NCBI GenBank assembly: GCA_000063525.1
Contig: CT978603.1
Coordinates: 1,607,105-1,671,104, forward strand
Length of the DNA: 64,000 nt
Direction of reading: 5' to 3'
DNA from: Synechococcus sp. RCC307
Lineage (GTDB): Bacteria; Cyanobacteriota; Cyanobacteriia; PCC-6307; Cyanobiaceae
In this document: in pieces, positions 1 to 64,000 of the stretch
Numbering within the stretch: the stretch's first letter is position 1
How the letters are laid out: every line of letters starts with the position of its first letter
Program-made: the position numbers and the translations under genes
The notes under the pieces: generated by a model
Database searches by the model: none
The model's input: only the letters and a program-made list of their open reading frames with translations
What the model was told of the DNA's origin: nothing

Positions 1-409
1 GCTCATTGCCCACATAAGCCTTGCGGTTCCAACCACCAGAGGCCGTGCTGCTGTGGGCTGCAGGGATGTGCCGCGAGAGGGCCAGCATCATCGCCAGGGC
101 GTGCTCAGCGGCCGCAATCGTGTTGCCTTCCGGTGAGTTGACCACCAGCACACCGTTTTTGGTGGCCGTCGGAACATCAACGTTGTCGACGCCAACGCCG
201 GCGCGGCCGATGATCTTCAAGCGGGGCGCCGCTTCGATGATGTCCGCCGTCACCTGGGTGCCGGAGCGGATCATCAAGGCGTCGTACTCGCCAACGATGG
301 ATTTCAGCTCGTCAGCTGGCAGGCCCGTACGCACATCGACCTGGGCAACCTGGGACAAGATGTCGATCCCCTTTTGGTCGATGGGGTCAGACACCAAAAC
401 TTTTGTCAT
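1..409 (-). CDS. serA: D-3-phosphoglycerate dehydrogenase, N-terminal part (cut by window edge)
   Basis: SerA oxidises 3-phosphoglycerate to 3-phosphohydroxypyruvate, the first step of serine synthesis. The reverse complement starts with ATG at 409 and reads MTKVLVSDPIDQKGIDIL, followed by the conserved substrate/NAD-domain segment GRAGVGVDNVD near residues 68-78 and NSPEGNT downstream. About 136 residues are visible; the rest of the catalytic domain and the regulatory ACT domain lie beyond base 1. It is transcribed divergently from the membrane-protein gene at 466, with about 55 bases between the two starts. The family assignment is firm; nothing can be said about the C terminus. Confidence 0.95.
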   Translation of the reverse strand, partial: MTKVLVSDPIDQKGIDILSQVAQVDVRTGLPADELKSIVGEYDALMIRSGTQVTADIIEAAPRLKIIGRAGVGVDNVDVPTATKNGVLVVNSPEGNTIAAAEHALAMMLALSRHIPAAHSSTASGGWNRKAYVGNE

Positions 410-465
410 CGTCCGCAGGCATGCGGTGGTCCAGTGTAGAGACCACTGCTGAAGGGCCAAAACTG

Positions 466-963
466 ATGGGACTGTGCGTGGCTGTGCTGCTGAAGGACAC
501 AGGCAGCCGCTCCGAACTCAAGGCCCTGTTGGACGGGCAACCGGGGCTGCAACTGCGTGCGGTGGGCGCCGGCGGGATCGAGCCAGAGCAGGTGGTGGAG
601 CTCAACCCAGCGCTGCAGCGTCAGGGGCGCCAACGGCAAATGGCCACCTGGCTGCTGCCCTTTGGCTTCGGTGCCGGCATGGTGTTCACCTTCATCACCA
701 ACCTCGACACCTTTGCTTTCGCCGGTCCTATCGGCCAGCCCTTGATTGGAGGCTTGTTGGGGCTGGGATCTGGCTGGATGGGCAGCTATGCCGCTGCAGC
801 CAGCGTGACCAGCGACCGCGATGACCAAATTCGCGTGGTGCGCAATCGCCTCAACGAAGGCCAATGCGTGCTGTTGATTGATGCCATACAAAGCGAAATG
901 GTGCCCTGGGCCTTGATCCAGCGCTGCCGCCCGGCCAGCGTCGTGCGGCTCAAGGACGATTAA
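466..963 (+). CDS. Conserved cyanobacterial membrane protein of unknown function
   Basis: This protein of about 165 residues begins MGLCVAVLLKDTGSR. The frame is open further upstream, but this ATG leaves room for the divergent serA start and gives a sensible soluble N terminus. A polar first 60 residues are followed by two hydrophobic stretches, around WLLPFGFGAGMVFTFIT and the Gly-rich GLLGLGSGWMGSY, and then a hydrophilic tail rich in Asp and Arg. It resembles small conserved picocyanobacterial proteins with a Gly-rich hairpin membrane segment, but no function is known to me. It ends five bases before the S4-domain gene and is probably cotranscribed with it. Confidence 0.7.
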   Translation: MGLCVAVLLKDTGSRSELKALLDGQPGLQLRAVGAGGIEPEQVVELNPALQRQGRQRQMATWLLPFGFGAGMVFTFITNLDTFAFAGPIGQPLIGGLLGLGSGWMGSYAAAASVTSDRDDQIRVVRNRLNEGQCVLLIDAIQSEMVPWALIQRCRPASVVRLKDD

Positions 964-968
964 GCGCC

Positions 969-1754
969 ATGATGCCGCGCCGCGACCTGCTCGAGGGGGC
1001 CCGCGATCCCCAAGCACTCGAAGCCCTCATTCAGCAAGCCGAAGTGGTGCTGCGCACCTATCAGCCCAGCTGGAGCGCCTTCCTCACAGGTCCCCAGCGC
1101 GAGGAGGCTGAAGAGCGCTTCGCCCCTTTAGGCGAGCTGCACCTGCGCAGTGCCGGTGGCTTTCCTCAAGCTGAGCGGCGCCTGCTGCAGATCAGCCGCA
1201 GCGATCAAGCGGCTGATGCCGGCGAGCCAGCGCCGCTGGCGCTGGTCGAGGTGAGCGGCAATTTCCTTTTTGACCCCGCTGAGCCAACGGCGATCCGGGC
1301 GGCCTTGATCGACCAGCACAGCATCGATCCGCTCCACCTTGGCGATGTGTTGGTGCGCGGTGATCGCGGCGCTCTGGTGATCGTCACCAGCGCCATGGCT
1401 GAACGCCTGCAGGAGCAATCCCTTCAGGTGCGCAGCGTGGACTGCCAGCTGCAAGCCGGGGATTGGAGCCGGCTTCCCAGCCAGGCCAGCAGCAGCAAAA
1501 GCCTGACCAGCGTGGAAGCCTCCCTGCGGCTCGATGCCATTGCATCAGCTGGTTTTGGGGTTTCTCGCAGCAAGATGGCCACCTGGATCCGTCAAGGACG
1601 CATCCGCGTGGATTGGGCCGTGGTGACCACACCGAGCCGCGAGCTGCAAAACGGAGAACGCGTCCAGCTGGAGGGGCGGGGCGAACTGGTGTTGGATCGT
1701 GTGGATCGCACCAAACGAGACCGCTGGCGCCTGCAAATGACGCGGCGCCGGTAG
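969..1754 (+). CDS. Photosystem II S4 domain protein (YlmH-like RNA-binding protein)
   Basis: The 261-residue protein begins MMPRRDLLEGARDPQ and matches the cyanobacterial/plastid family called photosystem II S4 domain protein. Its C-terminal third is a typical S4 RNA-binding fold: LDAIASAGFGVSRSKMATWI, then RIRVDWAVV and a final strand GERVQLEGRGELVLD. The N-terminal part resembles YlmH proteins of Gram-positive bacteria. The name comes from association with photosystem II function in cyanobacteria and plants; the RNA target is not known to me. It sits five bases after the preceding gene and just upstream of tRNA-Val. Length is normal for the family. Confidence 0.85.
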   Translation: MMPRRDLLEGARDPQALEALIQQAEVVLRTYQPSWSAFLTGPQREEAEERFAPLGELHLRSAGGFPQAERRLLQISRSDQAADAGEPAPLALVEVSGNFLFDPAEPTAIRAALIDQHSIDPLHLGDVLVRGDRGALVIVTSAMAERLQEQSLQVRSVDCQLQAGDWSRLPSQASSSKSLTSVEASLRLDAIASAGFGVSRSKMATWIRQGRIRVDWAVVTTPSRELQNGERVQLEGRGELVLDRVDRTKRDRWRLQMTRRR

Positions 1755-1825
1755 ACCTTCGGTGTGGTGGTAAGTTCCTTTCTCGGCCAACGGCTAGCGG
1801 GCCTCCCGCCTGGCCAAAGCCCAGC

Positions 1826-1897
1826 GGGCGATTAGCTCAGAGGTAGAGCACTACCTTGACACGGTAGGAGTCACTGGTTCGATTCCAGTATCGCCCA
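1826..1897 (+). tRNA. tRNA-Val (anticodon GAC)
   Basis: A 72-base cloverleaf without encoded CCA. The acceptor stem GGGCGAT pairs with ATCGCCC. The D-arm contains TTAGCTCAGAGGTAGAGC, the anticodon stem CTACC/GGTAG encloses loop TTGACAC with anticodon GAC, and the T-arm carries GGTTCGATTCC. The discriminator base is A. It lies between the S4-domain gene and murD on the same strand. Confidence 0.97.
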
Positions 1898-1916
1898 TTT
1901 CAACCATTCACCAAGC

Positions 1917-3293
1917 ATGCAAGATCCTGTCGTGGTGGTGGGTTTGGGCCGCTCTGGCATCGGCGCAGCGCGGCTCCTCAACGCGCGCGATGCCGACGTG
2001 TGGCTGCTGGAGAGCAACAGCAGCGCTGAGTTGAAGCGACGGGCCGATGAACTCAACGCCATCGGCATTCAGGTGGAGCTGGGCAAGCCCCTGGCTTTGG
2101 AGAGCTTTGAGGCCTTGCCACGCTGGCCCTCGACAGTGGTGATCAGCCCTGGCATTGCCTTCGATCATCCGGTGCTCAACCAATTGCGCGATCGGGGCTG
2201 CCGCGTCGTCGGTGAAGTGGAAGTGGCCTGGCAGGCCATGGCGGGCATCCCCTGGATTGGCATCACCGGCACCAATGGCAAAACCACCGTCACGTCCCTG
2301 GTGGCCCATCTGCTGCAACAGGGGGGCCTCGATGCTCCGGCTTGCGGCAACATCGGCGCCTCCGCCGCTGAACTCGCCCTCGCCTGCCTAGAGGGGGAGA
2401 AACCCGAACGGGTGGTGGTGGAGCTCAGCAGCTATCAGATCGAAGCGGCGCCATCGGTGCAGCCCAGCATTGGTGTTTGGACCACGCTGACCCCTGACCA
2501 TCTCGATCGCCATGGCACGCTCGAGCGCTACCGCAGCATCAAGGCGGGGCTGCTGCAGCAGAGCGGGCGGCAGTTTCTCAATGCCGATGATCGCGATCTC
2601 TTCGCCCATGCAGCCGAGTGGCCCCAAGCGCTTTGGGTGAGCGGCCGCGACAAAGACCAATTCAGCGCTGCGATAACCCCGCATCTATGGGTCAGTGGCG
2701 GACAGCTCTGCAATCAAACCGGGCCGCTGTTTCCCTGCGCAGCCTTGGCCATGCCTGGCGCCCACAACCGCCAGAACCTGGCCTTGGCGACGGCTGTGGC
2801 CCTGGAGTGCGGCCTCAGCCCCGCTCAAATCGAAGCGGGCTGCCGCAGCTTCCCTGGCGTGCCCCATCGCTTGGAACGCATCCGCGAGCTCAGCGGCATC
2901 ACCTATTTCAACGACAGCAAAGCCACAAACTACGACGCCTCATTGGTGGCCCTGCAGTCGCTGGAACGCCCGCTGGTGGTGCTGGCTGGTGGGCGCGCCA
3001 AACGCGGAGAGCCCGGCGCCTGGCTGGAGGCCCTGGGCCAGAAAGCAGCGGCTGTGGTGCTCTTCGGCGAAGCACAAAGCACCTTCCGCGAACTGCTCGG
3101 CAGTGCTGGCTATCCCGGCGTGATCGAGCAGCAGGAGCACCTTGATCAGGCGCTGCCGCTGGCACGCCGGCTGGCCGAACAGCTCAACTGCCAAGCGGTG
3201 CTGCTCTCACCGGCCTGCGCCAGCTTTGACCAATACCGCGATTTCGAGGTCAGGGGTGATCATTTCCGTCAGTTGGTGGAGGCCATGGCATGA
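1917..3293 (+). CDS. murD: UDP-N-acetylmuramoyl-L-alanine--D-glutamate ligase
   Basis: MurD adds D-glutamate to UDP-MurNAc-L-Ala in cytoplasmic peptidoglycan precursor synthesis, using ATP. The 458-residue protein has the N-terminal Rossmann-like domain (VVVVGLGRSGIGAARLL), the Mur-ligase P-loop GTNGKTT at residues 118-124, the central NDSKATN segment that marks MurD, and the C-terminal SPACASFDQYRDFEVRGDHF signature. Length is normal. It starts about 20 bases after tRNA-Val, and its stop overlaps the next gene's start by four bases (ATGA), suggesting translational coupling. Confidence 0.97.
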   Translation: MQDPVVVVGLGRSGIGAARLLNARDADVWLLESNSSAELKRRADELNAIGIQVELGKPLALESFEALPRWPSTVVISPGIAFDHPVLNQLRDRGCRVVGEVEVAWQAMAGIPWIGITGTNGKTTVTSLVAHLLQQGGLDAPACGNIGASAAELALACLEGEKPERVVVELSSYQIEAAPSVQPSIGVWTTLTPDHLDRHGTLERYRSIKAGLLQQSGRQFLNADDRDLFAHAAEWPQALWVSGRDKDQFSAAITPHLWVSGGQLCNQTGPLFPCAALAMPGAHNRQNLALATAVALECGLSPAQIEAGCRSFPGVPHRLERIRELSGITYFNDSKATNYDASLVALQSLERPLVVLAGGRAKRGEPGAWLEALGQKAAAVVLFGEAQSTFRELLGSAGYPGVIEQQEHLDQALPLARRLAEQLNCQAVLLSPACASFDQYRDFEVRGDHFRQLVEAMA

Positions 3294-3769
3294 GCGCACC
3301 TGAACCCAAGTGGTGGCTGATGAAAAGCGAGCCCGATGTCTATGGAATTGACCACCTCAAGGCCGAGCAGACCACGCTGTGGGATGGCATCCGCAACTAC
3401 CAGGCCCGCAATTTCATGCGGAGCATGACAGTGGGTGATCGCGCGTTTTTTTATCACTCCAATGCCAAGCCACCGGGGATTGTTGGCCTGATGGAGGTGG
3501 TGGAGACGGGCATCACCGACCCCAGCCAATTCGAGCCGGACAACAAATACTTCGACCCCAAATCCAAACCCGAAGCGCCGCGCTGGGATTGCGTGAAGCT
3601 TCGCTATGTGGGCCGTTTTGCCGCGATGCTCAGCCTCGATGACCTGCGCCAGTCTTTTACAGAAGACGAGCTGGGAGTCATCAAGCGGGGCAACCGCCTA
3701 TCCATCCTTCCGGTGCTCGGCGCCAGCGCCGCGCGACTGCTTGCGCTGCTCGGGCCAGCCACGCCCTAA
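3290..3769 (+). CDS. EVE domain-containing protein
   Basis: A 159-residue single-domain protein of the EVE family, a PUA-like fold related to the modified-base reader Thyn1 of eukaryotes. The family hallmarks are WWLMKSEPDVYGID at the N terminus, then LWDGIRNYQARNFM, GDRAFFYHSN and a C-terminal LPVLGASAARLL. EVE proteins are thought to bind modified DNA or RNA bases; in bacteria the substrate is mostly unknown. It is coupled to murD by a four-base overlap. Confidence 0.9.
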   Translation: MSAPEPKWWLMKSEPDVYGIDHLKAEQTTLWDGIRNYQARNFMRSMTVGDRAFFYHSNAKPPGIVGLMEVVETGITDPSQFEPDNKYFDPKSKPEAPRWDCVKLRYVGRFAAMLSLDDLRQSFTEDELGVIKRGNRLSILPVLGASAARLLALLGPATP

Positions 3770-3832
3770 GCATCCCTTCATGGCAGCAGCCGCTGAGCAG
3801 AGCTAATTTCCGCCCAAATGCGGGGTAACGAG

Positions 3833-4591
3833 ATGACGGCAGCCGGGTCAACATCACCGCTGCCGATTGGCGGCTCGATTAGCCGCGGCTGGCAAGCCTT
3901 TACCCGCGCCCCCTGGGTATTTGTGGGTTTCACCCTGCTGGGGTTGGTGCTCACCTTTTTCACCCAGTGGCTGCAAGACGTGGGCAGCAATGGCGGCGAT
4001 AGCGAAGGCTTTGGTGCCATCGGCTGGGGCCTGGTGGTGGTGATCGGGCTGGTGCTCAATGTGCTGGTCAGCCTGTGGATGAATATCGGCCTGTTCCGCG
4101 GCGCCTGGATTGCGCTGTCGGGCCGCAAACCCAGCTGGGACGATTTCTTCCGCTGGGATGGAAACGCCATGGGGCGTCTGTTCTTGATGGCCCTGCTGCT
4201 ACTCGGCGTCAACATCTTGATCTTGATCATCGCGGGGCTCTCAGGAGCGCTGCTCAGCCTGATCCGCTTCGAACTCAGCGCCTTGCCCTTGCTGGCTGGT
4301 TTGCTGGTGATGATCTATGTGGGCGTCACGCAGATGTTCCACTTGCCCCTGGTGATTGCCCGCGGTGATAGCCCAGTGCCAGCGTTCAAAGCGGGGCGCC
4401 AGGGCGTGGACCCTCAGTTTTTCGGCGTGCTGGGTTTTGGGGCCTTGATGATCCTGATTGTGTTGCTGGGCGTGCTGATCTTTGGCGTGGGCTTGCTGGT
4501 GGCAGCTCCGGTTGTGATTTGCAGCCTGGTGGCGGCTTACCAACACCTCTTCGGCAGCGACGACCGCACCGGCTTTTTGCAGGCCAACTAG
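3833..4591 (+). CDS. Multi-pass integral membrane protein of unknown function
   Basis: A protein of about 252 residues, MTAAGSTSPLPIGGSISRGW onward. A start 15 bases earlier is also in frame; the one chosen follows a GGGG stretch at about the right distance. After a 20-residue polar leader it has roughly five long hydrophobic segments (for example VFVGFTLLGLVLTFF, LGVNILILIIAGL and ALMILIVLLGVLIFGVGLLV). The pattern of a Ser/Gly-rich leader followed by SRGW..F resembles bacterial membrane proteins with duplicated helical repeats, but no function is known to me. Its 3' end overlaps the convergent DUF1818 gene by four bases. Confidence 0.7.
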   Translation: MTAAGSTSPLPIGGSISRGWQAFTRAPWVFVGFTLLGLVLTFFTQWLQDVGSNGGDSEGFGAIGWGLVVVIGLVLNVLVSLWMNIGLFRGAWIALSGRKPSWDDFFRWDGNAMGRLFLMALLLLGVNILILIIAGLSGALLSLIRFELSALPLLAGLLVMIYVGVTQMFHLPLVIARGDSPVPAFKAGRQGVDPQFFGVLGFGALMILIVLLGVLIFGVGLLVAAPVVICSLVAAYQHLFGSDDRTGFLQAN

Positions 4592-4953
4592 AAACTACCG
4601 GCTTTCGCCAGTGCCAAGCACAGTTCCCCACTGGCCGGAGGCTGCCACATCCCCTCCGCGCCACGGCCATTGGGAGAGCTCAACACGAAGCGAAGCCCCC
4701 AGCGCTCGCGATCACCGCTGAGCTCCAACCACCAGGGGCCCCGCTCCAAAGCGATCTCGATCACTTCTTCTGCCATCAGTTGGTCTGCAATGGCGAGATG
4801 CTGCTCCTGCAGGCGCACGCATAGCGCGCTGAGCGAGGCCAGCTCTTCGAGGCTGAGCTCAATCGCCCAGCCCTCGCCACCGATTAAGGCCTGATAGCCA
4901 TCGCGGGATGGATCGACGGCCAAGCGCCAACCCGCTCCCTCCGCCTGCATCAA
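4588..4953 (-). CDS. DUF1818 family protein
   Basis: A 121-residue protein matching the cyanobacteria-specific DUF1818 family: [20 protein letters not shown], then [13 protein letters not shown] and GPWWLELSG, with a basic, Trp-rich character. A structural genomics structure exists for the family, but no cellular role is established. It overlaps the end of rpoZ by four bases (ATGA), so the two are almost certainly translated from one message. Confidence 0.85.
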
Positions 4954-5195
4954 CCAGGCAGAAGATCAGGCTGATCCTGCTCGTCACTGAGCTCGATGAT
5001 GGCGCGCTGCACAGGCTTCACCATCGAGTCATCGAGCAGCCCTTCAAAGTCATCGAAACGGCGCTGCTTGGCGCGAAAGGCAACGCGGACGGTGGTCAAG
5101 TAGCGATTGCTCGACTTCCGAATCAAGCTTTCACCACGCTTGGCAAGATCCTTGGCTTCCGGTTGCTGAGTGAGATACATCGCGCTGCGGCTCAA
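4950..5195 (-). CDS. rpoZ: DNA-directed RNA polymerase omega subunit
   Basis: The small RNA polymerase subunit that helps fold and recruit beta-prime. The protein contains the cyanobacterial omega core [20 protein letters not shown] followed by [13 protein letters not shown] and ends [14 protein letters not shown]. The start is not certain: TTG at 5195 has AAGGG five bases upstream, while the first in-frame ATG at 5180 has no visible ribosome-binding site. The frame is closed by a stop about 40 bases above the TTG, so the N terminus cannot be much longer. It is coupled to the DUF1818 gene downstream. Confidence 0.85.
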
Positions 5196-5234
5196 ACCGC
5201 CCTTCGGACTTTCAATCTTATCTCGGCACTCATG

Positions 5235-5615
5235 TCACTCAGCGGTTGAAGCCTGTCCGTCGTGAAGCTGGGGGACCCGCACGGGATAGATGCGATCAGG
5301 CACACCAGGGGCCATCAAGCGGATCTGACGCACCAATTGCAACGCATCCAAAGGAGCCCGCAGCAACGGGACCAACTCGTTGATCTGCTCGAGGTGAAGA
5401 CGGTCGCTGCAATCAATCCGCAAGGCCGACCACCCGCGGCTGAGGCGGCAACTCAGCAACGGCTCGAGCCGGGCGAGATCTTCGGTCTCCTCCCGATAAA
5501 ACGAGAGCACAGCCCGCAACAACCGCTCGCCAGCCATCTCATACCCGGACTCATTGATCTCAATGTGAACCGCGCTGGGTGTGGATGGCCGTACTTTCTG
5601 CAATGGTTTCAGCAT
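5235..5615 (-). CDS. Conserved hypothetical protein upstream of rpoZ
   Basis: A 126-residue soluble protein, MLKPLQKVRPSTPSAVHIEI onward, with an alternating charged/hydrophobic pattern (ERLLRAVLSFYREETEDLAR, then LEPLLSCRLSRGWSALRI). No family with a known job is recognised. It lies about 40 bases upstream of rpoZ on the same strand and starts only 17 bases from the divergent Hsp70-like gene, so its promoter must overlap that gene's 5' end or lie inside it. An internal start is possible. Confidence 0.6.
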   Translation of the reverse strand: MLKPLQKVRPSTPSAVHIEINESGYEMAGERLLRAVLSFYREETEDLARLEPLLSCRLSRGWSALRIDCSDRLHLEQINELVPLLRAPLDALQLVRQIRLMAPGVPDRIYPVRVPQLHDGQASTAE

Positions 5616-5632
5616 TCAGGAAAGGATTTGCC

Positions 5633-7153
5633 TTGAGCCAGGGGAGCCTTGCGATCGACTTGGGCAGCTCAAGCACCCTGGTGGGCTGGCAAGCCGCACC
5701 TGGCAGCCCTGGGGAAGTGCTGGCTTTAGCGCCCCTCAGCCGCTCCACAAGCGATGCCAGCATTCCCAGCCTGGTCAGCCCCAGCGGCGGCAGCCGTTGG
5801 CTGTTGGGGCAGCAAGTGATCGAAGCCGGCAGCGAAGCCGAGTGCCTGCGGGATTTCAAAGCGCTGCTCGGGCAAAGCAATGCTCCAACCGCAGCTGAGC
5901 AGGCTGCTGAGGCCTTGCTTCAAGGCATTTGGCAACGGCTGCCGCAGGCCATCCAGCCCCAACGGCTGGTGCTCACCGCGCCGGTCCAGGGCTTCGCGGG
6001 GTATCGGCGCTGGCTGCAGCGGTGGGCCGAGTCCCTCGCCATTGATGAAGTGGCCCTGGTGGATGAACCCACAGCAGCTGCCCTTGGCGCAGGCCTATCG
6101 CCTGGAAGCCTGGTGCTGGTGCTCGATATCGGCGCCGGCACCACCGATCTGGCGCTGGTCAGGCTGGAGGGGGGCGAAGGCCGTGCCATGCCCATGGCCC
6201 AACTGCTGCGCTTTGCGGGCCGCTCTCTAGCGGAACGTCCAGGACAACAACAGCGCACCGCCAAGGTGCTGGGCAAAGCGGGAATCAGCCTGGGGGGGCG
6301 CATGATCGATCGCTGGTGGGCCAAAGCTTTAGGAGCCCCTGAGCCAGCTCCGCAGGCCTGGTTGAACGCTGCTGAGGCACTCAAATGCGCCTTAAGCGAA
6401 ACCACCAGCGCTCAAGTGGTGCTGGAAAGCGAGGCAGGGCCCCGGCCGTTGCAAGGAAGCCGGCGGGAGCTCAACAACGTGCTGGACGCCGCCGGCTTGG
6501 AGCCGCTCTTGGATGGCCTGCTCAATAAAGTGGAGGCTGCGGCCCGGCGGGCCGGCGAATCCCTCGATTCCATCGATGCGGTGATGGCCGTCGGTGGCGG
6601 CAGCGCACTGCCCTGGGTGCAGCAGTGGCTGCAGCGCCGCTTGCCGAAAACAGAGCTCCTGGTCACCCAACCCCTGCAAGCGGTGGTGCTCGGCGCCTTG
6701 GCCATGACTCCAGCTCTGCAGGTGATGGATGTGTTGCAACACGGCATCAGCCTGCGCTGCTGGGACCGGAGGCTGCAGAACCAGCGCTGGCATCCCCTGT
6801 TTTTACCCGGGCAAGCCTGGCCAACCCCGCAACCCCTGGAGCTGGTTTTAGCCAGCCGCGGTGATCAAGCCTGCGTTGAGGTGCAACTGGGCACCCCGAG
6901 CGGTGAATCCAGGGCCGAGGTGGTGTTTGTCGATGGTCTGCCGGTGCTCCGCAGTCAGGAGGCCGGCGAGGCCAGCGTGCGGCCCTGGAACCAACCGGCG
7001 TTGGAGATCCCTCTGCCAGCGGGCGCTCAAGAAGGCCAAGACTGCCTGCGGCTGCGCTTCGGGGTCGACGCCGAACGGCAGCTTTGGCTGGAGGGGTTTG
7101 ATCTTGTTGGCGAGCAACGACTCTCCCGCCAAATCCTCGGCATTGTGGAGTGA
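5633..7153 (+). CDS. Short Hsp70/DnaK-like ATPase-domain protein
   Basis: An actin/Hsp70-fold protein of about 506 residues. The phosphate-1 motif AIDLGSSST begins near residue 7, the connecting segment VDEPTAAALGAG and the phosphate-2 motif LVLDIGAGTTDLALV follow, and the adenosine motif appears as VMAVGGGSALPWVQ. TTG at 5633 is chosen because AGGAAAGGA ends six bases before it; an upstream ATG at 5603 lacks such a site and would crowd the divergent gene. It is clearly shorter than DnaK (about 610-640 residues), with only a reduced beta-rich tail and no helical lid. It is coupled to the next gene by GTGA. Client and role are unknown. Confidence 0.8.
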   Translation: MSQGSLAIDLGSSSTLVGWQAAPGSPGEVLALAPLSRSTSDASIPSLVSPSGGSRWLLGQQVIEAGSEAECLRDFKALLGQSNAPTAAEQAAEALLQGIWQRLPQAIQPQRLVLTAPVQGFAGYRRWLQRWAESLAIDEVALVDEPTAAALGAGLSPGSLVLVLDIGAGTTDLALVRLEGGEGRAMPMAQLLRFAGRSLAERPGQQQRTAKVLGKAGISLGGRMIDRWWAKALGAPEPAPQAWLNAAEALKCALSETTSAQVVLESEAGPRPLQGSRRELNNVLDAAGLEPLLDGLLNKVEAAARRAGESLDSIDAVMAVGGGSALPWVQQWLQRRLPKTELLVTQPLQAVVLGALAMTPALQVMDVLQHGISLRCWDRRLQNQRWHPLFLPGQAWPTPQPLELVLASRGDQACVEVQLGTPSGESRAEVVFVDGLPVLRSQEAGEASVRPWNQPALEIPLPAGAQEGQDCLRLRFGVDAERQLWLEGFDLVGEQRLSRQILGIVE

Positions 7154-7998
7154 CTTGCCCTCCCCCGGTGTCGCCGCGCCGCTCGCGACTACCCAAGGTT
7201 TGGATCTGGAGCTCCATCAGCCTGGTGGGGGCCGTGGCGCTGTCGTTGGGCTGGTGGCAGAGCCAGCTCCCGGCCCGCCTGGCTCAAGCGGTCGACAACG
7301 ACCAACTCGATACCTGTTTGAGGCTGGGCGAACAGCTGGCGGCGCTCCGCAAACTCAACAGCGAAGAGCAGGCCATCGTGGCGGGCTGCCTGCGCACGCA
7401 AGCCAGCCGCAACTGGGAGCAAAAACGGCTGCGGTTAGCCCTCGACCAACAGCGCCAACTGGTGCTGCGCAGCGGCAACCCAGCTGTCGAAGAGCGGCGG
7501 CTGCAGCAATGGCGCCAGCAGATTCAACGCCAAGCCATGGAGGCCTACCAGCGCGGCGAGGCCCGCCAGGCCATGGCCCTGCTCACCAGCAGTGGCGAAA
7601 CCCGCTTCCCCGATGGGCAGCAGCTCCACGCCACGCTGGAGGACCACTGGGCTGCCAACCGCTACGCCTACAGCCAAGCCGCAAGTGCCGCTGCTGGAGA
7701 GGATTGGTGGGAAGCCTTGGATCAGCTCAATCAGCTGAACCACCCCTGGTGGCAGCGCAAAGCCTTGAGCCTGCGCACCGACGTCAGTCGTCAAGCCGCA
7801 GCGATGCAGCGCAGCAATCAACCCAAAGACAGCCACCGCGACAGCGGCGACCAACCAATCTCCGACAGCGAACTCGATGCCGCCGTGCAGCGCCACCTCT
7901 CGCTGGGGTTAAGCGCCTGGCAGGCATTCGAACTGGGCTGCAGCGAACTCGGCGGGCAGGTCTTGGAACAGGGGCCGGAGAGCAGCTGCCAACGTTGA
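7150..7998 (+). CDS. Membrane-anchored hypothetical protein, partner of the Hsp70-like gene
   Basis: A 282-residue protein with a basic leader (SPRRSRLPKVW), one membrane anchor (IWSSISLVGAVALSLGW) near residues 19-38, and a long Gln/Arg/Ala-rich helical periplasmic or cytoplasmic domain. GTG at 7150 overlaps the Hsp70-like stop (GTGA), implying stoichiometric expression. The helical repeats (for example EAYQRGEARQAMALL) look TPR-like, though no TPR consensus can be fixed by eye. A role as membrane tether or co-chaperone of the short Hsp70 is an inference from coupling only. Confidence 0.65.
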   Translation: MTCPPPVSPRRSRLPKVWIWSSISLVGAVALSLGWWQSQLPARLAQAVDNDQLDTCLRLGEQLAALRKLNSEEQAIVAGCLRTQASRNWEQKRLRLALDQQRQLVLRSGNPAVEERRLQQWRQQIQRQAMEAYQRGEARQAMALLTSSGETRFPDGQQLHATLEDHWAANRYAYSQAASAAAGEDWWEALDQLNQLNHPWWQRKALSLRTDVSRQAAAMQRSNQPKDSHRDSGDQPISDSELDAAVQRHLSLGLSAWQAFELGCSELGGQVLEQGPESSCQR

Positions 7999-8031
7999 GT
8001 GACAGGATGTGTTGGCTTGAGAGCCGCAGCC

Positions 8032-8253
8032 ATGCAGCAGGGTGACCGTGTCCGGGTAAAGGAGTCTGTGGTGGTGTTCACCCATCCAGAACATCGCGGC
8101 CAAGCCTTTGACATGCAGGGCCAAGAGGGCGATGTGGCCACCGTGCTGAACGACTGGAAGGGGCGCACCATCAGCCCCACCCTCCCGGTGATCGTGGCCT
8201 TTGGCCGCTACAAGGCCCACTTCCGCGCCGAGGAACTCGAAGCAATCAGCTGA
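8032..8253 (+). CDS. ftrV: Ferredoxin-thioredoxin reductase, variable chain
   Basis: The small heart-shaped partner subunit of ferredoxin:thioredoxin reductase, which links photosynthetic electrons to thioredoxin. The 73-residue product from ATG 8032 has the SH3-like beta-barrel sequence QGDRVRVKESVVVFTHPEH, then AFDMQGQEGDVATVL and [16 protein letters not shown]. The frame is open about 30 bases upstream, but family members start immediately before GDRV. It ends eight bases inside the convergent pyrR gene. Confidence 0.93.
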   Translation: MQQGDRVRVKESVVVFTHPEHRGQAFDMQGQEGDVATVLNDWKGRTISPTLPVIVAFGRYKAHFRAEELEAIS

Positions 8254-8821
8254 TGTCCTGGAGCGGACGCAGCAGCACAACCCCCTCTTCCCCATCCACC
8301 TCTTGCAACATCAGGTGGATGAATTCATGGCGGCTGGTGGGCACCACACGGCCGACAAAATCGGGCTGAATCGGGAGCTCCCGGTGGCCGCGATCCACCA
8401 TGGCCAGCAATTTCACGCAGGCGGGGCGACCCCAGGTGTGCAGAGCCTCCAGGGCCGCGCGCACGGTGCGGCCAGTGAAGACCACGTCATCGACCAAAAC
8501 CACCTCACGACCTTCCACAGGAACCGGCAACGCCGTGGGCTCGGCTAAGCGCGTGCCAACGCGCTCGAGGTCGTCGCGATGAAAGGTGGGATCCAGGACT
8601 CCCTGATCCACCGCGTGGCCGAGTTCTCGCTCCAACTCAGTGGCCAAGACGCGCGCCAGAGCGGCACCGCGGGTGGGAATCCCCAGCAGCAGCAAGCGCT
8701 GGCTATCTCCGGCTGACTCCAACACTTGGGAGCACAAGCGTGCAACCGTGCGCTGCAGATCCTGCGGATCGAGCAGGGTTCGCCGCTCACAGGCCTCCGT
8801 TGGCAGTGATCCACGGCTCAT
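8246..8821 (-). CDS. pyrR: Bifunctional pyrimidine operon regulator / uracil phosphoribosyltransferase
   Basis: PyrR-family phosphoribosyltransferase of 191 residues. The PRPP-binding loop [18 protein letters not shown] is intact, the N-terminal region has [18 protein letters not shown], and FHRDD is also visible. In Bacillus PyrR binds pyr mRNA and also makes UMP from uracil; in cyanobacteria the RNA-binding role is not established. It is transcribed divergently from gpmI, with the intervening 107 bases serving both promoters. Confidence 0.93.
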
Positions 8822-8928
8822 GTCCTCAGGTTAGTGGAGCTGATGGGGAAAACCTGACGGCAGCCTTACCGAAGTGGGTTCTCACGCCGGTGGGATGTAA
8901 TTTGCCCTCAGATGACGGGAGCGATCGG

Positions 8929-10554
8929 TTGACGGCGACTTCTCCCCCAACCGCTGATCAGAGTCTGAAAAAATCCTCGTTACCACCGGTGGCACCAGTG
9001 GTACTGGCGGTGCTTGACGGCTGGGGAAACACGCCGGAACAGAAGCACAACGCCATCCATGCCGCATCCACGCCGATCATGGATGCCCTCTGGCACGCCT
9101 ATCCCCACGCTTTGATTGAGGCCAGCGGCGCCCACGTGGGGCTGCCCGACGGCCAGATGGGCAACTCCGAAGTCGGCCACCTCACCATCGGCGCCGGGCG
9201 CGTGATTCGCCAGGAGCTGGTGCGCATCAGCCAGGCTGTTCAAAACAATCAACTGGGCGAGAATGCGGCCCTGCAGGCGCTGGCTTCAGACCTGAAAGCT
9301 TCAGGTGGCCGCTTGCACCTGGTCGGACTGCTCTCCGATGGGGGCGTTCACAGCCACATCAATCACCTGGGCGGCCTGCTGCGCTGGGCTGCGGCTGCTG
9401 GCATCCAGCAGGTGTGCATCCACGGCATCACCGATGGCCGCGATACACCCACCGACAGCTCCCCTGGCTACCTGCAAACCCTCGATGAGCAGATTCAGCA
9501 GGCCGGCATTGGGCAACTCACCACCCTCTGTGGCCGCTATTGGGCTATGGACCGCGACAACCGCTGGGAGCGCGTTGAGAAGGCCTATCGCCTGCTGACC
9601 GAAGCCAGCCCTGTGAGCAGCGCCTCACCGCTGGATGTGGTGAAAGCAGCCCATAGCGATGGCACCAGCGACGAATTCCTGGAGCCGGTTCGCTTCGCGC
9701 CGGAGCTGATTGAGCCCAACGATGCGCTGGTGCTGTTCAACTTCCGCCCCGATCGGATGCGGCAGCTCACCGCAGCATTTGTGAACTCAACCTTCCAAGG
9801 CTTTGAGCGGCAGCTGATTACCCCCCTGCCGGTTGTCACCTTCACCCAATACGACAAAACCCTGCCGGTGGCTGTGGCCTTTCCACCAGAGTCCCTCGAC
9901 GATCTGCTGGGTGAAGTGGTGGCACGCGCCGGGCTGCGCCAGTTCCGCACAGCGGAGACCGAGAAATATCCCCACGTCACTTATTTCCTCAACGGTGGGA
10001 TGGAAAAGCCCTTCCCTGGGGAAGACCGTCACCTGGTGCCCTCCCCCAAGGTGGCCACCTATGACCAGTCGCCTCACATGTCAGCCGATGAGCTGACCGA
10101 CGGCTGCGTAGCAGCAATCAAGAAGGGGATCTATTCACTAGTGGTGATCAATTACGCCAACCCCGACATGGTCGGGCACACCGGCGACATGGAAGCCACC
10201 GTTGAGGCCATTGGCTGCGTGGATCGCTGCATCGGACGGATTTTGGATGCCACCGGCCAGATGGGAGGCACCCTGCTGATCACCGCAGATCACGGCAACG
10301 CTGAAATGATGCAAGGGCCTGATCAACGGCCTTGGACGGCCCACACCACCAATCCAGTGCCCTTTGTTCTGGTGGAAGGGGAGAAGCGCAAATTGGCTGG
10401 ACTCGGCGGCGATGTGCAGCTGCGCAGTGATGGCGGCCTGGCCGATATCGCTCCCACCGTGCTGCAGCTGCTGAACATCCCAGTGCCTGCAGCCATGAGC
10501 GGCCAAAGCCTGGTGGCCAGCACCGCCGCCCTCGGCGGCCGTACATTGGCCTGA
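8929..10554 (+). CDS. gpmI: 2,3-bisphosphoglycerate-independent phosphoglycerate mutase
   Basis: Interconverts 3- and 2-phosphoglycerate in glycolysis through a phosphoserine intermediate and two Mn ions. Alkaline-phosphatase-fold motifs are visible: [15 protein letters not shown] at the N terminus, the catalytic-serine motif [26 protein letters not shown], and ITADHGNAE near the C terminus. No ATG lies near the family's usual start. TTG 8929 has GGGAG seven bases upstream and gives about 541 residues, normal for the family; TTG 8902 is an alternative. secG follows on the same strand. Confidence 0.95.
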
Positions 10555-10569
10555 CACCAGTCGCGAGCG

Positions 10570-10800
10570 ATGCTTCAAACCACCCTGAGTTACGTCTGGT
10601 CGGCCAGCGGCATCATCTTGATCATCTCGGTCTTGCTCCACAGCCCCAAGGGCGATGGCATGGGAGGGATCGCTTCAAGTGGTGGCTCGATGTTCACGAG
10701 CGCTCGCAGCGCAGAGGCGACCCTCAATCGCATCACTTGGACCCTGCTGATCACGTTTCTGGGGTTAGCGGTAATCCTCAGTGGTGGCTGGCTTAGCTGA
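10570..10800 (+). CDS. secG: Preprotein translocase subunit SecG
   Basis: A 76-residue inner/thylakoid-membrane protein with the SecG layout of two membrane helices (SASGIILIISVLLH and TLLITFLGLAVILSG) joined by the conserved Gly-rich cytoplasmic loop KGDGMGGIASSGGSMF. It assists SecYE in protein export. It starts 15 bases after gpmI and is followed by a strong terminator shared with groEL from the other side. Confidence 0.93.
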   Translation: MLQTTLSYVWSASGIILIISVLLHSPKGDGMGGIASSGGSMFTSARSAEATLNRITWTLLITFLGLAVILSGGWLS

Positions 10801-10830
10801 GCCTCCCCATCAACTACCGACTCCTCTCGA

Positions 10831-10868
10831 CAAACAAAAGCCCCCGCCTCCGCGGGGGCTTTTGTTTG
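10831..10868. terminator. Bidirectional intrinsic terminator between secG and groEL
   Basis: A perfect 17-bp inverted repeat (CAAACAAAAGCCCCCGC and its complement) encloses loop CTCC. The A-rich and T-rich arms give a U-tract for transcripts of either strand, so it can end both gpmI-secG and groES-groEL. Confidence 0.9.
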
Positions 10869-10904
10869 GCAAAGCGATGGGGGCCCGCAGGCCCCCGGGC
10901 GAGA

Positions 10905-12548
<1,644 letters not shown>

Positions 12549-12592
12549 GGGGGGAGGAAATAAAGGAAGCGTTTAGGGACTCAGCGTCGCGG

Positions 12593-12904
12593 TCAGGAGA
12601 CGACCGCAAGGATGTCTTTCTCGCTGAGCAGGACGTACTCATCGCTGCCGAGCTTGATGTCGGTACCGGCGTACTTGGAATACAGAACCTTGTCGCCCAC
12701 GCTCACCTCAGGAGCCTGGCGGCTGCCGTCGTCGTTGCGCTTACCAGCGCCGATCTGGACGACTTCACCCACTTGGGGCTTTTCCTGGGCGGTGTCAGGG
12801 AGAAGGATGCCGCCGGCGGTTTTCTCGTCGGAGGCAGAGACCTTGATGAAGATGCGGTCACCGAGAGGCTTCACGGTGGACACGCTGAGGGATACGGCAG
12901 CCAT
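12593..12904 (-). CDS. groES: Co-chaperonin GroES (10 kDa)
   Basis: The 103-residue heptameric lid of GroEL. The sequence [20 protein letters not shown] includes the conserved PLGDR, followed by [18 protein letters not shown] (mobile loop), [12 protein letters not shown] and a C-terminal [14 protein letters not shown] 12904 is chosen because upstream in-frame codons extend into the regulatory region. It is the first gene of the groES-groEL operon. Confidence 0.97.
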
Positions 12905-12955
12905 ACGTGGATGGTTGATCTCAGAACTTGGTGGCGAGAGCCTGCAGCGCCGATC

Positions 12956-12980
12956 TGGCACTCACAGCCCTCGAGTGCCA
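12956..12980 (-). promoter_or_regulatory. CIRCE heat-shock operator of groES-groEL
   Basis: A perfect inverted repeat TGGCACTC-N9-GAGTGCCA, matching the CIRCE consensus (TTAGCACTC-N9-GAGTGCTAA) in arm sequence and spacer length. It lies 52 bases upstream of the groES start. CIRCE is the binding site of the HrcA repressor, so heat induction by derepression is expected. Confidence 0.92.
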
Positions 12981-13113
12981 ACGTATCCCTGTGACGTTCC
13001 GTGTCGCAATTGGGACAGATGGACGGTTCCCCGAACCTCCCCAAAAAGAGCGCATCTGCAGTGGTAAGGTTGCCCGGCCCGAAAGGCGCTGCCTTTCCGC
13101 CCCAACGCTTTAA

Positions 13114-14583
<1,470 letters not shown>

Positions 14584-14617
14584 TCCCTTCCTTCCCCGTT
14601 TCTGAGGTTTTCAATCC

Positions 14618-15025
14618 ATGGCCCTAACTCTGCGGGTGCTTTGCCCCGATCAGAACGTCTTCGATGGTCAGGCTGACGAAGTCATCCTGCCCAGCACCAC
14701 CGGTCAGCTCGGTGTGCTTCCTGGTCACGTCTCCTTGCTCACCGCCCTTGATGTGGGTGTGCTGCGGATGCGCGATGGCAACCAGTGGACCGCCATCGCC
14801 CTGATGGGTGGCTTTGCTGAAGTCGACGACGACGAAGTCAGCGTGCTCGTCAATGCCGCCGAGCCCGCTAGCGGTATCAATGCTGAAGAAGCCCAAAAGC
14901 AACTCAGCGAAGCTGAGCAGGCTTGGAGCAAATTTGATGGTCAGCCCAACAGCCCTGACAAGATCAAAGCTCAGCAAGCTTTCCAGAAAGCGCGCGCTCG
15001 CTTGCAAGCCACCAAGGCGAACTGA
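14618..15025 (+). CDS. atpC: ATP synthase F1 subunit epsilon
   Basis: The 135-residue central-stalk subunit that couples rotation and inhibits ATP hydrolysis. The beta-sandwich domain (LTLRVLCPDQNVFDGQADEV, then STTGQLGVLPGHVSLLTALD) is followed by a helical hairpin rich in Glu/Gln/Ala. It starts 34 bases after atpD and is followed by a strong terminator that closes the operon. Confidence 0.97.
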   Translation: MALTLRVLCPDQNVFDGQADEVILPSTTGQLGVLPGHVSLLTALDVGVLRMRDGNQWTAIALMGGFAEVDDDEVSVLVNAAEPASGINAEEAQKQLSEAEQAWSKFDGQPNSPDKIKAQQAFQKARARLQATKAN

Positions 15026-15056
15026 ACGACACCACGTTCCAATTCAGCAACCAGCA

Positions 15057-15082
15057 AGACGGCCTTCGCGCCGTCTTTTTTT
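15057..15082 (+). terminator. Intrinsic terminator of atpD-atpC
   Basis: Stem AGACGGC/GCCGTCT with a six-base loop CTTCGC, followed by a run of T. It lies about 30 bases after the atpC stop. Confidence 0.9.
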
Positions 15083-15110
15083 GTTCTTTTTTTGGGAGGA
15101 CAAAGAGGCA

Positions 15111-15139
15111 CAAAAAAACCGGGGCTTCAAGCCCCGGTT
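15111..15139 (-). terminator. Intrinsic terminator of the PSRP-3 gene
   Basis: Stem AACCGGGGCTT/AAGCCCCGGTT around a single C. A run of seven A on the + strand gives the U-tract for the minus-strand transcript. It lies about 30 bases past the PSRP-3 stop. Confidence 0.9.
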
Positions 15140-15167
15140 GGATTCCAAACAACAACGGAACAACCAA

Positions 15168-15644
15168 TCAGGCCGTACCGCAGAAGGTGACTTCTGGGAA
15201 CTTGAGCTTGGCCTCATCAAGGCTCTTGCCTTTGCCTTCCTCTTGCCAGTAGTTGATCACCTCAGTGGCTTTGTTGAGGACCTCAACGCGCTCGTTTTCG
15301 GTGATCCAGCTCTTGCTCTCGAGCACGCTTTTGAGGGTTTCCCAGGCATCTTCACGGGGCCAGAAGAAGTAAGCGGTCAACGGGCTGGGGCCACCACCAA
15401 CGATTTGATCAACGGCCAGAGCAACGTTCTCAGGCAGCCAAAGAATCTTCAGCAGAAAGCGGCCTTCGTCAGCTTTCGGGGTGTAACCACTGGGGACGCC
15501 ATCAGCATCCACCGTGGAGCGGGCCAGATGCTCCGTGGCAGTCTTCATGCTGCCCGTAGGGGTGGAAGCCGTGCCTTGGCTTGCCTCCTCGCTTGGCGCA
15601 GCTGCGGTCTCGGTTTCAGTCACGGGGCTCGTTTCGGTGCTCAA
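15168..15644 (-). CDS. Plastid-specific/cyanobacterial ribosomal protein PSRP-3 (Ycf65)
   Basis: A 158-residue protein with an acidic Thr/Ala/Glu-rich leader of about 60 residues and the conserved PSRP-3 domain: [20 protein letters not shown], then [16 protein letters not shown] and [17 protein letters not shown]-3 is a 30S ribosomal protein of cyanobacteria and plastids. The leader is longer than in many homologues, so a later start is possible, but the next in-frame ATG is at residue 33. It is divergent from the HAD phosphatase gene. Confidence 0.9.
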
Positions 15645-15727
15645 GGGAGGTACAGCGAAAGACCTGGCGGGGCAGGCAAACGACTAACCTACCAGCCCCC
15701 GCATCACCACCCATCGCTCCAGCTCCC

Positions 15728-16477
15728 GTGGTGCTGTTCGACATCGATGGCGTGATCCGCGATGTCTCTGGCAGCTACCGCCGGGCCTTGGTGGAAACGG
15801 TGCATCACTACAGCCATTGGCGGCCCGATGTCGCCTGTGTGGATGCCCTCAAAGGGGAGGGACGCTGGAACAACGATTGGGACGCCAGCTTGGAGCTCTT
15901 GCGCCGTCAAGGCGTTGCGTTGCCCGAGCGAGATGCCTTGGTGGCGGTGTTCAGCAGTTTTTATTTCGGCGGCGATCCCGACGGGGAGCCCAGCCAATGG
16001 CAAGGGTTCATTGGCAGTGAGCCCCTGCTGGTGGAACCCCATTTTTTTGCTCAGCTGAGTGCCAAGGGATGCCGCTGGGGATTTGTCAGCGGCGCTGAAC
16101 CGCCATCAGCCCGCTACGTGCTGCAGCAACGACTGCAACTGCAGCAGCCACCGCTGATTGCCATGGGCGATGCACCAGACAAACCCGATCCCACCGGGTT
16201 GATCCGCCTCAGCGACCAATTACGCCCAACCCCTGAAACCCCAGTGCTCTATCTCGGCGACACCGTTGCCGATGTGCAAACCGTGATCCAAGCCCGGCAA
16301 CAACGACCTGAGCAGCCCTGGCTGAGCCTGGCGGTGGCACCTCCCCACCTGCATGGCCAAACCCAAGCGCGGCAGGCCTATGAGCAGCAACTACTGCAGG
16401 CCGGTGCCGATCACATCCTGGGCAGCACTCCAGAGCTGCTTTTTTTCATTGATCAGCTGACAATCCCTCAACACTGA
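15728..16477 (+). CDS. HAD-superfamily hydrolase, TIGR01548-type
   Basis: About 249 residues starting near VVLFDIDGVIRD, which is HAD motif I with the nucleophile Asp and the Ile that marks this cyanobacterial subfamily. Motif II is WGFVSGAE, and motif IV reads LYLGDTVADVQTV. The start is uncertain: no ATG occurs before motif I, and adjacent GTG codons at 15728 and 15731 are the best choice, with no clear ribosome-binding site. The substrate is unknown. It ends ten bases before the antiporter gene. Confidence 0.8.
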   Translation: MVLFDIDGVIRDVSGSYRRALVETVHHYSHWRPDVACVDALKGEGRWNNDWDASLELLRRQGVALPERDALVAVFSSFYFGGDPDGEPSQWQGFIGSEPLLVEPHFFAQLSAKGCRWGFVSGAEPPSARYVLQQRLQLQQPPLIAMGDAPDKPDPTGLIRLSDQLRPTPETPVLYLGDTVADVQTVIQARQQRPEQPWLSLAVAPPHLHGQTQARQAYEQQLLQAGADHILGSTPELLFFIDQLTIPQH

Positions 16478-16486
16478 GTTCAAGGT

Positions 16487-17650
16487 GTGGAGGACAACCG
16501 TCCTGCTGCGTTGAATCGCCTGCGCCTTCTGCTGCCTGAGCTCGCCACGCTCTCCATGGGAGCGGGCGTGCTGGCGCTGCTGAGCTTCACCGGGGTCCTG
16601 GAATGGCTCCTGGCTGGTAGCGCCAGCACCATCGTGCTGGGCCTGATCTTGCTGGGCAGCGTCGTGGTGGTGCTCTCGCTGCAGGTGGCCCGCCAGGCGG
16701 AACTGTTAGCGGAAGAGTTGGGTGAGCCCTTCGGGACGCTGGTGCTCACCGGCTCGGTGATCGTGATCGAGCTGGCCCTAATTGGCAGCACGATGCTGAC
16801 GGGGGAATCGAATCCCACCCTGGCCCGGGATTCAATGTTCTCGGTCTTGATGGTGGCCCTCACCGGCATCACCGGGTTGTGCATGGCCCTCACCTCCCGC
16901 ATGCAGAAAAAAGACCGTGATCAGCCGATGCGGGTCGAAGACCTGGCGGCCACGAACAAGGCGGGGGCGATGGTCTACTACAACCTCATCGGCACGATGA
17001 GCGTGCTGGTGCTGATCATTCCCAACTTCAGCAACGACAGCCCTGAAGGCAATTTCAGCCTGCCGCTGAACATCGTTCTCTCCGTCACCGCACTGGTGGT
17101 CTACGGCCTGTTCCTGTTCAACCAAACCGGTGCTTACCGCGGCTTCTTCATGGAGATGTTTGCCGACGAGGGCGGCAATCCAGAAAGCCGCCATCACGCC
17201 GAACTCGAAGGGGGCCCCTGGCAAGCCGCCGCCCTGCTGATGGGAACCCTGGCGATCGTGGTGGTGATCGCTGAATCCATGGGCCAACTCATTGAGCGCG
17301 GAGTCAATGAGCTGCACTTGCCCAGCTCCCTGGCTGGCATCCTCGTGGCGATGCTGATCCTGCTGCCGGAGGCCATCAATGCGATCCAAGCAACGCGGAA
17401 AGGCAAGTTGCAGCGGGCCCTCAACACCCTCTATGGCTCGGTGCTCTCCACCATCAGCCTGACGGTTCCTGCGGTGCTGCTCATCGGAGAAGTGACTGGC
17501 ACCAAGGTGATCTTGGGGCTGGAGCAATACGAAATGGTGCTCCTCTCGCTCACCTTGTTTCTGCTGCGCCCCCACAGCCGCGTGCTGGGAAGCGAAGGGC
17601 TGATGTTGCTCGTGGTGTTTCTGTTCTGGTTCGTGCTGGAGCTGGTCTGA
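16487..17650 (+). CDS. Calcium/cation:proton antiporter, ChaA-like (CaCA superfamily)
   Basis: A membrane protein of 387 residues with about eleven hydrophobic segments and the two acidic repeats of the CaCA exchanger family: GEPFGTLVLTGSVIVIELAL in the first half and LPSSLAGILVAMLILLPEAI in the second. These hold the Glu residues that bind the cation in ChaA-type Ca2+(Na+)/H+ exchangers. GTG 16487 begins a short cytosolic leader. Location in plasma or thylakoid membrane cannot be told from sequence. Confidence 0.88.
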   Translation: MEDNRPAALNRLRLLLPELATLSMGAGVLALLSFTGVLEWLLAGSASTIVLGLILLGSVVVVLSLQVARQAELLAEELGEPFGTLVLTGSVIVIELALIGSTMLTGESNPTLARDSMFSVLMVALTGITGLCMALTSRMQKKDRDQPMRVEDLAATNKAGAMVYYNLIGTMSVLVLIIPNFSNDSPEGNFSLPLNIVLSVTALVVYGLFLFNQTGAYRGFFMEMFADEGGNPESRHHAELEGGPWQAAALLMGTLAIVVVIAESMGQLIERGVNELHLPSSLAGILVAMLILLPEAINAIQATRKGKLQRALNTLYGSVLSTISLTVPAVLLIGEVTGTKVILGLEQYEMVLLSLTLFLLRPHSRVLGSEGLMLLVVFLFWFVLELV

Positions 17651-17652
17651 AC

Positions 17653-18963
17653 TCAGCGCTCCATCGCTTCCACACTCTTGAGGGCGGCGGCGGTGAGCAC
17701 CTCAGCGCCCCCATCGACCACCGCCACATCGTCTTCGATGCGAATCCCGATGCCTTTCCAGCGCTCCTCAATGGCGGGCTGCCCCTCCGGCACCGGCAAG
17801 CGATCACTGATGTAAAGGCCTGGTTCCACCGTCAACACCATCCCGGTCTCCAAGCTCACCGGGTGCTCCCCAAGCCGGTAGGCGCCGACATCGTGCACAT
17901 CCAGGCCGAGCCAGTGGCCGGTGCGGTGCATGTAGAGGTGGTGGTAGGCGTCTTGCTCAATCACGGCATCGACGCTGCCGCGCAGCAGCCCCAGCTCCAA
18001 CAGGCCTTCCACCAACACGCGCACGGCGGTTTCATGCACAGCCTCAGCGGTTGATCCCGGCGACACCTTGGCAATGGCGGCCTCTTGAGCAGCCAAGACC
18101 AGGCTGTAGAGGTCGCGCTGCTCAGGGCTGAAGCGGCCATTGATCGGGAAGGTGCGGGTGATATCGCCGTTGTAGTAGTCGCTGACCGAACAACCCGCGT
18201 CGATCAGCAGCAGGTCGCCATCGTTCAGCGGGGCGTTGTTGGCGGTGTAGTGAAGGATGCAGGCGTTATCGCCCCCGGCGACGATCGAGGGATAGGCAAA
18301 ACCGCGGCTGCCACTGGCGAGGAAGTGCTGCTCCAAGTTGGCGCGCACCTCCGCCTCGTTTTGTCCTGGCTGCACCAAGGCGCGGACGCGTTCGTGGGCT
18401 TCCGCACTGATCCGGCAGGCCTGGCGCAATCGGTCCAATTCCGCCGCGTCTTTGCGCAGGCGCATCGCATGCAGGATTGGGCACGGAGCCGTGAGCTGCC
18501 GCATCGCTTCACCGGTGCGTGAGGCGCGATCGAGCTGATTCGACCAGCAGCGCAGCACCAGCTTTTCGAGGTCGGGGTGACGCCCCACCCGGAAACAAAT
18601 CCCCTCGGCCCCTTGGAGGTAGTCGGGAAGCAGCGCCTCGAGCTGCTCCAACGGATGGGCCACATCGGCCCCAAATTCCGCCACCGCCCCTTCGGTGCCC
18701 CAGCGGAAGCCATGCCAAACCTCCGCAGTGGGGTCTTTGGCGGGCACAAACAGCACAAAGGAGTTGCCTGGCCGGTGAGGAAGGAACAGGGCCACAGCCC
18801 CCGGCTCATCGAAACCGGTCAGGTACCAAAAATCACTGTCCTGACGGAAGGGAAACTCCACATCGGCGTGATGTTGCATCAGCGCCGCCGCAGGAATCAC
18901 AGCGGCCTGCCCCTCGAGTGCATCAAGGAATTGCTGGCGCCGTTGGGCGTAATTGATCGGCAC
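17653..18963 (-). CDS. pepP: Xaa-Pro aminopeptidase (aminopeptidase P)
   Basis: A 436-residue dinuclear-metal peptidase that removes N-terminal residues ahead of proline. The N-terminal domain contains DSDFWYLTGFDEPGAV. The pita-bread domain carries the metal ligands in LLIDAGCSVSDYYNGDITRT (two Asp), MHRTGHWLGLDVHDVG (His), LTVEPGLYI (Glu) and GIRIEDDV (Glu). All expected ligands are present and length is normal. It faces the end of the antiporter gene and starts about 65 bases from the divergent CNNM gene. Confidence 0.94.
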   Translation of the reverse strand: MPINYAQRRQQFLDALEGQAAVIPAAALMQHHADVEFPFRQDSDFWYLTGFDEPGAVALFLPHRPGNSFVLFVPAKDPTAEVWHGFRWGTEGAVAEFGADVAHPLEQLEALLPDYLQGAEGICFRVGRHPDLEKLVLRCWSNQLDRASRTGEAMRQLTAPCPILHAMRLRKDAAELDRLRQACRISAEAHERVRALVQPGQNEAEVRANLEQHFLASGSRGFAYPSIVAGGDNACILHYTANNAPLNDGDLLLIDAGCSVSDYYNGDITRTFPINGRFSPEQRDLYSLVLAAQEAAIAKVSPGSTAEAVHETAVRVLVEGLLELGLLRGSVDAVIEQDAYHHLYMHRTGHWLGLDVHDVGAYRLGEHPVSLETGMVLTVEPGLYISDRLPVPEGQPAIEERWKGIGIRIEDDVAVVDGGAEVLTAAALKSVEAMER

Positions 18964-19029
18964 GGGGTCTGTCGGGCCTTGGTGCAGGCGGTTAAATGAG
19001 TGTGTCAGGTTGGCCCGCCGCCGGGTGCA

Positions 19030-20028
19030 GTGAGCGATTTCCTCCTTTTAGCGGGCCTGGTGCTCATCCTGCTGGCGGGTTCAGCCCTGTGTTCTGGCGT
19101 GGAAGCCGCCCTGCTGACGGTGAGCCCCCTGCGGGTGCACGAGATGGTGGGGCGCGGGGTTAAAGGGGCCCAACTGCTGCAAAACCTCAAGGGCCGCTTG
19201 GCCCGGGTCTTGGTGATGTTGGTGATCACCAACAACCTCTTCAACATCTTCGGCAGCTTGATGTTGGGCGCCCTGGCCGCTGTTGTGTTCCATCACCACG
19301 GCCTGCAGGGAACCGCCCTGACGGTGTTCTCGTTCAGCTTCACCGTGCTGGTGATCGTTTTGGGCGAAATCGTCCCGAAGGCCTTTGGAACCCGCACCGC
19401 AGCCAGCACTGCCTTGCTCGCCGCACCAGCCCTGGCGCTGCTGCTGAAGCTGGGCATGCCACTGGTGCTGCTGCTTGAACGGTTGATGCCAGCGCTGAGT
19501 GAGGAAAACGAGCTCACCACCGATGAAAGCGAAATTCGCTTGCTGGCCAGGCTGGGATCGCAAAAGGGACGCATTGAGGCCGATGAAGCCGCGATGATCG
19601 CCAAGGTGTTTCAACTCAATGACCTCACGGCCAGAGATTTGATGCTGCCGCGGGTCTCCGCCCCCACGCTCAATGGTTCAACGCGGCTCGACGAGCTGCG
19701 CGATTTGCTCCTCACGGACGACTCCCCCTGGTGGGTGGTGCTGGGCGCTGAGGTGGATGAAGTGCTGGGGGTGGCCAGCCGCGATCAATTGCTCACCGCT
19801 CTGGTGCAAGGCCGCGGACACGCCACCGCCGCCAGCGTTTCCGAGCCGGTGGAATTCGTGCCTGAGATGATCCGCGCTGATCGGCTGCTCACCAGTTTTC
19901 GCCGCAGCCGCGATTCGGTGCGTGTGGTGGTCGATGAATTTGGCGCTTTTGTTGGCCTTATCGGCGCTGAAGTCGTTCTGGCCGTTTTGGCGGGCTGGAC
20001 CCGCCCCCGGGTGGAGCCGCAAGCCTGA
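19030..20028 (+). CDS. CNNM/hemolysin-C-like membrane protein with CBS domains
   Basis: About 332 residues. The N-terminal DUF21/CNNM domain has roughly four membrane helices, including the marker LCSGVEAALLTVSPLRV, VLVMLVITNNLFNIFGS and VIVLGEIVPKAFGTR. A cytoplasmic CBS pair follows (DLMLPRVSAPTLNGSTRLDE ... RVVVDEFGAFVGLI). Relatives transport or regulate Mg2+ or other cations. GTG 19030 puts the first helix close to the N terminus; GTG 19000 is in frame and equally possible. It overlaps the GTPase gene by one base. Confidence 0.85.
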   Translation: MSDFLLLAGLVLILLAGSALCSGVEAALLTVSPLRVHEMVGRGVKGAQLLQNLKGRLARVLVMLVITNNLFNIFGSLMLGALAAVVFHHHGLQGTALTVFSFSFTVLVIVLGEIVPKAFGTRTAASTALLAAPALALLLKLGMPLVLLLERLMPALSEENELTTDESEIRLLARLGSQKGRIEADEAAMIAKVFQLNDLTARDLMLPRVSAPTLNGSTRLDELRDLLLTDDSPWWVVLGAEVDEVLGVASRDQLLTALVQGRGHATAASVSEPVEFVPEMIRADRLLTSFRRSRDSVRVVVDEFGAFVGLIGAEVVLAVLAGWTRPRVEPQA

Positions 20029-21317
20029 TGGACAAGCAGCGCAGCGCCACCATCACCCGTGCCCTGATCCAATGGCGGGAAGGATTGCAGCTCAGCCGCC
20101 GCGAGCAATCGGTGCTGGGACCGGAGCTGCAAGGCCTCGACCGGCAGCTGCAGCGACTGCAGGAACGGCAACTCCGCGTGGCGGTCTTTGGCCGGGTTGG
20201 CGTTGGCAAAAGCAGCTTGATCAACGCCTTGATCGGCGATGAAGCCCTCGCCACCGATGTGGCCCATGGCAGCACCCGGCGGCAGCAAGCCGTGCCTTGG
20301 AACCGCACCTGGGGCGATGGAGGGCTGCTGCAGCTGGTGGATACCCCCGGCATTGATGAGATCGCTGCTCCGGCTAGGGAGCGCCTGGCACGGCGAGTAG
20401 CCACCGGCAGCGACCTGGTGGTGATGGTGATCGACGGCGACATCAGCGCGCCGGAACTGGCCGCCTTCCGCACCCTGCAAGACAGCGGCAAGCCCACTTT
20501 GCTGGTGGCCAACCGGGCTGACACCTACAGCCAGGCGGAGCGCCACCAACTCACAGACACCATCCAGGCGCGCTGCGGCAGCGATGAGCCGCTGCTGTGG
20601 GTGGCCGCCGCGCCAAGGCGGCCGGTTGTGCTCGCCGATGGCCGCGTACGCCGCCAAGCCGCAGCAGCGGAGTTAGGAGCGTTGCAGCAGCACCTCGATC
20701 AACTTCTCGAGGCCCACGGGGAATTACTACTGGCCCTCAACAGCCTGCGCGCAGCCGATCACTTCAGCGCGCAGCTGTTGGCCTGGCGCCTCGGCCAGCG
20801 CCAGCAGGCTGCCCAAGCCTTGATCGGCCGCTGCGCCAGCATCAAAGCCGCTGGGCTGGCCGCCAACCCTTTGATGCTGCTGGATTTAGCCGGCAGTGCT
20901 GCAGTCGACAGCACCTTGATTGTGCAATTGGCCCAGCTCTATGGCGTGCGGCTACGCGGCCCCTCCGCTCGGCGACTGCTGCAACGGGTGGGCCGGCAGA
21001 GCTTGGTGATTGGCGGTGTGCAATGGGGATTGCAAGGGGCTTTGAGCCTGATCAAACAGCTGCTGCTGATGGCCGCGCCGTTCAGTGGCGGCCTCAGCCT
21101 GGCTCCGGCTGCCCCAGTAGCCCTCGCCCAAGCCGCCCTGGCGGTGCATGGCACCCGCATCACAGGCCGCGAGGCCGCCCGTCAGTTGCTGCTCTCAGCC
21201 CACCGGGGGCCCGCCAGGCCTGCCAGCCTGCTGCGCCGCTTGCAACGGGCTGACCCCCAAGCCCAACGCTGGCTGGCTCACCACCAGAGCTGGAGCCCTG
21301 AAGTGGGGTTGCCATGA
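20028..21317 (+). CDS. GTPase with C-terminal DUF697-like membrane domain
   Basis: A 429-residue protein. The Era/Der-like G domain shows G1 GRVGVGKSSLINALIG, G3 LVDTPGID and G4 TLLVANRAD. The second half is hydrophobic/helical (for example SLVIGGVQWGLQGALSLIKQ), as in YcjF/DUF697-associated GTPases. Its cellular role is unknown to me. It starts on the stop codon of the CNNM gene and overlaps nadD by four bases, so these genes form a tightly coupled run into nadE. Confidence 0.85.
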   Translation: MDKQRSATITRALIQWREGLQLSRREQSVLGPELQGLDRQLQRLQERQLRVAVFGRVGVGKSSLINALIGDEALATDVAHGSTRRQQAVPWNRTWGDGGLLQLVDTPGIDEIAAPARERLARRVATGSDLVVMVIDGDISAPELAAFRTLQDSGKPTLLVANRADTYSQAERHQLTDTIQARCGSDEPLLWVAAAPRRPVVLADGRVRRQAAAAELGALQQHLDQLLEAHGELLLALNSLRAADHFSAQLLAWRLGQRQQAAQALIGRCASIKAAGLAANPLMLLDLAGSAAVDSTLIVQLAQLYGVRLRGPSARRLLQRVGRQSLVIGGVQWGLQGALSLIKQLLLMAAPFSGGLSLAPAAPVALAQAALAVHGTRITGREAARQLLLSAHRGPARPASLLRRLQRADPQAQRWLAHHQSWSPEVGLP

Positions 21318-21946
21318 CATCCGAGCTGGCGCTGTTTGGCACCAGCGCGGACCCGCCGACGGTGGGACATCGCGCCGTGCTCGCTGGGCTGATGCAACTC
21401 TTCCCGCGGGTTTGCACCTGGGCCAGTGACAACCCGTTTAAGCAACACGGTGCCCCCCTTGAGGTGAGGGCGGCCCTGCTGGGAGCCGTGGTCAACAGCC
21501 TCACCGAGCAGGCCGGTAGTGATCGGCTGCAGCTACGCCAGGACTTCAGCAGCCGCCGCGCCATCGACAGCATCGAAGCAGCCCGCCGCTGTTTCCCTGA
21601 TGACGATCTGGTGTTTGTGGTGGGCACCGATCTGGTGGCACAAATCCCCAGCTGGTATGCCGTTGAAGCCTGGCTGCCCAGCTGTTCGATCGCCGTGGTG
21701 CAGCGCCAAGGCTGGCCGATGCAAGCCGGCGACCTCCAGCGACTGCAGGCGCTCTGCCCGCAAGTGGCGCAGCTGCCCCTAGAAATTCCAGCAGCTGCAA
21801 GTTCCTCAGTGCGGCATCACCCCAACCCCGAACTGGTCCCCAGCGAGTTGCTCACGGACTTAGCGCAGCGAAACCTTTACGGTTTCAGCATCGACGACCT
21901 CCCCTGTGCGGATCGCACTGATCCAATCCAACCCGCTGGTCGGTGA
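21314..21946 (+). CDS. nadD: Nicotinate-nucleotide adenylyltransferase
   Basis: A 210-residue nucleotidyltransferase-fold enzyme that makes nicotinic acid adenine dinucleotide from NaMN and ATP. It has the N-terminal motif LFGTSADPPTVGH (family pattern GxFDPxHxGH), SRRAIDSIEAAR, and VFVVGTDLVAQIPSWY. The C-terminal SSVRHH occupies the place of the ISSTxIR motif in a divergent form. The last 41 bases overlap nadE, which performs the next step, so context supports the assignment. Confidence 0.88.
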   Translation: MTSELALFGTSADPPTVGHRAVLAGLMQLFPRVCTWASDNPFKQHGAPLEVRAALLGAVVNSLTEQAGSDRLQLRQDFSSRRAIDSIEAARRCFPDDDLVFVVGTDLVAQIPSWYAVEAWLPSCSIAVVQRQGWPMQAGDLQRLQALCPQVAQLPLEIPAAASSSVRHHPNPELVPSELLTDLAQRNLYGFSIDDLPCADRTDPIQPAGR

Positions 21947-23582
21947 TCTGCAGGGCAATCGGCAACGCCTGCAACAGCAGTGCTTGCAGGCTGCCGAAGC
22001 CGGAGCCGAACTCGCCCTGGCCCCTGAACTCGCCCTCTGGGGCTATCCGCCCCGGGATCTGCTGTTGCAGCCGGCCCTACGGCAGCAACAAGACCGCCAA
22101 CTCGATCAGCTCAGTGGCGCGTTGCCGCCGGGGTTTGGGCTGCTGCTTGGGGTGGTTGAAACCAGTGGCCAGAAGCTTTTCAACGCCATGGCCCTGGTGG
22201 AGCGCGGCGGCTGGCGCTTGGTGGCGCGCAAACGGTTGCTGCCCAGTTACGACGTCTTCGATGAACAGCGCTATTTCCACAGCGGTGATCAACCCGCGCT
22301 GCTGAGCTGGGGCGGTCAGCGCCTTGGGCTGACCCTGTGCGAAGACCTCTGGGTTGAACCCCAAATCAGCGGCCGCAATGCGCCGCTGTGCGACCCAATT
22401 GCTGAACTTCAGCCCCTCAAGCCGGATCTATTGATCAACCTCTCAGCGTCCCCCTTTGGCCAGGGCAAAGCGGAGCGTCGCCGGCAGCTGGCGGGGGCTG
22501 CCCAGCAGCGGTTGGGATGCCCAGTGCTCTACGTCAATCAGGTGGGAGGAAACGACGAACTGATTTTTGATGGCAACAGCTTTGTGCTGGATGCCACTGG
22601 GGCGCTGCAGCAGCAACTGCCCTGCGGCGAGAGCGCGCTGCAGATTTGGGACAGCCAGAGCGCCACAAGCCCAACCCCACCCGAGCCCCTGAGCCCCGAG
22701 GCTCAGCTCTGGCGCATGCTCGTGCTCGGGGTGCAGGACTACGCCCGCAAATGCGGCTTCCGCAAAGCCTTGCTCGGGCTCAGTGGCGGCATTGATTCGG
22801 CCCTGGTGGCAGCCCTAGCCGTTGCGGCTCTGGGCAGTCAGCAGGTGCGGGCGCTGTTGATGCCATCGCCCTACAGCTCTGAAGGCTCGCTGCAGGATTC
22901 CCTGGCCCTCGCCAGTCGGTTGAATCTGGCCACCAGCACGGTGCCGATTGAGCCCTTGATGCAGCAATACGACAGCAGCTTGGATCCAGCGCTGGGGCAG
23001 AAGCCCGAGGGCATCACCGCCGAAAACCTGCAATCGCGCATCCGCGGCACGTTGCTGATGGCCGTGGCCAATAGCGAAGGCCAACTGCTGCTAGCGACCG
23101 GCAACAAATCCGAGCTGGCCGTTGGTTACTGCACGCTCTACGGCGACATGAATGGCGGCCTGGCCGTCATTGGGGATCTCTACAAAAGCGAGGTGTTTCG
23201 GCTGACGCGCTGGCTCGATAGCCCGGCTGCTGCCGGCGAGCGGCAACGCTGCGGGCTGCCAGCCGATGGGCCGGTGATCGGGGACGCGATCTTGAATAAG
23301 CCGCCCAGCGCCGAGCTGAGACCGGATCAAAAAGACAGCGACTCCCTGCCCGACTACCCCTATCTCGATCGCCTACTGCAGCGCTTTATCGAGGAGCATG
23401 CCTCGCCGGAAGAGCTCATCGCCAGCGGGGAGCCGAGCGACGCCGTGCAGCGGATCTGGCGGCTGCTGAAACGGTCAGAATTCAAACGGCGCCAAGCTGC
23501 ACCGGTGCTCAAACTGAGTGCTCGCTCCTTCGGTTGCGGTTGGCGCATGCCAATCTCCGCCAGAACTGGCGCCGAAGGCTAG
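21906..23582 (+). CDS. nadE: NAD+ synthase, glutamine-hydrolysing
   Basis: A 558-residue two-domain enzyme. The N-terminal nitrilase-type glutaminase has the Glu in LAPELALWGY, the Lys in ARKRLLP and the Cys in LTLCEDLW. The C-terminal amidating domain has the PP-loop LGLSGGIDSALVAALA and SELAVGYCTLYGDMNGG. It converts NaAD to NAD+ with glutamine-derived ammonia. The start GTG 21906 lies inside nadD in another frame. Confidence 0.95.
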   Translation: MRIALIQSNPLVGDLQGNRQRLQQQCLQAAEAGAELALAPELALWGYPPRDLLLQPALRQQQDRQLDQLSGALPPGFGLLLGVVETSGQKLFNAMALVERGGWRLVARKRLLPSYDVFDEQRYFHSGDQPALLSWGGQRLGLTLCEDLWVEPQISGRNAPLCDPIAELQPLKPDLLINLSASPFGQGKAERRRQLAGAAQQRLGCPVLYVNQVGGNDELIFDGNSFVLDATGALQQQLPCGESALQIWDSQSATSPTPPEPLSPEAQLWRMLVLGVQDYARKCGFRKALLGLSGGIDSALVAALAVAALGSQQVRALLMPSPYSSEGSLQDSLALASRLNLATSTVPIEPLMQQYDSSLDPALGQKPEGITAENLQSRIRGTLLMAVANSEGQLLLATGNKSELAVGYCTLYGDMNGGLAVIGDLYKSEVFRLTRWLDSPAAAGERQRCGLPADGPVIGDAILNKPPSAELRPDQKDSDSLPDYPYLDRLLQRFIEEHASPEELIASGEPSDAVQRIWRLLKRSEFKRRQAAPVLKLSARSFGCGWRMPISARTGAEG

Positions 23583-23615
23583 GAATCGCCAGGCTGATAG
23601 CAGAACCAACCCACC

Positions 23616-24755
23616 ATGGCCGCTCCCCAACCCGCCGCCTCGATGAGCAGCATCGGCATTCCTCGGGAGATCAAGCCCGATGAGCAGCGGGTGGCTCTCA
23701 CCCCCGATGCCGTGCGCGAGCTGGTGAGCATTGGCCTGGAGGTGCGAATTGAGCAGGGCGCTGGCCGCGGAGCTGGCATCGATGACGCCAGCTTTGCCGC
23801 CGCCGGCGCAGCCATGGTGTCCAAAGAGGAGGCCTGGGCCGCTCACCTGGTGGTGAAGGTGAAAGAACCGCAGCCCGAGGAGTTCGGCTTCTTGCGCCGC
23901 GACATGGTGCTGTTCACCTACCTGCACCTGGCGGCCTACCCCGCTGTTGGCAAGGCCCTCCTGGAGAGCGGCTGCACCTCGATTGCCTACGAAACGGTGC
24001 AGCTGGAGAACGGCAGCCTGCCCCTGCTGGCGCCGATGAGCGAAATCGCCGGCCGGCTCGCCACCCAAGCAGGGGCCTACCTGCTGGAGCGTCCCCATGG
24101 CGGTCGCGGCGTGCTGCTCGGCGGCTGCACCGGCGTCAAGCCCGCCCGGGTGGTGGTGTTGGGCGCCGGCACCGTGGGCTGGAACGCGGCCCGCGTCGCA
24201 GCAGCCATGGATGCCGAGGTGATGCTGCTGGATCGCTCCCCGCAGCGGCTGCGCAATCTGGAAGCCGACCGGCGCGGACGCCTGGTCAGCTTGGTGAGCA
24301 GCCGCGGCTTGATCGAACGGGTGATCCCCACCGCCGATCTACTGATCGGTGCGGTGCTCACCCCGGGCGGGCGGGCCCCAACCCTGGTGGATGAAGCGCT
24401 GGTGCAACAGATGCGCCCCGGCTCGGTGATCGTCGATGTGGCCATCGATCAAGGCGGCTGCATCGCCAGCAGCGAGGAGACCACCCACACCGAACCGGTG
24501 ATCGAAAAATTTGGCGTGCAGCACTACGCCGTCGGCAACATGCCTGGCGCTGTTCCCTTCACCTCCACCGAAGCGCTGGTGAGCGTGACGCTGCCCTACA
24601 TCGTCACCATTGCCGGACGGGGCCTGAGCGAAGCGGTGACCGAGCGCCCCGAGCTGCTCTCCGGGCTCAACACCGTCGACGGGGCGGTGTGCCATCCCGG
24701 TGTTGCCCGGGCCCTCGATGTGCCCCCACGCCACCCCATGGCCTGCCTGCGCTAA
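23616..24755 (+). CDS. ald: Alanine dehydrogenase
   Basis: A 379-residue NAD-dependent enzyme that interconverts alanine with pyruvate plus ammonia. Family motifs are IGIPREIKPDEQRVALTP at the N terminus, KVKEPQPEEF, FTYLHLAA, the Rossmann segment VVVLGAGTVGWNAARVA, and GSVIVDVAIDQGG followed by HYAVGNMPGAVPFTST. It lies 34 bases after nadE. ATG 23616 is used; ATG 23643 (MSSIGIPRE) is closer to the usual start. Confidence 0.95.
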   Translation: MAAPQPAASMSSIGIPREIKPDEQRVALTPDAVRELVSIGLEVRIEQGAGRGAGIDDASFAAAGAAMVSKEEAWAAHLVVKVKEPQPEEFGFLRRDMVLFTYLHLAAYPAVGKALLESGCTSIAYETVQLENGSLPLLAPMSEIAGRLATQAGAYLLERPHGGRGVLLGGCTGVKPARVVVLGAGTVGWNAARVAAAMDAEVMLLDRSPQRLRNLEADRRGRLVSLVSSRGLIERVIPTADLLIGAVLTPGGRAPTLVDEALVQQMRPGSVIVDVAIDQGGCIASSEETTHTEPVIEKFGVQHYAVGNMPGAVPFTSTEALVSVTLPYIVTIAGRGLSEAVTERPELLSGLNTVDGAVCHPGVARALDVPPRHPMACLR

Positions 24756-24859
24756 GCAACGTGAATTAACGGCTGCTGAGGGGAAAGAAGAGATTCATCG
24801 CATCCCTTTGGCTTCGCCAAACCTCTGGATACACCAGGCAAGCACCCCGCCCGGCGCCC

Positions 24860-25159
24860 GTGGCCTTTCATCAAGCGGTGATTCCAACGCCCAGCGAAGA
24901 TCTGGCAATTGATGTTCTGAAAGCCGCTGGCCTGAGTCCGGAATACCACCCGCAGCTGCCGACCTTGATCTACGCGAGCGAAAGCTTTCGCCGCGGACTC
25001 AAGCCCAACCAGTACGTCACGGTGATTTGCGACCGCTCCGACGCCGACAACCTGGGGGAAGCGCTACTGCAAGTGCGCAGCCATGAATTAATGGCCCAAC
25101 GCAACACCCGCTGCGAGCAGATCTTCAACCAACTGCTGACGCACCTCAGCACGCGCTGA
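24860..25159 (+). CDS. Small conserved cyanobacterial protein of unknown function
   Basis: A 99-residue soluble protein from GTG 24860 (AFHQAVIPTPSEDLAIDVLK, then LIYASESFRRGLKPNQYVTV). Its mix of alpha and beta segments and Arg/Asp content fits a folded domain, and similar proteins recur in picocyanobacteria as I recall. The 104 bases between ald and this gene hold a small hairpin (TTTGGC-TTC-GCCAAA, 24809-24823) without a U-tract. Its 3' end overlaps the convergent DUF3326 gene by 14 bases. Confidence 0.65.
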   Translation: MAFHQAVIPTPSEDLAIDVLKAAGLSPEYHPQLPTLIYASESFRRGLKPNQYVTVICDRSDADNLGEALLQVRSHELMAQRNTRCEQIFNQLLTHLSTR

Positions 25160-26186
25160 GCGGCCGCATCAAGGCCCTCGGGTCCAGTCCCTCGCGCCAC
25201 GCCAACACCAATCCAGCCGCTGCGCTGTAGTCAGCCGCTGGCACCACAGCAAGATCCAACGCAGCAGCATCCACCTGCAACAGGCTGGGGTTGCTGCGCA
25301 CCGCAACGATCGGGATGCCGCGATCAGCGCAGGCCAACACGGTTTCTCCTCCGAGGGCACCAGCGGGTGCCACCACAGCGCCCACCTGATCAATCGCCAG
25401 CTCCTGCGAACGCCAGGGCTCAGAGGCCGGGCAGAGATCGGGCGCCCGGCTTAGCCCCACCAACACGCAGGGCAAAAACGTGTGGCCCAACTCTTCAGCA
25501 GCGGCGCGCGAATCGAGCTCAGCCATGGGCGCGAGCGGCGCCAGGGCGGGGGCATGGGCACAAGGGATTTGCAGCTCCCGCACCAGCAAATGACTAATCA
25601 CCGCCTCAGCTCCAGCCAAAGCATCCACACCACTGCCGTTGCGGTAGGCCTGCAGGGCGTCACTGCCGTTGTCATCAGGGAAACGCGCCACCACCGCAAT
25701 GGCTGTGGCGCCCGCGTGCTTCAGGCGTGAACCAGCCCGCAGTAGCGCACCGGGCTGCTCCAGCTGGCCCCAGCTGCTGCCGCTGGAGGCCTGGCTGAGC
25801 CTCACGCCAAGGGGCTCATCGCTCACCAGCTCTGGGCCGATATCCAAGCCCAAGGTGGCCCGTGCAGCCGCCAGCACCTGGCGATGACGCAAGAGCAGCT
25901 CGGGTTCGATGCCGGCATCAAACAGCACCCCAATCCGCTGGCGACGCTGGGGCCGCAGCCGCAGCGAGCCCTTGGCAAAGGCATCAAGGCTCCAACCTTC
26001 CACGTAGTGGATGCGGGGATCGCTCCAATAGAGGGCCGCCCCATTCATCACATTGGGATGGGTGATCAAACAGTCGCTCGCGGCAGCCAGCAGCCGGGCC
26101 ACGGGCAAGGCATCGCCCGCGAAGCCCCCCTGCTCACAGCCGATCCCTGTGGGGATCACCAGCAGCGTGGGCAGCGGCTCGCTCAC
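25146..26186 (-). CDS. DUF3326 domain-containing protein
   Basis: About 346 residues: VSEPLPTLLVIPTGIGCEQG, GDALPVARLLAAASDCLITH, NVMNGAALYWSDPRIHYVEG. This matches the cyanobacterial/plant DUF3326 family, which has no known function. GTG 26186 is chosen because it overlaps the stop of the upstream 60-residue gene as GTGA; an in-frame codon 30 bases further up would overlap that gene by over 30 bases. It is the last gene of a coupled minus-strand set (oxygenase, ferredoxin, small protein, DUF3326). Confidence 0.85.
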   Translation of the reverse strand: MSEPLPTLLVIPTGIGCEQGGFAGDALPVARLLAAASDCLITHPNVMNGAALYWSDPRIHYVEGWSLDAFAKGSLRLRPQRRQRIGVLFDAGIEPELLLRHRQVLAAARATLGLDIGPELVSDEPLGVRLSQASSGSSWGQLEQPGALLRAGSRLKHAGATAIAVVARFPDDNGSDALQAYRNGSGVDALAGAEAVISHLLVRELQIPCAHAPALAPLAPMAELDSRAAAEELGHTFLPCVLVGLSRAPDLCPASEPWRSQELAIDQVGAVVAPAGALGGETVLACADRGIPIVAVRSNPSLLQVDAAALDLAVVPAADYSAAAGLVLAWREGLDPRALMRPLSAC

Positions 26187-26365
26187 ACCAGCAGCACGGC
26201 TTCCAGCCGCAACCATTGCCCCTCGGGGCGCTGCTCAGCCGCTGTAATTGCCCAACGCAAGGGCTCACCATGGGCAGCCAAGGCCTGGCGGCATGCCGCC
26301 ACACGCCCTTGTTGCCAGCGCTGCGGCTCGATCACCAGTTCCAGCTCAAACGGCTGCAACCTCAC
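26183..26365 (-). CDS. Small conserved protein coupled to ferredoxin and DUF3326 genes
   Basis: A 60-residue protein, MRLQPFELELVIEPQRWQQG then LRWAITAAEQRPEGQWLRLE. It overlaps the ferredoxin gene upstream by four bases and the DUF3326 gene downstream by four bases, which strongly supports it being translated. The regular beta-alpha-beta-like pattern suggests a small folded domain. No function is known to me. Confidence 0.65.
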   Translation of the reverse strand: MRLQPFELELVIEPQRWQQGRVAACRQALAAHGEPLRWAITAAEQRPEGQWLRLEAVLLV

Positions 26366-26691
26366 TTTTGGTATTGACCGAATTGCGCCTCATAGAGCGC
26401 ATCTTCTTGTCCGGCCAGCAGCTGCACATCACTGCGGGGCTGCGCCACACACAGCAAGGCAAAACCCTTCTGACGCAGCTCTTCTTTGACACCCATGGCA
26501 TCGGGCTGGTGCAACTCACCGGAACGAATGCTGGCGGCGCAGGTGGTGCACACGCCTGCACAACAGGAGCTCGGCAAGGTCAAATTGGCCGCCTCCGCCG
26601 CGGCCAAGACGGTCTGATCGCTGTGGCAAGGGAAGGTGTGCGTCTGGCCTTCCAATTCCAACTGCACCTGAAAGGTGTCCGCCATCGCCAT
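26362..26691 (-). CDS. 2Fe-2S ferredoxin-like protein
   Basis: A 109-residue plant-type [2Fe-2S] ferredoxin fold. The cluster ligands are in PSSCCAGVCTTCAAS (CX4CX2C) and a fourth Cys in FALLCVAQPRSD. ATG 26691 is taken because it forms TGATG with the stop of the oxygenase gene; a second ATG lies six bases later. Adjacency to a putative 2-oxoglutarate/Fe(II) oxygenase gene may be functional, but such oxygenases do not normally need a ferredoxin, so a link is only an inference. Confidence 0.88.
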   Translation of the reverse strand: MAMADTFQVQLELEGQTHTFPCHSDQTVLAAAEAANLTLPSSCCAGVCTTCAASIRSGELHQPDAMGVKEELRQKGFALLCVAQPRSDVQLLAGQEDALYEAQFGQYQK

Positions 26692-27413
26692 CAGTTGCTC
26701 AGCGGACCATCTTGACGCAGCGAATCCCACTGGCTGGGGTGGGGCGCCAAATACTCCGGCGGGACCTCGCCCTTCGATGCGGTGAGCGCCAAATCAAAGG
26801 CGATCGAGAGGCGCTCTTCATCGCTGCTGGTGTTGGCGGTCACCGCATGGTCCAGGGCAGCCGGGAACAACAGCAGCAAGCCTGCGCTTGGGGGAATATC
26901 CATCCATGGAGCGTTCCAACATTGGGCGGCTGTTGAGTGCTGCTGCAATGGGCCGCCGTGTCCGACCGCCAAACCTGGGACCAGCTCATTGAGGGTGTGG
27001 GGGGCAAACAAGCGCAGGCAACCAGTGGCGCCAGTGCCATCGCCAGTGAGATACACAATCGCGCTGAGATGGGCGTTGGGGTGGTGATGCCGCCCAATGG
27101 CTTGCTCCGGCCCGCTCACCACAGGCCAGCTGCGTTGAATATGCAGCTCCACCTGGCTGAGATCGAACCCCAGAGCGGCCACATAGGCGTGGGCGTGCTC
27201 AGCAACGGCAGCCACCAACGGGGCAAACGCCGGGTGCTGGTGCAGTTGCCAGAGGCCGTTGATGTCGCCGGTCCAGGCACAACCAGGCTCGGGATTGCCT
27301 TCGGCCTGGCCCCGCAGCTGAATCACCTCCTGCATCCATTGGGCCAGCTGCAACGGATCGGGCTGCAGCTGCACCCGGGCTAGGGCCAAGGGGAAAAGAG
27401 CTTGAAGGTCCAC
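26691..27413 (-). CDS. Putative 2OG-Fe(II) oxygenase (TIGR02466-like)
   Basis: About 240 residues, VDLQALFPLALARVQL onward, with the double-stranded beta-helix pattern HLSAIVYLTGDGTGATGCLR, IPPSAGLLLLFPAALDHAV and EERLSIAFDLAL, typical of the TIGR02466 putative 2-oxoglutarate oxygenases. Likely metal and co-substrate ligands are the His-rich HHHPNAH, DHAV and the Arg of ERLSI. GTG 27413 matches the family start better than GTG 27443, which would begin inside the atpG terminator region. The substrate is unknown. Confidence 0.75.
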   Translation of the reverse strand: MDLQALFPLALARVQLQPDPLQLAQWMQEVIQLRGQAEGNPEPGCAWTGDINGLWQLHQHPAFAPLVAAVAEHAHAYVAALGFDLSQVELHIQRSWPVVSGPEQAIGRHHHPNAHLSAIVYLTGDGTGATGCLRLFAPHTLNELVPGLAVGHGGPLQQHSTAAQCWNAPWMDIPPSAGLLLLFPAALDHAVTANTSSDEERLSIAFDLALTASKGEVPPEYLAPHPSQWDSLRQDGPLSN

Positions 27414-27441
27414 GCCGGTGCTGAGCAAGCAGAGAGCAACC

Positions 27442-27470
27442 ACAAAAAAACCGGCCCCAAGGGGCCGGTT
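27442..27470 (-). terminator. Intrinsic terminator of the atp operon (after gamma subunit gene)
   Basis: Stem AACCGGCCCC/GGGGCCGGTT with loop AA. Seven A residues on the + strand give a U-tract for the minus-strand transcript. It lies 25 bases beyond the gamma-subunit stop and also sits just above the oxygenase start. Confidence 0.9.
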
Positions 27471-27494
27471 TCAGCATGACGTGTTGGCTGACGA

Positions 27495-28442
27495 TCAAGC
27501 CATTGCCGAAGCACCGCCCACCACTTCAAGGATTTCCTGAGTAATCGCAGCTTGGCGAGCCTTGTTGTAATCCAGGGTCAACTCCTTGGCGAGGGCTTTG
27601 GCGTTGTCGCTGGCATTGTTCATGGCCGTCATCCGGCTGGCCAGTTCACTGGCAGCGGACTCCTGCAGTGAGCGCAACACCTGGTTCTGGAGATAGAGGG
27701 GCAGCAGCACATCCAGCAGCTGGCTGGGGCTCTGTTCAAACACCAGATCCGACTTCAGCTTGTCCTCTTGGTTGGAGGCGCTGCTGCGCTCCACACCGAG
27801 TTCACCCTCCTTGGTGACGAAACGGAAAATCTCGTCGTCAGGGCTGGCAATGCCCTGGGGATCCAGCGGCAGCAGGGTTTGAGACACCGGCTTCGTGCTG
27901 ACCAAGTTGATGAACTTGGTGTAGATCAGCTCAACGCGATCGGTGGCACCACCAAGGAATTCAGCCTGAACCGCATCGGAGACCTGCAGGGCATCGGTGG
28001 AGGTGGGCAACTGATCCAAACCGGTGAAACTCGCCGTAATCGGGTAGTTGCGGTTTTGGAAGTAGGTGTCGACCTTGCGGCCAACCGTGATCAGAGCCAC
28101 CTCATAACCAGAGGCCTTGAGCTCAGCGAAGCGCTGTTCGGTGCGCTTGATGATGTTGGCGTTGAAGCCACCGCAAAGACCGCGGTCGCCCGTCATGGCC
28201 ACCAAGGTGATGTGACGGGGGTCACGCGCTTGCAGCAGAGGGGTGTCTGCTGATTCCAGGGCAATACGGCTTTGCAGGCTTTCCAGCACGCGGGCCAGGC
28301 GGTCTGCGAAGGGGCGGCTCCGAAGCACCAGGTCCTGGGCACGGCGCACCTTCGCTGCAGCCACCAGGCGCATGGCCTCGGTGATCTTGCGGGTGTTCTT
28401 GACCGATTTAATCCGGTCTCGGATCTCTTTCAGGTTCGCCAT
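27495..28442 (-). CDS. atpG: ATP synthase F1 subunit gamma
   Basis: The rotor shaft of F1, 315 residues. It begins MANLKEIRDRIKSVKNTRKI, has the conserved TGDRGLCGGFNANI, and ends with the helix DYNKARQAAITQEILEVVGG. It contains the extra segment between the two Rossmann-like halves typical of cyanobacterial gamma (region PLDPQGIASPDDEIF). ATG 28442 fits the family start; a frame extension to 28463 would overlap the alpha stop. It is the last gene of the atp1-atpG operon. Confidence 0.97.
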   Translation of the reverse strand: MANLKEIRDRIKSVKNTRKITEAMRLVAAAKVRRAQDLVLRSRPFADRLARVLESLQSRIALESADTPLLQARDPRHITLVAMTGDRGLCGGFNANIIKRTEQRFAELKASGYEVALITVGRKVDTYFQNRNYPITASFTGLDQLPTSTDALQVSDAVQAEFLGGATDRVELIYTKFINLVSTKPVSQTLLPLDPQGIASPDDEIFRFVTKEGELGVERSSASNQEDKLKSDLVFEQSPSQLLDVLLPLYLQNQVLRSLQESAASELASRMTAMNNASDNAKALAKELTLDYNKARQAAITQEILEVVGGASAMA

Positions 28443-28452
28443 TGATCCAACC

Positions 28453-30015
<1,563 letters not shown>

Positions 30016-30561
30016 TCAGGCCCGTGCCAGGGACAGGCCGAGTTGCCGCACCTGACCTCGCAGGCTGGCGTCGATCACTTGTGAGCCAAGTCGCACCACG
30101 AAACCGCCGATCAAATCGGGGTCAACGGATAGATCAATATCAACCGCGGTGGTGCCGGCCACGGTCTTCACCTTCTCGGTGAGTTTGTCCTGTTGCTGCT
30201 CGCTCAGAGCAGTGGCCGAGGTGACGTAGGCCAGGGTGATGCCACGAAGCTCGCGGTAGAGCTCTAGGAATCGCTCCAGGACAGCGTCGAGCATGCCGAT
30301 CCGCTGACGGTCGGCAAGCAGTTTGAGGAGATTGAGCATCGCCGGGCTGATGCTCTCGCTGAACAGACTGTCCAACGCTTTTTTCTTGCCCTCGACAGAG
30401 AGCACCGGAGAGCGCATCGCGTCCTGCAGATCCTGGCTGGATGACCAGGCGCTGAGCAGGGCTTTGGCTTCATCAGCCAGAGCATCGCTCTGCTTGCGGG
30501 ATTCACCCACCTGCAACAAGGCGTCGGCGTAGGGGGTGGCAAGGGTGTTGAGCAGGGGCAT
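30016..30561 (-). CDS. atpH: ATP synthase F1 subunit delta
   Basis: The peripheral-stalk cap (OSCP-type), 181 residues from ATG 30561: MPLLNTLATPYADALLQVG, then the central helices and the C-terminal domain DPDLIGGFVVRLGSQVIDAS typical of delta. The frame is open 33 bases further up, but the chosen start sits four bases after the b-subunit stop and matches family length. Confidence 0.95.
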   Translation of the reverse strand: MPLLNTLATPYADALLQVGESRKQSDALADEAKALLSAWSSSQDLQDAMRSPVLSVEGKKKALDSLFSESISPAMLNLLKLLADRQRIGMLDAVLERFLELYRELRGITLAYVTSATALSEQQQDKLTEKVKTVAGTTAVDIDLSVDPDLIGGFVVRLGSQVIDASLRGQVRQLGLSLARA

Positions 30562-30565
30562 GGCC

Positions 30566-31081
30566 TTATCCGAGTGCCTCGATAGAACGGTCAATCAGTT
30601 CAGCCCGCTTCGCATCGTTCAGACGCTTGGGCAGGGCAGCCAATGCCTTATCGATGGCCGTCCGCGCTGTTTCAGCGCGCAGGGCTTCAATCACACGGGC
30701 GGCTTCGGCGTTGAGATTGGCGTTGGCATCTTGCTTGATGCGTGCCATCTCTTCGATCGTGCGCTTCTCACCGTCCTCGCGGATCAGATCAGCGCGCTGC
30801 TTGGCTTCGGCCAAGATTTTTTCAGCGGTTGACTTGGCTTGAGCCAGTTCACGCTGTCCCTCTTCCAGGGCCTTGCTGGCAGTAACCAGGCGCTCCTCAG
30901 CATCTTTGAGGTCCGCGAGGATGGCCTCACGGCGACGCTCGAGAATGCCGCCGAGGAATCCCTTGAGGAAATACACCAGCAACGCGATCACGAGGACCAG
31001 GTTGATGAGGTTGGTCTCAAAGACGTTGAAGTTCAGGGCAAACCCGTGATTCGCCAGAACGAAAGGAAGTGACGTGGTCAT
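30566..31081 (-). CDS. atpF: ATP synthase F0 subunit b
   Basis: The stator-stalk subunit, 171 residues. A single membrane helix (ETNLINLVLVIALLVYFLKG) is followed by a long charged coiled coil (ERRREAILADLKDAEERLVT and onward). The start overlaps the stop of the b-prime gene (TGATG), and delta follows four bases after its stop. Confidence 0.95.
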   Translation of the reverse strand: MTTSLPFVLANHGFALNFNVFETNLINLVLVIALLVYFLKGFLGGILERRREAILADLKDAEERLVTASKALEEGQRELAQAKSTAEKILAEAKQRADLIREDGEKRTIEEMARIKQDANANLNAEAARVIEALRAETARTAIDKALAALPKRLNDAKRAELIDRSIEALG

Positions 31082-31548
31082 CAGGCGGCCAGCAAACGGT
31101 CAACGATCAAGGAGCTGAGCTTTTCGGCTTGAGAATCGATACCAGAGAAGGCCTTGGCCTTTTCGGCATCCACCTCGCCACGAGCTTTCTCACGCACGCT
31201 GTTGGCTTCGCTTTGGGCAACAGCCAAGGCTTCACGGAAGAGGCGATCCACCTCTTCCTCCGCTTTTTGAATGACCGCAACAGATTGCTTGCGTGCATCC
31301 AGGAGCTGGGCCTTGAGCTCAGCCTCTAAACGCTCGGCCTGGGCCAATTTTTCTTTGGCCTGGGCGCGGCTGGTGCTGATGTAACCCTCGCGGTCCTCCA
31401 CCGTTTTGCCGACTGGGCGGAAAAACAGGGCGTTGAGGACGAAGGTGAGCACCACAACCTGGACCGCCATGAGCGGCAGGGTGGCATCGAGATCAAACAG
31501 ACCACCCTTGGGGGTAGCTGCTTCGGCCAGCAGAAGCCAGCTGTGCAT
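31081..31548 (-). CDS. atpF2: ATP synthase F0 subunit b-prime
   Basis: The second, diverged b-type subunit of photosynthetic F0, 155 residues. One membrane helix ([20 protein letters not shown]) leads into a long coiled coil ([20 protein letters not shown]). In cyanobacteria one b and one b-prime form the peripheral stalk. It is preceded by subunit c with a 71-base gap and overlaps atpF by one base. Confidence 0.95.
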
Positions 31549-31619
31549 GGAACCTGAGGCGCTGGGACAGAGGAAAAGAAAGGGGATGGGGAGCGCTAGA
31601 GCGCTCCCAAGTCCTCAGA

Positions 31620-32018
<399 letters not shown>

Positions 32019-32039
32019 TTAGGGCGAAAGCCAAACGGC

Positions 32040-32759
32040 TTAATGAGCTTCCTCGTGAACAGCCTCACCGATGTAGAAGGCGGCGAGGGTCGCGAAGATC
32101 AAAGCCTGAATGGCACTGGTAAACAGGCCAAGGAGCATGACCGGCAGAGGCACAAGCAAAGGCACCAAAGAAGCCAGAACGGCCACTGCCAATTCGTCGG
32201 CAAGGATGTTGCCAAACAGACGGAAGGACAGGGACAGAGGCTTGGTGAATTCTTCGATGATCTTGAACGGGAGCATGATCGGAGTCGGCTCCACGTAGTA
32301 CTCGAAGAACTTCAGACCCTTGTTGCTCAGACCGGCATAGAAGAACGCCAAGGACACCAAAAGGGCCATGGCCACGGTGGTGTTGATGTCAGCTGTGGGC
32401 GCACCAAGTTCGCCGCTAGGCAGATGAACGATGCGCCAAGGAATCAGAGCGCCACCCCAGTTGCTGACAAAAATGAACAGGAACAGGGTGCCGATGAATG
32501 GCAGCCAATCGCGGTAAACCTTTTCACCAATCTGATCACGGGCCAGATCACGCAGGTAGTCCCAGAGGAACTCCAGCAGGTTCTGCACTCCGCGCGGATC
32601 ACGCTCCATCTTGCGGGTGCCAAGGACAACCACAGCAAGAAGGGCGCCAATAACGATCCAGGAGCTGAGAAAAACCTGACCGTGAATATTCAGATTGCCG
32701 ATCTGCCAGTAGAGGTGGTGACCCACCTCGAGTTCGGCAAGGGGAAGGTGTAAAAGCAC
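32040..32759 (-). CDS. atpB: ATP synthase F0 subunit a
   Basis: The proton-channel subunit, 239 residues with several membrane helices. It begins near [20 protein letters not shown]. The essential Arg lies in [20 protein letters not shown], and [20 protein letters not shown] closes the protein. GTG 32759 is used; no ATG is available before the conserved start region. It follows atp1 by six bases. Confidence 0.95.
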
Positions 32760-32765
32760 CGGGTC

Positions 32766-33149
32766 CTAGGCGTTTGAGGGCTTGGGATTGGATCGAAGAT
32801 CCAAAGCGGTGGTGATGATCACCGCGGGTTTGTAGATCAGAAAACCGATCAGGGCTGGCAGCAGCTCAAGCAACGGCCAGCGGGTGGAGAGCAACACCAG
32901 AACAACCGGAACAAGCAATTGGGCTTTGCCCAATGACCTGCTCTGGGTTCCCAACTTCTCAACAGCACGGGAGAGAAGCAGGAGGTAGAGCCAACCAGCA
33001 ACGCAACCAACAGCCACGCTCAACACGGTGGTTCCTGAGAACCAAACCGCACTGATCAGCACAGCGAAGGCTGCCAAGACCAAGGACATCAGCAGCGACC
33101 AACGTTGAAGACGTCGGTAGTCCGCCATGGGATCAATGGTCATGGCCAA
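32766..33149 (-). CDS. atp1: ATP synthase subunit I (Atp1)
   Basis: First gene of the large atp operon, 127 residues with about four membrane helices (for example SLVLAAFAVLISAVWF and VAVGCVAGWLYLLLL). Members of this family assist assembly of the c-ring or Mg2+ uptake in other bacteria. ATG 33149 is used, with a downstream ATG (MADYRRLQRW, 33128) equally close to homologous starts. The 79 bases upstream, toward the methyltransferase gene, must hold the operon promoter. Confidence 0.85.
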   Translation of the reverse strand: MAMTIDPMADYRRLQRWSLLMSLVLAAFAVLISAVWFSGTTVLSVAVGCVAGWLYLLLLSRAVEKLGTQSRSLGKAQLLVPVVLVLLSTRWPLLELLPALIGFLIYKPAVIITTALDLRSNPKPSNA

Positions 33150-33228
33150 GGAAGCAACAACGCACCTGAGGATTGTGATCTCAAGGGTGTCGATGCCGCC
33201 AAGAGCCCGCGGAATCTATCACGTGCGT

Positions 33229-34425
33229 TCAGCGTCCCTTGGCGAGCAAAAGCACGCCTGCGGCATGCATCTCCCGGGCTGCTTTGCAACGCTGCGCCGG
33301 CGTCAGTGCCAGATCGAGGGACCCCAGGTTCTGGTCTGGATTCACCGCCTGCATCAGGGCCCACTGCTCATCGCTGAGCTGCAGTGGCGCCATGTTGCGG
33401 TCCAACAAATTTGGGCTCGGCCAGCCCCACAGACAGCCGCTGCGCGTTCCGATAGCCGCCAGGAGCTGTTGATCATCCGTCCACCCCTGGCGGGCGAGGG
33501 GCTGATTGGACAGAAAAAACTCCCAGTGGCTGATCTCGGGATCCAACGCCTCCATCAACAACCACTGCTGCTCTTGGGGCAACGCCTGGGCGCGCTCGAG
33601 CAGTTCACCCTGCAGCAAACGTTCCAGTTGCCACTGCTCTGGATTGCTGAAACCAAGGAAATGCAAATCAGCGGCGGCAACGAAATCCCACAGCCGGCGC
33701 AGGTCGTAGCTGGTCTCCTGCGGATGCAAGTACATGTCCGCGAAGTTGGGGTCATGGGCGGTATCGATGGCCCAACGGGATTCATGGCGTTGGCGCAGGC
33801 GGTTCTCTTCAGGCAGCTCGCGCAACAGGGCCCGTCCCAAGCGCAGCCCCTCTTCGCCATAGCCAGCACCAAGCAAGCCCAAGGCGCGCTGCACCCGGTG
33901 GATCTCCCAGCGGCCGGCATCGGCATACAGAAATAGATGCAAGATGCCGCCAGGTGCCAGCAACGGCGCCAAGGCCTTCAATCCAGCCTGGGGATTGTCG
34001 AGGTGATGCAGCACCCCAACGCTGTTGATGTGATCAAAGGGGCCTTCACCTGCCAGGTCCAACAGGCTGCGCTGTTGAAAACGCACCGTGGCCTGCTCGA
34101 TCGCGCCTGAGCGCTGGCACCGCTCTTGGGCCATGGCCAGGGTCCCGGCACTGATATCAACGGCCAAAATCTCGGCACCTGGATTGAGGTGGGCGAGGTA
34201 ATCCGTGCTGACCCCTGTTCCACAGCCCGCATCGAGGATCCGCAGGGTTGGGCGCTGGGGAGGCAACACACCAGCACACGAGCTGTGGGCATCCGCGTGG
34301 CTCCAGCGCCAGTTGTACCCAGGCGGTGGACCGTCTTGGATCGGATCAGCGGGGTAGGGGAAACGGTCGTAAAAGGCACTCACCACGGGGGTGGCGGAAT
34401 CCGTGGGGCGGGGGCCTGGAGTCAA
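33229..34425 (-). CDS. Class I SAM-dependent methyltransferase with C-terminal extension
   Basis: A 398-residue protein. The methyltransferase domain has motif I ILDAGCGTGVSTDYLA, LAVDISAGTLAMAQERC, and GPFDHINSVGVLHHLDNPQA. The C-terminal half (from about residue 230) contains DLHFLGFSNPEQWQLERLL and CLWGWPSPNLLDRNMAPLQL, a domain that also follows bacterial methyltransferases acting on unknown substrates. An N-terminal YDRFPYP motif is typical of this group. It is transcribed away from apcE, with 154 bases between the two starts. Confidence 0.85.
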   Translation of the reverse strand: MTPGPRPTDSATPVVSAFYDRFPYPADPIQDGPPPGYNWRWSHADAHSSCAGVLPPQRPTLRILDAGCGTGVSTDYLAHLNPGAEILAVDISAGTLAMAQERCQRSGAIEQATVRFQQRSLLDLAGEGPFDHINSVGVLHHLDNPQAGLKALAPLLAPGGILHLFLYADAGRWEIHRVQRALGLLGAGYGEEGLRLGRALLRELPEENRLRQRHESRWAIDTAHDPNFADMYLHPQETSYDLRRLWDFVAAADLHFLGFSNPEQWQLERLLQGELLERAQALPQEQQWLLMEALDPEISHWEFFLSNQPLARQGWTDDQQLLAAIGTRSGCLWGWPSPNLLDRNMAPLQLSDEQWALMQAVNPDQNLGSLDLALTPAQRCKAAREMHAAGVLLLAKGR

Positions 34426-34508
34426 CAGCCTGAAATGGGGCGCTCGGTGAGCCTCTCATCGCCGCCCCATCGACTGGATCAAGGCTGCAAACATTTGTTC
34501 ATGCAGCC

Positions 34509-34565
34509 GGCAACGCCTGCGAGCTCAGCCGTAATCTGCACGGGCCCCGGCCGTGGCCGGTTGCC
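34509..34565 (+). promoter_or_regulatory. Structured leader of apcE
   Basis: Two nested inverted repeats just above the apcE ribosome-binding site: GGCAAC (34509) pairs with GTTGCC (ending 34565), and inside it CCGGCC-GT-GGCCGG (34547-34560). The following GAGGAG lies eight bases before the apcE ATG. The stem may shape translation or mRNA stability; that is inferred from position only. Confidence 0.45.
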
Positions 34566-34579
34566 AGAGGAGCTTTTAA

Positions 34580-37441
34580 ATGTCTGTGACCGCGAGTAGT
34601 GGCAGCCCAAGGGTCAGCCCCCAGCTGTACGACACCCTGCCCCTCTCGAGCGTCCGTCAGGCCGAGCAACAGGACCGCTTCCCCGACCGAGGGGAGCTGG
34701 ACAACCTGATCAATTTTTTCCAAAGCGGCCAAAGCCGTGTTCAGGCCTCCAGGGTTCTGAGTGCCAACGCTCAGCTGATCGTGGCCCGCGCCGCCAACCG
34801 CATCTTTGTGGGTGGCACGCCGCTCTCGTTCCTCGATGAGCCCCTTGCTCCGGCCACCAGCCAACGGGGTGAAGATCGCCTCGCTGCCGACCAGCAAGCG
34901 TTTGCGAGCTCCGTTGAAACCTTTGTCCAAGGCAGCGGCGGTGGCGGCTTCCTCGGCCGCATCCGCGAAGGCTTTTCCACCCCAGCCGACGTCCGCATCC
35001 TGATTCCGGCGGGTTTCACCCCCATCAACATTTCCCGTTACGGCAACGAACGGATGCGCAAATCCGTGCGCGACCTGGGCTGGTTCGTGCGCTACGTGGG
35101 CTACGCCTTGGTGGCAGGCGATCCGAGCATCCTGCGCGTCAACGCCAGGGGGCTGCGGGACATCCTTGAGAAGGGCTGCTCCCTGCCGGCCACCAACCTG
35201 GCTCTTCAGGAAATGCGCGCCGCTGCAGCGGCTCTTTTCGAGGTTGACAGCGAGGAGCGCAACCTGGTGATTGCCTGCTTCAACGTGCTGATTGAGGAGC
35301 TCGCTGTGGCGACCCCATCAGCCCGGCAGCGTCCTGGCAATCCGCAGCAACAGGGTCTGCAACTGCCTGCCATCTATGCCTTGGCAGCTGAGGGGCCCCA
35401 ACGCTTTGTGATCAAGCCCAACCTTTCCGGTGTGGAGAAGGCCGAGATCATTCGTGCCGCCTACCGCCAGGTGTTCCAGCGCGACATTGCCAAGGCCTAT
35501 TCACAGGCTCCCTGCCCAGTGGAGGCCTCCCAGGTAGCCCAGGGCCAAATCTCAATGCGCGAGTTCATTCGTGCTCTTGGCCGCAGCAAGGAGTACCGCC
35601 AGCAATTCTTCAGCCGTTTTGCCAATACCCGCGCTGTTGAGCTGGCCTTCCGCCATTTCCTGGGTCGCGGCGTCAGCTCCCTTGAGGAGTTCCGCAAGTA
35701 TTTCTCGATCGTGAGCGCGCAGGGCCTCAATGGCCTGGTGGATTCCCTGGTGAACTCCATGGAATACGCCCGCGTCTTTGGCGAGGAAACCGTTCCCTAC
35801 CTGCGGGATCTGGGCGAAGAGGCTCAAGAGAGTGCTGGTTGGGGTTCCAACCGCAAGCTGTTCCGCTTCAGCGCACCGTTTGATGGGGCGCCCCAGTACC
35901 TCACCCTTTACGCCTCCTATCGCCAGCCCCTGGCTGACCAACACGCCTATGGCGGCGGCAACGATCCGCTCGCACTGGGCTACGGCGCCATCTTCCCCTC
36001 GCCCACCGCCTCGGTGAGGACTCGCCCAGCTCCCTATGGCTACAGCGCCCGTCGCTTGATGGTGGGCAACGGCCTGAACCCTTCGGGCCAAATTAATGGC
36101 CCCACCTTCAACTCGACGAAGCCCCGCAAGGTTGGACCGAGGGTGGTGTCCATGCCCGCCACAGCCAATGAAGGCCGGCGCCCTGAGGTCAACGAAGCCG
36201 CCAAAACCGTTCAAGCCGTGATCCGCGCGGCCTACACGCAAATCATTGGCAACAGCGGTTATGCCGGCGAACAGCAGCTTTCAGCCGAATCGCGCCTTGC
36301 CAACGGCGAAATCTGCTTGAAGGAGTTCATCCGGCAGCTCGCCCGCTCCAAAGCCTTCCAAAAGCGCTACTGGGATGGTCTGTACATCACCAAAGCCATC
36401 GAGGTGATGCACCGGCGCCTGCTGGGACGCCCCACCTTTGGCCGCTGGGAAATTGACTCCTATTTCGACACCGCAGCACGGAAAGGCTTCTTTGGTGTGG
36501 TGGATGCCCTGATCGACAGCGAGGAATACCAAACTGCCTTTGGCGATAACACCGTTCCCTTTGAACGGTTCATCACAGCGTTTGACCTCAATAGCCGCAG
36601 GGTCCCCTCCTTCCGGCCAACCCTGGATACGTCGAAGCTTCCTGCCCAGGTGGGCCGGCCCAGCGTCTCCAGACCCGAGCCAACAGCCAAAACCGAACTG
36701 CGGACGCCCGGCAGCACCGTTCAACGCAACCTCAAGAGCCCAACCGGCAGCTCAAACCCTGGCTTCTCAGGCTTCAAAGCTGCTCGTCCAAGCTTCAGCA
36801 ATCGACTCAGCCGATTCCAGAGCAAGCCGGCAGCTGGAGCTGACACCGGACTGAAAGCTCCCACCAGCGCAGCCAACATGCTGGCGCTGATGAGCGGCGC
36901 TGATCCCAAAGCGCTCAGGGCTGGTTCCGCTGAGCTGCCAGCTCCTCGCGCCCTGGTGGATGACCCCACAGAAAGCGAGCTGCAGGAAATCATTGCGGCC
37001 ACGTATCAGCAGCTGATTGACCGGGTGCCCTTTGATTCCGAGCGTCTCAATGAGGCCGAAGCCCAATTGCGTTCTGGGTCAACTGGAGTGATCGACTTCG
37101 TCTCCCAGGTCGCCGCTAGCGATCTGTTCCAATCTCGCCTGCACGCTTTGCCTCCTCTACAGGCAGCAGCGGCAGCCCACCTGGCATTGCTGGGTCGTGC
37201 TCCATTGCCGGAGGAGATCAGCGGTTTCCTGACCAATCGCGCCGAGAACGGCCAACAACAAGCTGTTGCTGATCTGATTGATTCAGAGACCTACAACAAC
37301 AACTTCGGTCGCAAGATCGTGCCGAGCCCCATCGGCGTGAAAAGCCAAGCTGGCGTGCCCTTGGTCAGCCTGACCCAGACCGCGCGCATGGCCCAAGGCA
37401 ATGCTGGCCTCAACCCAACTCCGAGTGACGCGGCTATTTGA
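34580..37441 (+). CDS. apcE: Phycobilisome core-membrane linker ApcE (LCM)
   Basis: The terminal energy emitter and scaffold of the phycobilisome core, 953 residues. Residues 20-240 form the phycobiliprotein-like domain, with the chromophore Cys in ILEKGCSLPATNLALQ (about Cys200) and a non-conserved PB-loop segment around LAPATSQRGEDRLAADQQAF. Three linker REP domains follow: the first two are clear (IIRAAYRQVFQRDIAKAYSQ and VIRAAYTQIIGNSG), and the third is shorter and more diverged (IIAATYQQLIDRVPFDSERL). Three REPs fit a tricylindrical core. A good ribosome-binding site (GAGGAG) precedes ATG. Confidence 0.97.
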   Translation: MSVTASSGSPRVSPQLYDTLPLSSVRQAEQQDRFPDRGELDNLINFFQSGQSRVQASRVLSANAQLIVARAANRIFVGGTPLSFLDEPLAPATSQRGEDRLAADQQAFASSVETFVQGSGGGGFLGRIREGFSTPADVRILIPAGFTPINISRYGNERMRKSVRDLGWFVRYVGYALVAGDPSILRVNARGLRDILEKGCSLPATNLALQEMRAAAAALFEVDSEERNLVIACFNVLIEELAVATPSARQRPGNPQQQGLQLPAIYALAAEGPQRFVIKPNLSGVEKAEIIRAAYRQVFQRDIAKAYSQAPCPVEASQVAQGQISMREFIRALGRSKEYRQQFFSRFANTRAVELAFRHFLGRGVSSLEEFRKYFSIVSAQGLNGLVDSLVNSMEYARVFGEETVPYLRDLGEEAQESAGWGSNRKLFRFSAPFDGAPQYLTLYASYRQPLADQHAYGGGNDPLALGYGAIFPSPTASVRTRPAPYGYSARRLMVGNGLNPSGQINGPTFNSTKPRKVGPRVVSMPATANEGRRPEVNEAAKTVQAVIRAAYTQIIGNSGYAGEQQLSAESRLANGEICLKEFIRQLARSKAFQKRYWDGLYITKAIEVMHRRLLGRPTFGRWEIDSYFDTAARKGFFGVVDALIDSEEYQTAFGDNTVPFERFITAFDLNSRRVPSFRPTLDTSKLPAQVGRPSVSRPEPTAKTELRTPGSTVQRNLKSPTGSSNPGFSGFKAARPSFSNRLSRFQSKPAAGADTGLKAPTSAANMLALMSGADPKALRAGSAELPAPRALVDDPTESELQEIIAATYQQLIDRVPFDSERLNEAEAQLRSGSTGVIDFVSQVAASDLFQSRLHALPPLQAAAAAHLALLGRAPLPEEISGFLTNRAENGQQQAVADLIDSETYNNNFGRKIVPSPIGVKSQAGVPLVSLTQTARMAQGNAGLNPTPSDAAI

Positions 37442-37798
37442 TCCAGCCACTTCTGGTGCATTCCTGAAGAGGAAAATCACGCAAACCCATTGGCGCGCCC
37501 TTAATCGACGCCCGTTAATCACATTTTCTAGCCATACAATGGCCTTTTAAGCAAAATAATTTTCTTGAACGGTTGTTAACAACAACTCCGTCGAAACACC
37601 TGTTCTGCAAAGGGTTTCTTGAAATAGCGCAGGGGTAAAGAACTGTTACTGCAGCTCAGGGGGCACGAGGGCTCTGCCACAGAATGGCCGAGCGATCAGC
37701 CAAACTGATCCAGCCAACGGGCCTGTCCCCGCGGCAAAACGTACCCAAGAATCCCCGGTCACCTCTCTGGCGGCCGCCTGTCCTCGAGGCCGAACTGC
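37442..37798 (+). promoter_or_regulatory. apcA promoter and long leader region
   Basis: A 357-base gap without a gene. It is AT-rich in its first half, with a candidate -10 box TACAAT at 37535-37540 and a perfect 12-bp palindrome GTTGTTAACAAC at 37572-37583. The second half is GC-rich and would be a leader of roughly 250 bases if the box is used. A strong, separate apcABC promoter is usual in cyanobacteria; the exact start site here is inferred. Confidence 0.5.
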
Positions 37799-38284
37799 AT
37801 GAGCATCGTCTCCAACTCGATCATCAACGCTGACGCCGAGGCTCGTTATCTCAGCCCTGGCGAGCTTGATCAGATCAAGGCCTTCGCTACTGGCGGGCAA
37901 CGCCGTCTGCGCGTGGCCCAAATCCTCTCCGAGGGCCGCGAGCGCATCGTCAAACAAGCCGGCAGCGCGCTGTTCCAGCGCCGCCCTGATGTTGTCTCCC
38001 CAGGTGGCAACGCCTACGGCGACGAGATGACCGCCACCTGCCTGCGCGACATGGATTACTACCTGCGCCTGGTGACTTATGGCGTGGTCGCTGGCGACAT
38101 CACCCCGATCGAGGAGATCGGCGTGATCGGCGCCAAAGAGCTCTACCGCTCCCTCGGCACCAACCTCGAGGCCATGGCCCTCTCGGTGCGCGAGATGAAG
38201 AACGTTGCCATGGGTCTGCTGAGCGGCGAAGACGCCGAGGAAGCAGGCTTCTACTTCGACTATGTGATCGGCGCCCTCTCCTGA
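37799..38284 (+). CDS. apcA: Allophycocyanin alpha subunit
   Basis: A 161-residue core phycobiliprotein that binds phycocyanobilin at Cys81 ([14 protein letters not shown]). It starts [20 protein letters not shown] and ends [14 protein letters not shown]. It pairs with ApcB into the allophycocyanin monomer that passes energy to chlorophyll. It is first in the apcA-apcB-apcC operon, 39 bases ahead of apcB. Confidence 0.98.
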
Positions 38285-38323
38285 GGCCCGAACAGAACCC
38301 ACTCACTTCACCCTCAGGAATCC

Positions 38324-38812
38324 ATGCAAGACGCGATCACCAACGTCATCAATCAGTCCGACGTTCAGGGCCTCTACCTGGACACCAACTCGATGGGCCG
38401 TCTGGAGCAGTATTTCGCCAGTGGCGAACTGCGGGTCCGCGCCGCTGCCACCATCAGCGCCAACGCCTCCAACATCATTCGTGATGCCGTTGCCAAGGCG
38501 CTGCTCTACTCCGACATCACCCGCCCCGGCGGGAACATGTACACCACCCGTCGCTATGCAGCTTGCATCCGCGACATGGACTACTACCTGCGGTATTCCA
38601 CCTACGCCATGCTGGCCGGCGACACCTCCATCCTTGATGAGCGTGTGCTGAATGGCCTCAAGGAGACCTACAACTCCCTGGGCGTGCCCATCGGTGCCAC
38701 CGTTCAAGCCATCCAGGCCATGAAGGAAGCCACCGCCGCTCTGGTTGGTGCTGATGCCGGTCGCGAAATGGCCGTCTACTTCGACTACATCTGCTCAGGC
38801 CTCGGCAACTGA
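38324..38812 (+). CDS. apcB: Allophycocyanin beta subunit
   Basis: A 162-residue subunit with chromophore Cys81 ([16 protein letters not shown]) and the Asn at position 71 (GGNMYTT) that is methylated in beta-type phycobiliproteins. It begins [20 protein letters not shown] and ends [13 protein letters not shown]. Confidence 0.98.
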
Positions 38813-38843
38813 GCCAGGAGCTCCCCTCCCACTACGGAGCCCC

Positions 38844-39044
38844 ATGCGCCTCTTCAAAGTCACCGCCTGCATCCCCAGTCCGGAGAAAATCCAGACTCAA
38901 CGGGAGATCCAGAACACCTTCTTTACCAAGTGGGTGCCCTATGAGAGCTGGTTCGCTGAGCAGCAGCGGATCATGAAACAAGGCGGAAAAATCATCAAAG
39001 TTGAGCTGGTCACCGGTCGCCGGCAAGCCAACGTTGGCAATTGA
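38844..39044 (+). CDS. apcC: Phycobilisome small core linker (LC 7.8)
   Basis: A 66-residue linker capping allophycocyanin trimers: MRLFKVTACIPSPEKIQTQR, WVPYESWFAEQQRIMKQGGK, with the CpcD-like fold. It starts 31 bases after apcB and is followed by a terminator that closes the operon. Confidence 0.97.
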   Translation: MRLFKVTACIPSPEKIQTQREIQNTFFTKWVPYESWFAEQQRIMKQGGKIIKVELVTGRRQANVGN

Positions 39045-39068
39045 CTGTTGATCGCTCGAAAGTCCTGC

Positions 39069-39095
39069 GCCCGGCCCAGTGCCGGGCTTTTTTTT
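39069..39095 (+). terminator. Intrinsic terminator of apcA-apcB-apcC
   Basis: Stem GCCCGGC/GCCGGGC with loop CCAGT, followed by eight T. It lies 24 bases beyond the apcC stop. Confidence 0.9.
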
Positions 39096-39156
39096 GTCCT
39101 TGCCCAGGTGCCTGTCCAGCCGCCACACGGCTCAATAGGCCATTAGGAGACTTGGC

Positions 39157-40308
39157 ATGGCCCGGGGGACCCAGGGGCTCCTGACCCTTCCCATCAACCT
39201 CTGGCCCGCGGAAACCAGACTGCTGCTGGGCCTGATTGCCACTTGGAGTGTGTTCGGCCTGCTGGTGCTGGCCTCCGCCAGTTGGTGGGTGTCGCAGCAG
39301 GAACTCGGCGATGCCCTCTACACGATCAAACGGCAACTGATCTGGATGCTGGCCGGCTGGGCCCTGTTTTCCGTTGTGGTGCGCACGCCTTTGAAACGCT
39401 GGCTGCAGCTGGCCGCCCCAGCCCTCTTGATCGGCACCGGACTGGTTGCCCTCACCTTGATCATCGGCACCACCGTGAATGGGGCCAGCCGTTGGTTGGT
39501 GTTAGGGCCGATTCAGCTCCAGCCCACTGAACTCATCAAGCCCTTCATCGTCTTGCAAGGGGCGGTGTTGTTCTCCCAGTGGCGGCGTCTGGCCTTGGAT
39601 CAGCGGGTGCTGTGGATGGCGATTCTTGGCGGCATCATCCTGTTGATCCTCAAGCAACCCAACCTCAGCACGGCCTCGCTCACCGGACTGGTTCTTTGGC
39701 TCATGGCCCTGGCATCGGGGCTTCCCTTGCACTGGCTGGTGGGCATTGCAGGGCTCGGGCTCACGGCCGGCACCACCAGCATCTTGATCAATGACTACCA
39801 GCGGTTGCGGGTCACCTCGTTCCTTGATCCCTGGCAAGACCCGCTAGGCAACGGCTACCAGCTAGTGCAAAGCCTGCTGGCCATCGGTTCAGGCGGATTG
39901 AGCGGCAGTGGCTACGGGCTGAGCACTCAAAAGCTGATGTACCTGCCGATTCAAACCACCGATTTCATCTTTGCCGTTTACGCCGAGGAATTTGGCTTTG
40001 TGGGCTCAGTGGTGGTGCTGCTGTTTTTGGCTGTCTTTGCCCTGATGGGCTTGCGGGTGGCGCTGCGATCCAGGGGCAACCAGTTGCGCCTTGTCGCGAT
40101 TGGCTGCACCACGATCTTGGTGGGCCAGTCGATAATGAACATCGCTGTGGCCAGCGGCGCCATGCCCACCACCGGCCTGCCCCTGCCGCTGGTCAGCTAT
40201 GGCGGCAATTCACTGTTGGCCAGCCTGTTCATTGCCGGTCTGCTTGTTCGATGTTCGCTGGAATCCGCCGATCCTCTCTCGCTCTCCTCGCGGCCGTCGC
40301 GCTCCTAA
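39157..40308 (+). CDS. ftsW: FtsW/RodA/SpoVE-family peptidoglycan glycosyltransferase
   Basis: A SEDS-family membrane enzyme of 383 residues with about ten helices. Family signatures are NGASRWLVLGPIQLQPTELI, GGGLSGSGYG in the form GSGGLSGSGYGLS, IFAVYAEEFGFVGS, and the C-terminal TTGLPLPLVSYGGNSLLASL. SEDS proteins polymerise lipid II at the septum or side wall. It is assigned to FtsW rather than RodA on general resemblance. The next gene, a lytic transglycosylase, overlaps its end by 58 bases. Confidence 0.9.
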   Translation: MARGTQGLLTLPINLWPAETRLLLGLIATWSVFGLLVLASASWWVSQQELGDALYTIKRQLIWMLAGWALFSVVVRTPLKRWLQLAAPALLIGTGLVALTLIIGTTVNGASRWLVLGPIQLQPTELIKPFIVLQGAVLFSQWRRLALDQRVLWMAILGGIILLILKQPNLSTASLTGLVLWLMALASGLPLHWLVGIAGLGLTAGTTSILINDYQRLRVTSFLDPWQDPLGNGYQLVQSLLAIGSGGLSGSGYGLSTQKLMYLPIQTTDFIFAVYAEEFGFVGSVVVLLFLAVFALMGLRVALRSRGNQLRLVAIGCTTILVGQSIMNIAVASGAMPTTGLPLPLVSYGGNSLLASLFIAGLLVRCSLESADPLSLSSRPSRS

Positions 40309-41201
40309 CGGCCTGCGGCGCGGGACGACAAAGCGAAGCGATTAGCCAGGAGCCTCCGGCTCCCCAATACCCAGCTGGTGTGGCGGCTCCCAACGGCCGC
40401 AGCTACCCGAGCGTGCCCAAGGCCGCGGTGCCGCTGGCTCAGCAGCTCAATCGCGTCGAAAACCAGCTGGCTGGGATGAACCCCAGTGATGCGAGCTTCG
40501 CGTCCTTGGCCCACCGCCAGCAGGTGCTTTACCGGCAGTGGTCACACCACCCGGACTGGGATGCCGCGGTCCTGCAGCAACTCAACCCTGAGCTGCGTTC
40601 GGTAGCCCAACGCCAGGTGCAGGCCAGGCGCGAGTTTTTAGCCATGCACCGCAATAGCCCAGCCCCGGCCCAACTGCCGGCCTGGCGCATCAGCCCACCG
40701 ATTAGCGCCGATGCCCTGCTGAAGCACTACAAGCAAGCGGAACAAGACACCGGCATCGACTGGGCCACCCTGGCCGCCATCAACCTGGTGGAAACCGGCA
40801 TGGGCCGCTTGCAAGGCCTCTCGGTCGCTGGGGCCCGCGGACCCATGCAGTTTTTGCCCAGCACCTGGGCAGAGCCCGGCATCGGTGCTGGCTCGATTGA
40901 TGATCCCGCTGATGCCATCGCGGCAGCGGCCCGTTACTTGGTGCGCCGAGGTGGACCGGAGAACATGCCCCAGGCGATCTGGGGATACAACAACAGCTGG
41001 AACTACGTGCGCGCGGTGCAGACCTACGCGGATTTGATGCGGGAAGACCCCAAGCGCCTGGCCCAATTCCACCAATGGCAAATCCACTACGCCTCGCCCA
41101 ACGGAGACCTTTGGTTGCCCGAGGGGTATGAGCGTCAGCAACCGATTCCCGTTGAGGCCTATCTGCAGCAAGCCCCGTGGAGTGCCCCTCCTGCTCGATA
41201 G
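40251..41201 (+). CDS. Lytic transglycosylase (SLT-like) lipoprotein
   Basis: A 316-residue protein with a lipoprotein-type signal (RRSSLALLAAVALLTACGAG; the Cys would be lipidated), a linker rich in Pro/Ala/Gln, and a catalytic lysozyme-like domain near residues 145-260: ATLAAINLVETGMGRL (catalytic Glu), ARGPMQFLPSTW, DPADAIAAAARYLVRRGG, and IWGYNNSWNYVRAVQTYA. It would cleave glycan strands. The 58-base overlap with the FtsW-like gene places synthesis and cleavage in one unit. Confidence 0.88.
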   Translation: MFAGIRRSSLALLAAVALLTACGAGRQSEAISQEPPAPQYPAGVAAPNGRSYPSVPKAAVPLAQQLNRVENQLAGMNPSDASFASLAHRQQVLYRQWSHHPDWDAAVLQQLNPELRSVAQRQVQARREFLAMHRNSPAPAQLPAWRISPPISADALLKHYKQAEQDTGIDWATLAAINLVETGMGRLQGLSVAGARGPMQFLPSTWAEPGIGAGSIDDPADAIAAAARYLVRRGGPENMPQAIWGYNNSWNYVRAVQTYADLMREDPKRLAQFHQWQIHYASPNGDLWLPEGYERQQPIPVEAYLQQAPWSAPPAR

Positions 41202-41207
41202 GGTGCT

Positions 41208-41924
41208 TTGGTGAGCCTTTCTTTTTCGCTTGCCGACCTGGCCCAAGCCAGCGAACAGCTGCTTCGCAGCGGCTTGGAACATCCCACGCCCCTCACCTTG
41301 GTGCTGGTGTTCGCCGGCGGCTTGCTCACCAGCCTTGGTCCCTGCAGTTTGTCGCTGCTGCCGGTGAGCGTGGCCTACCTGGCCGGTTTTGGAGAGGGCC
41401 CAGCCTGGCAGCGGAGCGCAGGCTTTTGCTCAGGGGTGGTGGGGGCCCTGGTGATCTTGGGCACCGCCAGCGCCATGCTCGGCCGCCTCTACGGGCAAAC
41501 ACCCGAAGCGATTTCCGTGGCGGTCGCCATCTTGGCGGTGCTGATGGGGCTGAATTTGCTTGGGCTCCTGCCCTTACGGCTGCCTTCCGGGCCCGACCCT
41601 GAGCGCTGGCGCCGGTTTGCACCAGCTGGCTTCGGTCCACCGGCCGCTGGTTTGGCCTTTGGCCTGGCGGCCTCCCCTTGCACCACTCCGGTGCTTGCTG
41701 TGCTGTTGGCGTGGATTTCGCAAAGCGGCAAACCTTTGGTGGGCATGGTGTTGCTCAGCTGCTTTGGGGCCGGGCAGGTGTTGCCCCTGCTGCTGGCCGG
41801 CAGCCTGGCGGCTTCGATTCCCAAGCTGCTGGCGCTGCGCGCAGTGAGCCAATGGATTCCTCCGATTAGCGGCGCTGTTTTGGTGGTCATCGGCGGCCTC
41901 AGCCTGGTCTCGCGCCTGACATGA
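41208..41924 (+). CDS. ccdA: Cytochrome c biogenesis protein CcdA
   Basis: A membrane protein of 238 residues with about six helices that passes reducing power across the membrane for apocytochrome c. The conserved Cys-Pro sites are in [19 protein letters not shown] and [16 protein letters not shown], one in each half of the inverted repeat. It overlaps the ccsB start by four bases (ATGA), giving the System II pair. Confidence 0.92.
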
Positions 41925-43225
41925 AGAGCCTGGTTCTCAAGGCTGCGGCCTGGTTGTCCGACCTGCGCGTCGCCATCGTGCTGCTGCTGTTGATTGCAGC
42001 CTGCAGCGGTCTGGGAACGGCGATCCCGCAGGGGGAGCCGGCGGCCTTCTATCACGAGCGTTATGACGCAGCCCCCTGGCTGGGGGTGGTCAATGGCAAT
42101 CAACTGCTGAGCTGGGAGCTCGATCACCTCTACACAAGCAACTGGTTTTTGCTGTTGCTGGCCTGGCTGGGCTTGGCCCTGCTGCTCTGCAGCCTGCGGC
42201 GCCAATGGCCTGCACTGCGGGCCAGCCTGCGCTGGCTCGATTACACCAAGCCCAGACAGCTGAGCAAATTGGCTGTTGCCACCAGCCTGGACACGGGCGA
42301 CTCCGCCGCGGCCCTTGACCAACTGGAGCGCCAACTGCAGCAACAAGGCTGGGCAGTGCGCCGTCAACAGAACCGACTCGCCGCCCGCCGCGGCGTGATC
42401 GGCAGGGTGGGGCCCTTGCTGGTGCACACCGGACTGATTGTGTTCATGGTGGGCGCTGTGGTGGGAGCCTTTGGCGGCCAGCGGCTGGAGCGCTTCTTGG
42501 CGCCAGGCCGCTCGCTGGAACTGCTCAACCCCCAAGGCGACACGCGGCTGGAATTGCAACTCGATTCCTTTGCGATCCAACGGGATCCCGCCGGCCGCCC
42601 CGAACAGTTCTCCTCCCAGCTGCTGCTTCGCGATGGCACCGGCGCCCCAGCACAGCCGGCGGCCGTGAGCGTGAATCACCCACTGCGGCATCGCGGCATC
42701 ACCGTCTACCAAGCCGACTGGGGCCTGGCGGCCGTCACGATGCAACTGGGACAAAGCCCGCTGCTGCAGCTGCCGCTGCAAACCTTCCCCGAACTCGGCG
42801 AGCAGGTTTGGGGCCTGGTGCTGCCCACACGCCCCGATGGCAGCGATCCTGTGCTGCTGGCGCTGCAGAGTGAGCTGGGGCCAGTGGAGGTCTACGGCGC
42901 CGATAGCCAGCAACTGGGCCTACTCACCGTTGGGGGTGAAAGCCAGGAGATTCTGGGGCTGCCGCTGCGCATTGCTGATGTGATGCCAGCCAGTGGCCTA
43001 TTGATCAAGCGCGACCCCGGCGTGCCCTTGGTGTACGCCGGCTTTGCCATCACCCTGCTGGGGGGCGGCCTCAGCCTGATCGCCACCCGACAGCTGTGGG
43101 CGATCAGCGAATCAGGCCGGCTTCACATTGCTGGGCTCTGCAATCGCAATTTGGTGGCCTTTGCCGATGAGCTCCCCAAGCTGGGCAGCTCCGCCATCAC
43201 TGGCGCTCCCCATGACGCACGGTGA
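41921..43225 (+). CDS. ccsB: Cytochrome c biogenesis protein CcsB (ResB/Ccs1)
   Basis: The System II heme-ligation scaffold, 434 residues. Membrane helices occur near the N terminus ([20 protein letters not shown], then [18 protein letters not shown]), in the middle ([20 protein letters not shown]) and near the C terminus ([20 protein letters not shown]), with a large lumenal domain between. The tail crosses into queF by 29 bases in convergent orientation, so the two mRNAs overlap at their 3' ends. Confidence 0.93.
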
Positions 43226-43595
43226 TCACCGTGTGAACGTTGCCGCGGGGATTGAAATCAGCCACCAATTCCATCCACTGGGGTGCAGCGGCAGCCACCA
43301 AATCATCGAGGATGCGATTCACCACCTCCTCATGGGAGATGGCCTGATCACGCCAACTGTTGACGTAGAGCTTGAGGGCTTTGAGCTCAAGAACGCGCGG
43401 GCCGGGTTGATAGGTGAGCTGCAACTTGGCGAAATCGGGATAGCCCGAAAACGGGCACTTGCAGGTGAACTCAGGCAGGGAAATCGCCACGTCATAGGGG
43501 CGCCCCTGGCGGGGATTGTCGAAACAGATCAGCTCTGCCTCAGCGATGGCCCGCTCGCCATAGGAAGGACGTTGAGTGCTGCTTGAAGAGGTCAC
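43197..43595 (-). CDS. queF: NADPH-dependent 7-cyano-7-deazaguanine reductase
   Basis: A 132-residue T-fold enzyme that reduces preQ0 to preQ1 for queuosine in tRNA. The catalytic Cys lies in [17 protein letters not shown], the unimodular QueF motif follows as [20 protein letters not shown], and [15 protein letters not shown] ends the fold. It is convergent with ccsB and divergent from glnB. Confidence 0.94.
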
Positions 43596-43636
43596 AGGTG
43601 ATCGATCGAAGGGCAGGGCCCAGACACTGGAAGACC

Positions 43637-43678
43637 GTAACGACCGTTACGCCTTCCCCAGGACTCGCTCGATGGAAT
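43637..43678 (+). promoter_or_regulatory. NtcA-activated promoter of glnB
   Basis: GTA-N8-TAC at 43637-43650 (GTAACGACCGTTAC, itself a perfect palindromic pair GTAAC/GTTAC) followed exactly 22 bases later by TGGAAT (43673-43678) as -10 element. This is the class II NtcA-activated promoter layout, with the box centred near -41. It predicts induction of glnB under nitrogen limitation. Confidence 0.85.
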
Positions 43679-43680
43679 GA

Positions 43681-44055
<375 letters not shown>

Positions 44056-44060
44056 AGCCC

Positions 44061-44876
44061 TCAGGCATTGGTGCGCTGCACCACCTCCTCAATCAATCCT
44101 GTCCAGGCGCTGGAGTCCAGCTCGGCTTTGGGGCCCAGCCACAGCAGGTATTCGTGATTGCCAGCGGCACCGGTAATTGGTGATCCCACCAACCCCTGCG
44201 GAAACCACTGCAGGGGCTCTGCTGCTGCTGCCACCAAAGCGATGGCATCTGCGTGGGCTTTGGGGTCGCGCACGACGCCGCCTTTGCCCACCCGCTCGCG
44301 GCCCACTTCAAACTGCGGCTTCACTAGCAACACCGCTTCGGTTTGCGGCCCACCAGCCAACAGCCCCTGCATCGGCTCCAGCACGCGCGAGAGGGAAATA
44401 AACGAGAGATCGGCCACCGCCAGATCGGGCTGGGGATCACCCGGCCCATAGAGATCCTCTGGCGTGAGGTGGCGCAGGTTGGTGCGCTCCCGCAACACCA
44501 CTCGGGGGTCTTGGCGCAGGCTCCAAGCGGTTTGGCCATAGCCCACATCAATGCCATAGATGCGGCTGGCCCCGTGCTGCAGCAAGCAATCGCTGAAGCC
44601 ACCGGTTGAGATGCCGGCATCAAGGCAACAGCGCCCTTCCACCTGCACCGGCAAAGCCTCCAGGGCGGCAGCCAGCTTCTCTCCACCCCTGGAGACAAAG
44701 CGGGGCGGCAACGTCACCTCTGGGACCGCTTCCAGCGAAATCTCATGGCCGGGCTTGTCGAGCACTGCATCACCGAGGCGCACCTTGCCAGCGCGAATCA
44801 GCTGCTGGGCCTTCTGGCGACTGGCCACCAGACCCAATTCCACCAGCCGTAGATCGAGCCGCTGCCGACGTGCCAT
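44061..44876 (-). CDS. tlyA: TlyA-family rRNA (cytidine-2'-O)-methyltransferase
   Basis: A 271-residue protein with an N-terminal S4 RNA-binding domain (RLDLRLVELGLVASRQKAQQ, then LIRAGKVRLGDAVL) and an FtsJ-like methyltransferase domain (CCLDAGISTGGFSDCLLQHG, YGIDVGYGQTAW, LAVADLSFISLSRVL). TlyA methylates ribosomal RNA; the older name is hemolysin A. It faces glnB tail to tail with a five-base gap and no visible terminator. Confidence 0.92.
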   Translation of the reverse strand: MARRQRLDLRLVELGLVASRQKAQQLIRAGKVRLGDAVLDKPGHEISLEAVPEVTLPPRFVSRGGEKLAAALEALPVQVEGRCCLDAGISTGGFSDCLLQHGASRIYGIDVGYGQTAWSLRQDPRVVLRERTNLRHLTPEDLYGPGDPQPDLAVADLSFISLSRVLEPMQGLLAGGPQTEAVLLVKPQFEVGRERVGKGGVVRDPKAHADAIALVAAAAEPLQWFPQGLVGSPITGAAGNHEYLLWLGPKAELDSSAWTGLIEEVVQRTNA

Positions 44877-44979
44877 TTGCTGATTCCATCACAGATCGCA
44901 ACACCAAATCCGAGGAAATCCAGACGGTCACCTGCCAGCTGAAAAATTCCGACGAAGATCAATTCGCTGCAGAGAGTCG

Positions 44980-45198
44980 ATGGCCGACCCACTCCGCAAA
45001 CTTGCCGACGCCGAGGCCGTGGTGGCTTTCCCGGAGAGGCTTCTGCCGGGCAGTTTTGTGAGGCTGGACCACCACCCCAGCGACCTGCCGGCGTTTGAAC
45101 TGATTCGCTGCCAAGGGCGGCGCTGCTGGGTGCGTCAGCAGGCCTGGGGCCCAGCGATCCAATGGGAAGTGGCCCGCCGCAGTTTGAGCCCCGGGTAA
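44980..45198 (+). CDS. Small conserved hypothetical protein upstream of purB
   Basis: A 72-residue basic protein, MADPLRKLADAEAVVAFPER then GSFVRLDHHPSDLPAFELIR. It ends CWVRQQAWGPAIQWEVARRS, a beta-rich pattern that could be a small barrel domain. It sits 26 bases before purB on the same strand, which supports expression with it. No function is known to me. Confidence 0.6.
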   Translation: MADPLRKLADAEAVVAFPERLLPGSFVRLDHHPSDLPAFELIRCQGRRCWVRQQAWGPAIQWEVARRSLSPG

Positions 45199-45224
45199 TT
45201 TGGTCGATTGGCCGAGCAAAACCC

Positions 45225-46520
45225 TTGATCGAGCGCTACACCCTGCCGGAGATGGGCGGGATCTGGACGGAAGACGCCAAGTTCCAAAGCTGGCTGGACG
45301 TTGAAATCGCTGTCTGCGAAGCCCAGTCCGAGCTGGGCCGCGTGCCTGCTGAAGCACTCGCCACGATCAAGAACAAAGCAGCCTTCAGCCGCGAGCGGAT
45401 CCTCGAGATCGAGGCCGAGGTGCGCCACGACGTGATCGCCTTCCTCACCAACGTGAACGAACACGTGGGTGATGCCGGGCGCTACATCCATGTGGGCATG
45501 ACCAGCTCCGATGTGCTCGACACCGGCCTGGCGCTGCAACTCAAGGCCTCGGTGAAGCTGCTGCGCAGCGAGCTCGACAAGCTCGCAGAAGCCATCCGCG
45601 TGCAAGCACGGGCCCACAAAAACACCGTGATGATCGGGCGCTCCCATGCCATCCACGGCGAGCCGATCACCTTTGGCTTCAAGCTGGCCGGCTGGCTCGC
45701 GGAGACCGAGCGCAACATCAAACGCCTCAAGCGTCTGCAGAAGGCCGTCAGCGTGGGCCAGATCAGTGGCGCCATGGGCAACTACGCCAACACCGAACCG
45801 CAGATCGAAGAACGGGCCTGTGAGCTGCTGGGGCTTCGGCCCGATCCAGCCAGCACCCAGGTGATCAGCCGCGACCGCCACGCCGATTACGTGCAGACCC
45901 TGGCCCTGGTGGGCACGGCCCTAGAGCGCTTCTCCACAGAGATTCGCAACCTGCAGCGCAGCGATGTGCTCGAGGTGGAAGAGGCCTTTGCCAAGGGGCA
46001 AAAGGGCAGCTCAGCCATGCCCCACAAACGCAACCCGATCCGCAGCGAACGCATCAGCGGCTTGGCGCGGGTGCTGCGCAGCTACACCGTGGCAGCTCTG
46101 GAAAACGTGGCGCTGTGGCACGAGCGCGACATCAGCCACAGCTCGGTGGAGCGCATGATGCTTCCTGATGTCAGCGTCACCCTGCATTTCATGCTGCGGG
46201 AGATGACGAAGGTCGTGAGCGGTCTGCAGGTCTACCCCGACACCATGGAGCGCAACATGAACCGCTACGGCGGTGTGGTGTTCAGCCAAACGGTGTTGCT
46301 GGCCTTAGTGGACAGCGGCATGAGCCGCGAAGACGCCTACCGGCTGGTGCAGGGCCATGCCCATTCCGCCTGGAATGTCGAAGGCGGCAACTTCCGCAAG
46401 GCGCTCGAGAACGATCCCGCAGTCACCGATCGCATCAGCGCTGAGCGCCTGGCCGATTGCTTCAGCACCGAGCGGCATCAAGCCCAGCTCGACACCATCT
46501 ACGCCCGCTTGGCAATCTGA
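45225..46520 (+). CDS. purB: Adenylosuccinate lyase
   Basis: A fumarase/aspartase-superfamily enzyme that acts twice in purine synthesis (SAICAR to AICAR, adenylosuccinate to AMP). The sequence opens IERYTLPEMGGIWTEDAKF. It contains VGMTSSDVLDTGLALQL, the superfamily signature GSSAMPHKRNPIRSE and ENVALWHERDISHSSVERMM. TTG 45225 directly before IERY is chosen since homologues start MIERYTLPEM. It gives 431 residues, normal for the family. Confidence 0.95.
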   Translation: MIERYTLPEMGGIWTEDAKFQSWLDVEIAVCEAQSELGRVPAEALATIKNKAAFSRERILEIEAEVRHDVIAFLTNVNEHVGDAGRYIHVGMTSSDVLDTGLALQLKASVKLLRSELDKLAEAIRVQARAHKNTVMIGRSHAIHGEPITFGFKLAGWLAETERNIKRLKRLQKAVSVGQISGAMGNYANTEPQIEERACELLGLRPDPASTQVISRDRHADYVQTLALVGTALERFSTEIRNLQRSDVLEVEEAFAKGQKGSSAMPHKRNPIRSERISGLARVLRSYTVAALENVALWHERDISHSSVERMMLPDVSVTLHFMLREMTKVVSGLQVYPDTMERNMNRYGGVVFSQTVLLALVDSGMSREDAYRLVQGHAHSAWNVEGGNFRKALENDPAVTDRISAERLADCFSTERHQAQLDTIYARLAI

Positions 46521-46571
46521 GCGATCGGCGTTGGCGCGCCAGTTCGCCCGGTTGAGGGAGTCATCCACGAT
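46521..46571 (-). pseudogene. Possible remnant of a helicase-gene 3' end directly behind purB
   Basis: Read on the minus strand this stretch gives IVDDSLNRANWRANAD, against VVDDSLNPATMRAASD at the C terminus of the helicase at 58684; 11 of 16 residues agree. In bases, 16 of 18 agree over GTTnAGnGAGTCATCCAC. No stop follows at the expected place. A chance resemblance cannot be excluded, but the site is where an ancestral purB-helicase junction would be. Confidence 0.3.
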
Positions 46572-46887
46572 CTGCGCCGGACTTTGGCGCGCGGGGTGGT
46601 CAACAACCCGAGGCTCTTCGAGCCAGGGACAGGACCGTTCCCCCCGTTGACTCTCTAGCCAAGCCAACGCAACCCGTAACCATCACAAATCCGGAGCCTC
46701 AAGCGTCCGCGCCCTCGGCTAGGCAATAAAAAAGGCGCCCAGCCGAGGGCACCTGTTTTGTCCGATCGCTTTTTAGAAGCGGCCGTACGAAAACAGTACG
46801 GGTCCACCTGCCCTCTAAAGGTCCAAGTTGATACCAACACGCGTTCAGGCAGCAGGGAGCGTTTCACAGGGGCCTGCCTGCCTTAGG
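46572..46887. other. Gene-free stretch with structured 3' region of a minus-strand transcript
   Basis: No supported gene. Read on the minus strand after the stop at 46888 there are several hairpins: AGGCAG(G)CAGG with CCTGCTGCCT, CGTAC with GTACG, and CGCTT with AAGCG, ending in the terminator at 46725-46753. This could be a long structured 3' UTR or an independent small RNA of about 130 bases. No known RNA family is recognised. Beyond the terminator a second arm GCCTAGCCGAGGGC could pair with the terminator stem. Confidence 0.35.
46725..46753 (-). terminator. Intrinsic terminator for a minus-strand transcript
   Basis: Minus-strand stem GGTGCCC/GGGCGCC (one G-U pair), loop TCGGCT, followed by TTTTTTATT. 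It lies about 135 bases past the stop of the gene at 46888. Confidence 0.75.
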
Positions 46888-47256
46888 TCAGCTGTTGGGC
46901 CCGCTGCCGGCCAGTTGCAGCACCAATTGGGTGCCACTGGCCAGGGCCATGGCTTCGATTTCCTCGATCGGACCTTGCAGCCATCGGGCCACATCAAGCA
47001 TGGTCCGAAGCTTCATGGGTTGGGCCAAGGCACCGCTGAGGCTGGCGGGGATCTCGCCGCAGGCTTCCAGCCAGAGCATCCAGTCGCTGCCATCCTCCTC
47101 GAAGGGGATCTGCAGGGTCACCTGCAGCCGTTCACTTGGATGCAGCAGGGTGGTGCTGCTGACGCGCTTCCCGTCGCTGAGGCGGAACAACACCTGCCAG
47201 CCGCCTTTTTCAAAAGCACCGGTCGCCTGCTCGGGCAAGGCCAAGGGCCTGACCAT
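46888..47256 (-). CDS. Conserved hypothetical protein
   Basis: A protein of about 122 residues from ATG 47256: MVRPLALPEQATGAFEKGGW, then FRLSDGKRVSSTTLLHPSER, ENVTLQ-like beta strands and a C-terminal helix MLDVARWLQGPIEEIEAMAL. It looks like a soluble alpha/beta domain; similar proteins of unknown function occur near core genes in picocyanobacteria, as far as I recall. The frame is open to 47319, but the upstream part is less protein-like. It is followed by a structured region and terminator. Confidence 0.6.
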   Translation of the reverse strand: MVRPLALPEQATGAFEKGGWQVLFRLSDGKRVSSTTLLHPSERLQVTLQIPFEEDGSDWMLWLEACGEIPASLSGALAQPMKLRTMLDVARWLQGPIEEIEAMALASGTQLVLQLAGSGPNS

Positions 47257-47336
47257 GGCACTTCTGGCAAGTGTGCCCGGTCGTCCTACAGCAGCCTGAT
47301 TAAGGCTCGCCCAGCACATCGCTCCAACTGAGTGAG

Positions 47337-47423
47337 CTGACTAAGGAAAGCTTCAGAGGCAAATCACCATTTCAGGGGATCAAACCTCGCAGGGTTCCAG
47401 CAATGGTGAAGAGGTCCGGGAGA
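47337..47423 (+). repeat. Leader repeat R1, copy A
   Basis: The first of three copies of an approximately 85-bp element (others at 49443 and 50686). Shared core: CTGACT.AGGAAAG, CTTCAGAGGCAAATCACCAT, TTTCAGGGGA. A hairpin near its 3' end is kept by changing bases: here AACC/GGTT, in copy B AAAC/GTTT. It precedes the microprotein gene at 47448. Position and covariation suggest a cis-acting RNA leader. Confidence 0.7.
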
Positions 47424-47447
47424 GATTCCACTACCCCTTTAAAGCAA

Positions 47448-47627
47448 ATGACCAACTTCCAAAAAGCAGTTGCTTCGCTTGCTTGTGGTGCCATTGCTGT
47501 TCTTATCACCACCGCTACCTATGCGAGCCCATCTCAAGCTTCGCCCGTAGACGAAGCAGCCAGGCAGTTCGAGCAGTCCTATTGCTTCACTACTTCTGGC
47601 GCTGACCGATGGAAAGCTTGCCGCTGA
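47448..47627 (+). CDS. Secreted microprotein A (two-Cys family, paralogue of 49537)
   Basis: A 59-residue protein with a signal peptide (MTNFQKAVASLACGAIAVLI, cleavage expected after YASPSQA) and a mature part of about 28 residues containing ARQFEQSYCFTTSGADRWKA and CR at the end. The paralogue at 49537 has KQFEQSYCITSSAAERWKGC, so both Cys and the QFEQSYC and RWK motifs are kept. ATG 47448 aligns with the paralogue start; ATG 47403 is in frame but lies in the R1 leader. The mature peptide with its two Cys would be exported. Function is unknown. Confidence 0.7.
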   Translation: MTNFQKAVASLACGAIAVLITTATYASPSQASPVDEAARQFEQSYCFTTSGADRWKACR

Positions 47628-47682
47628 ACCGCCGCGGTGTTGGCGTTGCATCCATCAGCAATCGGCCCGTCCAGCTGGCGCC

Positions 47683-48126
47683 TTAACTCAACTCATCCAA
47701 CAGGCTGTTGAGCTTGTGCTCAATCGCTGCGATCGGGTCCACAGCTGGATCGCCTTCGCCCAAGTCTTTGATGCTCCAAAAGCAGATCGCCTCTTCCCAG
47801 GCAGGGAAGAGGGCCTGCACCATCGGCCGGTGGGCATCTTCATCAACAGCCACCACCCGATCAGCGCTCTGCAGCAGAGCTTCCGTCACTTGCCGGGGCA
47901 TGGCCAGCTCGTCAACCACGAGGGAAATGCCCCGTTGCTCCAGAGCCTCAATCGCTTCTGGCGCCATCGCACCCACATTGCCGCAGCCGCTATGAACGTT
48001 CAGGCCGGCGGAGCTGGCCTGCAGCCGATCGCTCAGCCCGCGCTGCTGAGCCTGGGCGTTGAACCATTCCTGGGCAAAACGGCTGCGGAAGTAATTGCCG
48101 GTGCAGAGAAAGAGAACGCGAGTCAT
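47683..48126 (-). CDS. Low-molecular-weight protein-tyrosine phosphatase-like protein
   Basis: A 147-residue protein starting MTRVLFLCTGNYFRSRFAQE: the CX5R(S) P-loop with catalytic Cys8 and Arg14 and the usual N-S pair partly altered (NYFRSR). The general-acid Asp region is KDLGEGDPAVDP in place of the usual DP motif. It could be a tyrosine phosphatase or an arsenate-reductase-like relative; the P-loop and DP-type loop favour a phosphatase. It lies inside the accessory stretch but has core-like codon use. Confidence 0.85.
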   Translation of the reverse strand: MTRVLFLCTGNYFRSRFAQEWFNAQAQQRGLSDRLQASSAGLNVHSGCGNVGAMAPEAIEALEQRGISLVVDELAMPRQVTEALLQSADRVVAVDEDAHRPMVQALFPAWEEAICFWSIKDLGEGDPAVDPIAAIEHKLNSLLDELS

Positions 48127-48138
48127 CGTCTTGGCAAA

Positions 48139-48594
48139 TCAAACGGCAACGCCAACGCGCAGAGCCTGTTGCCACGACACGCGCAGCTGCAGCAGGAACA
48201 ACGCTGAGGCCAGAATCAGCCCGAGCATCGCCAGCACAAACAGGGGCACCAGCGCCAGGGTCAGATCGATCTGGCTGATCACGCTGATGAACAGGATCGC
48301 GATCACCAGCGAGATGATCATCACCACCAGCGTCAGCAACGTGATGGCTTGCATGGTGAGCCGCAAACGCCGTTGCAGAACACGCAGTTCACAAGCGATC
48401 TGATCAGCACTGACCAGATCCTCTCCGGTGTTACGCACGGCATGCAGCACCCGGTAGCGCTCAACGATCTTGAGCCGTTGAGTGGTCATCACACCCATCA
48501 GCCCGCCTACACCCACCAGCAGAAATGCCGGCGCCATCGACAAGCGGATGGCATGGGCCAATGACTCAGCAGCCGCAGTTGCTGGTTGCGCCAT
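48139..48594 (-). CDS. DUF2721 family membrane protein
   Basis: A protein of about 151 residues with three membrane helices. The first is APAFLLVGVGGLMGVMTTQR, followed by a cytosolic segment with the conserved Arg/Glu-rich IVERYRVLHAVRN and LQRRLRLTMQAITLLTLVVM, and two C-terminal helices. This matches DUF2721, a family of unknown function. ATG 48594 (MAQPATAAAES) is preferred over 48639. It starts 13 bases above the phosphatase gene on the same strand. Confidence 0.8.
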   Translation of the reverse strand: MAQPATAAAESLAHAIRLSMAPAFLLVGVGGLMGVMTTQRLKIVERYRVLHAVRNTGEDLVSADQIACELRVLQRRLRLTMQAITLLTLVVMIISLVIAILFISVISQIDLTLALVPLFVLAMLGLILASALFLLQLRVSWQQALRVGVAV

Positions 48595-48675
48595 AGCGAG
48601 GAGCATCGTTCTGGCTAGCGACAGGTCCAAGCTGATCAAGCAGGCTTAAGCCTGAGCAAACGAGCGGCTTCCAGC

Positions 48676-48882
48676 TCAGCGGTTGATCTCCGTCAGCCGC
48701 GGTTGGGCGCAAATCAGCCGGATGCCGTAGAGCCTGACCGCTCCCTTCCTCGAGGGACTGCCATCGGCAACGCTGATCTCACAAGGGCCCGCCTGATGGG
48801 AAATGGCAGCACCAGCAGCGATGAAAATTCCCGCCAAGCCAGCAACAACGCTGGCCATCATGAATTGGGTTGAGCGAGGCAT
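48676..48882 (-). CDS. Small exported or membrane-anchored protein
   Basis: A 68-residue protein with an N-terminal hydrophobic segment (MASVVAGLAGIFIAAGAAIS) and a polar remainder with two Cys (AGPCEISVADGSPSRKG, RLICAQPRLTEINR). It could be a signal peptide or anchor. The two Cys suggest a disulfide outside the cytoplasm, in line with the other small exported proteins of this island. No family is recognised. Confidence 0.5.
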   Translation of the reverse strand: MPRSTQFMMASVVAGLAGIFIAAGAAISHQAGPCEISVADGSPSRKGAVRLYGIRLICAQPRLTEINR

Positions 48883-49034
48883 GGATCTCCACCCGACATC
48901 TCCAGCGTCGCTCGTAACTCAGCGGCTGTGATCCCCTGTTCTGGTGAAAAGCAGCTGAGCGTTGATGAAGTTATCTCCACCCTTCCACTGATGGGCCATG
49001 ACAACGTTCAGGGCGCTTTGAACCGCCGTTTCAA

Positions 49035-49280
49035 TCAGGCGGGGGGCTGTGCAGATTTGCCTGAGGATTGCTGGCGCTTCTTTTGATTGAGGGGCGTGCC
49101 TCTCCACTTGAGATTGTTTCTCCTGGATTCCAGCTTGAAAAGCTGGCGCCTGGCTTCTCGGCCCAGGTCGCTATCAGGTCCATGGAGAAGCAGGCGTGCT
49201 CTCCAACGGGCCATGATCCGCTCCAACAGCTCCTGTTCATCCAGGGGTTGTTGGAAAGTCTTTGGCTGAAGAGTTTCCAT
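49035..49280 (-). CDS. Small charged hypothetical protein
   Basis: An 81-residue hydrophilic protein, METLQPKTFQQPLDEQELLE, then IMARWRARLLLHGPDSDLGR and a basic tail. A strongly helical, Arg/Leu/Glu-rich stretch in the middle looks like a real folded segment. A second frame on the same strand (48919-49107) overlaps its end and is less convincing. No function is known. Confidence 0.45.
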   Translation of the reverse strand: METLQPKTFQQPLDEQELLERIMARWRARLLLHGPDSDLGREARRQLFKLESRRNNLKWRGTPLNQKKRQQSSGKSAQPPA

Positions 49281-49400
49281 TTCTGGAGAACAACCATTTG
49301 AAATTCAACCTAAGGAGCTAAATCAAAGCTCAGCTTTGTTCACCGTTGATTTATGCACTATCAGTATCAAGGTCTCGCCACCTAGCCACCAACGTCTTCC

Positions 49401-49446
49401 GGGTGGTCCCGAGCCCAAGACGCAAGACCTCAGTAGGCGCCGCTGA
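49401..49446 (+). repeat. Upstream repeat R2, copy 1
   Basis: Core GTGGT.CCGAGC, then CGCAAGACCTCAGTAGGCGC and CGCTGA. Related copies lie at 50651, 54221 and 55951. Here it runs directly into R1 copy B. Confidence 0.6.
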
Positions 49447-49529
49447 CTCAGGAAAGTCTCAGAGGCAAATCACCATTTCAGGGGACCAAACCTCGCAAGT
49501 TTCCAGCGATGGTGAAGTCATCCGAGAGG
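49443..49529 (+). repeat. Leader repeat R1, copy B
   Basis: Near-identical to copy A over about 75 bases (GAGGCAAATCACCATTTCAG is the same in both). Potential hairpins are CTGACT/AG..TCAG at the 5' end and AAAC/GTTT at the 3' end. It is followed by a ribosome-binding site GAGAGGAAGG and the start of the microprotein gene at 49537. Confidence 0.7.
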
Positions 49530-49536
49530 AAGGCCT

Positions 49537-49776
49537 ATGAACAACGCAATTAAATTCCTGGCCGGCACCATCGGCGCTGCCGCCGCAATCACCGGACTGG
49601 CCATGGCCAAACCAGAGCCTGCTCATGCAGGCGAACAAGCCAAGCAGTTCGAGCAGTCTTATTGCATCACTAGCTCTGCTGCTGAGCGCTGGAAAGGCTG
49701 CCGTTGGACCGCCTGGCCATTCACCCATTTGGGGGGAAGCGGGGAACCCTCAACGGCAGTGATGGTGGAGCGATGA
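49537..49776 (+). CDS. Secreted microprotein B with read-through C-terminal extension
   Basis: A 79-residue paralogue of the protein at 47448. The signal peptide is MNNAIKFLAGTIGAAAAITG to about AEPAHA-like KPEPAHA, then EQAKQFEQSYCITSSAAERW and KGCR. Where copy A has its stop (CGC TGA ACCGCC) this copy has CGT TGG ACCGCC, so translation continues for 20 more residues, through the G1 element, to a stop overlapping the next ATG (ATGA at 49773). A good ribosome-binding site (GAGAGGAAGG) precedes ATG 49537. It is the first gene of a four-gene coupled operon. Confidence 0.7.
   Translation: MNNAIKFLAGTIGAAAAITGLAMAKPEPAHAGEQAKQFEQSYCITSSAAERWKGCRWTAWPFTHLGGSGEPSTAVMVER
49719..49750 (+). promoter_or_regulatory. 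G element, copy 1 (candidate downstream-peptide/glutamine riboswitch-like)
   Basis: The sequence begins ATTCACCCATTTGGGGGG and continues AAGCGGGGAACCCT. It shares TTCACCC...GGGGGAAGCGGGGAAC with copies at 51571 and 58501, each ahead of a small gene. The layout (TTCA, short CCC/GGG stem, GGAAGnGG, GGAACGC) recalls the cyanobacterial glnA/downstream-peptide RNA class. This copy lies inside the read-through part of the gene at 49537. Class membership is an inference from remembered consensus. Confidence 0.4.
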
Positions 49777-49916
49777 AACTCCTCCACGAAATCTTCGGCA
49801 CTGGCCCCCTGGTCGTCACTCTCTCCCTGCTGGCCTGCATCGGGTTTGCGGCTTACAGCCTGGAGCTGGCGCCAACGGCTTATCAACGCCTGGAGATCGA
49901 GAATCGCTTCCGCTGA
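49773..49916 (+). CDS. Small single-span membrane protein
   Basis: A 47-residue protein, MKLLHEIFGTGPLVVTLSLL, with one hydrophobic segment (VVTLSLLACIGFAAYSL) and a polar tail with Arg/Glu. Its ATG overlaps the stop of the gene upstream (ATGA), and its stop overlaps the next start (TGATG), which supports translation despite its size. No family is recognised. Confidence 0.6.
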   Translation: MKLLHEIFGTGPLVVTLSLLACIGFAAYSLELAPTAYQRLEIENRFR

Positions 49917-50104
49917 TGGCTTTCTACCTCTCTTGCATCAGGTGGTGGCTGCTCCTATTGCCTGCAGCTGTTGCCGTTTGGCTTTTGCCCGCCGCGTTGA
50001 CTGCCTACGTCCGCTTCTATTGCCAAATCGGGTTCAAGGGTGCTGAGTGCGCTCAGCTCTCGTTGAAGGATCAGCGGCGCAGAGCAGCGAGGCTGGCGCA
50101 ATGA
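49916..50104 (+). CDS. Small membrane protein
   Basis: A 62-residue protein: MAFYLSCIRWWLLLLPAAVA, VWLLPAALTAYVRFYCQIGF, then a basic tail KDQRRRAARLAQ. There are one or two hydrophobic segments with several Cys. It is coupled on both sides (TGATG at the start, ATGA at the end). No function is known; the basic tail suggests the C terminus stays in the cytoplasm. Confidence 0.6.
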   Translation: MAFYLSCIRWWLLLLPAAVAVWLLPAALTAYVRFYCQIGFKGAECAQLSLKDQRRRAARLAQ

Positions 50105-50331
50105 CGCGAAAGCTGTACTGGCTGGCGTTCAAGGTCGGCGATGAATACAAGCTCAGCCCGTACCGATGCGAATCACGGCAGGACGCAATGCGTCATGGCA
50201 TGGAGCATGTCTTGGATCGCGAGCTCGTCGCTGTGTTCTCAGAGGATGCTGGCTTCACCGTCGACGAAATGCTGGACCTAGCCACCTTCATGCAGCGGCC
50301 CGGATCGGTGTTCCTGCGGCCAGAGGAATGA
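50101..50331 (+). CDS. Small soluble protein, intact member of the YWLAFKVGDEYKLSP family
   Basis: A 76-residue protein, MTRKLYWLAFKVGDEYKLSP, then MRHGMEHVLDRELVAVFSED and FTVDEMLDLATFMQRPGSVF. It is soluble, mixed alpha/beta. Decayed and truncated relatives occur at 51998 and 58550, each after a G element, so this gene travels with that leader. ATG 50101 overlaps the upstream stop (ATGA). No function is known to me. Confidence 0.7.
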   Translation: MTRKLYWLAFKVGDEYKLSPYRCESRQDAMRHGMEHVLDRELVAVFSEDAGFTVDEMLDLATFMQRPGSVFLRPEE

Positions 50332-50557
50332 GCTGCCCAGGCACATGGCGTGGTGTCACCACTGTCGATGGAGCTGGTTGAGCAGGGAGGGTTGCGCTGG
50401 TCGCGTTGAGCACCTCAAACAGTCCGCTGAGCCGGATGGTGGCCTCACGGATTGACCTCGCTGCAATCACTGACTCCTCGGTGTCCTCACAGGCGGTGGC
50501 AAGGTCAACAACCAGCCCCATGTGCTCCTGCAAGGCCTCGGCAAGATCCGGGTGCAT
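50288..50557 (-). CDS. Possible small hypothetical protein
   Basis: An 89-residue frame: MHPDLAEALQEHMGLVVDLA, TACEDTEESVIAARSIREAT, then IRLSGLFEVLNATSATLPAQ. The first 55 residues form a plausible helical protein with good acidic/hydrophobic spacing; the tail overlaps the 3' end of the opposite-strand gene by 44 bases. No relatives are recognised. Confidence 0.4.
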   Translation of the reverse strand: MHPDLAEALQEHMGLVVDLATACEDTEESVIAARSIREATIRLSGLFEVLNATSATLPAQPAPSTVVTPRHVPGQLIPLAAGTPIRAAA

Positions 50558-50650
50558 CGCTGATGCGGGCAGTTGGTGCCGAGAAAGTAGCTGCTTTCAG
50601 ATCGTTTGCGATGCCTTGAAGATCACATACGCCTTAGCGCTCAATCAACC

Positions 50651-50689
50651 AAGACGTCAGAGCTGCAGGACCTCGGCAGGCACCGCTGA
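50651..50689 (+). repeat. Upstream repeat R2, copy 2
   Basis: Reads GAGCTGCAGGACCTCGGCAG then GCACCGCTGA. It is similar to the other R2 copies in the CCTC.G.AGGC.CCGCTGA core and again leads directly into R1. Confidence 0.55.
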
Positions 50690-50770
50690 CTCAGGAAAGT
50701 CTCAGAAGCAAATCACCCTTTCAGGGGAGCAACTCTCCTGGGGTTCCCGCGACATTGATGACAGAGCTTC
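50686..50770 (+). repeat. Leader repeat R1, copy C
   Basis: The third R1 copy. CTGACTCAGGAAAGTCTCAG is identical to copy B, then AAGCAAATCACCCTTTCAGG. The 3' hairpin is kept with other bases (GGGA..AAC paired with GTT..CCC). It ends just before the Coq4-like gene at 50779. Confidence 0.65.
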
Positions 50771-50778
50771 ATCAATAG

Positions 50779-51507
50779 ATGACTTCAAAACAACAGCATT
50801 ACGCACGATCAGCTTTTTCTGATGGTGCCACAAAGCTAGGTATTTCGATTCTGCAAACAGCAAAGCAGCCGGATAAGGCATTAAAACACGGCCGTTATTT
50901 TGGCATCCCAGGGAGCACCAAACTGGCAAAAGAAATCCTAGAAAGAGCTCTGGCCACTCCAAAAATTCAGGCGCTACTTGCCAACCGGCCTTCACCACAA
51001 TGGCCAGACCTTGAGCAAATGGCTGCTATGCCCAAAGGGAGCCTTGGATGGTGCGTCCATCGCCGCCTGGAGAAGCTTGGAATTTCTTTCTTGGTGGAGC
51101 AATCACAGGTGAAAGAATCCCAAACAGATGAAGAATACGTGGTAACCAGAGGTGCACGTTTGCACGAAATTCACCACACGATTCTTGGCCTTCCGATCAC
51201 AGTTGCAGGTGAAGCTGCTGCAACGGCGTTTTATGCAAGCACTGGCTCAAGTCCGTACCATATTGGAGTTCTATCGTCATGGATGCTGCGAGGCGCCTAC
51301 GAGCCCAGTGAGCGTCGATTAATCTGGGATGCCATCGGTTTTGGCATTGCAGTTGGTCAAAAGGTGCCTGAACTTTTCTCGCCTCGCTGGGAAGATGGCT
51401 GGGAAAAATCGATCATCGATTGGCAGGATGAATTAGGTATCACCGAGCTGCTGAAATCGTCTCCATTCCAGGATGAATTTGCAAACATCTATGGATTAAC
51501 TCTTTAG
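50779..51507 (+). CDS. Coq4-like protein
   Basis: A 242-residue soluble protein. The metal-site pattern of the Coq4 family is seen in ARLHEIHHTILGLPITVAGE (H-x3-H, then Gly-Leu and a Glu 11 residues on; Coq4 normally has HDxxH). The N-terminal part (GRYFGIPGSTKLAKEILERA, LGWCVHRRLEKLG) also fits. In other organisms Coq4 acts in ubiquinone synthesis by decarboxylation/hydroxylation of the ring. Picocyanobacteria make plastoquinone, so the substrate is open. Lower G+C than the core suggests transfer. It is preceded by R2-R1 and followed by a terminator. Confidence 0.75.
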   Translation: MTSKQQHYARSAFSDGATKLGISILQTAKQPDKALKHGRYFGIPGSTKLAKEILERALATPKIQALLANRPSPQWPDLEQMAAMPKGSLGWCVHRRLEKLGISFLVEQSQVKESQTDEEYVVTRGARLHEIHHTILGLPITVAGEAAATAFYASTGSSPYHIGVLSSWMLRGAYEPSERRLIWDAIGFGIAVGQKVPELFSPRWEDGWEKSIIDWQDELGITELLKSSPFQDEFANIYGLTL

Positions 51508-51538
51508 TGATCCAGCTCTGAAATGGCTAGCGCTCGCC

Positions 51539-51562
51539 GCCCCTGCAGAAGCAGGGGCTTTT
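51539..51562 (+). terminator. Intrinsic terminator of the Coq4-like gene
   Basis: Stem GCCCCTGC/GCAGGGGC with loop AGAA, then TTTT. It lies about 30 bases after the stop. The same stem sequence is used by the terminator at 55900. Confidence 0.85.
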
Positions 51563-51570
51563 CATTGGCA

Positions 51571-51604
51571 ATTCACCCAAACGGGGGAAGCGGGGAACGC
51601 TGAG
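51571..51604 (+). promoter_or_regulatory. G element, copy 2 (candidate downstream-peptide/glutamine riboswitch-like)
   Basis: Begins ATTCACCCAAACGGGGG, then AAGCGGGGAACGCTGAGC. It starts nine bases after the terminator and ends 35 bases before the small gene at 51639. This copy is not inside a gene, so its conservation relative to copy 1 is not explained by coding. Confidence 0.45.
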
Positions 51605-51638
51605 CTCAAGCGACGTTGGAAACACGCGAGAGAACCCA

Positions 51639-51998
51639 ATGTCCAGACCTACCTCGTCCATTCGTGAAGCGATTGCACCCAGCCCAACCAAGGGAGTACC
51701 CATTCGCACTTTTGTTATTTGCATCGCGGCACTTGGGTTATTCGGTTTAACGCTCTCAGCAATGGATGCACCTACTAACGCACCCGTTGCTCCCCTCTCT
51801 GAAGCAGAACAGCGAGCTGCCAAAGCCCATGCAGACAACCTTTGCCTGATGAGTGAGCAAAGCGGGAACGACTTAGCGCAGACCATTGCAGGCCTGCCTG
51901 ACATGGCAGATGTCGCTGACCCAACACTGCAATTCGATAGGGAGACGCGCTTTGTCCCCGCCGGAACTGAGATGGCTAGGCAGCGGGGCTGCGTCTAA
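51639..51998 (+). CDS. Small membrane-anchored hypothetical protein
   Basis: A 119-residue protein. A polar N terminus of about 22 residues (with SIREAIAPSPTKG) precedes one hydrophobic segment (FVICIAALGLFGLTLSAM), then a hydrophilic domain (LSEAEQRAAKAHADNLCLMS, then TRFVPAGTEMARQRGC). The domain would be periplasmic or lumenal if the segment is an N-in anchor. It is preceded by G copy 2, and its stop abuts a decayed copy of the 50101 family, in the same order as in the 49773-50101 operon. Confidence 0.6.
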   Translation: MSRPTSSIREAIAPSPTKGVPIRTFVICIAALGLFGLTLSAMDAPTNAPVAPLSEAEQRAAKAHADNLCLMSEQSGNDLAQTIAGLPDMADVADPTLQFDRETRFVPAGTEMARQRGCV

Positions 51999-52146
51999 CG
52001 ACTCGACAGCTCTATTCGTTGGCGCTCAAGGTTGGCGATACCCACAGGCTCAGCTCCTACCGCTGCGATACACGCGAGTAGGCCATTCACAACGGGGCTT
52101 GAGCACGTCTTGGACCGTGAGCTGGTAGCGGCTCCAGGGGAAATGA
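51998..52146 (+). pseudogene. Decayed copy of the 50101-family gene
   Basis: Without a start codon the frame reads TTRQLYSLALKVGDTHRLSS, then YRCDTRE and a stop; further on, GLEHVLDRELVAA matches GMEHVLDRELVAV of the intact gene. The start ATGACG of the intact copy is here TAACG, so loss of the first A and an internal stop have disabled it. It follows G copy 2 and the gene at 51639. Confidence 0.75.
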
Positions 52147-52203
52147 CGAGCCAAGGCTGGGTTCCATGCCTAGACCTAAATCAACTTTTTGGACGCTACG
52201 GAG

Positions 52204-52384
52204 ATGAAGCTCCGCACTGCTCTCGTTGCTCTCGCTGTCATGACAGGGCGGCCTCCCGGCGTTCGCTTGCGACAACTGCTTAGATCCCAAAGTTCACAGG
52301 CTTTGCCTAGATGCCCAGGACTACCCCAGCTGCGTTGAAAGGATGAAGGGCGATGACGCCTCCACAGCCAACGGTGACAGTTAG
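52204..52384 (+). pseudogene. Frameshifted gene for a secreted Cys-rich peptide
   Basis: ATG 52204 opens a signal-peptide-like MKLRTALVALAVMTG. One base later the +1 frame continues LPAFACDNCLDPKVHRLCLD, then AQDYPSCVERMKGDDASTAN and GDS before TAG at 52384. Joining the two needs removal of one G in the run near 52248-52252. The mature part would have four Cys. Its last 14 codons (R3) are almost identical to the tail of the peptide gene at 53662. A sequencing error is an alternative to true decay. Confidence 0.5.
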
Positions 52385-52391
52385 GCGTCGA
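52342..52391 (+). repeat. Repeat R3, copy 1 (coding tail)
   Basis: Fifty bases matching 53724-53773 with a single difference (C versus G). It encodes the tail KGDDASTANG(D/E)S plus stop and contains the inverted arms GACGCCT/AGGCGTC. Confidence 0.85.
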
Positions 52392-52406
52392 CGTTAAACT
52401 GCAGGC

Positions 52407-52482
52407 GTGAAGCTGGAACACGGCTACTGGTGTTTCTGAGTGCGAGCATCATGCGCGAAGATTTTCCGGCTCAATGCGTCGC
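52407..52482 (+). repeat. Leader repeat R4, copy 1
   Basis: GTGAAGCTGGAACACGGCTA at the 5' end, GCATCATGCGCGAAGATTTT in the middle and CAATGCGTCGC over the start of the gene at 52474. Copy 2 at 56009 is highly similar over its whole length. Both contain an out-of-frame upstream ATG (MR.DFP.QCVA). Confidence 0.75.
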
Positions 52483-52791
52483 ACCCTGTTTGCTGCGCTT
52501 GTCTTGCTGGCTTGTGGCACGGCAGTCGCCGCCCCTTGGCGCACCTTTGAAGAGGCCAGCAGTTGCCGTGGTGCGGTGATCTGGCAAGCGTTGCGGCGCA
52601 ATGCTGATGGCCGTCATCTGGCGCCATGGCGCACACCATGTCCAGTCCAGCAACAGGGAACGGTTGAATTTGATTGCACTGAGCGACGCCTGCGTTACCA
52701 GCAGCAGGCCTGGCATCCCGGCGATTGGATCGAGCCGATAGCTGGGGACCTCGATGCTCAGCGCCTGGAGCGGGCCTGCGGCCCGATCTGA
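52474..52791 (+). CDS. Small secreted protein with four cysteines
   Basis: A 105-residue protein with a signal peptide (RRTLFAALVLLACGTAVAA) and a mature domain of about 85 residues with Cys in EEASSCRGAVIW, RTPCPVQQQ, VEFDCTERRL and LERACGPI, suited to two disulfides. Trp- and Gln-rich. Its leader (R4) is shared with the outer-membrane protein at 56079, which suggests co-regulation. No family is recognised. Confidence 0.7.
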   Translation: MRRTLFAALVLLACGTAVAAPWRTFEEASSCRGAVIWQALRRNADGRHLAPWRTPCPVQQQGTVEFDCTERRLRYQQQAWHPGDWIEPIAGDLDAQRLERACGPI

Positions 52792-52797
52792 ACCGAG

Positions 52798-53157
52798 TCA
52801 GCCGTGCTCCACCCAGAAGGCCAGTAGCTGCTCGTATGACGGAGCCATTGGGGCTTGATGAGCGACCAAGAAGTTGATGATGTCTGGCTTCCGCTTGGGC
52901 TTACTTCGCCCAGGAAGATTCATCCGTGTAGCAATCGCTTTCAACTCGGGCACTTTCAGGCTGGTCAGCTGTTCTGCTGAAGCGGGTGGCAGTGAGCGGA
53001 AATTGGCTGGGGCAAGAGCCTTTGCTTCCAGTGCGCCCCTGAGTTCCTGTAGCCCTTGGGCTGTATCAGTGATGTGCTGACCAACCAGCCTGGCCAACTG
53101 ACGATCCGTTTCATTGACTGCCGAGACAGCAGCCCTGAGTTCAGTAGCTAGTCCCAT
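52798..53157 (-). CDS. Small protein with SAP/Rho-N-like motif
   Basis: A 119-residue protein. The N-terminal helix pair (VSAVNETDRQLARLVGQHIT, LQELRGALEAKALAP) is followed by a helix-turn-helix-like LTSLKVPELKAIATRMNLPG then KPKRKPDIINFLVAH, which resembles SAP or Rho N-terminal nucleic-acid-binding motifs (LKVxELKxxAxxxxLxGRSKxKKxxLI). It overlaps the coiled-coil gene upstream by 17 bases, so the two are coupled. A DNA/RNA-binding role is an inference. Confidence 0.6.
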   Translation of the reverse strand: MGLATELRAAVSAVNETDRQLARLVGQHITDTAQGLQELRGALEAKALAPANFRSLPPASAEQLTSLKVPELKAIATRMNLPGRSKPKRKPDIINFLVAHQAPMAPSYEQLLAFWVEHG

Positions 53158-53578
53158 CGGTCAGCTCCTTGGTGTCTGCCTTTGGGAGGTCCTTGGAAGC
53201 ACGCATGAAGGCAAGGAACTTCGAGAAGACTCCAATCAGGTTGAACCAGTTCCTGATGCCGCCCTTGAACTCGTCCATGGCCAGCTCCAGTTCATCGGTC
53301 GCTGCCTCCATCCCTTCCAGCGTTGATGCGTAGCTATCGAGGATGGTGTTCAGCTCTGCCTTCTGCTTGAGGAGCAGCCCAGCCTGTTCTGCGAACTCAC
53401 GAAGCTTGATCTCCTGGTCCTGAACGATTGCCAGTTGTTTATCGCGCTCAGCCTTAATGCGCCCACGGCTCATGTTGAGGCTGATCGCTGTCTTACGTAG
53501 ATCGACGTATGTCTTCCGGAGAGCCTGTGGCTCTGGGTTTTGAGGGAAGCGAGGCTCAGTAATTGAGTAGGACTTCAT
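53141..53578 (-). CDS. Coiled-coil hypothetical protein
   Basis: A 145-residue, mostly helical protein. A proline-containing N terminus (ITEPRFPQNPEPQALRKTYV) is followed by a long charged coiled coil (IKAERDKQLAIVQDQEIKLR, then LLLKQKAELNTILDSYASTL) and a C-terminal segment with a possible short amphipathic helix (IRNWFNLIGVFSKFLAFMRA). It is coupled to the SAP-like gene. Function unknown; the pair could form a complex. Confidence 0.6.
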   Translation of the reverse strand: MKSYSITEPRFPQNPEPQALRKTYVDLRKTAISLNMSRGRIKAERDKQLAIVQDQEIKLREFAEQAGLLLKQKAELNTILDSYASTLEGMEAATDELELAMDEFKGGIRNWFNLIGVFSKFLAFMRASKDLPKADTKELTDGTSY

Positions 53579-53661
53579 CCACGGTCAAAAACGGCGTCGC
53601 AAACATATGGCGATAAGACCAGAAAAAAGGCTGAAAGCAAGCGAATTCTGCTTGGCAATCA

Positions 53662-53766
53662 ATGAATGAAAAGCCTGCTCTGCCAGCCTTCCAAGCTTTA
53701 ATTTTCCACTGCAGCGAGGAAATGATGAAGGGCGATGACGCCTCCACAGCCAACGGTGAGAGTTAG
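53662..53766 (+). CDS. Short peptide gene with R3 tail
   Basis: A 34-residue frame: MNEKPALPAFQALIFHCSEE then MMKGDDASTANGES. The last 12 codons coincide with R3, and LPAF also occurs in the frameshifted relative at 52204. It lacks that gene's signal sequence, so it may be a truncated relic rather than a working gene. Confidence 0.35.
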   Translation: MNEKPALPAFQALIFHCSEEMMKGDDASTANGES

Positions 53767-53773
53767 GCGTCGA
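53724..53773 (+). repeat. Repeat R3, copy 2
   Basis: The second copy of the 50-base tail repeat; 49 of 50 bases equal the copy at 52342. The near-identity, including third codon positions, points to recent duplication or gene conversion. Confidence 0.85.
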
Positions 53774-53790
53774 AGTACTGAGACGAAGGA

Positions 53791-53882
53791 CTTTTCCAGT
53801 CAGTCACTGGCGGCTCGCATCGTCGCCGGATTCAGCGAGTCATCCACAACGCCTTCAACCACCGCTTCCTTCACGGGGAAGC
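53791..53882 (-). pseudogene. Duplicated 3' end of the Ski2-like helicase gene
   Basis: The minus strand reads FPVKEAVVEGVVDDSLNPAT then MRAASD and TGA, the same 26 residues and stop that end the helicase gene at 58684. In bases, 84 of 92 agree with 58675-58766, and all differences inside the coding part are synonymous. The match includes about ten bases beyond the stop and ends abruptly at GGGGAAGC. It is a direct repeat relative to the functional gene. Confidence 0.9.
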
Positions 53883-53946
53883 AAAAAGCAGTCCAAATCC
53901 AGCAGCCGCAAATCAGGCAAACCTCAGCTGCACAGCGTTTTTCTGG

Positions 53947-54159
53947 CTATCTATCAACAACCGACGAAGAGTTATTTTTACCTTGAATTAACGCAGAAGT
54001 TAGCGCATTTTCATCGTCAAACAGGCTCCAGGTCAGGTCGCGCTGCAGCAGGTGCAGCCCACAAGCCATCAACGCAAACCCTTCGCCGATGTCGTGGTCG
54101 CCAATCGAAGCCACTGTCCTGGCAATGGTCAGGTGGTCTGCCCAAGTGACTGGAGGCAT
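53947..54159 (-). CDS. Small hypothetical protein
   Basis: A 70-residue frame: MPPVTWADHLTIARTVASIG, DHDIGEGFALMACGLHLLQR, then DLTWSLFDDENALTSALIQG. A GGAG lies ten bases before ATG 54159. The helical, acidic pattern looks like a genuine small protein; no family is recognised. Confidence 0.5.
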   Translation of the reverse strand: MPPVTWADHLTIARTVASIGDHDIGEGFALMACGLHLLQRDLTWSLFDDENALTSALIQGKNNSSSVVDR

Positions 54160-54220
54160 CTGATTTCATCTCCTGGGGCCAGTCTCGCCAGGAACGACAG
54201 CAGCAATCACCCAAGTGCCT

Positions 54221-54270
54221 ACCCCGTGGTGCCGAGCTTGAGCCGCAAGGCCTCGGCAAGCGGCGTTGAA
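54221..54270 (+). repeat. Upstream repeat R2, copy 3
   Basis: Reads CCCCGTGGTGCCGAGCTTGA, then GCCGCAAGGCCTCGGCAAGC. It shares GTGGTnCCGAGC and CGCAAGnCCTCnG with copy 1. It is followed by a CCCCGT/ACGGGG hairpin and, 150 bases on, the gene at 54423. Confidence 0.55.
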
Positions 54271-54422
54271 GACGCCAGAGCCCCGTGCTGACGGGGTCAC
54301 CTGCTCTTCACCAGAACTGTTCCGAAGGCTGACCAGCGGATGACCAGAGCTACAAAAAGTCAGCGGGGATCGTGTGGTCATCGGCGGAATCCACGCCGTT
54401 CACACACATAGGAGCGAGATCA

Positions 54423-54893
54423 ATGTCGTTCTGGAATTGGCTGTCAAAGGCCGCTCACACAGTTACAGCCCCTTTAAGGGTTATTGCAGCAGCACCAGTT
54501 GCCGCCCAACGATTTATTGGCAATGGAGTAACAGCATTGGCGGCGGGGAAGCCAGTGGATCAAGCCCTGGCGGAAGGGGCAAGTGCTACAGCAGAGGGCT
54601 TTAATGATGATGTCTCCACTACTTTTAAGATCAAGGAAGTCACTCAGATTGTCAACGAGATAAAAGATGGAGACCCTAAAAAGCTGAGTCAAAGCATTGA
54701 TAAAATCGCTGATAACTTCACAGCAAATGCTTGGTCTACAGGCAAGAGATTCCTAGATAGCACTAAGCTAACCAATCTTCAGAAGACGCAAGAAGATGCG
54801 GTCAAGAGCTTTCAGAAAGGCGACATCGCAGGAGGGATTGAAAAGACTTTAAACCTCAATCCCCCTCAACAACGGGGTGACGAAGACCATTGA
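54423..54893 (+). CDS. Hypothetical protein, first gene of a two-gene accessory operon
   Basis: A 156-residue protein: MSFWNWLSKAAHTVTAPLRV, an amphipathic/hydrophobic N terminus, then Ala-rich VTALAAGKPVDQALAEGASA, and a hydrophilic helical part (IKEVTQIVNEIKDGDPKKLS, QEDAVKSFQKGDIAGGIEKT). AGGAG eight bases before ATG 54423 fixes the start. G+C is lower than in the core genes. The stop lies 17 bases inside the next gene. No family is recognised; an effector or surface role is speculation. Confidence 0.65.
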   Translation: MSFWNWLSKAAHTVTAPLRVIAAAPVAAQRFIGNGVTALAAGKPVDQALAEGASATAEGFNDDVSTTFKIKEVTQIVNEIKDGDPKKLSQSIDKIADNFTANAWSTGKRFLDSTKLTNLQKTQEDAVKSFQKGDIAGGIEKTLNLNPPQQRGDEDH

Positions 54894-55887
54894 AAATCCC
54901 GAGCAGATTCAAGCCCCATCTGGTGAATCTGTCGCAAAAGTCGCCCTGCTCCCACTGGACTACAAAACAAAAGGATTTGCCTCGAAGATACTGGCTGTTA
55001 CGGATAGCATGGGGCTAACAAATGTCGAGAAGTCAATAACCAATGGATGGAATGCATTGGTACAAGGAAAGATTGCCGAGGCCAGCCAGAACTTCATGAG
55101 TGCGAATCCTTTAATTCATACCACCAACGGCCTTTCTGATGGGAGCTATTTCTCCAACCTTTCAGCCCCTGATAAAGAGAAAGTGTTGGCACTAATGGAG
55201 AAGGGAATCACCAGCAAATACGGCTTGAATCTTGACATTAAAGCCAAGGTCGCCTCTGATTATGGTCAGGCAAATGAAATCAGAGAGGCCATCAAAAATG
55301 TATTGGATGGCAACTTTGACAAGGTATTCAATCCAACAGATCCTGTTTACTCCGACTTGCTTAAAATTGCAGGCCACAAAGGCAATGCAAGCCTAGCCAG
55401 CGCCGATGTCGACGAGTCTTTTGAAACTACCGAACTTGCTCCCAACATCAATCCAAAAGAATTCAGCAAGCCTTATCAGGAATTCATTTCGACCGAGGCT
55501 AATTCCCTAGCTGATGTTCCTGATGAATCCACTGGCAATTTCACAAGCACTGTTCGTGAATTCTTTGGCCAGTCTGATTCACTGACTGGAAATGCACTTG
55601 CCAGAGCTGATCAAGACGGCTCTGATTGGTTCCAAATGCATCACGACGATGGAATCATGGATGGCTACCTAGATGTTGGAGCCGATGCATCCGGCTTTGA
55701 TTCCTTCCTGCTTCAAAATGGATCTGATTCGATCGCTCCGATCGCAGAACCTTTTGCAGATGCTGCCGCGATTACAAACCTTGTGGCCGGCAAATCCAGC
55801 CCCATGGAAACTGCCACCGACCCACTCGTCGCTGCAGGTCCACTGGATGCGGTGAAGGTGGACGAGCCTCGGAACAACGATTTCTGA
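54877..55887 (+). CDS. Large acidic hypothetical protein, second gene of the accessory operon
   Basis: A 336-residue, Asp/Ser/Ala-rich protein from GTG 54877 (TKTIENPEQIQAPSGESVAK). The N-terminal 150 residues are helical and share the style of the upstream protein (NGWNALVQGKIAEASQNFMS; FDKVFNPTDPVYSDLLKIAG). The C-terminal half is low-complexity and acidic (ARADQDGSDWFQMHHDDGIM, DGYLDVGADASGFDSFLLQN), and may bind divalent cations. No signal peptide is visible. It is followed by a strong terminator. Confidence 0.65.
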   Translation: MTKTIENPEQIQAPSGESVAKVALLPLDYKTKGFASKILAVTDSMGLTNVEKSITNGWNALVQGKIAEASQNFMSANPLIHTTNGLSDGSYFSNLSAPDKEKVLALMEKGITSKYGLNLDIKAKVASDYGQANEIREAIKNVLDGNFDKVFNPTDPVYSDLLKIAGHKGNASLASADVDESFETTELAPNINPKEFSKPYQEFISTEANSLADVPDESTGNFTSTVREFFGQSDSLTGNALARADQDGSDWFQMHHDDGIMDGYLDVGADASGFDSFLLQNGSDSIAPIAEPFADAAAITNLVAGKSSPMETATDPLVAAGPLDAVKVDEPRNNDF

Positions 55888-55899
55888 GTCACCCCAGCT

Positions 55900-55925
55900 G
55901 CCCCTGCTTCGGCAGGGGCTTTTTT
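55900..55925 (+). terminator. Intrinsic terminator of the 54423-54877 operon
   Basis: Stem GCCCCTGC/GCAGGGGC with tetraloop TTCG, then six T. It lies 13 bases after the stop codon. Confidence 0.92.
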
Positions 55926-55950
55926 ATGCCAGCTGGATCACGCAACGCCT

Positions 55951-56000
55951 GCCACGTGCTCCTGAGCCTGAACCGCAAGACCTCAGCAGGCGCCGCTGAA
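55951..56000 (+). repeat. Upstream repeat R2, copy 4
   Basis: Reads CCTGAGCCTGAACCGCAAGA, then CCTCAGCAGGCGCCGCTGAA. It is closest to copy 1 in the CAGNAGGCGCCGCTGA core. Here it runs into R4 instead of R1. Confidence 0.6.
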
Positions 56001-56008
56001 CCGCAGTG

Positions 56009-56087
56009 GTGAAGCTGGAATACGGCTACTGACCTTTCTGAACGGGTTCGGCATCATGCGCGCAGATTTCCCGCCGCAATGCGTCGC
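56009..56087 (+). repeat. Leader repeat R4, copy 2
   Basis: GTGAAGCTGGAATACGGCTA, then GGCATCATGCGCGCAGATTT, ending over the start codon of the gene at 56079. Similar to copy 1 at 52407 throughout, including the upstream out-of-frame ATG. Confidence 0.75.
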
Positions 56088-57263
56088 CTGCTGTCTGCTG
56101 CTGCAAGCGCGTCACTGCTACTGGCGCAGGCGCCCGTCTTGGCAGAAGGCAGCGCTGATGACATCGGGGTGATGAACGTCAGCCTCAAGGACAGCATCAA
56201 GCCACGCTTTGGGTTCCAAGGTCAGACGCAAGGCGCAGGTACTCCTAACGAAGCTGGCATTGGCGGCTTCTTCCCTCTGTCAGTTAGCGAGAACGGTGTC
56301 TTCTTCGTTGATGCCCTAGCCAACGCCAACTTCAGCGATTTCTCAGGCACCAGCTCAATCGTCGATACCGCGGTTGCTGGTACCACCATCAGCACCTCAA
56401 CCCGTCTTGGTTACCGCTGGCTCAATACCAACCGCAGCTGGATGTTCGGCATCAATGGCGGTTACGACAGCCGCCCGATGAACTCAGGACCAACTGTTTC
56501 AGGCATCAAAGTTGGCCGCTCCACAAGTCCGACAAACTCAGCGACATCTGCTACTGGGACAGTTAGTAGCCAGGAGAGTTCAATCTCTGCACGCACCACA
56601 AACTCTGGTTCAACTTCTATAAAAAAGAACGTCGACAACCATAGGTCGGTTTTCTATCAGCAAGTTGCGGCGAATATTGAGGCAGTTTCAAATAGCTGGA
56701 ACTTTAATGCCTATGCGCTAGTACCCATTGGAGATACTCAACAACGATTAAACTCACATTACGATTCAGCTGCACTCGATAAATATGGAATTGATGTTGG
56801 CTACTTCATCACCCCTGAACTGAACGCTTCAGTTGGATACTATTACCAAACAGGAGACGAACCCTGCACAAAAGCAGGCGGGGCAAGCCCTGACGGGTCA
56901 GGAGTTCTCGCGAAACTAGGCTATGAACTCACAGAAGGTTTAACGCTAGGTGCTGAATTGTCATACGATCATGCTTATGAAACACGTGTTTTAGGCAAAC
57001 TCAGCCATCGATTCTCAGCAGTAAAATCAAGCAAAACAGAAAAGAAAGAGCCGTCCAATATTCCAGTGATTAAGTCGCTCACTCAAACACCATCGAATCG
57101 CAATATTGGTGTCTACGACCCAGCTGCATGTATCCAAAAGGGAGGGCAGTGCGATCCCAAAAGTCCCCAATGCTGCAAGCATGGGCCCTCCGGGGAGCCT
57201 CTCGACTGCGGTTTGGTACTTTTTAGCGGATATTATTGCGAATGCTCCGATTGCTTCCTTTAG
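56079..57263 (+). CDS. Outer-membrane beta-barrel protein (inverse-autotransporter-like) with Cys-rich C-terminal tail
   Basis: A 394-residue exported protein. A signal peptide (RRLLSAAASASLLLAQAPVL) precedes a beta-barrel with alternating strands: KPRFGFQGQTQGAGTPNEAG, FFPLSVSENGVFFVDALANA, STRLGYRWLNTNRSWMFGIN. A Ser/Thr-rich insertion (about residues 140-185) and later strands follow (YGIDVGYFITPELNASVGYY; GLTLGAELSYDHAYETRVLG). The last 45 residues after a Lys-rich linker contain eight Cys in the order C-x6-C-x6-CC-x10-C-x9-C-x-C-x2-C, resembling an inhibitor-cystine-knot. The barrel recalls intimin/invasin-type translocators, here with no long passenger. G+C falls in the second half. Confidence 0.6.
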   Translation: MRRLLSAAASASLLLAQAPVLAEGSADDIGVMNVSLKDSIKPRFGFQGQTQGAGTPNEAGIGGFFPLSVSENGVFFVDALANANFSDFSGTSSIVDTAVAGTTISTSTRLGYRWLNTNRSWMFGINGGYDSRPMNSGPTVSGIKVGRSTSPTNSATSATGTVSSQESSISARTTNSGSTSIKKNVDNHRSVFYQQVAANIEAVSNSWNFNAYALVPIGDTQQRLNSHYDSAALDKYGIDVGYFITPELNASVGYYYQTGDEPCTKAGGASPDGSGVLAKLGYELTEGLTLGAELSYDHAYETRVLGKLSHRFSAVKSSKTEKKEPSNIPVIKSLTQTPSNRNIGVYDPAACIQKGGQCDPKSPQCCKHGPSGEPLDCGLVLFSGYYCECSDCFL

Positions 57264-57278
57264 ACACTCAGTCATTAT

Positions 57279-57431
57279 TTAACCGCTGAACTTCCACTTG
57301 GCGCCTGCAGGAATAGCAGGGCCTTGCTTCAGATCCTTTGGCTCCTTGTTGCTGATGCGCCAGGTCGGAACCACACAGTCTTTGAAGTCACCATGCTGCA
57401 GCGTGTGCCTGAGTGAAAACCAGGGATTCAA
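57279..57431 (-). CDS. 50-residue protein coupled to the SMP-30 gene
   Basis: A frame from TTG 57431: MNPWFSLRHTLQHGDFKDCV, VPTWRISNKEPKDLKQGPAI, then PAGAKWKFSG and TAA. The TTG overlaps the SMP-30 stop (TTGA), an arrangement seen in other coupled genes here. The frame is protein-like throughout and has an upstream stop, so it is not part of a longer gene unless truncated. It might instead be the surviving tail of an older gene. Confidence 0.45.
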   Translation of the reverse strand: MNPWFSLRHTLQHGDFKDCVVPTWRISNKEPKDLKQGPAIPAGAKWKFSG

Positions 57432-58336
57432 TGCCTCATGAAGCTTTCAGTGTGTGGGGCTACTTTTGTTTTAAGTGAAAAGATAGAAGTGCTGGCTGTT
57501 ATGAATAATGTATGCCAGTCAGATCCACCCCAGTGCAAATTCGCAGTGTGCTCGGGAATTTCAATAGTTCCAAGGTGTTCTGCTTTTGGGTTGAAAATCC
57601 AGAGACCTTTTGGCCCTGTCACCCAAATATTTCCAAGCTCATCACACTTCATCCCATCGGGGATACCGCCTTCGATAACACCAGTGCCAATGTTTTCTGC
57701 AAAACGCTTTCTGTCGTAGAGACTTCCATTGGGTGCGACCTTGTAAACATCAATCAAAGCTCTTGGTGAATCGTTGATGTAGAGCAATGACTCATCAGGT
57801 GAGAAACACAATCCATTGGGCTGCTCGTAGCAATCTTTGTCGACAAGAAGCTCTAGATGTTTGCTGGGGCTGATTCTGAAAACCCCTTGAAAATCCAGGT
57901 CCTGGTCACGTTCTTCGCCAAATCCTGGCATTCGACCATAGGCAGGATCTGAGAAATAGATTGATCCATCTGCTCGGATGCACACATCATTTGGACTATT
58001 CAATTGCTTGCCTTCAAAGTGAGCTGCTAAGACCTCTCGATCGCCATCCCCTTTCTCCATAACAAGTGATGAAGTCAGGTGTTCACATACGACAAGATTT
58101 AGATCTGCGTCATAAGTCATTCCGTTGCATTTATTGGATGGATTGCGTTCTTCCAGTACTGTCCCACTTGACAGATATTTATGGCGTGCATTTCCGGGCA
58201 CATCGGAAAAAAGAAGGTGACGATCACGTGGATGCCAAATCGGACCTTCTGTGAATTCAAAGCCAGATGCAACACGCTGAATCACAACTTCTTTGTCAAT
58301 GAGGCTCCATAGCTGATCTGAATAGCACTGGATCAT
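57428..58336 (-). CDS. SMP-30/gluconolactonase/LRE-family protein
   Basis: A 302-residue six-bladed beta-propeller. Family motifs are GFEFTEGPIWHPRDRHLLFS (metal-ligand Glu), LNSPNDVCIRADGSIYFSDP (Asn ligand), EQPNGLCFSPDESLLYINDS (Asp ligand), and GIPDGMKCDELGNIWVTGPK. Such proteins hydrolyse sugar lactones or related esters with a divalent metal. No signal peptide. G+C is clearly below that of the core genes, suggesting acquisition by transfer. It is the upstream partner of the 50-residue gene. Confidence 0.9.
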   Translation of the reverse strand: MIQCYSDQLWSLIDKEVVIQRVASGFEFTEGPIWHPRDRHLLFSDVPGNARHKYLSSGTVLEERNPSNKCNGMTYDADLNLVVCEHLTSSLVMEKGDGDREVLAAHFEGKQLNSPNDVCIRADGSIYFSDPAYGRMPGFGEERDQDLDFQGVFRISPSKHLELLVDKDCYEQPNGLCFSPDESLLYINDSPRALIDVYKVAPNGSLYDRKRFAENIGTGVIEGGIPDGMKCDELGNIWVTGPKGLWIFNPKAEHLGTIEIPEHTANLHWGGSDWHTLFITASTSIFSLKTKVAPHTESFMRH

Positions 58337-58435
58337 GGGATCAACTCCTGCTTGCTCATATGGTTGATTCTTTCTTCTTGATAGCTAGCTGCAACTCAGG
58401 TGGCTTTGATGGATCGGCTTTGTCGGCTGTCTTGT

Positions 58436-58462
58436 GCCCCCTACTTCAGCGGGGGCTTTTTT
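58436..58462 (+). terminator. Orphan intrinsic terminator upstream of G copy 3
   Basis: Stem GCCCCC/GGGGGC with a nine-base loop, then six T. No + strand gene ends nearby (the closest gene is on the other strand), so it may mark a deleted gene, or belong to a leader. Confidence 0.7.
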
Positions 58463-58500
58463 GTTGACCGCTGTCCCGTCTAGGTGGGACACCAAAGATG

Positions 58501-58530
58501 GTTCATTCGGGGGGTTACGGGGAACGCTGT
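58501..58530 (+). promoter_or_regulatory. G element, copy 3 (candidate downstream-peptide/glutamine riboswitch-like)
   Basis: Begins GTTCATTCGGGGGGTTAC, then GGGGAACGCTGT. The GGGGAACGCTG end equals copy 2. A GTCCC/GGGAC stem lies just upstream. It ends 19 bases before the short gene at 58550. Confidence 0.4.
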
Positions 58531-58549
58531 CTGCAACGACAGTGGACCC

Positions 58550-58642
58550 ATGGAAAACAAGATCTACTGGCTGGCGTTCAAGGTCGGCGATGAATACAAG
58601 CTCAGCCCCTACCGAAGCGAGTCCGGAAGACCAGCCCAGTGA
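58550..58642 (+). CDS. Truncated 30-residue member of the YWLAFKVGDEYKLSP family
   Basis: ATG 58550 opens ENKIYWLAFKVGDEYKLSPY, then RSESGRPAQ and TGA. The first 25 codons are nearly identical in bases to the gene at 50101, after which the frame ends early. With an intact start and its G leader it could still be made as a short peptide; it may equally be a relic. Confidence 0.5.
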   Translation: MENKIYWLAFKVGDEYKLSPYRSESGRPAQ

Positions 58643-58683
58643 TCAGGGGCAGTAAAAACTCAGTGCTGAACTAACTTTTTCAG

Positions 58684-61464
58684 TCAATCACTAGCTGCTC
58701 GCATCGTGGCCGGGTTCAGTGAGTCATCCACAACTCCTTCAACCACCGCTTCCTTCACGGGGAAGCGGTTGATCATTTGCAGAGCGCGGCGGCCATTGCT
58801 GCGCAACTCTTCACTCACAGCGGGGCAATAGGGAAGCTGCGCCAACAGATCAACCGTGCGCCGCAACAACCGAACCACATCGCCTTCATCCAGTGAGGTG
58901 TTGGCGATCAGATCGCTCCAGCTTTCCCCCTCAGCCCAAGCTTTCACCAAACCCATCAGATCCGGCTCCCACCACACAGGGAACACCACCGCATGGATCT
59001 CCTGCTGACGCAGCAACTCGCGGCGTAGTCCCCTGAGGTCGTGGAGTGTTTCTTCTGCCTGGGGAGGCGGTGGATAGGCGCTCCAAAGATCCGGACGGCT
59101 CACCTCGGTCGAGATGGCCTCGAGCACGGAGGCCAAATCAGCCGGCGGCAGCTCATCGCAATGGCCACTCATCAGCGCCAGGCCGAGCCACAGCTCGTTG
59201 TCACCACGCAACGCCGCCACAGTGCGGCCCACCTCGGTGGGATCGAGCTCATCGAGGCAGCCGAAGTGCTGCAAGATTTCAATCAGAGACAGGAACGTCT
59301 CCCAGTGGCGGTTGGCGCGGCGGTGGAGCAGCTGCTGGCGCTCGGCGATCTCTTCTTCCAGCTCCTCCATGCGGCGCCGCTGTTTTTTGAGCTGCTTGCG
59401 GTCACCCCAGCGGTGGGCGGGATGCAACTCCAACTCCTCCTCCAGCGCCCGCACCAACTCCGCCTGATCGCTCACTTCCCCAGCCAGGTCGTATTGGGGG
59501 GTGTGCATGTCATGGCGCTTGGCCATGGCCGCCACCGCTAACGCCAAACCTCCGCTGGGCTGATCGCCATGGCGCAGCTCACCGGGCCGCTCCATATCGG
59601 GGCTGGCCACATCGTTGACCTGCAGGCAGCTGAGTTCGGCATGCAGGCCAACGACTGCATTGCAGGGCACCACGATCCAAACGTTGTCTTCCGTGAGGCA
59701 CTGCAACAGGGGGAATTGCCCCGGGCCATCGAGTTTGTCGACGATCACCGCAGCCGCCACGCCACCGCGCAGTTGCGGTGCCTTCAGGCTCACCAACGTG
59801 CCGGGGCTGGCGAACTGCAAGGCCAAGGTGAGCTCATGGGCCAGGGTTTCCTCGGCCTGTTGCTGCAGGATCCGCAGCAAGCGGCGCTCTTCCCGCAAAC
59901 GGCCGCGCTGCTTCTCGTAGTCCTCAAAGTCTTCCCAAGGCACATCAGGAACGGTTTCTCCCAGCAGCTCCAGCTGCTGGCGCAGTTCGGCGATGCGGCT
60001 TTGGTCTTCCGCTAGATCAAGGGTGGCCAAGTAGCGACCAAAGCTGCGCTCCACCAGCTCTTTGGCCTTGGAGAGCTCATAGCGCTGCAGCAGGTTCAGC
60101 ACCATGCCGTAGCTGGGCGTGAACTGGCTCACCAAGGGGTCCGGCGGGCTGGTGGCGAGCTGGCCGGCCTCCCGCACGCCTTCAAAGCGGCTCTGCATCG
60201 TGACCACATAGCCCTGGGTGTCGAGACCGCGGCGGCCGGCGCGGCCGGCCATCTGCAGAAACTCACTGGCCATCAGCGGCCGGTGGCCGTTTTCAGTGCG
60301 CTTGGAGAGCGCTGAAATCACCGTGGTTCGCGCCGGCATGTTGATGCCAGCCGCCAGGGTTTCGGTTGCAAACACCACCTTCACCAGCCCGCGCTGGAAG
60401 AGCTGTTCGATCAGTTCTTTCCAGGCCGGCAGCACCCCGGCGTGGTGGGCGGCCACACCGCGCAACAGGGCCTCGGCATGGACGCCATCGCGCACCGCTT
60501 CTGGGGAGGTTTGGGCAAACGCCTCGAGCGCCAAGCGCAGTTCACGGGCTTCCTGCTCATTCACCAAGCTGGCCTTGAGCAGATCGCGCACGGCCTTATC
60601 GCAGCCGCGGCGGCTGAACAAAAAGACGATGGCCGGCACCATCTGTCGCTCGACCAGCTGGGCCACCATGAAGCCCATCGAGGGCGGCTCTGGCTGGGGC
60701 GGCTTGGGGTTTTTGCCGCGGCGGTGATGCCCTTTGGGCGCGCGCCACACCTTGCAGTTGGGATGCAAACCGGTGCCCTTGTCATTAAGCAGCGGATGCA
60801 GGCCTTTGGCACTGCAGAAACTGAACTGCAGCGGCACCGGCCGGAAGTCGCTGACGATCAGATCGGCCGGGCCATGGACCTGTTCAATCCAGTCGGTGAG
60901 CTGCCCAGCATTGGCCACGGTGGCGGAGAGGCCCACCAGCTGAATTGCAGGCGGGCAGTGAATGATCGATTCCTCCCACACGGTGCCCCGCTGGGAATCA
61001 TTCATGTAGTGGCACTCATCGAGCACCACGGCTTCCACCCCTTCCAGGGGGTCATCACCGTCTTCGATCTCCGCATAAAGCATGTTGCGGAAGATCTCGG
61101 TGGTCATCACCACGATCGGGGCTTCGCGGTTGGCGGTGAGATCCCCCGTCATCAAGCCCACGCGATCGGCGCCAAACTGCTCGCGAAAGTCCCGCAGTTT
61201 TTGGTTCGACAGCGCCTTCAGCGGGGTGGTGTAAAAAACACGTTGGCCGTGGGCCAAGGCGCGATGGATGGCGTACTCGCCAATCAAGGTTTTGCCCGAT
61301 CCGGTGGGGGCACTCACCACCACCGAATGCCCCTGGTTCAAGGCAGCGACGGCCTCCAGCTGGAAGTCATCAAGAGGGAACGGAAACAGCGCCGCCGGAT
61401 CCAGTCCGCTGTTCGAGCTCAGAGCGACTCCACCATCCTGGGAGTCTGCAGTGGCGGCATTCAT
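58684..61464 (-). CDS. Ski2-like DEAD/DExH-box RNA helicase with DSHCT domain
   Basis: A 926-residue helicase. Walker A is SAPTGSGKTLIGEYAIHR (about residues 51-68), motif II is VVLDECHYMND (DECH), motif III LVGLSATVANA, and motif VI QMAGRAGRRGLDTQGYV. A long C-terminal part contains the DSHCT/rRNA-processing-arch-related region. It is the cyanobacterial relative of Mtr4/Ski2 exosome helicases; its bacterial role is presumably RNA turnover. The last 26 codons are duplicated at 53791. It is divergent from bioF with an 11-base gap. Confidence 0.95.
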   Translation of the reverse strand: MNAATADSQDGGVALSSNSGLDPAALFPFPLDDFQLEAVAALNQGHSVVVSAPTGSGKTLIGEYAIHRALAHGQRVFYTTPLKALSNQKLRDFREQFGADRVGLMTGDLTANREAPIVVMTTEIFRNMLYAEIEDGDDPLEGVEAVVLDECHYMNDSQRGTVWEESIIHCPPAIQLVGLSATVANAGQLTDWIEQVHGPADLIVSDFRPVPLQFSFCSAKGLHPLLNDKGTGLHPNCKVWRAPKGHHRRGKNPKPPQPEPPSMGFMVAQLVERQMVPAIVFLFSRRGCDKAVRDLLKASLVNEQEARELRLALEAFAQTSPEAVRDGVHAEALLRGVAAHHAGVLPAWKELIEQLFQRGLVKVVFATETLAAGINMPARTTVISALSKRTENGHRPLMASEFLQMAGRAGRRGLDTQGYVVTMQSRFEGVREAGQLATSPPDPLVSQFTPSYGMVLNLLQRYELSKAKELVERSFGRYLATLDLAEDQSRIAELRQQLELLGETVPDVPWEDFEDYEKQRGRLREERRLLRILQQQAEETLAHELTLALQFASPGTLVSLKAPQLRGGVAAAVIVDKLDGPGQFPLLQCLTEDNVWIVVPCNAVVGLHAELSCLQVNDVASPDMERPGELRHGDQPSGGLALAVAAMAKRHDMHTPQYDLAGEVSDQAELVRALEEELELHPAHRWGDRKQLKKQRRRMEELEEEIAERQQLLHRRANRHWETFLSLIEILQHFGCLDELDPTEVGRTVAALRGDNELWLGLALMSGHCDELPPADLASVLEAISTEVSRPDLWSAYPPPPQAEETLHDLRGLRRELLRQQEIHAVVFPVWWEPDLMGLVKAWAEGESWSDLIANTSLDEGDVVRLLRRTVDLLAQLPYCPAVSEELRSNGRRALQMINRFPVKEAVVEGVVDDSLNPATMRAASD

Positions 61465-61475
61465 GGCTAGATCTT

Positions 61476-62603
61476 ATGGGTGACCAGCCACCACAGCGAG
61501 TTCGGCGGCTGCGAACGTTCCAGATGGACCAGCCCGGTCAGCTGCGCAGCAGCGCTGATCAGGCCCTGTTGGATCTCGCCAGCAACGACACCTTGGGGTT
61601 GCTGGGGCACCCAGATCTCAATGCCGCAGCCCAAGCGGCCATTGCATCCAGTGGTGTTGGCAGCGGTGCCTCCCGGCTGATCAGCGGCAGCCGGCCGGAG
61701 CACGCAGAGCTTGAGCACGGCTTGGCCCAGTGGCTGGGACGCAGCCGCGTGCTGCTATTCCCCAGCGGGTTTCAGGCCAACATCGCCGCCCTGCAGCTAC
61801 TGGCTGATCGCCACATGGTGGTGCTGGCCGACCGGCGCATCCACCACTCGTTGCTGGTGGGCGTGCGGGCCTGCGGCGCCAAGCTCGAGCGCTTTGGCCA
61901 CAACAACCTCGAAGACCTCGAGCGGCGCCTGCACCAGCGCCAGGGCAGCCGCTGCGTGGTGCTCAGCGAAAGCCTGTTTTCGATGGAAGGCAGCAGCCCC
62001 GATGTGGGCGCACTAGCAGCGCTCTGCCAGCGCCACGGCGCCCCCTTGCTGCTCGATGAAGCCCATGCCCTCGGTGTTTTGGGCCCCGGTGGGCGCGGGC
62101 TGGGCCATGGGCTCGATGGGGTGAGCCTGCTGTGCGGCACCTTTGGCAAGGCCTTTGCCAGCGGCGGCGCGTTTTTAGCCTGCGGCGAATCGCTGGGGGA
62201 AGAGCTGCTGCAAACCAGCGGCGCCTTTCGCTACACCACAGCCCTAGCGCCACCCCTCGCCGCGGCGGCCGCCGCGGCCTTGCAGTTGATTGCCTCGCCT
62301 GAAGGTGATCAGCGGCGCCAGCAACTGCGCCAACACAGCGAGCTTTGGCGCGATTCGCTCAGCCGCGCGGGTTGGCCCCGCCCAGCCGGCGTTGGCCCGA
62401 TCGTGGCGCTGAAGCTGGGGGATGACAGCCGGGCCCTCGAGGCCGCAGCCGCCCTGGAAGAGGAGGGCCTGCTGGTGGTCGCCATCCGCCCGCCCACCGT
62501 GCCCGAAGGTGAGGCGATGCTGCGCTTCAGCCTGCGGCCGCAGCTTCCCGAAGACGCGCTGAGCCGGGTGCTGGCAACGCTGGAGCCCTTCAAACGGTCG
62601 TGA
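61476..62603 (+). CDS. bioF: 8-amino-7-oxononanoate synthase
   Basis: A PLP enzyme joining pimeloyl-thioester and alanine in biotin synthesis, 375 residues. It has LLDLASNDTLGLLGHPDLNA, GSGASRLISGSRPEHAELEH, the motif VVLSESLFSMEGSSPDVGAL, the PLP-Asp region LLLDEAHALGVLG and the PLP lysine in LCGTFGKAFASGGAF. It is first in a biotin cluster with bioK and bioC on the same strand. Confidence 0.93.
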   Translation: MGDQPPQRVRRLRTFQMDQPGQLRSSADQALLDLASNDTLGLLGHPDLNAAAQAAIASSGVGSGASRLISGSRPEHAELEHGLAQWLGRSRVLLFPSGFQANIAALQLLADRHMVVLADRRIHHSLLVGVRACGAKLERFGHNNLEDLERRLHQRQGSRCVVLSESLFSMEGSSPDVGALAALCQRHGAPLLLDEAHALGVLGPGGRGLGHGLDGVSLLCGTFGKAFASGGAFLACGESLGEELLQTSGAFRYTTALAPPLAAAAAAALQLIASPEGDQRRQQLRQHSELWRDSLSRAGWPRPAGVGPIVALKLGDDSRALEAAAALEEEGLLVVAIRPPTVPEGEAMLRFSLRPQLPEDALSRVLATLEPFKRS

Positions 62604-62637
62604 TCAAAGATGGACTCCACACCGCAGTGATGCGCCG

Positions 62638-63330
62638 TTGGGTTCTTCTTGGCAGCTGATCGGCATGCACGGCTGGGGCAGCGACCAGCGCAACTGGGAC
62701 GCTTTTGAGCCCCACTGCCAGCAACGGGGCTGGCCGCTGCAACGGCTGGATCGCGGCTACGGCCGCTACCCGGAGCAAAGCGCCAGCTGGTTGCCGCAGG
62801 GCCGGCGCGCCCTGCTGCTCAGCTCCCTCGGCAGTCAGCTGGTGCCCAGCGACCTGCTGCAGCAAGCCGAAGCCGTGGTGCTACTGGCCAGTTTTGGCCG
62901 CTTTGTGCCGGCGGGGGCAGCGGGGCGGCCCTTGCAGCAGGCCCTGCGGCTGATGGATCAGCGCCTGGATGCTGGCGATCTGCTCGGCCTGTTTGCCGAC
63001 TTCCGAATCAAGGTGGCCGAGCCCCAGGCCGTGGAGCACCTGCCCCCTGGCATCGAAGACGGCCCGATATCGACCGAGGGGCTGCAGCGCTTGCGCCAAG
63101 ACCTGGAGCTGTTGCGCTGCTGCCAAGGCCTGCCCGGCGCCTTCCCAGAGCAAGCAGCCGTGCTGATCGTGGAAGCGATGGCCGACACCATCATTCACCC
63201 CAACAGCCGCGCAGCCCTGCGGCAGGAACTGCCCCAGGCCGAGCTGGTGGAGTTAGCCGGCGTTGGCCATGGACTGCTCAGCCCTGGGTTGTGCGAGCAG
63301 GTGGTGGGCTGGCTCGACGCGCTGCCTTGA
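62638..63330 (+). CDS. bioK: BioK-type pimeloyl-ACP methyl ester esterase (alpha/beta hydrolase)
   Basis: A 230-residue alpha/beta hydrolase: LIGMHGWGSDQRNWDAFEPH (oxyanion HGWG), the nucleophile elbow is probably LLLSSLGSQL in place of GxSxG, and the C-terminal catalytic His is in AGVGHGLLSP. In Prochlorococcus and marine Synechococcus the esterase that releases pimeloyl-ACP before BioF is BioK, encoded between bioF and bioC; position and length match. TTG 62638 is used; ATG 62665 would remove the first beta strand. It overlaps bioC by four bases (TTGA). Confidence 0.75.
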   Translation: MGSSWQLIGMHGWGSDQRNWDAFEPHCQQRGWPLQRLDRGYGRYPEQSASWLPQGRRALLLSSLGSQLVPSDLLQQAEAVVLLASFGRFVPAGAAGRPLQQALRLMDQRLDAGDLLGLFADFRIKVAEPQAVEHLPPGIEDGPISTEGLQRLRQDLELLRCCQGLPGAFPEQAAVLIVEAMADTIIHPNSRAALRQELPQAELVELAGVGHGLLSPGLCEQVVGWLDALP

Positions 63331-64000
63331 ACGCCTTTGCCCGAGGAGCGAGCTGCTATGCCCGCAACGCCCGGCTGCAACAGGCCGTGGCCTGGCGCCT
63401 AGCCCGCCATTGCCGTGATTTGCCGCTGCCTGAGGGCCCCGTGGTGGATCTCGGTGCAGGCTCAGGCAACTTGAGCCGGGCCCTCAGCGCCCAACGGCCA
63501 GGGCTCGATCCCCTGCTGGTGGACAACTGCCCGGAACTGCTGGCGGAGGCCGCCGTGCCAGCAGGCCGCTGCCGGCCATGGGATCTCAACGCCGGGCTGC
63601 CGCCAGAAGCGCGCGCAGCAGCATTGCTTCTGAGCAGCTTTGCCTTGCATTGGCTCAAGGCACCGGAGCAGCAGTTGCGGCACTGGTGCGAGCGGCTGCT
63701 GCCTGGTGGCTGGCTGGCCTTGGCGGTGCCGCTGCAGGGCAGCTTCACCAGTTGGCATCAGGCCGCCGAGGGCGCTGGGGTGGCCTGTTCCGCCTTGCCC
63801 TTGCCGCGAGAGCTGGATCTATTGGCGGCCCTGCCGCCGGGGTGCCGGCCGCACCGGCAGCAGCGGCTGCGCTTCAGCTGCCGCTATCCCTCAGCGATGG
63901 CGTTCCTCGCTGAGCTCAAACGCCATGGCGTCAATGGCGGTGCCAGCGCCCAGCTCAGCCCCACAGAACTGCGCCGGCTGCTCAAGCACTGGCCCATGCA
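63327..64000 (+). CDS. bioC: Malonyl-ACP O-methyltransferase, N-terminal part (cut by window edge)
   Basis: BioC methylates malonyl-ACP to start pimelate synthesis. From TTG 63327 the frame reads NAFARGASCYARNARLQQAV, then motif I VVDLGAGSGNLSRAL, LLVDNCPELL and SSFALHWLKAPEQQLRHWCE, and continues open to the window edge. About 224 residues are visible, so only a few tens are missing. The start overlaps the bioK stop (TTGA). Confidence 0.88.
   Translation, partial: MNAFARGASCYARNARLQQAVAWRLARHCRDLPLPEGPVVDLGAGSGNLSRALSAQRPGLDPLLVDNCPELLAEAAVPAGRCRPWDLNAGLPPEARAAALLLSSFALHWLKAPEQQLRHWCERLLPGGWLALAVPLQGSFTSWHQAAEGAGVACSALPLPRELDLLAALPPGCRPHRQQRLRFSCRYPSAMAFLAELKRHGVNGGASAQLSPTELRRLLKHWPM

Follow-up and report, generated by a model that had tools for sequence, protein, structure and literature searches.

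R1, a candidate cis-acting leader RNA upstream of mostly exported short proteins in marine Synechococcus

Why should two genes for small exported proteins in one marine Synechococcus genome be preceded by nearly the same stretch of DNA? The window analyzed here is a 64,000-nucleotide stretch of a Cyanobiaceae genome of 2,224,914 bases in a single contig. An initial annotation had noted that an 85-bp leader (R1) and a two-Cys exported microprotein occur together twice, and had read the pair as a peptide family with its own RNA leader. Our preferred reading, to which we assign a probability of roughly 60%, is that R1 is a subtype of a cis-acting 5′-leader RNA family in marine Synechococcus that controls the translation of mostly exported short proteins. 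The leader RNA reading draws support from the recurrence of the element, its almost constant distance to the start codon, the genes it precedes, the modular pattern of conservation, and a degree of compensatory pairing.

Leader copies and genes in the window

Two covariance models were built, the first from 9 sequences and the second from 25. The 25-copy model detected six leader copies in the window, all inside 47337–51626 (4.3 kb), with nothing further below E 1. These copies and the reading frames behind them are as follows.

47337–47421, plus strand: R1a, full-type leader with 5′ hairpin/CTCAG repeat, central hairpin, 3′ hairpin and ATGGTGAAG (72.6 bits, E 1.2e-15)
47448–47627, plus strand: exported two-Cys microprotein 1, 59 aa (signal peptide assigned by inspection)
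48676–48882, minus strand: 68-aa short ORF with a hydrophobic N-terminus, downstream of the minus-strand leader
48895–48970, minus strand: diverged leader copy (28.1 bits, E 6.2e-5)
49443–49527, plus strand: R1b, full-type leader (85.2 bits, E 1.1e-18)
49537–49776, plus strand: exported two-Cys microprotein 2, 79 aa; the homologous part stops at CR (49704)
49713–49775, plus strand: R1d, short leader copy within the read-through tail of microprotein 2 (31.7 bits, E 8.2e-6)
49773–49916, plus strand: 47-aa membrane microprotein whose start overlaps the preceding stop (ATGA)
50686–50770, plus strand: R1c, full-type leader (91.4 bits, E 3.6e-20)
50779–51507, plus strand: Coq4-like protein, 242 aa, behind R1c (Pfam PF05019, E 1.8e-13)
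51560–51626, plus strand: R1e, short leader copy (39.2 bits, E 1.3e-7)
51639–51998, plus strand: 119-aa ORF with one hydrophobic segment, behind R1e

The twofold pairing of leader and microprotein was borne out. R1a (47337) and R1b (49443) match at 87% of 86 aligned bases, with an E-value of 8e-24 against the genome, and where identical stretches of 20 bases had been reported, they share the 26-base CAGAGGCAAATCACCATTTCAGGGGA. The mature parts have QFEQSYC and RWK in common, as annotated, with RWK..CR kept in both microproteins. The 3′ ends of the two genes are 81% identical and the intervening stretch is too diverged to align; the two units have thus conserved the leader and the mature end, while the signal-peptide DNA has diverged. 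Microprotein 1 has two possible starts in the same frame, 47448 and 47403.

The third copy recognized earlier, R1c, is real, but it heads no microprotein. Its gene product is Coq4-like, scoring 50.7 bits with PF05019 against a gathering cut-off of 22.9. Three shorter copies (48895–48970 on the minus strand, 49713–49775 and 51560–51626; E 6e-5 to 1e-7) add to those in the initial annotation. An ORF lies downstream of all six copies; it is short in five cases, and in four it carries a signal-peptide-like or membrane segment.

The microprotein family was found in only three genomes of the genus, and the small proteins match no Pfam, NCBIfam or PHROG family above cut-off. DUF3551 was considered for microprotein 2 and rejected (E 0.012, under that family's cut-off). 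In one other genome (G002), R1b and its gene are kept together, and a homologue of the R1e-headed 119-aa ORF retains both leader and N-terminus. In microprotein 2, the stop present after ..CR in its relatives is missing; the frame continues for 23 residues (49705–49776), and its end overlaps the start of the following ORF (ATGA). Elsewhere in the window's genome, a frame-shifted remnant of a microprotein gene lies at 1542185–1542241, and covariance model R2 detected no leader beside it. GC content falls from ~63% to ~50% across 46–58 kb of the window, placing the leader cluster at the edge of a lower-GC stretch.

Gene context, spacing and modularity

The initial annotation had treated the leader as a property of the microprotein family. 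This was not supported: copies of the leader also stand before Coq4-like genes at nine loci, before a gene for an acyltransferase-like protein, and before numerous genes for unrelated microproteins of the secreted or membrane kind. Given that it precedes many unrelated short ORFs, most of which carry signal peptides, and that the microprotein was found in one genus only, the leader is not private to the microprotein. Among close Coq4-like genes, R1 is present at the nine loci and a leader of tandem-hairpin form occupies the same place in five other inspected genomes; the two forms are linked because both head the orthologous Coq4-like gene. Two more distant Coq4-like proteins were inspected and carry neither form.

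Spacing to the start codon is nearly fixed. Of the 19 full-type copies, 14 have their ATG 93–94 nt from the leader's 5′ end, nine of them at orthologous Coq4-like genes and five not; in the related type, 29 of the 45 copies have it 46–51 nt past GATGG. The leader therefore keeps the constant position upstream of start codons that is expected of a cis-regulatory leader. Counting against the leader reading, no recognizable sigma-70 promoter was found, and in most copies a clear Shine-Dalgarno sequence is missing at the expected spacing. R1d lies inside a reading frame, and R1e starts four bases past the T-rich tail of a terminator-like hairpin (51539–51558); both placements fit an RNA element better than a promoter. 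Together with the constant ATG spacing, they favor an element acting on RNA near the start codon.

Conservation is modular. Across 26 genes of the related type, leader identity is 72% (58% for shuffled letters) and identity over residues 1–22 is 35% (16% shuffled), whereas mature residues 27–86 are 20% identical, close to the shuffled value of 18%. With leader and signal peptide conserved and the mature parts at shuffle level, the former pair appears as a module shared by unrelated mature peptides. Such a module may have arisen by duplication of leader plus signal peptide and fusion to unrelated mature peptides. A broader proposal is that this pair forms a plug-in expression and export module, spread by marine Synechococcus to dozens of unrelated secreted microproteins, so that a secretome without other links would come under a single post-transcriptional control; we regard this as tentative and are more inclined to doubt it than to adopt it.

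Joint conservation of leader and signal peptide would also be seen if the leader had no regulatory role and was copied passively with the signal-peptide segment, its similarity stemming from recent ancestry or gene conversion. Such copying would also fit the near-identical multi-copy units of G155 and G168, which lie at contig ends. However, the leader is conserved better than the signal peptide that accompanies it, and the R1a and R1b leaders are still 87% identical although their signal-peptide DNA has diverged. Moreover, the leader heads the cytoplasmic-type Coq4-like protein, which has no signal peptide, across genera. Passive copying is thus unlikely.

Predicted pairing of the leader

In the full type (R1a, R1b and R1c), a GACUCAGnAAAGUC hairpin is predicted at the 5′ end and shares bases with a CTCAG-N6-CTCAG direct repeat. 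It is followed in order by AAUCACC-nnnnn-GGGGA, the variable hairpin H3, GCGAYGGTGAAG, a purine-rich stretch, and the ATG. Leaders in other genera have a second CCC-nnnn-GGGGGA hairpin in place of the 5′ hairpin, and a GGAGG..CCTCC hairpin 20 nt before the ATG. The parts of R1b are as follows.

49445–49462, plus strand: H1, GACU-CAGGAA-AGUC hairpin overlapping the CTCAG-N6-CTCAG direct repeat
49470–49485, plus strand: H2, UCACC..GGGGA element, a possible hairpin; sequence conserved in all copies
49488–49502, plus strand: H3, the 3′ hairpin AAAC/GTTT, as initially annotated
49509–49527, plus strand: the tail ATGGTGAAGTCATCCGAGA

Covariation of the 3′ hairpin had been put forward as the argument for an RNA element. 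Different bases do pair in different copies, but the covariation is modest (H3 30/500). In the nine full-type copies, a structure of H1, H2 and H3 together beats nearly all shuffles (covariation 2/500); with 25 copies, support against shuffles is modest for the single elements (H1 9/500, H4 1/500, H3 30/500), and in all of these controls the relatedness of the copies is ignored. H3 shifted by one column scores about equally well.

Support is strongest for the 3′ hairpin that lies close to the start codon in leaders of the related type. This hairpin would form from GGAGG:CCUCC, AGGGG:CCCCU, GAGGG:CCCUC or GGGA:UCCC in different copies. Its mean stem of 4.23 compares with 3.85 when the 3′ parts are dealt among copies (0/500 as good) and with 3.01 on letter permutation. 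The central UCACC..GGGGA hairpin behaves differently: it pairs at 75.3% in register and at 44–56% when slid, but over 63 copies column shuffles reach 73.9%. Because it does no better than shuffled columns, we do not claim H2 as a covarying hairpin. Overall, covariation modestly favors the 3′ hairpin, the 5′ hairpin, and the purine-rich hairpin near the start codon, and does not favor the central one. The ATGGTGA of the R1b tail is able to pair with ATCACCAT at 49469–49476 (H4), which precludes H2. Mutual exclusion of H2 and H4 has the usual look of a switch, a possibility on paper only.

Could the conserved motifs instead be a DNA control site? The CTCAG-N6-CTCAG repeat, with its 11-bp period, and the TCACC...GGTGA inverted repeat might serve as operators through which a regulator controls genes for exported proteins. 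Sites of OmpR/PhoB-type response regulators typically show such an 11-bp period, and the CTCAG repeat is retained where H1 pairing fails (G155, G103 and R1g). Against operators, the spacing is constant to the start codon and not to a promoter, copies lie inside a reading frame or just past a terminator, compensatory changes are seen in the hairpins close to the start codon, and many copies have no CTCAG repeat. These features make a DNA site quite improbable.

The conserved 3′ part could also encode a short upstream peptide (M-V-K/N-x-S..), with translation of the main gene coupled to or attenuated by this upstream ORF. In many copies ATGGTGAA followed by G or T translates as MVKRSRR.. or as MVNTSEG and a stop, sometimes in frame with the main ORF. 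Its ATG, however, was imposed by the search pattern: copies found with the model show GACGG, GATAG, GACAT or GATGC, and the frame relative to the main ORF varies. Since the ATG is not kept among copies, a conserved upstream ORF was rejected, and we consider this explanation very improbable. Integron attC sites were likewise set aside, as the element precedes rather than follows each ORF and has a fixed ATG spacing. Pairing with the Yfr1 sRNA motif was no better than for shuffled leaders.

A leader RNA could work as follows. It would make up the last 65–95 transcribed bases ahead of the start codon in genes for short proteins, most of them exported, and would fold into small hairpins, the final one over the translation start region. 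In this form it may set translation of the gene in response to a common cellular signal, which might be a metabolite, a protein or temperature.

Distribution and relation to known elements

Searching the covariance model against cyanobacterial genomes had been suggested, with the RNA reading to be abandoned if neither further copies nor further covariation appeared. The search returned further copies in the genome and in related genera, together with some compensatory pairing, and the RNA reading withstood this check. The first model found strong copies in nine of the 400 genomes of the family that were searched. With the second, the window's genome gave about 18 candidate copies and two congeneric genomes gave 7 and 9; in genus g34, 26 of 31 genomes hold at least one candidate, many of the weaker ones being candidates only. 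Among 242 genomes sampled across the class, seven match at E 0.01, all from the same family and from three genera; at this threshold, no leader was detected outside this cyanobacterial family.

The conserved-tail pattern GATGGTGAANNNNTCNNRGRG gave 91 matches in the 400 genomes and 0 for the reversed control. Sixty-four of the 91 fall within g34, spread over 20 of its 31 genomes, and about a dozen of those outside g34 resemble unrelated coding sequence. A 17-base pattern search of genome contigs returned mostly chance matches. Phage records and viral contigs held no real leader copy; the 29 pattern matches among viral contigs have no hairpin context around them and resemble unrelated sequence. 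Near-identical leader-plus-gene units lie within ~250 bases of contig ends in G155 (C3, C13, C14 and C23) and G168 (C23 and C29), probably as a recent multi-copy repeat that breaks assemblies.

No Rfam 15 family matches R1 or the related leaders, whether gathering cut-offs or relaxed E-values are applied, consistent with the initial annotation, which did not recognize an exported peptide family with such an RNA leader. Glutamine riboswitches (the Rfam glnA and Downstream-peptide motifs) are leader RNAs of picocyanobacteria, small and structured, located ahead of very short ORFs. R1 resembles them as a small leader, predicted to be structured, before very short ORFs in picocyanobacteria; cmscan gave no match to the glnA or Downstream-peptide aptamer up to E 10 in 46500–51000. 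The signal-peptide and tail strings that were tried were not found in the open-access papers searched. From its sequence pattern, the leader looks like an undescribed RNA control element common to otherwise unrelated secreted peptides.

Two other picocyanobacterial systems invite comparison. Yfr103, the nearest described candidate, is reported as a multi-copy structured ncRNA of 290–328 nt in marine Synechococcus, including RCC307 (PMC5069720). As so described, it is like the leader units in being multi-copy and structured, with a length close to that of leader plus small ORF. Yfr103 is reported from Prochlorococcus too (PMC5069720), whereas the strict leader pattern gave a single, unrelated-looking match in Prochlorococcus-sized genera. 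R1 would be less novel if Yfr103 turned out to be such a leader plus ORF. Prochlorosins and other picocyanobacterial peptide precursors join a conserved N-terminal module to hypervariable mature peptides (PMC10783134), and the leader units likewise combine a conserved module with variable mature peptides. In prochlorosins the conserved module is a leader peptide that serves a modifying enzyme (PMC10783134); here it is a predicted untranslated leader plus a Sec-type signal peptide.

Marine Synechococcus encode many short secreted proteins of unassigned function, for which a shared leader would provide a common handle. A predicted leader RNA conserved over mutually unrelated coding sequences would help to predict which short ORFs are real genes and to group them into a putative regulon, and suggests that one signal may govern what these abundant ocean bacteria release.

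Other repeats lie near the leaders. The 21-base repeat GCARGACCYCRGYAGGCRSCG is present in the window at 49422–49442, 50665–50685, 54245–54265 and 55975–55995, and elsewhere in the genome, with eight genome copies at 0–1 mismatches (the reversed pattern gives 5 at up to 3 mismatches). It ends where R1b and R1c start, is also found upstream of two porin-like genes, and has an upstream extension of ~75 nt. A reading of this repeat as a protein tail (..PEPEPQDLSRRR and a stop) was dismissed, as no long frame lies behind it. The known cyanobacterial ATPC RNA motif of Rfam occurs at 31937–32028 on the minus strand (63 bits). Finally, a second shared leader-like stretch, GTGAAGCTGGAAYACGGCTRCTG..TCGGCATCATGCGC, lies at 52405–52480 before a secreted 105-aa ORF and recurs before two porin-like genes elsewhere in the genome (L281 and L282).
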